The notes under the pieces are model-generated. The model was not told where the DNA came from. It ran no database searches and was given only the letters and a program-made list of their open reading frames with translations. A stretch of 17,289 nt of DNA from Methylobacteriaceae bacterium (GTDB lineage Bacteria > Pseudomonadota > Alphaproteobacteria > Rhizobiales > Beijerinckiaceae). A program made the position numbers and the translations under genes. The stretch spans positions 1 through 17,289 of the forward strand of contig JAISTL010000019.1 in assembly GCA_031272615.1 (NCBI GenBank), given 5' to 3'. Shown one piece after another: positions 1-17,289 of the stretch (position 1 is its first letter; each line of letters begins with the position of its first letter).

Positions 1-686
1 TAACGCAGCAACGGGTTGCTGCGCCGGTTGGTGATGAGAATCGTCTCGGCGCCGATTTTCTGGAAGTGCCGCATCACCGCCTGCACGCTGGTGGGGTACC
101 GGTCAAAACTGGTGGCCAGCAGCACCGATGACGGGTCGGCGTCGAGCACATCGTGGGCCAGGCGGTCGGTGCCCTGAAACAGACAGACATTGGGCCGCCG
201 GTATTTCACCAGCAGATAGAAATACGCGAGGAGCATACGCCCGGTGGCGACGCTCATCAGGAACAGCCGCCGTTTCGGGTCACTGATCAACCGCAGCACC
301 GTGGCGAAGGTGTCATCGTCGATTTGTTCCAGGGTCCGCTGCAGGTTGACCCGTCCGAGTTCCAGGTGCTGGCGCAGCAGGTCCGCCGGGTGGCCGCCGA
401 ACTGCCCTTCCTTGCTCTGGACTGACCGGTCCACCGGCGAATCGAAATTCTGCGCCACTTCATCCTTCAGCGCCCGACTGAAGGCGCGAAAATCCTCATA
501 GCCCAGGCGGCGCACGAACCGGGTGACCGTCGCCTTGCTGATGCCGTTGGCGACGCTGATGTCCTCGAGATTGGAAAACGCGATATGCGGATAGGAGTTC
601 TCGAAATAGTCGGCGAGGGTGTGCTCATGGTCCGTGAGCTTGCCGATATTGCCCAACCGGGTGAGGAGAGGTTCGTTGGCGGCCAT
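1..686 (-). CDS. RpiR/MurR-family transcriptional regulator, C-terminus cut off by the window edge
   Basis: Reading leftward from an ATG at 686 gives 228 codons before the window ends. Residues 1-75 form the RpiR-type helix-turn-helix domain: a helical start (LTDHEHTLADYFENSY), then the recognition part ISKATVTRFVRRLGY at 49-63. Residues from about 125 onward match the SIS sugar-phosphate isomerase-like effector domain (LFLMSVATGR, then VLLATSFDRYPTS and AETILITN). Family members are DNA-binding regulators of sugar, sugar-acid or carboxylate catabolism that sense phosphorylated metabolites. AAGGA lies 10 bases upstream of the chosen start. An in-frame ATG at 725 would add 13 residues but has no good ribosome site. 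The gene diverges from the hydrolase-dicarboxylate carrier pair, so it is probably their regulator (inference). The effector is unknown. Family assignment is firm. Confidence 0.9.
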   Translation of the reverse strand, partial: MAANEPLLTRLGNIGKLTDHEHTLADYFENSYPHIAFSNLEDISVANGISKATVTRFVRRLGYEDFRAFSRALKDEVAQNFDSPVDRSVQSKEGQFGGHPADLLRQHLELGRVNLQRTLEQIDDDTFATVLRLISDPKRRLFLMSVATGRMLLAYFYLLVKYRRPNVCLFQGTDRLAHDVLDADPSSVLLATSFDRYPTSVQAVMRHFQKIGAETILITNRRSNPLLR

Positions 687-889
687 GAGTCGAGGGTCCT
701 TCCCGGGGCGTTGGAACAGGGACATGCGGGTGACGGCCGTCGTTTTACCCGTGACGTGAAACCCCGTCAAACGGTTTATCCCGGCGCTGTCGCCGAGCCC
801 CGGAAAAGAGACGGGCCGGTGCTCGCGGCGGTGTCGGACGGCAAATCCCAAGGGGGTCGTTGTTGTCCCATAATTTTTTCACCGGGTGA

Positions 890-918
890 TTGACAACCGG
901 TTTTGTCGATGATACATT
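890..918 (+). promoter_or_regulatory. Sigma70-type promoter for the hydrolase-transporter operon
   Basis: TTGACA at 890-895 and TACATT at 913-918 are separated by exactly 17 bases, a near-consensus pair facing the hydrolase gene. Predicted transcription start is about 925, giving a leader of roughly 225 bases. The complementary strand reads TTGTCA at 896-891, followed after 16 bases by ATTATG, so a divergent promoter for the RpiR gene could share the same -35 region. The first pair is strong; the divergent one is tentative. Confidence 0.7.
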
Positions 919-955
919 TGTTTCACAAATAAATCTACGTGAAAATAAAGTTTCA
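916..955. promoter_or_regulatory. Probable RpiR operator: two inverted repeats overlapping and following the -10 box
   Basis: A perfect inverted repeat ATTTGT-TTC-ACAAAT occupies 916-930 and overlaps the -10 hexamer. A second dyad, TGAAA-N6-TTTCA, lies at 940-955. The TTTCA/TGAAA units at 921, 940 and 951 suggest repeated half-sites. A smaller dyad, TCACC-G-GGTGA, sits at 879-889 just before the -35 box. The position over the start of transcription fits repression by the divergently encoded RpiR protein. The dyads are seen directly; the protein that binds them is inferred. Confidence 0.55.
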
Positions 956-1013
956 TGGATCGTCCCTTGAGACGGTCTGTGGAGGACCTCTGAAATCCGT
1001 GCCGAACAGCACT

Positions 1014-1033
1014 CCGGAAAAGGTCTTTTCCGG
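1014..1033 (+). other. Hairpin in the long 5' leader of the hydrolase operon
   Basis: CCGGAAAA at 1014-1021 pairs perfectly with TTTTCCGG at 1026-1033 around a GGTC loop. No T-run follows on either strand, so it is not a classical terminator. It lies about 90 bases into the predicted leader. Possible roles are transcript stabilisation, attenuation or a protein site; nothing decides between them. The rest of 956-1150 shows no convincing gene: the in-frame runs there are short and lack good ribosome sites. Confidence 0.4.
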
Positions 1034-1150
1034 AAACGGGATTGTGCGTCCCGCGCCGCAGGCACGCCGAACCGCCGCCGAAGCCTTCCGCGGTATTGAA
1101 ACCGCCTGAAGTCCCGGTGGTCTGTCCCATGTCTCAAACTGGGGGAAAAT

Positions 1151-1981
1151 ATGACGACCAGTGAAAATCCCGCCGCCGTGCCGGAGTGCCCGCCTCTCAG
1201 CGCCCTGGAGAGCGCCTCCGGCCAATTGTCTTATCGTGCCGCCGGAACGGGCAAAACCGTTCTGTTCCTGCACGGCAATCTGGGAAGTTCCCGTTCCTGG
1301 GCCTTCCAGCTTGCCGATTTCGCCGGCGATTACCGGGCCGTCGCCTGGGACGCGCCGGGCTACGGCGGGTCCGCGCCGCGCGCCGTGGATATCGACGCCT
1401 ATGTCGAGGCGCTGGGTGAACTCATCGCTTTTATCGGCGGCGCGCCCGTCCACATCGTCGGCCATTCCATGGGCGGCACCGTCGGCGCGCGCTATGCGGC
1501 GCTCCACCCGGAAAACGTCGATCATCTGGTGCTGTCGTGCTCCCATCCGGGTTACGCAGAGCCCGAAACCGCGCCAATGTCGGCCAAGTTCGAGAAACGC
1601 ATGGAGGAGCTGAAGGCCATCGGCAAGGAAGCCTACGGACTGGCCCGGGCCCGGGACCTGCTGCCGGGCGTCGATGAAACCAGCCCTGTCTTCCTCTATG
1701 CCGCGGAAGTCGCGGCGGAAACCGACCCCGACGGGTTGCGCCGCGCCTCGCGTATGTTGCAGCTTGCCGACAACCGCCCCTTGCTGCCCAAACTGAAAGG
1801 CCCGATTCTCGTGCTGACCGGCGAAATCGACAAGGTTGTCGCGCCCCGTCTCAAGGCCGACCAGCTCGCCCTCGTTCCGTTCACCCGGCATGTCGACATG
1901 CCCGGTTTGGCCCATGCCCCCTATTTCCAGGCGCCCCGATACTACAACAAACTCATCCGTGACTTCTTGTCCGGCACATAA
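1151..1981 (+). CDS. Alpha/beta-fold hydrolase (esterase or lactonase type)
   Basis: The 276-residue product is a typical compact alpha/beta hydrolase. HGNLGSS at 41-47 supplies the oxyanion-hole HG. GHSMGG at 104-109 is the nucleophile elbow with Ser106. GEID at 224-227 places the acid at Asp227, and GLAH at 252-255 gives His255. No signal peptide is visible, so it should be cytoplasmic. The overall pattern resembles the PcaD/MhpC-like group that cleaves C-C, ester or lactone bonds, but the substrate cannot be read from sequence. GGGGGAAA precedes the ATG. The transporter gene follows 18 bases after the stop, so the two are co-transcribed. A plausible role is hydrolysis of an ester or lactone related to the transported dicarboxylate (inference). 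Confidence 0.88.
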   Translation: MTTSENPAAVPECPPLSALESASGQLSYRAAGTGKTVLFLHGNLGSSRSWAFQLADFAGDYRAVAWDAPGYGGSAPRAVDIDAYVEALGELIAFIGGAPVHIVGHSMGGTVGARYAALHPENVDHLVLSCSHPGYAEPETAPMSAKFEKRMEELKAIGKEAYGLARARDLLPGVDETSPVFLYAAEVAAETDPDGLRRASRMLQLADNRPLLPKLKGPILVLTGEIDKVVAPRLKADQLALVPFTRHVDMPGLAHAPYFQAPRYYNKLIRDFLSGT

Positions 1982-1999
1982 CCACCGCGGGAGGAAAAT

Positions 2000-3370
2000 A
2001 TGTTAGGTTTTGCCATCGGCATTATCGTGACGGTAATCGCCGCCTATTTCATCATCAAGAATTATCAACCGCAGACGGTGTTGCTGCTGGCCGGCCTCGT
2101 GCTGCTGGCCCTCACCGCCGTGCTGTTCCCCGATACGCCGATTCTCTACGGAAAAACCAAGTCCATCGGCGCCACGGGCTTCGACATCTTCAACTTCGCC
2201 AAGGAATCGCTCACGGCGCAGGTTGCCGGTATCGGTCTCATCATCATGGCGGCCGGCGGTTTCGCCGATTACATGGACCACATCAAGGCGTCCAACTCCA
2301 TGGTGAACCTGTGCGTCAAGCCCCTGCAGCTCATCAAGGCGCCCTATGTCATTCTGGCGGCGGGTTATATCCTCGGCCAGATCCTGCACGTGGCCATTTC
2401 CAGCGCCGCCGGGTTGGCGATGCTGTTGTTGGTCACCTTCTTCCCGATTCTGGTCCGGCTCGGCGTCAGCAAGGCGGCCGCGGCGGCGATGATCGGCATG
2501 ACGGCGTTCATGGACCTCGGCCCGGCGGTGGGCACCGCCAATCTGGCGGCCAAGCACGCCGGCATTGAAACCGCTGTGTATTTTGTCGAAAACCAGCTGC
2601 CGGTAGCCGTCGGCGTCATGCTTGTGGTCGCGGTGCTGATTTATTTCACCGCCCAGCATTTCGACAAGGTGGACGGCCACGTCGTCGCCCAGACCGAAGC
2701 GGACGAGGCAACCAAGGCTGAAGAAAACTCCGCGCCGGGCTTCTATGCCCTGCTTCCGGTCATCCCCATCGCCATCGTGCTGGTTTTCAGTCCGCTGGTG
2801 ATTGACAGCATCAAGATGCACGTGGTCACCGCGATGATCATGGGCGCCCTCATCGGCCTGCTGTGCGAGCTTCTCGTCAAGCGTGACGTCAAGGGCGCGT
2901 TCAAGGGCTTCCAGGTGTTCTTCAGCGGCATGGGCAAAATGTTCACCAGCATCGTTTCGCTGCTTGTCTGCGCCGATGTGTTCGCGTCCGGCTTCCAGAT
3001 CATCGGCGCGGTGGATTTCATCGTCAACTCGGTGCAGAACGCCGGGTTGGGTGCCAACGTCATGACGGTGGTCATGACCCTGCTGGTCGGCGTCACCGCG
3101 GCCATCACTGGTTCCGGTGTGGCGGCGTTCTCGGTGTTCTCGCAGCTGGCGCCGAATATCGCGTCGTCGTTCGGAGCGAGTTCCATCTCGATGATCCTGC
3201 CGATGCAGTTGATGGCTGGCATGGGCCGCGCCATTTCCCCGGTGGCCGGCGTCATCATCGCCGTCAGCAAGTCCGGTGAATGCTCGTCGTTCCAGATTGT
3301 GCGGCGCACGCTCATCCCCGCCCTCGGCGGCATGGTCACCATGTTGATCCTGAACTTCCTGGTCAACTGA
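2000..3370 (+). CDS. DcuC-family C4-dicarboxylate transporter
   Basis: This 456-residue polytopic membrane protein has about a dozen hydrophobic segments, the first at residues 3-19, arranged as two halves around a charged cytoplasmic-type loop at about 220-247. It matches my memory of the DcuC pattern: the N-terminal IIKNYQPQTVLLLAGL stretch, FADYMDHI near residue 88, KPLQLIKAPYVIL at 107-119, AVSSA-like AISSAAGLAML at 132-142, and the C-terminal MGRAISPVAGVIIAVS at 408-423. DcuC carriers move succinate, fumarate and related C4-dicarboxylates across the inner membrane, often by exchange or efflux during anaerobic growth; import of another dicarboxylate is equally possible here. GGGAGG lies just upstream of the ATG. 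It is the second gene of the RpiR-controlled operon and is followed by a strong terminator. Confidence 0.9.
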   Translation: MLGFAIGIIVTVIAAYFIIKNYQPQTVLLLAGLVLLALTAVLFPDTPILYGKTKSIGATGFDIFNFAKESLTAQVAGIGLIIMAAGGFADYMDHIKASNSMVNLCVKPLQLIKAPYVILAAGYILGQILHVAISSAAGLAMLLLVTFFPILVRLGVSKAAAAAMIGMTAFMDLGPAVGTANLAAKHAGIETAVYFVENQLPVAVGVMLVVAVLIYFTAQHFDKVDGHVVAQTEADEATKAEENSAPGFYALLPVIPIAIVLVFSPLVIDSIKMHVVTAMIMGALIGLLCELLVKRDVKGAFKGFQVFFSGMGKMFTSIVSLLVCADVFASGFQIIGAVDFIVNSVQNAGLGANVMTVVMTLLVGVTAAITGSGVAAFSVFSQLAPNIASSFGASSISMILPMQLMAGMGRAISPVAGVIIAVSKSGECSSFQIVRRTLIPALGGMVTMLILNFLVN

Positions 3371-3442
3371 CCATTCGCGAATCGGAGGGGGCGCGGCCCG
3401 GGGCAGTTCCCTCGTGCCGAAGGCCGCACCCCTTCCGTCTTT

Positions 3443-3471
3443 GCGCCGCATTTTCAAGACGCGGCGCTTTT
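3443..3471 (+). terminator. Weaker terminator-like hairpin after the transporter gene
   Basis: GCGCCGC at 3443-3449 pairs with GCGGCGC at 3461-3467 over an 11-base loop, followed by only four T residues. It may slow or partly stop transcription before the stronger terminator 23 bases downstream. Confidence 0.4.
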
Positions 3472-3493
3472 CCCGACGTACTGTCAGGCTCAT

Positions 3494-3527
3494 GGAACGG
3501 CTTCGCAAGGAGCCGTTCCTTTTTTTT
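3494..3527 (+). terminator. Rho-independent terminator of the hydrolase-transporter operon
   Basis: GGAACGGCT at 3494-3502 pairs perfectly with AGCCGTTCC at 3511-3519, with an 8-base loop, and is followed by eight T residues at 3520-3527. It lies 123 bases after the transporter stop and isolates this operon from the SNF2 gene. The remainder of 3371-3652 holds no gene that I can support. A TATAAA at 3565-3570 could be a -10 element for the next operon, but no good -35 is seen. Confidence 0.92.
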
Positions 3528-3652
3528 AGAGGCCCGAGAGTGTTCCGCCGCCGTTTCGCAAGTGTATAAACCGGACGTGGGACTCCAGCTTCCGGCGATT
3601 CCGGTGTAAGAAAAAACCTGACGTGCCGCGGCCGGAACAAGGAACAACCACA

Positions 3653-6181
<2,529 letters not shown>

Positions 6182-6183
6182 CC

Positions 6184-6909
6184 ATGGGTTGGGGATGGGG
6201 ATACGAGTATTATGACAGGCCGAGCGTGGCCGAGCAGCGCAAAACGGCCGAAAAGCGCCGCAAGCAGCTGGAGAAAAAACTCGGCGAAATTCATCCGGTT
6301 CTCATCGAAGGTCGGAAAATCGCCAAAACCTGGTGGGGCATTGCCTGGAACAAAAACCTCGAAAGCTATGCCGATTTCGAGAATCGCCTGAGCCGCGGGC
6401 GCAGCTATTGCACCAACGGTTTCGTCCTCGATCTGGGCATCCGCGAAGGGGAAATCAAGGCAAAAGTCAGCGGCAGTTCAATCTACGATGTCAAAGTCAA
6501 AATCGACCGGCTGGATGACAAGAAATGGCAGAAGATCGTTACCGCCTGCGCCCAGCGGGTGGAGAACATCGGCTCCCTGGTCGAGGGCAAATTCCCGCAG
6601 GAACTGGCCGATGTGTTCATGAAACGCGGTGACGGCCTGTTTCCCGGGCCGCGGCAGATTCATATGTCGTGCAGCTGCCCCGACGGCGCGACACTGTGCA
6701 AGCACGTCGCCGCCACCCTTTATGGCGTCGGCAACCGTCTGGACAACGACCCTCTGCTGTTTTTCAAACTGCGGGGCATCGACCCGGATGAGCTTATCAG
6801 GAAATCCGTCGACGAGAAGATGAAGAACCTCCTTGTCAACGCCGGCAAAAAAACCAAACGCGTAATCCCTGACAAAGACGTCGCGCGGATATTCGGGGTT
6901 GAGCTGTAG
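6184..6909 (+). CDS. SWIM zinc-finger protein, partner of the SNF2 helicase
   Basis: This 241-residue protein carries a SWIM zinc finger, CxC-x6-CxH, with Cys163, Cys165, Cys172 and His174 in SCSCPDGATLCKH. The N-terminus is aromatic and glycine-rich (MGWGWGYEYYDRP), followed by a lysine/arginine-rich helix at 15-35. A WWGIAWNKNLESY segment at 50-62 is typical, as I recall, of bacterial SWIM proteins encoded beside SNF2 helicases. SWIM fingers bind DNA or protein; the plausible role is to direct or load the upstream helicase (inference). The start lies 2 bases after the helicase stop, and GGAGG (6170-6174) within the preceding gene can serve as the ribosome site. It converges with the NAD-kinase-like gene across 36 bases that contain no evident terminator. 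Confidence 0.9.
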   Translation: MGWGWGYEYYDRPSVAEQRKTAEKRRKQLEKKLGEIHPVLIEGRKIAKTWWGIAWNKNLESYADFENRLSRGRSYCTNGFVLDLGIREGEIKAKVSGSSIYDVKVKIDRLDDKKWQKIVTACAQRVENIGSLVEGKFPQELADVFMKRGDGLFPGPRQIHMSCSCPDGATLCKHVAATLYGVGNRLDNDPLLFFKLRGIDPDELIRKSVDEKMKNLLVNAGKKTKRVIPDKDVARIFGVEL

Positions 6910-6945
6910 CCGGGCGGGCGGACGGAGTCGCTTTGCGCGTCGGGT

Positions 6946-7872
6946 CTACTGCACCAGCGCCCCGCGGCGTTCGGCAATACCGATGCGCACTTCCGCTCCC
7001 GCGTTGAATTCCAGGAAATCGCTCTCGATGCCGTCGGAAAAGATGACGCCGTTTTCCGGCATCAGCGAGCGCATGGTCAAGGTGGCGTGTTCGTCCACCG
7101 AGCCGAACACCAGCGTTGCGACGGAATTCCGGGACGGGAAGGGTTCCCGCACCGCGAACATCAGTCGCCGTTCGTCCCAGGCCGGCGGCGTGCTCAGCGA
7201 GCGGGGAACCGTCGTGCCCATCACCGCGGCGGCGCCGGTGATGATGCTCTTCATCCAGGCGGTGGCGCCGAAGCCGGTGGACACGATGACGCCGCTGGAA
7301 GACTGGGTTTCACCGGTGTTTCCCAGCCGGATCTCATAGCGCGCCGAGGTATGGGAGCGCGGCCCGATGAACAAGTCATTCACGGCGTAAAGCGTCTGCC
7401 CGTCGGGAAGCGCCGCCTTGGCCATGGTGACGGCGCGGGAGGCGCGACGCCCTGCCGCCACATCGTCGAACACCGCCGCCGCGTCGTCGGGGCTGAAGGG
7501 AAGCAGCAGGCCGTCATGGCGCTGCGGGTCCGGGTTGATGCCGATCAGCGGCTGGCCGTTGAGGTATTTCATCACGTTGGCGACCAGGCCGTCCTGTCCG
7601 AGCGCGACGACGATGTCATCGGGCCCGAACAGGCAGGTCGGCAGAAACGCCCGGTCCAGCACCTGACGGCGCGGCCAGTCTTCCATTGCCTCCAGCACCG
7701 CGCGTTTCGCCGCCGTGAACCGCTCGTGTTCCTTCAGATACTCTCCGAAGTCCGCGCCCAGATGCTCCACGTAAAACCGCGCCTGCTCCCGTGAGTGATA
7801 GCGGGCGATCAGCTCTTCCAACCGGGTTTTGCGGGTGATGAGGATGATTTTGAAATCCGCCGGGGATGCCAT
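6946..7872 (-). CDS. NAD-kinase-like (ATP-NAD kinase superfamily) protein with altered GGDG motif
   Basis: The 308-residue product aligns by motif with NAD kinases. IVVALGQDGLVANV at 87-100 is the phosphate-binding segment, with the usual GGDG changed to GQDG (92-95) and Asp94 kept. AVND at 163-166 stands for the usual NE pair. SSGVIVSTGFGATAW at 192-206 corresponds to the conserved loop that precedes the TGSTAW-type motif, and FSDGIE occurs at 278-283. NAD kinases phosphorylate NAD to NADP. The N-terminal about 75 residues, rich in Arg and Glu, are unlike the compact start of ordinary NadK. The protein may therefore be a divergent NAD kinase, act on another substrate, or be regulatory. GGGAG precedes the ATG. 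It is the second gene after the SPFH gene, with a 36-base gap, and is divergent from an NrtR-like NAD regulator. Confidence 0.78.
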   Translation of the reverse strand: MASPADFKIILITRKTRLEELIARYHSREQARFYVEHLGADFGEYLKEHERFTAAKRAVLEAMEDWPRRQVLDRAFLPTCLFGPDDIVVALGQDGLVANVMKYLNGQPLIGINPDPQRHDGLLLPFSPDDAAAVFDDVAAGRRASRAVTMAKAALPDGQTLYAVNDLFIGPRSHTSARYEIRLGNTGETQSSSGVIVSTGFGATAWMKSIITGAAAVMGTTVPRSLSTPPAWDERRLMFAVREPFPSRNSVATLVFGSVDEHATLTMRSLMPENGVIFSDGIESDFLEFNAGAEVRIGIAERRGALVQ

Positions 7873-7908
7873 GGGTTTTCTCCCTTCAAAAGCGCCGAAC
7901 GCCGATTA

Positions 7909-9108
7909 CTAGTGCTGAGCGGGGCGCGCGCCGGGTGTGAGTGATTTCAGAACATCGGCGTTGAGCGTCACCTGGCCGTTTTTTTCCGCGCCGGTTTTGC
8001 CTGTCACTCTGCCGAGCAGGCTGTCCAGCAGGTCGGGGCCGATGTTGAACTGGCCGATCTTGTCGGCGTTTTCAGCGAGATGGTCGAAGGCCCGCGCCAT
8101 CAGTTGCGCCGGGTCCATGCCGCTGAGAGCCAGCGCTTGAACCACATTGGCGTCCAGCCCGGCAAAGGCGGCGAAGGTCGCCTGCAACCGGTACACATCG
8201 ATTTCCGCCTGCGCCTTCATCTGTTTGATGTGCTCTTCCGAGCTCTTGCGGCTGTTTTCGGTTTCCAGCGTCACCAGTTCCTGGCGCCGGTCCTCCAGGG
8301 CGATGATCTGTTCCATTTTCTCCGCCTCCACCTGGGCGTGCTTGCGCGCGGCCATCACCTCGGTTTCGAGCTTGCTTTCCCGGATGGAGCGTTGCTTCAG
8401 TTCCAGCGCGATCTCGGTATCCAGTTCGCTTTCCTTGATGGCCCGTTCATTGGCGACGGAGGCGTTGCGGCGGGCGTAAATCGCCTCGTCGGCCTTGAGC
8501 AGGATTTGCTCGCGGGACTCCGCTTCCAGTGCCCGCGCCGTCTCGGGTGTCGGGCGGATGGCGGTCAGCGAGAACGACAGGATTTCCAGCCCCAGCGCCG
8601 TGAGCTCGCTGTGTTGTTGCAGTTGGTCATCGATGATGGAGGCGATGGCCTCCGTCGCCGCAACGGCCCGGGTGAGCGGTTCGACGTTGACGGCCTGGTT
8701 GACCAGAACTTCGACGATGGCCTCGATGCGCCCGCGCAGGTTGGCCGGGTCATCGGATTGGTATTCATAAAACCGCACGCCGCGTTGCTTTTCCCCGTTC
8801 TGGTCACAGCGCTCGGAAAAACCGGGCATGGAGGAGGGCGAAATGGAGAAATCGAGCATGGACGCAATCTTCTCCGGGTCGGCGATGCGGTAGGAGAGGG
8901 CGCCCTGCACGGTGACCGTCTGGAAATCGGCGGTGAGGGCATGGAACGCAAACGGCACGACCCGGCTCTCCATGGGGACGGCGATCAACGAACTGTAGGG
9001 CGCGTAATAGTGAAAGGCGAGCCCCGGGCCGTGACGGACGACCCGCCCGTTTTTCATGTGGCTGATCCATGTCGTCGGGCTGGCTTTGATATAACGAAAT
9101 CCGAACAT
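7909..9108 (-). CDS. SPFH/band-7 domain protein
   Basis: This 399-residue protein shows the SPFH pattern: an N-terminal beta-rich domain (about 1-185) with GRVVRHGPGLAFHYYAPYSSL at its start and VTVQGALSYRIADPEKIASML at 65-85, then ALGLEILSFSLTAIRPTPE at 171-189, the usual end of the domain. A long charged, Glu/Lys/Arg-rich coiled coil follows at about 188-310, then a C-terminal region with FAAFAGLDANVVQALALSG at 312-330. No transmembrane segment or signal peptide is visible, so it is cytoplasmic or peripherally bound. SPFH proteins form large ring- or cage-like oligomers. AAGGAG lies 8 bases upstream of the start. It is the first gene of the leftward operon, controlled by the promoter at 9183-9211. 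Its link to NAD metabolism is inferred only from its neighbours. Confidence 0.87.
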   Translation of the reverse strand: MFGFRYIKASPTTWISHMKNGRVVRHGPGLAFHYYAPYSSLIAVPMESRVVPFAFHALTADFQTVTVQGALSYRIADPEKIASMLDFSISPSSMPGFSERCDQNGEKQRGVRFYEYQSDDPANLRGRIEAIVEVLVNQAVNVEPLTRAVAATEAIASIIDDQLQQHSELTALGLEILSFSLTAIRPTPETARALEAESREQILLKADEAIYARRNASVANERAIKESELDTEIALELKQRSIRESKLETEVMAARKHAQVEAEKMEQIIALEDRRQELVTLETENSRKSSEEHIKQMKAQAEIDVYRLQATFAAFAGLDANVVQALALSGMDPAQLMARAFDHLAENADKIGQFNIGPDLLDSLLGRVTGKTGAEKNGQVTLNADVLKSLTPGARPAQH

Positions 9109-9136
9109 GACGGATGCTCCTTCATCTGCGGAGTGC

Positions 9137-9153
9137 TCCCGGAAGATCCGGGA
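9137..9153 (-). other. Small hairpin in the SPFH leader
   Basis: TCCCGG at 9137-9142 pairs with CCGGGA at 9148-9153 over a 5-base loop, in the leader between the predicted transcription start and the SPFH ribosome site. It has no T-run. Any role is uncertain. Confidence 0.3.
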
Positions 9154-9162
9154 ACCGCTCCA

Positions 9163-9192
9163 ATAAGTTACTCACGCACACTTATATAAGTG
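9163..9192. promoter_or_regulatory. Candidate NrtR operator
   Basis: A perfect 14-bp palindrome, CACTTATATAAGTG, lies at 9179-9192. An additional ATAAGT half-site at 9163-9168 forms a second, wider dyad with ACTTAT at 9180-9185 (11-base spacing). The palindrome covers the -10 hexamer of the SPFH promoter and lies 49 bases upstream of the nrtR-like start, a natural place for repression and autoregulation. The dyads are directly visible; recognition by the adjacent regulator is inferred. Confidence 0.6.
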
Positions 9193-9211
9193 GCGCAGAA
9201 ACACTTGTCAA
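9183..9211 (-). promoter_or_regulatory. Sigma70-type promoter of the SPFH-NAD-kinase-like operon
   Basis: On the minus strand TTGACA (9211-9206) is followed after exactly 17 bases by TATATA (9188-9183), an almost ideal promoter. The predicted start is near 9175, giving a leader of about 65 bases before the SPFH ATG. The -10 lies inside the palindromic candidate operator. Confidence 0.75.
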
Positions 9212-9240
9212 GGGAAAATTTTGTTGATAGAGGAAACAGC

Positions 9241-9954
9241 ATGAAAAACGACGCCAAATATTCGTTTCCCCAGCCGTTCAGCTTTGTCGACACGGTGATT
9301 CTCAGCATCATCGACGAGCGACTCAAAGTGCTGTTGGTGAAACGCGACCCGGGAATCAGCGAGCCCTTCGCCGGATGGTGGGCCTTGCCCGGCGGGTTTG
9401 TCGACGTGGATCGCGACAGGACGCTGGAGCAGTGCGCGCTGCGAAAACTCAAGGAAAAGACCGGGGTATCGGGCCCATATCTGGAGCAGGTCGGCTCATG
9501 GGGCAGCGCTGACCGGGATCCGCGCGGTTGGTCTGTCACCCATGTCTATGTGGCGCTCCTGAGCGGCGCCCCGGCGCTTCAACCCGGCGGCAACGCCGAC
9601 GATGCCGAATGGGCCGCAATCGGCGACAGCGGTGTGGACCGTCCGCTGGCCTTCGACCACGCCGAGCTGCTCTCGGCAACGCTGGAGCGGGTGCGCAGCA
9701 AAACGGAATACACATCGCTCCCCGCCCAGTTTCTCCCCGAAACCTTCTCGTTGAGTGAAATCCAGCGGGTGTATGAAATCGTTCTCGGGCGCAAACTGGA
9801 CAAAAAGGCGTTCCGCACCCGTGTGCTCGCGGTCCCGCTGCTGGAGGAAACCGCCGAACGGAAATCCACCGGCCGCCGCCCGGCCCGGCTCTATCGCCTG
9901 GCGCGGGGAAAAGAGCTGGTGTATTTCGCCCGCACGTTCACCGGCAACGGTTGA
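9241..9954 (+). CDS. nrtR: NrtR-like transcriptional regulator (Nudix-like domain plus winged helix)
   Basis: The 237-residue product has an N-terminal Nudix fold (about 12-150) and a C-terminal winged helix (about 164-235). The Nudix box lies at 51-76, but its catalytic REUxEE core reads RKLKEK, losing two acidic residues, as expected of a ligand-sensing rather than catalytic domain. The C-terminal stretch with FSLSEIQRVYEIVLGRKLDK and TGRRPARLYRL is characteristic of NrtR. Known NrtR proteins repress NAD biosynthesis or recycling genes, and ADP-ribose releases them from DNA. GAGGAAA is placed 5-11 bases before the ATG at 9241; a GTG start at 9190 would sit inside the palindrome and lacks a ribosome site. 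The gene diverges from the SPFH/NAD-kinase-like operon and probably controls it. The symbol rests on domain architecture and context. Confidence 0.82.
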   Translation: MKNDAKYSFPQPFSFVDTVILSIIDERLKVLLVKRDPGISEPFAGWWALPGGFVDVDRDRTLEQCALRKLKEKTGVSGPYLEQVGSWGSADRDPRGWSVTHVYVALLSGAPALQPGGNADDAEWAAIGDSGVDRPLAFDHAELLSATLERVRSKTEYTSLPAQFLPETFSLSEIQRVYEIVLGRKLDKKAFRTRVLAVPLLEETAERKSTGRRPARLYRLARGKELVYFARTFTGNG

Positions 9955-10436
9955 GGCACAGGGCGGACGGAATGACCGAACCGCAAAGGAGGCTTGGCGG
10001 GACAGCTTGGGCCCTGTGCAAGCACAATAGATAATGGGGTCATCCTTCCTTTCGGCAGTTTACAGCCGATCGGAACAATATTGCATTTTGTCGTGTTATG
10101 AAATCCAACGCTTGATGACTACGTCCTTGCCGCTGGAGAGCGTGAAGGTTTCACACCAGTCGGTCGCCAAGTTCTTCATCTTGATCTCCCTCGAATTCAA
10201 CCCGAATCCGATTGAATCACATAAGGGAGAAGGACATTGAAACCTAAGCTTTTTCTCGTATTCTCCTTTTGTCGGTTTTAGGTCAGATTCTGGTTCATCC
10301 TGATATACGAGATTTCCTTAATCAGATCGACAGTCATGCAGTTCCACGCGCGCGCGAAGATGGTCCAACAAGTATCAGATCTTCTTGCAATTCAAATTCG
10401 GTCGGATTACATAACGTCTCTCTTGAGGGAGTGGAA
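9955..10436. other. Gene-poor junction between the NAD module and the BREX-like operon
   Basis: No convincing gene is seen across these 482 bases. A perfect 9-bp inverted repeat (GCACAGGGC at 9956-9964, GCCCTGTGC at 10011-10019) begins 2 bases after the nrtR stop; it has no T-run but could close a structured RNA or mark a junction. Base composition drops visibly beyond about 10030. A 68-codon frame at 10034-10240 has no ribosome site. A TTG-started frame at 10237 (14 codons) follows GGAGAAGGA but looks accidental or like a gene remnant. No integrase, tRNA end or direct-repeat attachment site was recognised. Confidence 0.5.
10237..10264 (+). promoter_or_regulatory. Possible promoter of the BREX-like operon
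   Basis: TTGAAA at 10237-10242 and TATTCT at 10259-10264 are separated by 16 bases. A start near 10271 would leave a leader of about 165 bases and would exclude a TTG start for the helicase at 10269. An inverted repeat ACCTAA/TTAGGT (10242-10247 and 10278-10283) brackets the -10. This is a plausible but unproven match. Confidence 0.4.
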
Positions 10437-12725
10437 ATGAACACAGGTGAGGACAATTCAAAACTTCAAATCAGAGTTTCGCGTGATCAGCGGAATGCGG
10501 AGTCGGCAGCATTCGCGGCGCAGCGCGAGCTTGATTCGTTCCATGGGGGCCCACCTCCGGTTAACACACTGCACGGATTGACCGAGCACGACCGCAAACG
10601 CATCGACATGAACAACCGCCGGCGAGCATCGCTTCAAGCCATTGCTGACGAATCGTTTCATGCGATGGCTGAGGTCTATGCTGAAGTCCGCGGGTCGGAC
10701 GAACCCAAGTTGCAGCTATGGTATGCCAATTCCTCCGCTTCCACCAATGAACCGCTCAAGGTGGTGGATGGTGCCATAAACGTCCTTTCTTGGACGCATC
10801 CGGGCGTTCAACTCGCTTTGGCATTGGACGTCGGTGGTTTCGAGGACATCAAAGCCAACGGGTACAGCTTACGCAGTATAGAAGTAGTCGCCAAGGCCCG
10901 CTTTGACGCAGTCTTACCGCAGATTTCCGCCGTTTACCAACCCGGCGGCGCAGTGCGGACAAAGTCTTCACCTCCCATCAAAACCGGCCTGAAGGCAGTC
11001 AAACTCCACATGACCCCCGATCAAGCGCACGCCTTCATCTCGCGGATGTCGGGTCTGATGATCGTCACCGGTGCACCGGGTTCAGGGAAAACCACGGTCG
11101 CATTTCAGCGTATACGTTTCTTGTTCGATCAGCAGGATCAGCGCGATCCAGGTGAGCGTTTGGTCCCATATACACCACAGCTCACCCGTATCTTCCTTGC
11201 CAACAATAATCTCGCTGTCCAAGCGAAAAGCCTTCTCAAGAATCAACTGGACATTCCGGACTTCATCGTTGAGTCCGTCGGAAGCTTTGTTGATGCATAC
11301 TTGGAGCATGTTTGGCTTTATAAGCACAACGCGCGACCCCGTCAGAAAAAGCTCTCTTCGCTCGAAGCAGCGGCACGGACCGCGATTCTTGGTTTGTCGG
11401 ACAATTACGATCTTGTTCGTTTTTGGGAGGTTTTTGAGCATCAGATCTCCGGGCGGCTCAGCGAGGCATCATCTGCCGACTGGCTAAGCATTAGTAAGAC
11501 AGACAGGACCATCGCTGCCCGATTGTCGACTCTTGCCGAAGCCCTCTCGCGTGCTGGAGATGCGGCCGTTGGCAGGGATCCCCTGATCTCAAAATTCACC
11601 ATGAATGCCGTCTATTCAGAGGTATTACGACCTTATGACGCAGCCCGTCAGACCATGGCCCCAAATGTCCGGGACACGTTTGATGAACAATTTCAACAGT
11701 GGCTCTTCTGGGTTTATGACCCTCTCTCAGCGGTTGCCACCTATTTTGGCGCACGAGAGACCGAGGCGGCGCAGCGGATGCGGTTGGGCACCGGCTCACG
11801 CGTTGATGAACCGGAAATCCTCCGAAACGCCATTGCCGAATGGGGCGTTCGGGGTTACGGACCCGAGGACCGCCCGTGGCTTGCTTGGTTGCTTCGATTT
11901 GCCTTGCCTGAGGAGACGGATGCTCAGGCCCGCTTCCGCGGAATCCCTTCAGCAATCTCTCCGGCTATGTCAAGCGGAGAGCGCTGGACACATATCGTCA
12001 TTGATGAGGCGCAGGATCTTTGCGCCGCCGAAGCTTCTCTGCTCGGGTCCCTCGTTGATCCCGACGGCGCGTTGACCGTGTCAGCTGACTTTCATCAAAT
12101 CGTCAGCCCCGTGCACGGCATACGTGACATTAAGGCACTGAATGTTGGCCGTTCTCTGCGTGGAAAAAAGGCAGAACAAATCTATCCGTTTGCCCGCAAT
12201 ATGCGCCAAAGCCAGCAAATCGGCCGCTTTCTCCAAGGGTTTTACGAGGCGGCCTTCGGCGAGCGTCCTACCTTTGGTGTCAATGAAGGCCTTCAGGACA
12301 CCAAGCCTCAGCTCTATATCGCTCCACCGCATGAACATGCCCGAAGAATCAAGCAAATCGCGGCGGCGCTTCGCCGATCGGAAGTGGTGAATAATCTCGC
12401 TGTTCTGCAGATCAACGAGAATGAACAAGCCCTCGCTAAGCTTCGGAGCGAGTTGCAGGCGCTTGGAGTACCGTTGGCCGCTATCTGGGCGGCTGCGGGC
12501 GAAGGCGTTATCACCACCTCGGTCGAACGAATCAAAGGATTGGAATTTGATGCCTGTATCGTTCTTGGTTTGGAGGAGGTAGAGATGGCGGCGCTGAATT
12601 TCACGCTCAATCGCGCCTATGTTGCTCTTTCGCGTCCTGCCCGTCGGCTCGCACTTATCTGCAGCGAATACCCAACGCTCCTGCGGAACGTTCGCGACAA
12701 GACTTTATTTGATGTATTCGCGTAG
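10437..12725 (+). CDS. Superfamily 1 (UvrD/HelD-like) helicase, first gene of the BREX-like operon
   Basis: From the ATG at 10437, preceded by GAGGGAG, the product is 762 residues. The frame is open back to a TTG at 10269, but no better start lies between. SF1 motifs are clear: motif I GAPGSGKTT at 212-220, motif II HIVIDEAQDL at 519-528, motif III SADFHQIVSP at 549-558, motif V ITTSVERIKGLEFD at 692-705, and motif VI YVALSRPARR at 728-737. The N-terminal about 190 residues contain a charged helix and a VVDGAINVLSWTHPGVQL-type stretch loosely reminiscent of HelD-like proteins; the insertion between motifs I and II is long. It should be an ATP-driven single-strand translocase. The next gene starts 41 bases downstream. 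Codon usage and GC are lower than in the genes to the left. Participation in defence is inferred from the neighbours. Confidence 0.85.
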   Translation: MNTGEDNSKLQIRVSRDQRNAESAAFAAQRELDSFHGGPPPVNTLHGLTEHDRKRIDMNNRRRASLQAIADESFHAMAEVYAEVRGSDEPKLQLWYANSSASTNEPLKVVDGAINVLSWTHPGVQLALALDVGGFEDIKANGYSLRSIEVVAKARFDAVLPQISAVYQPGGAVRTKSSPPIKTGLKAVKLHMTPDQAHAFISRMSGLMIVTGAPGSGKTTVAFQRIRFLFDQQDQRDPGERLVPYTPQLTRIFLANNNLAVQAKSLLKNQLDIPDFIVESVGSFVDAYLEHVWLYKHNARPRQKKLSSLEAAARTAILGLSDNYDLVRFWEVFEHQISGRLSEASSADWLSISKTDRTIAARLSTLAEALSRAGDAAVGRDPLISKFTMNAVYSEVLRPYDAARQTMAPNVRDTFDEQFQQWLFWVYDPLSAVATYFGARETEAAQRMRLGTGSRVDEPEILRNAIAEWGVRGYGPEDRPWLAWLLRFALPEETDAQARFRGIPSAISPAMSSGERWTHIVIDEAQDLCAAEASLLGSLVDPDGALTVSADFHQIVSPVHGIRDIKALNVGRSLRGKKAEQIYPFARNMRQSQQIGRFLQGFYEAAFGERPTFGVNEGLQDTKPQLYIAPPHEHARRIKQIAAALRRSEVVNNLAVLQINENEQALAKLRSELQALGVPLAAIWAAAGEGVITTSVERIKGLEFDACIVLGLEEVEMAALNFTLNRAYVALSRPARRLALICSEYPTLLRNVRDKTLFDVFA

Positions 12726-12766
12726 TCCAGTTACAGCTTTGGTCTTCTCTCCGAAAGAAACTCAGA

Positions 12767-13660
12767 ATGTCCGAAACTTCCAAAACTCCTCCTCTTTTCC
12801 CGGCGCTTGAACGGTTTATTGGCCGCACAGGGCTTTTATCCAACCCAAAAGGCATCCTCGCGGCACGGCTACCCCGCATTCTCGGCCAAGGCCAAACTCG
12901 AGCTGAAGGCTTGGACATGCCGCCCGCGACCATTGAGCGACAGCAACAATTACTTGCGCTTACCCTTCCGGAAGAAGCGGTGCATGACAAGGATGTCCAA
13001 GCCGAGATCGCGGCTGCTCGTGATGCAGTTCATGCACACACCGAGCAAATGCGCAACCCTGATACGCGTCGTCGTTTCGCTTTGCAGGTCCTTGATCGCT
13101 TGGATGATGTCCCACATGGGATCAAGGATAACCACTTTTTCGCTGGTCGCCTTGTGCTCGGCCCAGACAGAAACGGGCAGAACTGGGCTTGGAAGATGAC
13201 ACCCCACTATCCGGTGATCAAAAAGATCCCTGCAGACATTGACTATGTCGTGGCCGCATACGCCGCATCCGAAGAGATCGTCAAGCGGTGGTCTCTTCCG
13301 GTCGACCGCTTCCTCGATCGCCTCACCTTGGCTTGGTCTATCGCTCGGCATTTTAGCGAAGGCGAAAACGTATTCATCGCCGACGTGGCACGTGTGTTCA
13401 AGATTGCCGCTCAAGAGGAGCGTTTCTGGATTAGTCCGTGTCGCCGTAACTTCAACGATATTCCCGATGCAGTCTTCATCGCCAATTTGATTAATTGGCG
13501 GCGCCACCGAGATACAGAAAAATCCGGTGAAAATTTCGAGCTGGTGCCCGCGACGCTGAATCAGGCGCATGGTCCTAACTCTCGCGCTTACTACGTCCCC
13601 TCCAACGCTGAAGGAACAACCGTTCGCCCGATGATTTACATTCGTCGGCAACCAAGCTGA
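12767..13660 (+). CDS. Unrecognised 297-residue protein in the BREX-like operon
   Basis: I do not recognise a family. The N-terminal 100 residues are mostly helical and charged (PATIERQQQLLALTLPEEA at 53-71, then EIAAARDAVHAHTEQMRNP at 80-98). A middle region has the pattern LVLGPDRNGQNWAWKM at 129-144. A helical part around 160-215 contains SLPVDRFLDRLTLAWSIARHF, and a C-terminal part has CRRNFNDIPDAVF and HGPNSRAYYVP. No transmembrane segment, signal peptide, TerB-like motif, nuclease signature or P-loop is seen. The single ATG start has only a weak ribosome site (GAAAGAAA), suggesting translation coupled to the upstream helicase. The stop is 14 bases before the next ATG. The position between a helicase and ATPases suggests an adaptor or DNA/RNA-binding subunit (inference only). 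Confidence 0.75.
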   Translation: MSETSKTPPLFPALERFIGRTGLLSNPKGILAARLPRILGQGQTRAEGLDMPPATIERQQQLLALTLPEEAVHDKDVQAEIAAARDAVHAHTEQMRNPDTRRRFALQVLDRLDDVPHGIKDNHFFAGRLVLGPDRNGQNWAWKMTPHYPVIKKIPADIDYVVAAYAASEEIVKRWSLPVDRFLDRLTLAWSIARHFSEGENVFIADVARVFKIAAQEERFWISPCRRNFNDIPDAVFIANLINWRRHRDTEKSGENFELVPATLNQAHGPNSRAYYVPSNAEGTTVRPMIYIRRQPS

Positions 13661-13674
13661 AAGAGAAGGAACAT

Positions 13675-14958
13675 ATGGATATTGCCATTAACAAAGGCGA
13701 CGCGCGTCGCCTCGTCACAATCTTGATGAATGCGCCGATCGCTCCAGGAAAATACTCTCATTTCATCAATGCCGGAACAGACGGTATTCTTGATGTGCTC
13801 GACCACAACTACTTTCGCGGCGAGTTGGCGGAGGGTATTGGTTGCTTTAAGTATTTGGAAGGAGATTACGGAAGCGGAAAGACTCAGTTCATCAACAGTC
13901 TAGCTCAGCGCGCCAATGAGCAGAAGGTGGTGACTGCCCTTGTCACGGTGGGCAATGAGTGCCCGTTTAACTCTCCAGCCGCCATCTTCTCTGCAATAAT
14001 GGAATCCTTCAGTCCGCCAACCGATACGCAAGGCGAGTCGAAGGGCATCGAGGTACTGATCGACAGCTGGATTAAACACCGAATTCGTGAGCTTGGAGAT
14101 GAGCCCGGGGAGGATGTCCCCGAGATTATTCAGCGTCAGATTGAACACCAGATAGCAGGGCTGTGGAAAGGTGCGCCGGACCAACAGATGGCGTCGGCTC
14201 TTGTGGCGTTGAGCCAACGCCTGCTGAAGACCAACTGCGGCGCGTCGGATACTGTTGCCGACAGCGAATTGATTTCGTGGATTCGAGGTGACAATGTCCG
14301 TTCCACAGCGCTCAGGAATCTCGGCCTGTTTGAGCCTGTGCGCGATGATAACGCGTTCCGCCGACTCAAGACGGTTATCGCTTTCCTACGCAACCGCATG
14401 GGTTACAAGGGATTTTTGATAGCCTTCGACGAGGGAACTCGTACATCGTCTTTCCGCCGGGGATCGGCCAAACAAAAGCAAGCAATAGAAAATCTGCTGA
14501 CCATGATTAATCAGAATGCCGAAGGTGAATTCGGCGGCGTAATGTTCATCTACGCTGCTACGCCCGACTTCCGCTCCGAAGTGATCACCAACTATCGTGC
14601 TCTGCAGGATCGGATTGGGACTAAGGCCTTCTCCAAGGGCAGTCCGATGGTGCCTTTGATTAACATCGAAGAGGCGAACTCTGAAGATGTCATCCGCAGC
14701 ATTGGCGAGAATCTGCTTGTCGTGTTCGCCAAAGCCTACGATGTTGATTGGGATATGACCGTGCAGACGGCCAACATGAAAGCCATCATCGCAGCTCAAA
14801 AGGAAGTTCTGTACGAGACGCCCAAACCGAGATTCTTTGTCTATCAGTACTGCCGTTTCCTTGAAGCTCAACGCATGGAGCAAAAGGCTATCAGCGCCGG
14901 GCAGGCGGGTGACTTCGTAGGAGACAACGAACCGCCGCAGGAAGGGGGCGTCGGATGA
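13675..14958 (+). CDS. BrxD-like (BREX ATP-binding, DUF2791-type) P-loop ATPase, first copy
   Basis: The 427-residue product opens with an N-terminal helix and a region typical of BrxD (GELAEGIGCFKYLEGDYGSGK at about 49-69), with Walker A GDYGSGKT at 63-70. The Walker B is FLIAFDEG at 247-254, and VMFIYAATPDFR at 289-300 fits a sensor strand. BrxD-type ATPases accompany Lhr-like helicases in BREX types 2 and 6, and similar ATPases occur, as I recall, in Shango-type systems. The C-terminus beyond 400 is low-complexity and acidic. GAGAAGGA precedes the ATG. Its stop overlaps the next start (ATGA), indicating coupled translation and probable joint assembly with the following ATPase. The family call is from motif order and context and is not database-checked. 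Confidence 0.8.
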   Translation: MDIAINKGDARRLVTILMNAPIAPGKYSHFINAGTDGILDVLDHNYFRGELAEGIGCFKYLEGDYGSGKTQFINSLAQRANEQKVVTALVTVGNECPFNSPAAIFSAIMESFSPPTDTQGESKGIEVLIDSWIKHRIRELGDEPGEDVPEIIQRQIEHQIAGLWKGAPDQQMASALVALSQRLLKTNCGASDTVADSELISWIRGDNVRSTALRNLGLFEPVRDDNAFRRLKTVIAFLRNRMGYKGFLIAFDEGTRTSSFRRGSAKQKQAIENLLTMINQNAEGEFGGVMFIYAATPDFRSEVITNYRALQDRIGTKAFSKGSPMVPLINIEEANSEDVIRSIGENLLVVFAKAYDVDWDMTVQTANMKAIIAAQKEVLYETPKPRFFVYQYCRFLEAQRMEQKAISAGQAGDFVGDNEPPQEGGVG

Positions 14959-16427
14959 TTGCCTCTGGTGAAAATGTTGAGCACGCTGAGTATGGGATCG
15001 GAAAAGTGCTCGCCATCTTTGGAGACGTCGCTACGGTCGAATTCTCTGGTGAGCAATTCGATATCTCAATTGATGAACTCACTACCCGAACAGCCCCGAA
15101 TGGCGTGGCGCCGGTGGCTCAACCGGATGCGCCGGTAACCGACCCGGAATTCCGTCGCGCTTTCGAAGCGATGAACCTCGGCGTGGTACCGTCCGACCCA
15201 AAGATGTTGACCAAGTTTACCATCGGCGGCGACGAGATCTCAGAGGATATTCGTAGCGTGTTGGCGGACGCATCGTTCAAGGGGGCCTATCGGGTCTTCA
15301 TGGGCTACTATGGTTCGGGCAAATCACACCATCTGCAGATGGTGAAGGCTGTTGCATTGCGGGAGGGGTGGGTCACTGCTACCCTCGAATTAGATCCAAA
15401 GGCGGCCGATCCGGCCAAGCCGGCTACAGTCTATCGGGAACTACTCACCAACCTCGCATTTCCCGAACGGGCCGATGGCTCGAAAAATGATGATTTCTTC
15501 GATTTGGTTAAGGAAATGCGCTACAAATGGCCTGAGATCAGAGGTCTGCCGTACTTTCGGCGCTCGCCATGGTTCAGTAAGGGACTTTCAGCACTACTCT
15601 ATTTGACGCACCGCCGAGATGTTCCGAATTACGTCGCCGCCGTTAGCTGGCTGGCGGGGCAAGTGAAACAGATCGGCGCGATCCGTTCAGTAGCTTGGCG
15701 CTCCGGAAATCGGGATGCGATCCCATCCATGCCGCAAACCAAAGACACCGGCCTGATCTATGCCAATCATCTGGTCGTGCTAAACGAGGTTGTAAAGAAG
15801 CTTGGCTACCGCGGTCTTGCCATCATCATTGACGAGGCCGAGCATGTTCGAAGCTATTCCGTGAACATGTATCTCAGGGCCAACAATTTCCTGGATATCC
15901 TTGCCCGCTGTGCTCATCCCCCTCGCGAGGATTTGCAGGACCCGACATGCGATTACGAAGTCCCGACATTCTCTCCCTTCTGGCGTGAAGGTCCGCACTT
16001 TGCTATGTTCGTCGGCCTCACCGAAGGCGAAGATACACAGGATCTTTTTCGCAAGCGCGGCGAGATGAGCGTTTTGATTCATTCGCCCAGCGACGTGGTC
16101 GAAATCAAGCCACCAAGCCCCGCTGACTACAAGATTTGGGCGGCAGCTTTTCTTGACGAGGCCGCTCACCGTCTCGGCGCAAAGGTCGCGGCGCTTTCCG
16201 ATCCGGAACTGCGTGAACGAGTCGCGGCGATTCTGCGCGAACACTTCGAGAATGCGTCGAATTCCGAGAGGATACTGCGAAACTGGATCAAGCTTGCAGG
16301 CTTCCCACCCGCGATATTGATGGCTCAGCTCAAGCCCCTCGGCGTGGAGGAGATTGTCGATTATGTGGAAAAAGCCGCAAGTCAAGTGGCCGGCGGGATC
16401 TTGCCTTGGGAAGAATCGCTCATATGA
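14955..16427 (+). CDS. BrxD-like P-loop ATPase with N-terminal Tudor/PcrA-C-like module, second copy
   Basis: The 490-residue product has an extra N-terminal module at about 1-45 (VEHAEYGIGKVLAIFGD at 8-24, then VATVEFSGEQFDISIDEL), which resembles the small beta-barrel at the end of PcrA/UvrD and the DUF3553 family (pattern VxHxxYGxGxV then VxFxG). After a linker (46-80) comes the BrxD-type ATPase: VFMGYYGSGKSHHLQM at 114-129 with Walker A GYYGSGKS, and GLAIIIDEAEHV at 287-298 as Walker B. HFAMFVGLTEG at 348-358 matches the sensor region. The start overlaps the upstream stop by 4 bases, and AGGAAGGGGG precedes it. The stop overlaps the helicase start by 4 bases. Together with the helicase it forms the BrxD-BrxHI-like pair. 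The Tudor-like call is from pattern only. Confidence 0.82.
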   Translation: MIASGENVEHAEYGIGKVLAIFGDVATVEFSGEQFDISIDELTTRTAPNGVAPVAQPDAPVTDPEFRRAFEAMNLGVVPSDPKMLTKFTIGGDEISEDIRSVLADASFKGAYRVFMGYYGSGKSHHLQMVKAVALREGWVTATLELDPKAADPAKPATVYRELLTNLAFPERADGSKNDDFFDLVKEMRYKWPEIRGLPYFRRSPWFSKGLSALLYLTHRRDVPNYVAAVSWLAGQVKQIGAIRSVAWRSGNRDAIPSMPQTKDTGLIYANHLVVLNEVVKKLGYRGLAIIIDEAEHVRSYSVNMYLRANNFLDILARCAHPPREDLQDPTCDYEVPTFSPFWREGPHFAMFVGLTEGEDTQDLFRKRGEMSVLIHSPSDVVEIKPPSPADYKIWAAAFLDEAAHRLGAKVAALSDPELRERVAAILREHFENASNSERILRNWIKLAGFPPAILMAQLKPLGVEEIVDYVEKAASQVAGGILPWEESLI

Positions 16428-17289
16428 CCAAGACCCGAGCTGATTTCGTTCAGATGATGCCGGACGCCTTCCCGCTGTTTTTTAGCGGCCGGCAACCTTG
16501 GCGTGGGCAGGCGCTGGTCATGCCAGAGGTAGTAAAGGGAGGCGATATCCTGTTCGCTGCCCCGACGGCATCGGGCAAGACAGAGGCTGTCGTTGCCCCA
16601 CTCTATCAACGCCATATTTCGTTCAAACGAGGTAGGCTTTCGACCGTGTATGTCGCTCCTACCAAAGCGTTGGTGAACGATCTCTATGAGCGGTTGATCG
16701 GCTATCTTGGAACCCGTCAGGCTGATACTATTGTTCGCTATACCGGCGATCGGCACGAGCTACGCATTACTGAAGGTGTGTTCTGCTTATTGACGACACC
16801 GGAGGCGCTCGACTCGCTGCAACTGCGCCAGCCACAGGCGCTCACTGGGGTTCGGGCGGTCATTGTTGACGAGATCCACCTTTTGCATGGTCAGCCGCGG
16901 GGTCAGCAGTTGCGTCATGTTATTTCACGTCTTCGGCAAGCGTCTACGCCACCGCTCGTGCAACGCGACCGCTTTCAGGTGGTGGGCATGACGGCGACTC
17001 TTGACGACATGGAAGGCGTGGCAAAGACTTGGTTGGGTGAGAACGCAAAGGTGTTTTCTCATGGTAACCCGCGTGAGATTGAACTGGAACTGATCGAAGA
17101 CGACGTGGATGAAGAGGACAGTCATGGCAAAGCCCGCGCTTTGGCGCGTTGGCTCGAAGAGTCCAGATCACAGAAGGTACTGGTGTTTGAGAACTCCCGC
17201 AACGGTGCTCACGAACTTGCAGCTTGTCTTCATAGGGAACTCAAGGGTACGCACTGGCCTGTCCATTTGCATTTTGGGGCGTTGGCAGC
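16424..17289 (+). CDS. Lhr/BrxHI-like SF2 DEAD/DEAH-box helicase, C-terminus beyond the window
   Basis: Translation from the ATG at 16424 gives 288 full codons before the window ends. Motifs of the Lhr-type SF2 helicase are plain: motif I APTASGKTE at 46-54, motif Ia VAPTKALVNDL at 77-87, LTTPEALD at 123-130, motif II VDEIHLLHG at 148-156, motif III MTATL at 189-193, and KVLVFENSRNGAHELA at 251-266 opening the second RecA lobe. Full Lhr or BrxHI proteins are considerably longer, so only the first domain and a little of the second are present. The ATGA overlap with the upstream ATPase gene makes these two a co-translated unit, as seen for brxD-brxHI. The helicase presumably works on foreign or replicating DNA (known family context plus inference). 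Confidence 0.9.
   Translation, partial: MTKTRADFVQMMPDAFPLFFSGRQPWRGQALVMPEVVKGGDILFAAPTASGKTEAVVAPLYQRHISFKRGRLSTVYVAPTKALVNDLYERLIGYLGTRQADTIVRYTGDRHELRITEGVFCLLTTPEALDSLQLRQPQALTGVRAVIVDEIHLLHGQPRGQQLRHVISRLRQASTPPLVQRDRFQVVGMTATLDDMEGVAKTWLGENAKVFSHGNPREIELELIEDDVDEEDSHGKARALARWLEESRSQKVLVFENSRNGAHELAACLHRELKGTHWPVHLHFGALA

Follow-up and report, generated by a model that had tools for sequence, protein, structure and literature searches.

A five-gene operon with paired BrxC/BrxD-type ATPases and an Lhr-like helicase, a probable member of an undescribed defence-type system

The window, which is the whole stretch of DNA analyzed here, is an entire contig of 17,289 bases from a MAG that is 78% complete. 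Its right half is occupied by five genes on one strand, P1 to P5 (Table 1), and its right end falls within P5; no continuation of P5 was found elsewhere in the MAG when the MAG was searched with a related helicase. P1 and P2 are separated by 41 bases and P2 and P3 by 14 bases, and P3/P4 and P4/P5 overlap by 4 bases each, an arrangement of five consecutive same-strand genes that an earlier note on this DNA had described and with which the ORF coordinates agree. GC content ranged over 0.56-0.64 in windows up to about 9.5 kb and over 0.52-0.57 beyond that point, which bears out the lower GC reported earlier for the right part. The NTPase motifs of P1, P3 and P4 lie in invariant columns of 13 aligned rows, and those of P5 likewise in the 10 full-length rows; the sole exception among the motif columns is residue 2 of the P3 motif GDYGSGKT, which is nearly invariant across the 13 rows. 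The motifs noted earlier, namely P-loop and Walker B in two adjacent ATPases, SF1 motifs at the front and SF2 motifs at the back, are conserved in relatives.

Table 1. Genes and domains of the operon in the window
Feature	Positions	Strand	Size and evidence
P1, SF1 helicase, HelD/UvrD-like	10437..12725	+	762 aa from ATG; Pfam UvrD-helicase, NCBIfam, PDB, motifs
P2, signature protein, unnamed family of about 280-300 aa	12767..13660	+	297 aa; 13-row alignment, family profile
P3, first BrxC/BrxD-type ATPase	13675..14958	+	427 aa; Pfam PF10923, alignment, tree
P4, second BrxC/BrxD-type ATPase	14955..16427	+	490 aa; Pfam PF10923, alignment, tree
Putative Tudor-like N-terminal domain of P4 (PcrA/UvrD-type)	14955..15110	+	PcrA_UvrD_tudor profile and PDB matches
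P5, SF2 helicase (Lhr/Ski2/BrxHI-like), cut by contig end	16424..17289	+	N-terminal 288 aa; Pfam DEAD, relatives, PDB, tree

The occurrence of these genes in other genomes was investigated using close matches of P3 or P4. The data showed that P1 to P5 were present in the same order on one strand in all 12 loci found (11/11 obtained when the GTDB species collection was scanned with P3, and G093, found with P4), in Alphaproteobacteria, Acidobacteriota and Gemmatimonadota. The operon is not a chance array, because the same five genes, order and strand recur in every one of these loci, and the novelty claim of the earlier note, which had been made to depend on a conserved gene order, survived the comparison. 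With the window there are 13 five-gene loci; P5 is full length in 10 of the 12 others, broken in L037 and G093, and cut in the window. P3 of the window is 76% identical to its counterpart in a Bryobacterales (Acidobacteriota) and 70% identical to that in a Gemmatimonadota locus, and such high identity across phyla fits the expectation of recent transfer. Among 384 further genomes from the class one had a strong match, as did one of 397 others in a sample of the phylum. The distribution is wide and patchy.

A four-gene core, P2 to P5 without P1, was present in Acidobacteriota and Gemmatimonadota genomes, on an Aulosira plasmid and on a Desulfomonile plasmid. The draw on the phylum of G797 gave core loci L084, L086, L088 and L090-L094, and the draw on the phylum of G800 gave core locus L096 and the fused forms L097 and L099-L101. 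The core is defined as a P2-family protein, a first and a second BrxD-type ATPase and a P5-type helicase in that order, and this arrangement is shared by the 13 five-gene loci and the core loci. P1 was not found in any of the 18 core-type loci checked; it is therefore counted as an addition, and what is conserved is the set of four genes P2-P5, which corrects the earlier description of the operon as a set of five. The SF1 motor also differs between lineages. Where the window has the HelD/UvrD-like P1, the P5 homologue in Gemmatimonadota is fused to an SF1B helicase that carries a RecB-like nuclease segment; a TM0106-type nuclease-helicase adjoins the operon in Novosphingobium, and a TM0106-type protein comes after it in L041.

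The ORF of P1 opens at an upstream TTG (10269), and the ATG is the likely start. P1 matched Pfam UvrD-helicase above the cut-off. Its best NCBIfam match was HelD, at 40.4 bits against a cut-off of 419, which is below the HelD equivalog level. The HelD/HelR motors, SF1 helicases that recycle RNA polymerase, are also its only PDB relatives at E<=1e-3, where two sequences matched, named HelD and DNA helicase IV (the latter presumably HelD of B. subtilis); these PDB matches are, however, restricted to the P-loop region. The P-loop and DEAQD motifs of P1 were invariant in 13/13 rows, and its AF2 model was poor (mean pLDDT 47).

P2 had no Pfam, PADLOC or NCBIfam match at the thresholds used and no match in the plasmid collection. 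Its AF2 model was also poor (mean pLDDT 55) and gave no usable fold prediction, and a Foldseek search with it returned no match at E<=0.001. A profile of the 13 P2 proteins alone reached only L088 and L093 (36-37 bits) and L091 (21 bits), with L092, L096 and L094 matched insignificantly, and a first comparison of P2 with the Aulosira protein was weak (hhalign E 0.004, probability 8%). This link was accepted because intermediates were later found: a profile built from six Acidobacteriota and Gemmatimonadota proteins from the P2 position, tested against 994 ORFs, recovered all 13 P2 proteins and, through these intermediate sequences, on which the link to the plasmid proteins depends, those of Aulosira and Desulfomonile, with no ORF from any other position. 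Judged by these profiles, P2 is one family across the five-gene and core variants and the signature of the system.

We analyzed P3 and P4 by profiles and trees. Both matched Pfam PF10923 (149.6 bits for P3, 71.9 bits for P4), as expected from the earlier description of two BrxD-like ATPases in tandem, with Walker A and B motifs GDYGSGKT and FDE in P3 and GYYGSGKS and IIIDE in P4. The cut-off of NCBIfam BrxD is 350 bits; P3 reached 86.8 bits and P4 55.5 bits, below the BrxD equivalog level. Their 4-base overlap was kept in all 12 of the other five-gene loci. For 14 loci, the ATPase tree placed the proteins of the first position in one clade (97/89) and those of the second position in another (98/96); the SngB rows formed a clade of their own. 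The Aulosira-type and fused variants lay outside both position clades; taken as whole groups, 'first' needs three changes and 'second' two. Given this placement and the tool's warning of long branches meeting, common descent of the whole set of variants is not established. The PcrA_UvrD_tudor profile matched all 12 P4 N-termini given (best E 0.0013), with the window at 16.4 bits, below the Pfam cut-off of 23.9, and of six PDB matches to this N-terminus the five best were chains of UvrD/PcrA or of a DNA helicase, the lowest E being 0.0029. A joint origin of P1 and the Tudor-like domain was considered and dropped, as N-termini that look alike by eye occur in the P1-free core loci L088, L091, L092, L093 and L096.

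The portion of P5 in the window matched Pfam DEAD, and its full-length relatives, about 670-700 aa long (677-699 aa for the longest ORFs of 10 relatives), matched DEAD and Helicase_C. The best PDB matches were 5v9x and 7lhl, which carry the name ATP-dependent DNA helicase and which we take to be Lhr, and among PADLOC models full-length P5 was nearest to BrxHI and SngC. Both results agree with the earlier identification of an Lhr-like helicase akin to BrxHI. In the helicase tree a 100/99 split separated all 18 core helicases used and two solo ones from six BrxHI (three of these rows labelled by gene order and size only) and six SngC sequences, and the SngC rows formed their own clade. By this tree, P5 is placed outside the BrxHI and SngC branch.

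The flanks of the operon were also investigated: of the 125 ORFs called there, 10 chosen proteins were scanned against PHROGs and eight against PADLOC. In L031, L033 and L039 the operon comes after phage-type genes (PHROGs), and an IMG/VR viral contig equal in length to the contig of L033 carries the same genes. At E 1e-5 nothing in the phage collection matched P3, and the Aulosira-type proteins had no relative in the viral contig scans. In L041, BrxA/B/C lie upstream of the operon on the opposite strand, the only such case among the flank proteins scanned. On the Aulosira plasmid the core comes after an alkaline-phosphatase-domain gene, which we take as PglZ, and a BrxD-type ATPase and a helicase that look like BrxD and BrxHI. 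No accessory gene was repeatedly present beside the operon in a telling way. The search of the five-gene form yielded no nuclease, so an effector may be missing or absent.

The operon thus consists of homologous genes co-inherited in a fixed order, with intact NTPase motifs, a patchy spread and some prophage, plasmid and BREX links. The region probably represents, in a form with five genes, an undescribed and mobile system of defence type with a P2-P3-P4-P5 core. Its best reading is a defence-type (or mobile-element) system that is akin to the motor components of known anti-virus systems and belongs to none of those compared. The same genes could instead serve DNA repair, replication restart or prophage and plasmid maintenance, with loader ATPases and helicases acting on the element's own DNA and not in defence. 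The prophage-side and plasmid locations, the finding of helicases but no nuclease in the five-gene form and, in the available text of PMC12839542, the placing of BrxD in the ORC/Cdc6-like class would suit such a role. However, presence is patchy in both class and phylum, the closest relatives (BrxD/BrxHI and SngB/SngC) belong to defence systems, and BREX-type genes adjoin the Aulosira and L041 loci, and we regard this reading as unlikely.

No complete system of PADLOC-DB 2023 was matched by the set in the scans made, in line with the earlier view that it fits no canonical system, and no description of it was found in the literature searched, in which few subscription papers were covered. Gene content differs from P1-P5 in the BREX-related systems and in ARMADA, as far as the available text of PMC12839542 and PMC12458937 describes them, and in PbeABCD, given as a PLD-SF2 helicase, a small protein, a CxC ABC ATPase and a DndE-like protein in the accessible parts of PMC6459918 and PMC10853773. 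The TM0106-type RecB-like nuclease/SF1 helicase, Mokosh MkoA and DpdJ are similar to the SF1B helicase fused to the Gemmatimonadota P5 homologue, but such a helicase is not among the five genes of the window. The suggested relation to BREX and Shango stood in part: the ATPases are of BrxC/BrxD type and P5 is near BrxHI and SngC, but by its defining genes the operon is a variant of neither, because it has no TerB, PglZ or PglX (none of which the earlier note had seen), has two ATPases instead of one, and has a P5 outside the BrxHI/SngC branch.

Shango (SngA TerB-like, SngB ATPase, SngC helicase), for which anti-phage activity is described in the available text of PMC10250203, shares with the operon a short layout and a BrxD-like ATPase adjoining a BrxHI-like helicase. 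P3 scored 97 bits on the PADLOC SngB model and the truncated P5 109 bits on SngC, and the same ATPase-helicase logic could mean a Shango in which SngA was replaced by P2 and SngB duplicated, working as Shango does. This is improbable: TerB was not matched by P2 in profile searches, the P2-family profile matched none of five proteins annotated as TerB-type, the two ATPases fall in separate clades apart from SngB, P5 lies outside the SngC clade, and an SF1 helicase is added. The operon might nonetheless act in a Shango-like way.

The ATPase and SF2 helicase dyad is likewise shared with BrxD-BrxHI of BREX types 2 and 6. A detached piece of such a locus, its ATPases and helicase being a BREX accessory, is a slightly poorer account still, for although PglZ occurs on another contig of the same MAG (C136, 231 bits) beside an ORF that we read as BrxL-like, and the L041 and Aulosira neighbours point the same way, PglZ was unmatched in nine of the 12 other genomes with the five-gene operon, BrxC and BrxX/PglX are absent among the five genes, the Desulfomonile plasmid, read whole, carries the core with no annotated BREX gene beyond the two ATPases, and P3, P4 and P5 fall outside BrxD and BrxHI by score and tree as given above.

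For the preferred reading, an undescribed system with the P2-P5 core, we infer a defence role of the following kind. P3 and P4, as ORC/Cdc6-like AAA+ ATPases, would assemble into a mixed ring or clamp, which P2 would connect, as an adaptor, with DNA or with a signal of the invader. This ring would load and gate P5, a Lhr/Ski2-type helicase, onto invader DNA, and loaded P5 would block or unwind replicating or transcribed DNA. A second, SF1-class motor would have been added in some lineages, as P1, as the fused SF1B-nuclease or as the TM0106-type neighbour. RNA polymerase or a partner helicase is bound by the Tudor domains of PcrA/UvrD, and could likewise be the target of the Tudor-like domain in P4. 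We tentatively propose, as a possible and more specific account, a separate P2-defined anti-invader class in which two non-interchangeable ORC/Cdc6-like ATPases load an Lhr-type helicase directed at mobile DNA; the SF1 motor would be exchangeable (a HelD/UvrD-like protein or a P5-fused nuclease-SF1B helicase), and the P4 Tudor-like domain would couple the complex to transcription. If true, this class would be analogous to helicase loading at replication origins, used as defence.

There is as yet no settled mechanism for the part that the ATPase-helicase pairs BrxD-BrxHI and SngB-SngC play in defence. The wider family described here, in which the pair became two specialised ATPases and a helicase, has a signature protein of its own and varies in its SF1 or nuclease partners, and so provides a natural comparison set. 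Its constant parts (P2, the two ATPases and the helicase) would represent the machine, and its variable parts (P1 and the fused nuclease) the output. The P2 family can be used as a search handle for such loci, and with the wider family the proposal in the accessible text of PMC12839542 that BrxD is a helicase loader can be put to a direct test.

The five genes were borne out by ORF calls at the positions proposed in the earlier note; its gaps of 41 and 14 bases and two 4-base overlaps were correct, and its step in GC along the window was real. The genes encode an SF1 helicase (P1), a 297-aa protein (P2), a first and a second BrxC/BrxD-type ATPase (P3 and P4), and an SF2 helicase (P5). The window is the whole of contig C25, which is 17,289 bases long and ends inside P5, so that it leaves no room for the rightward extension suggested in the note; the source MAG comprises 2.6 Mb in 344 contigs (78% complete). 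Apart from C25, a MAG-wide helicase search found only one gene on contig C51, apparently for a DEAD-box RNA helicase.

The five-gene operon was conserved. A GTDB scan with P3 found at least 11 loci, a lower bound because the scan relied on two 7-residue patterns, and each held P1-P2-P3-P4 and the start of P5, ordered on one strand. The gene order, whose conservation the earlier note had wanted checked, was kept in 11 of 11 loci. The alphaproteobacterial hosts listed were Falsiroseomonas, Pseudorhodobacter, Albimonas, Bradyrhizobium, two Rhodospirillales, Mesorhizobium, Amaricoccus and Novosphingobium; the others were a Bryobacterales MAG and a Gemmatimonadota MAG. In 10 of these loci the longest P5 ORF spanned 677-699 aa; in L037 it was 119 aa long. 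A profile built from three rows of the second ATPase was also run against 385 genomes of the class, the source MAG included (E ≤ 1e-6). The data showed nine matching genomes: the source MAG, G093, and seven more at 35-49 bits. G093, found by this profile, holds the whole operon, with a P5 that is shortened and broken after the DEIH motif; the sequence that it runs into resembles the end of an ATP-dependent DNA ligase, and the join reflects either a deletion or a fault in the assembly. Three of the seven weaker matches (G313, G344 and G124; one locus each) had a single BrxD-type ATPase apiece and no P2 match at those loci. The phylum sample (398 genomes) gave 12 matching genomes at E ≤ 1e-8, with a strong match in the source MAG and G736 alone; G736 and the genome of L038 are probably the same.

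The four genes P2 to P5 also occurred as a core, and P1 was not found in any of the 18 core-type loci in which it was looked for. On a plasmid of Aulosira laxa, core genes of 279, 420, 398 and 697 aa follow three others: one for an alkaline-phosphatase-domain protein (taken for PglZ), one for a BrxD-type ATPase and one for a helicase; a Desulfomonile plasmid carries the same four genes without BREX-annotated neighbours. The helicase profile (A12, E ≤ 1e-45) matched 122 of 396 genomes drawn from Acidobacteriota, mostly in proteins of 1300-1600 aa that were taken to be Lhr. Besides G797, which carries operon L034, the loci of the 17 strongest matches were examined. A P2-family gene, two ATPases and a helicase were found in eight (G982, G809, G813, G825, G855, G864, G1039 and G868), so that at least 9 of the 396 genomes hold the whole set, counting G797. 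In G1079 the P2-family gene was shortened and the first ATPase degraded; G1037, G1049, G980 and G1172 had one BrxD-type ATPase and a helicase; G843, G815 and G856 had a helicase without ATPases; and G1129 was BREX-like, with PglZ and one BrxD-type ATPase. In the Gemmatimonadota draw, 20 of 64 genomes matched the helicase profile. Seven were examined: G1209 carries the core; in G1236, G1235, G1229 and G1222 the core includes a long helicase (1889-1931 aa); and G1224 and G1252 resemble these four but are cut at contig ends.

Judged by sequence, the P2 proteins across these variants are one family. A profile from 13 P2 proteins alone matched those of L088 and L093 (36-37 bits) and L091 (21 bits), gave three further, insignificant matches, and found none among the Aulosira and Desulfomonile plasmid proteins. 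A second profile, from six Acidobacteriota and Gemmatimonadota proteins, found all 13 P2 (33-47 bits; E between 2e-7 and 1e-11 for a database size set nominally at 100,000), and scored 41 bits for Aulosira, 32 for Desulfomonile, 37 for L084, 68 for L097 and 83-87 for L086 and L090. Among 994 locus ORFs of at least 200 aa, it otherwise matched only the genes at the P2 position in L089 and L099-L101. Five annotated TerB-type proteins gave no match. P2 matched no family at the main Pfam, PADLOC and NCBIfam thresholds, and at a laxer Pfam threshold the sole match was a weak, implausible oxidoreductase in 6 of 13 proteins.

P1 scored over the Pfam cut-off for UvrD-helicase; its top NCBIfam model was HelD, far under that model's cut-off, and its PDB matches at E ≤ 1e-3 were HelD and DNA helicase IV only. 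P3 and P4 both matched PF10923 (BrxC_BrxD). P5 matched Pfam DEAD, and its top PDB matches were helicases, presumably Lhr. The P-loop and acidic motifs were invariant across 13-row alignments of P1, P3 and P4, except for the nearly invariant D of GDYGSGKT in P3, and across 10 full-length rows of P5. The N-terminus of P4 resembled the PcrA/UvrD Tudor-like domain, under the Pfam cut-off; domains of this type bind RNA polymerase. No nuclease domain was matched in the proteins scanned, ResIII, Cas3-like_C_2 and similar helicase-type hits apart.

Trees separated the system from BREX and Shango. Eighteen core and two solo helicases were split from six BrxHI and six SngC (100/99; nine rows flagged for unusual composition), as in an earlier 18-row tree that carried a long-branch warning. 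For 14 loci (six five-gene loci, L086, L088, L090-L094 and L096), the second ATPases formed one clade (98/96) and the first ATPases another (97/89); Aulosira-type and fused variants lay apart from both and had no firm place in the tree. Across the 20 loci the tree requires 3 changes for the "first" position and 2 for the "second", and the tool gave a long-branch warning. SngB and SngC were labelled by annotated TerB neighbours (L005, L007, L011, L013) or gene order (L029, L030). BrxD and BrxHI were labelled by annotated BREX genes (Pseudanabaena), neighbours (Aulosira), an adjoining PglZ (L098), or gene order and size (L104, L105, L107).

Phage genes (tail, tail-fibre, endolysin/peptidase or primase-type; 10 chosen proteins) precede the operon in L031, L033 and L039, and the contig of L033 matches in length an IMG/VR viral contig with the same genes. 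In L041 the operon is flanked by BrxA, BrxB and BrxC upstream and a TM0106-type protein on the other side. PglZ had no match in 9 of 12 other operon-bearing genomes; the source MAG has it, but on another contig, C136. When 125 flank ORFs were compared all against all, the groups that emerged were ABC-type, phage-type and a few confined to two loci, with no clear accessory gene common to the loci. A fused P5 homologue of 1889-1944 aa was found in six Gemmatimonadota loci (L097, L099, L100, L101, L102 and L103). By eye, its middle segment shows a cluster of cysteines and conserved residues of nuclease type in all six, with no nuclease profile among the matches listed; its end is an SF1B helicase (AAA_11/AAA_12 in a scan of L097; the six proteins align).

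Coordinates of features in the window and in the loci compared
Feature	Locus	Positions	Remarks
SNF2/DUF3670 helicase, then 241-aa protein	Window	3623-6909	241-aa protein with CxC...CxH (SWIM-like) motif, without Pfam match
Shortened P5	L026 (G093)	10995-11483	
SIR2-domain protein	L032	1619-3682	Matches Pfam SIR2_2 and Argonaute-associated models of PADLOC; on the opposite strand, some 3 kb upstream from the operon
TM0106-type RecB-like nuclease/SF1 helicase	L041	14956-18354	Same strand, 215 bases past P5; 240 bits, cut-off 97
PglZ and BrxL-like ORF	L058 (G000:C136)	2738-3271 and neighbours	Unlinked 4.2-kb contig
P5-type helicase	L085	4106-6136	No ATPase partner in stretch; neighbouring genes in common with L087 and L095
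P5-type helicase	L087	8853-10886	As L085
P5-type helicase	L095	4221-5993	As L085
P5-type helicase fused with RecB-like nuclease segment (by eye) and SF1B helicase	L097	8618-14365	Gemmatimonadota

PMC12839542 places the BrxD class among ORC/Cdc6-like proteins and suggests that it loads or activates BrxHI. Because two paralogues are kept in order, we infer that P3 and P4 may form a mixed ring. P2 would be a natural adaptor or sensor, since it is the sole protein without NTPase motifs and the first core gene in the loci examined; P5 would be the motor common to all variants, and SF1 motors may have been swapped between lineages. No description of the P1-P5 or core set was found in the literature searched, and no system in PADLOC-DB 2023 or NCBIfam covered it in the scans made. 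An ATPase-helicase motor pair is of an already known kind; the P2 and two-ATPase plan would justify a system name of its own.
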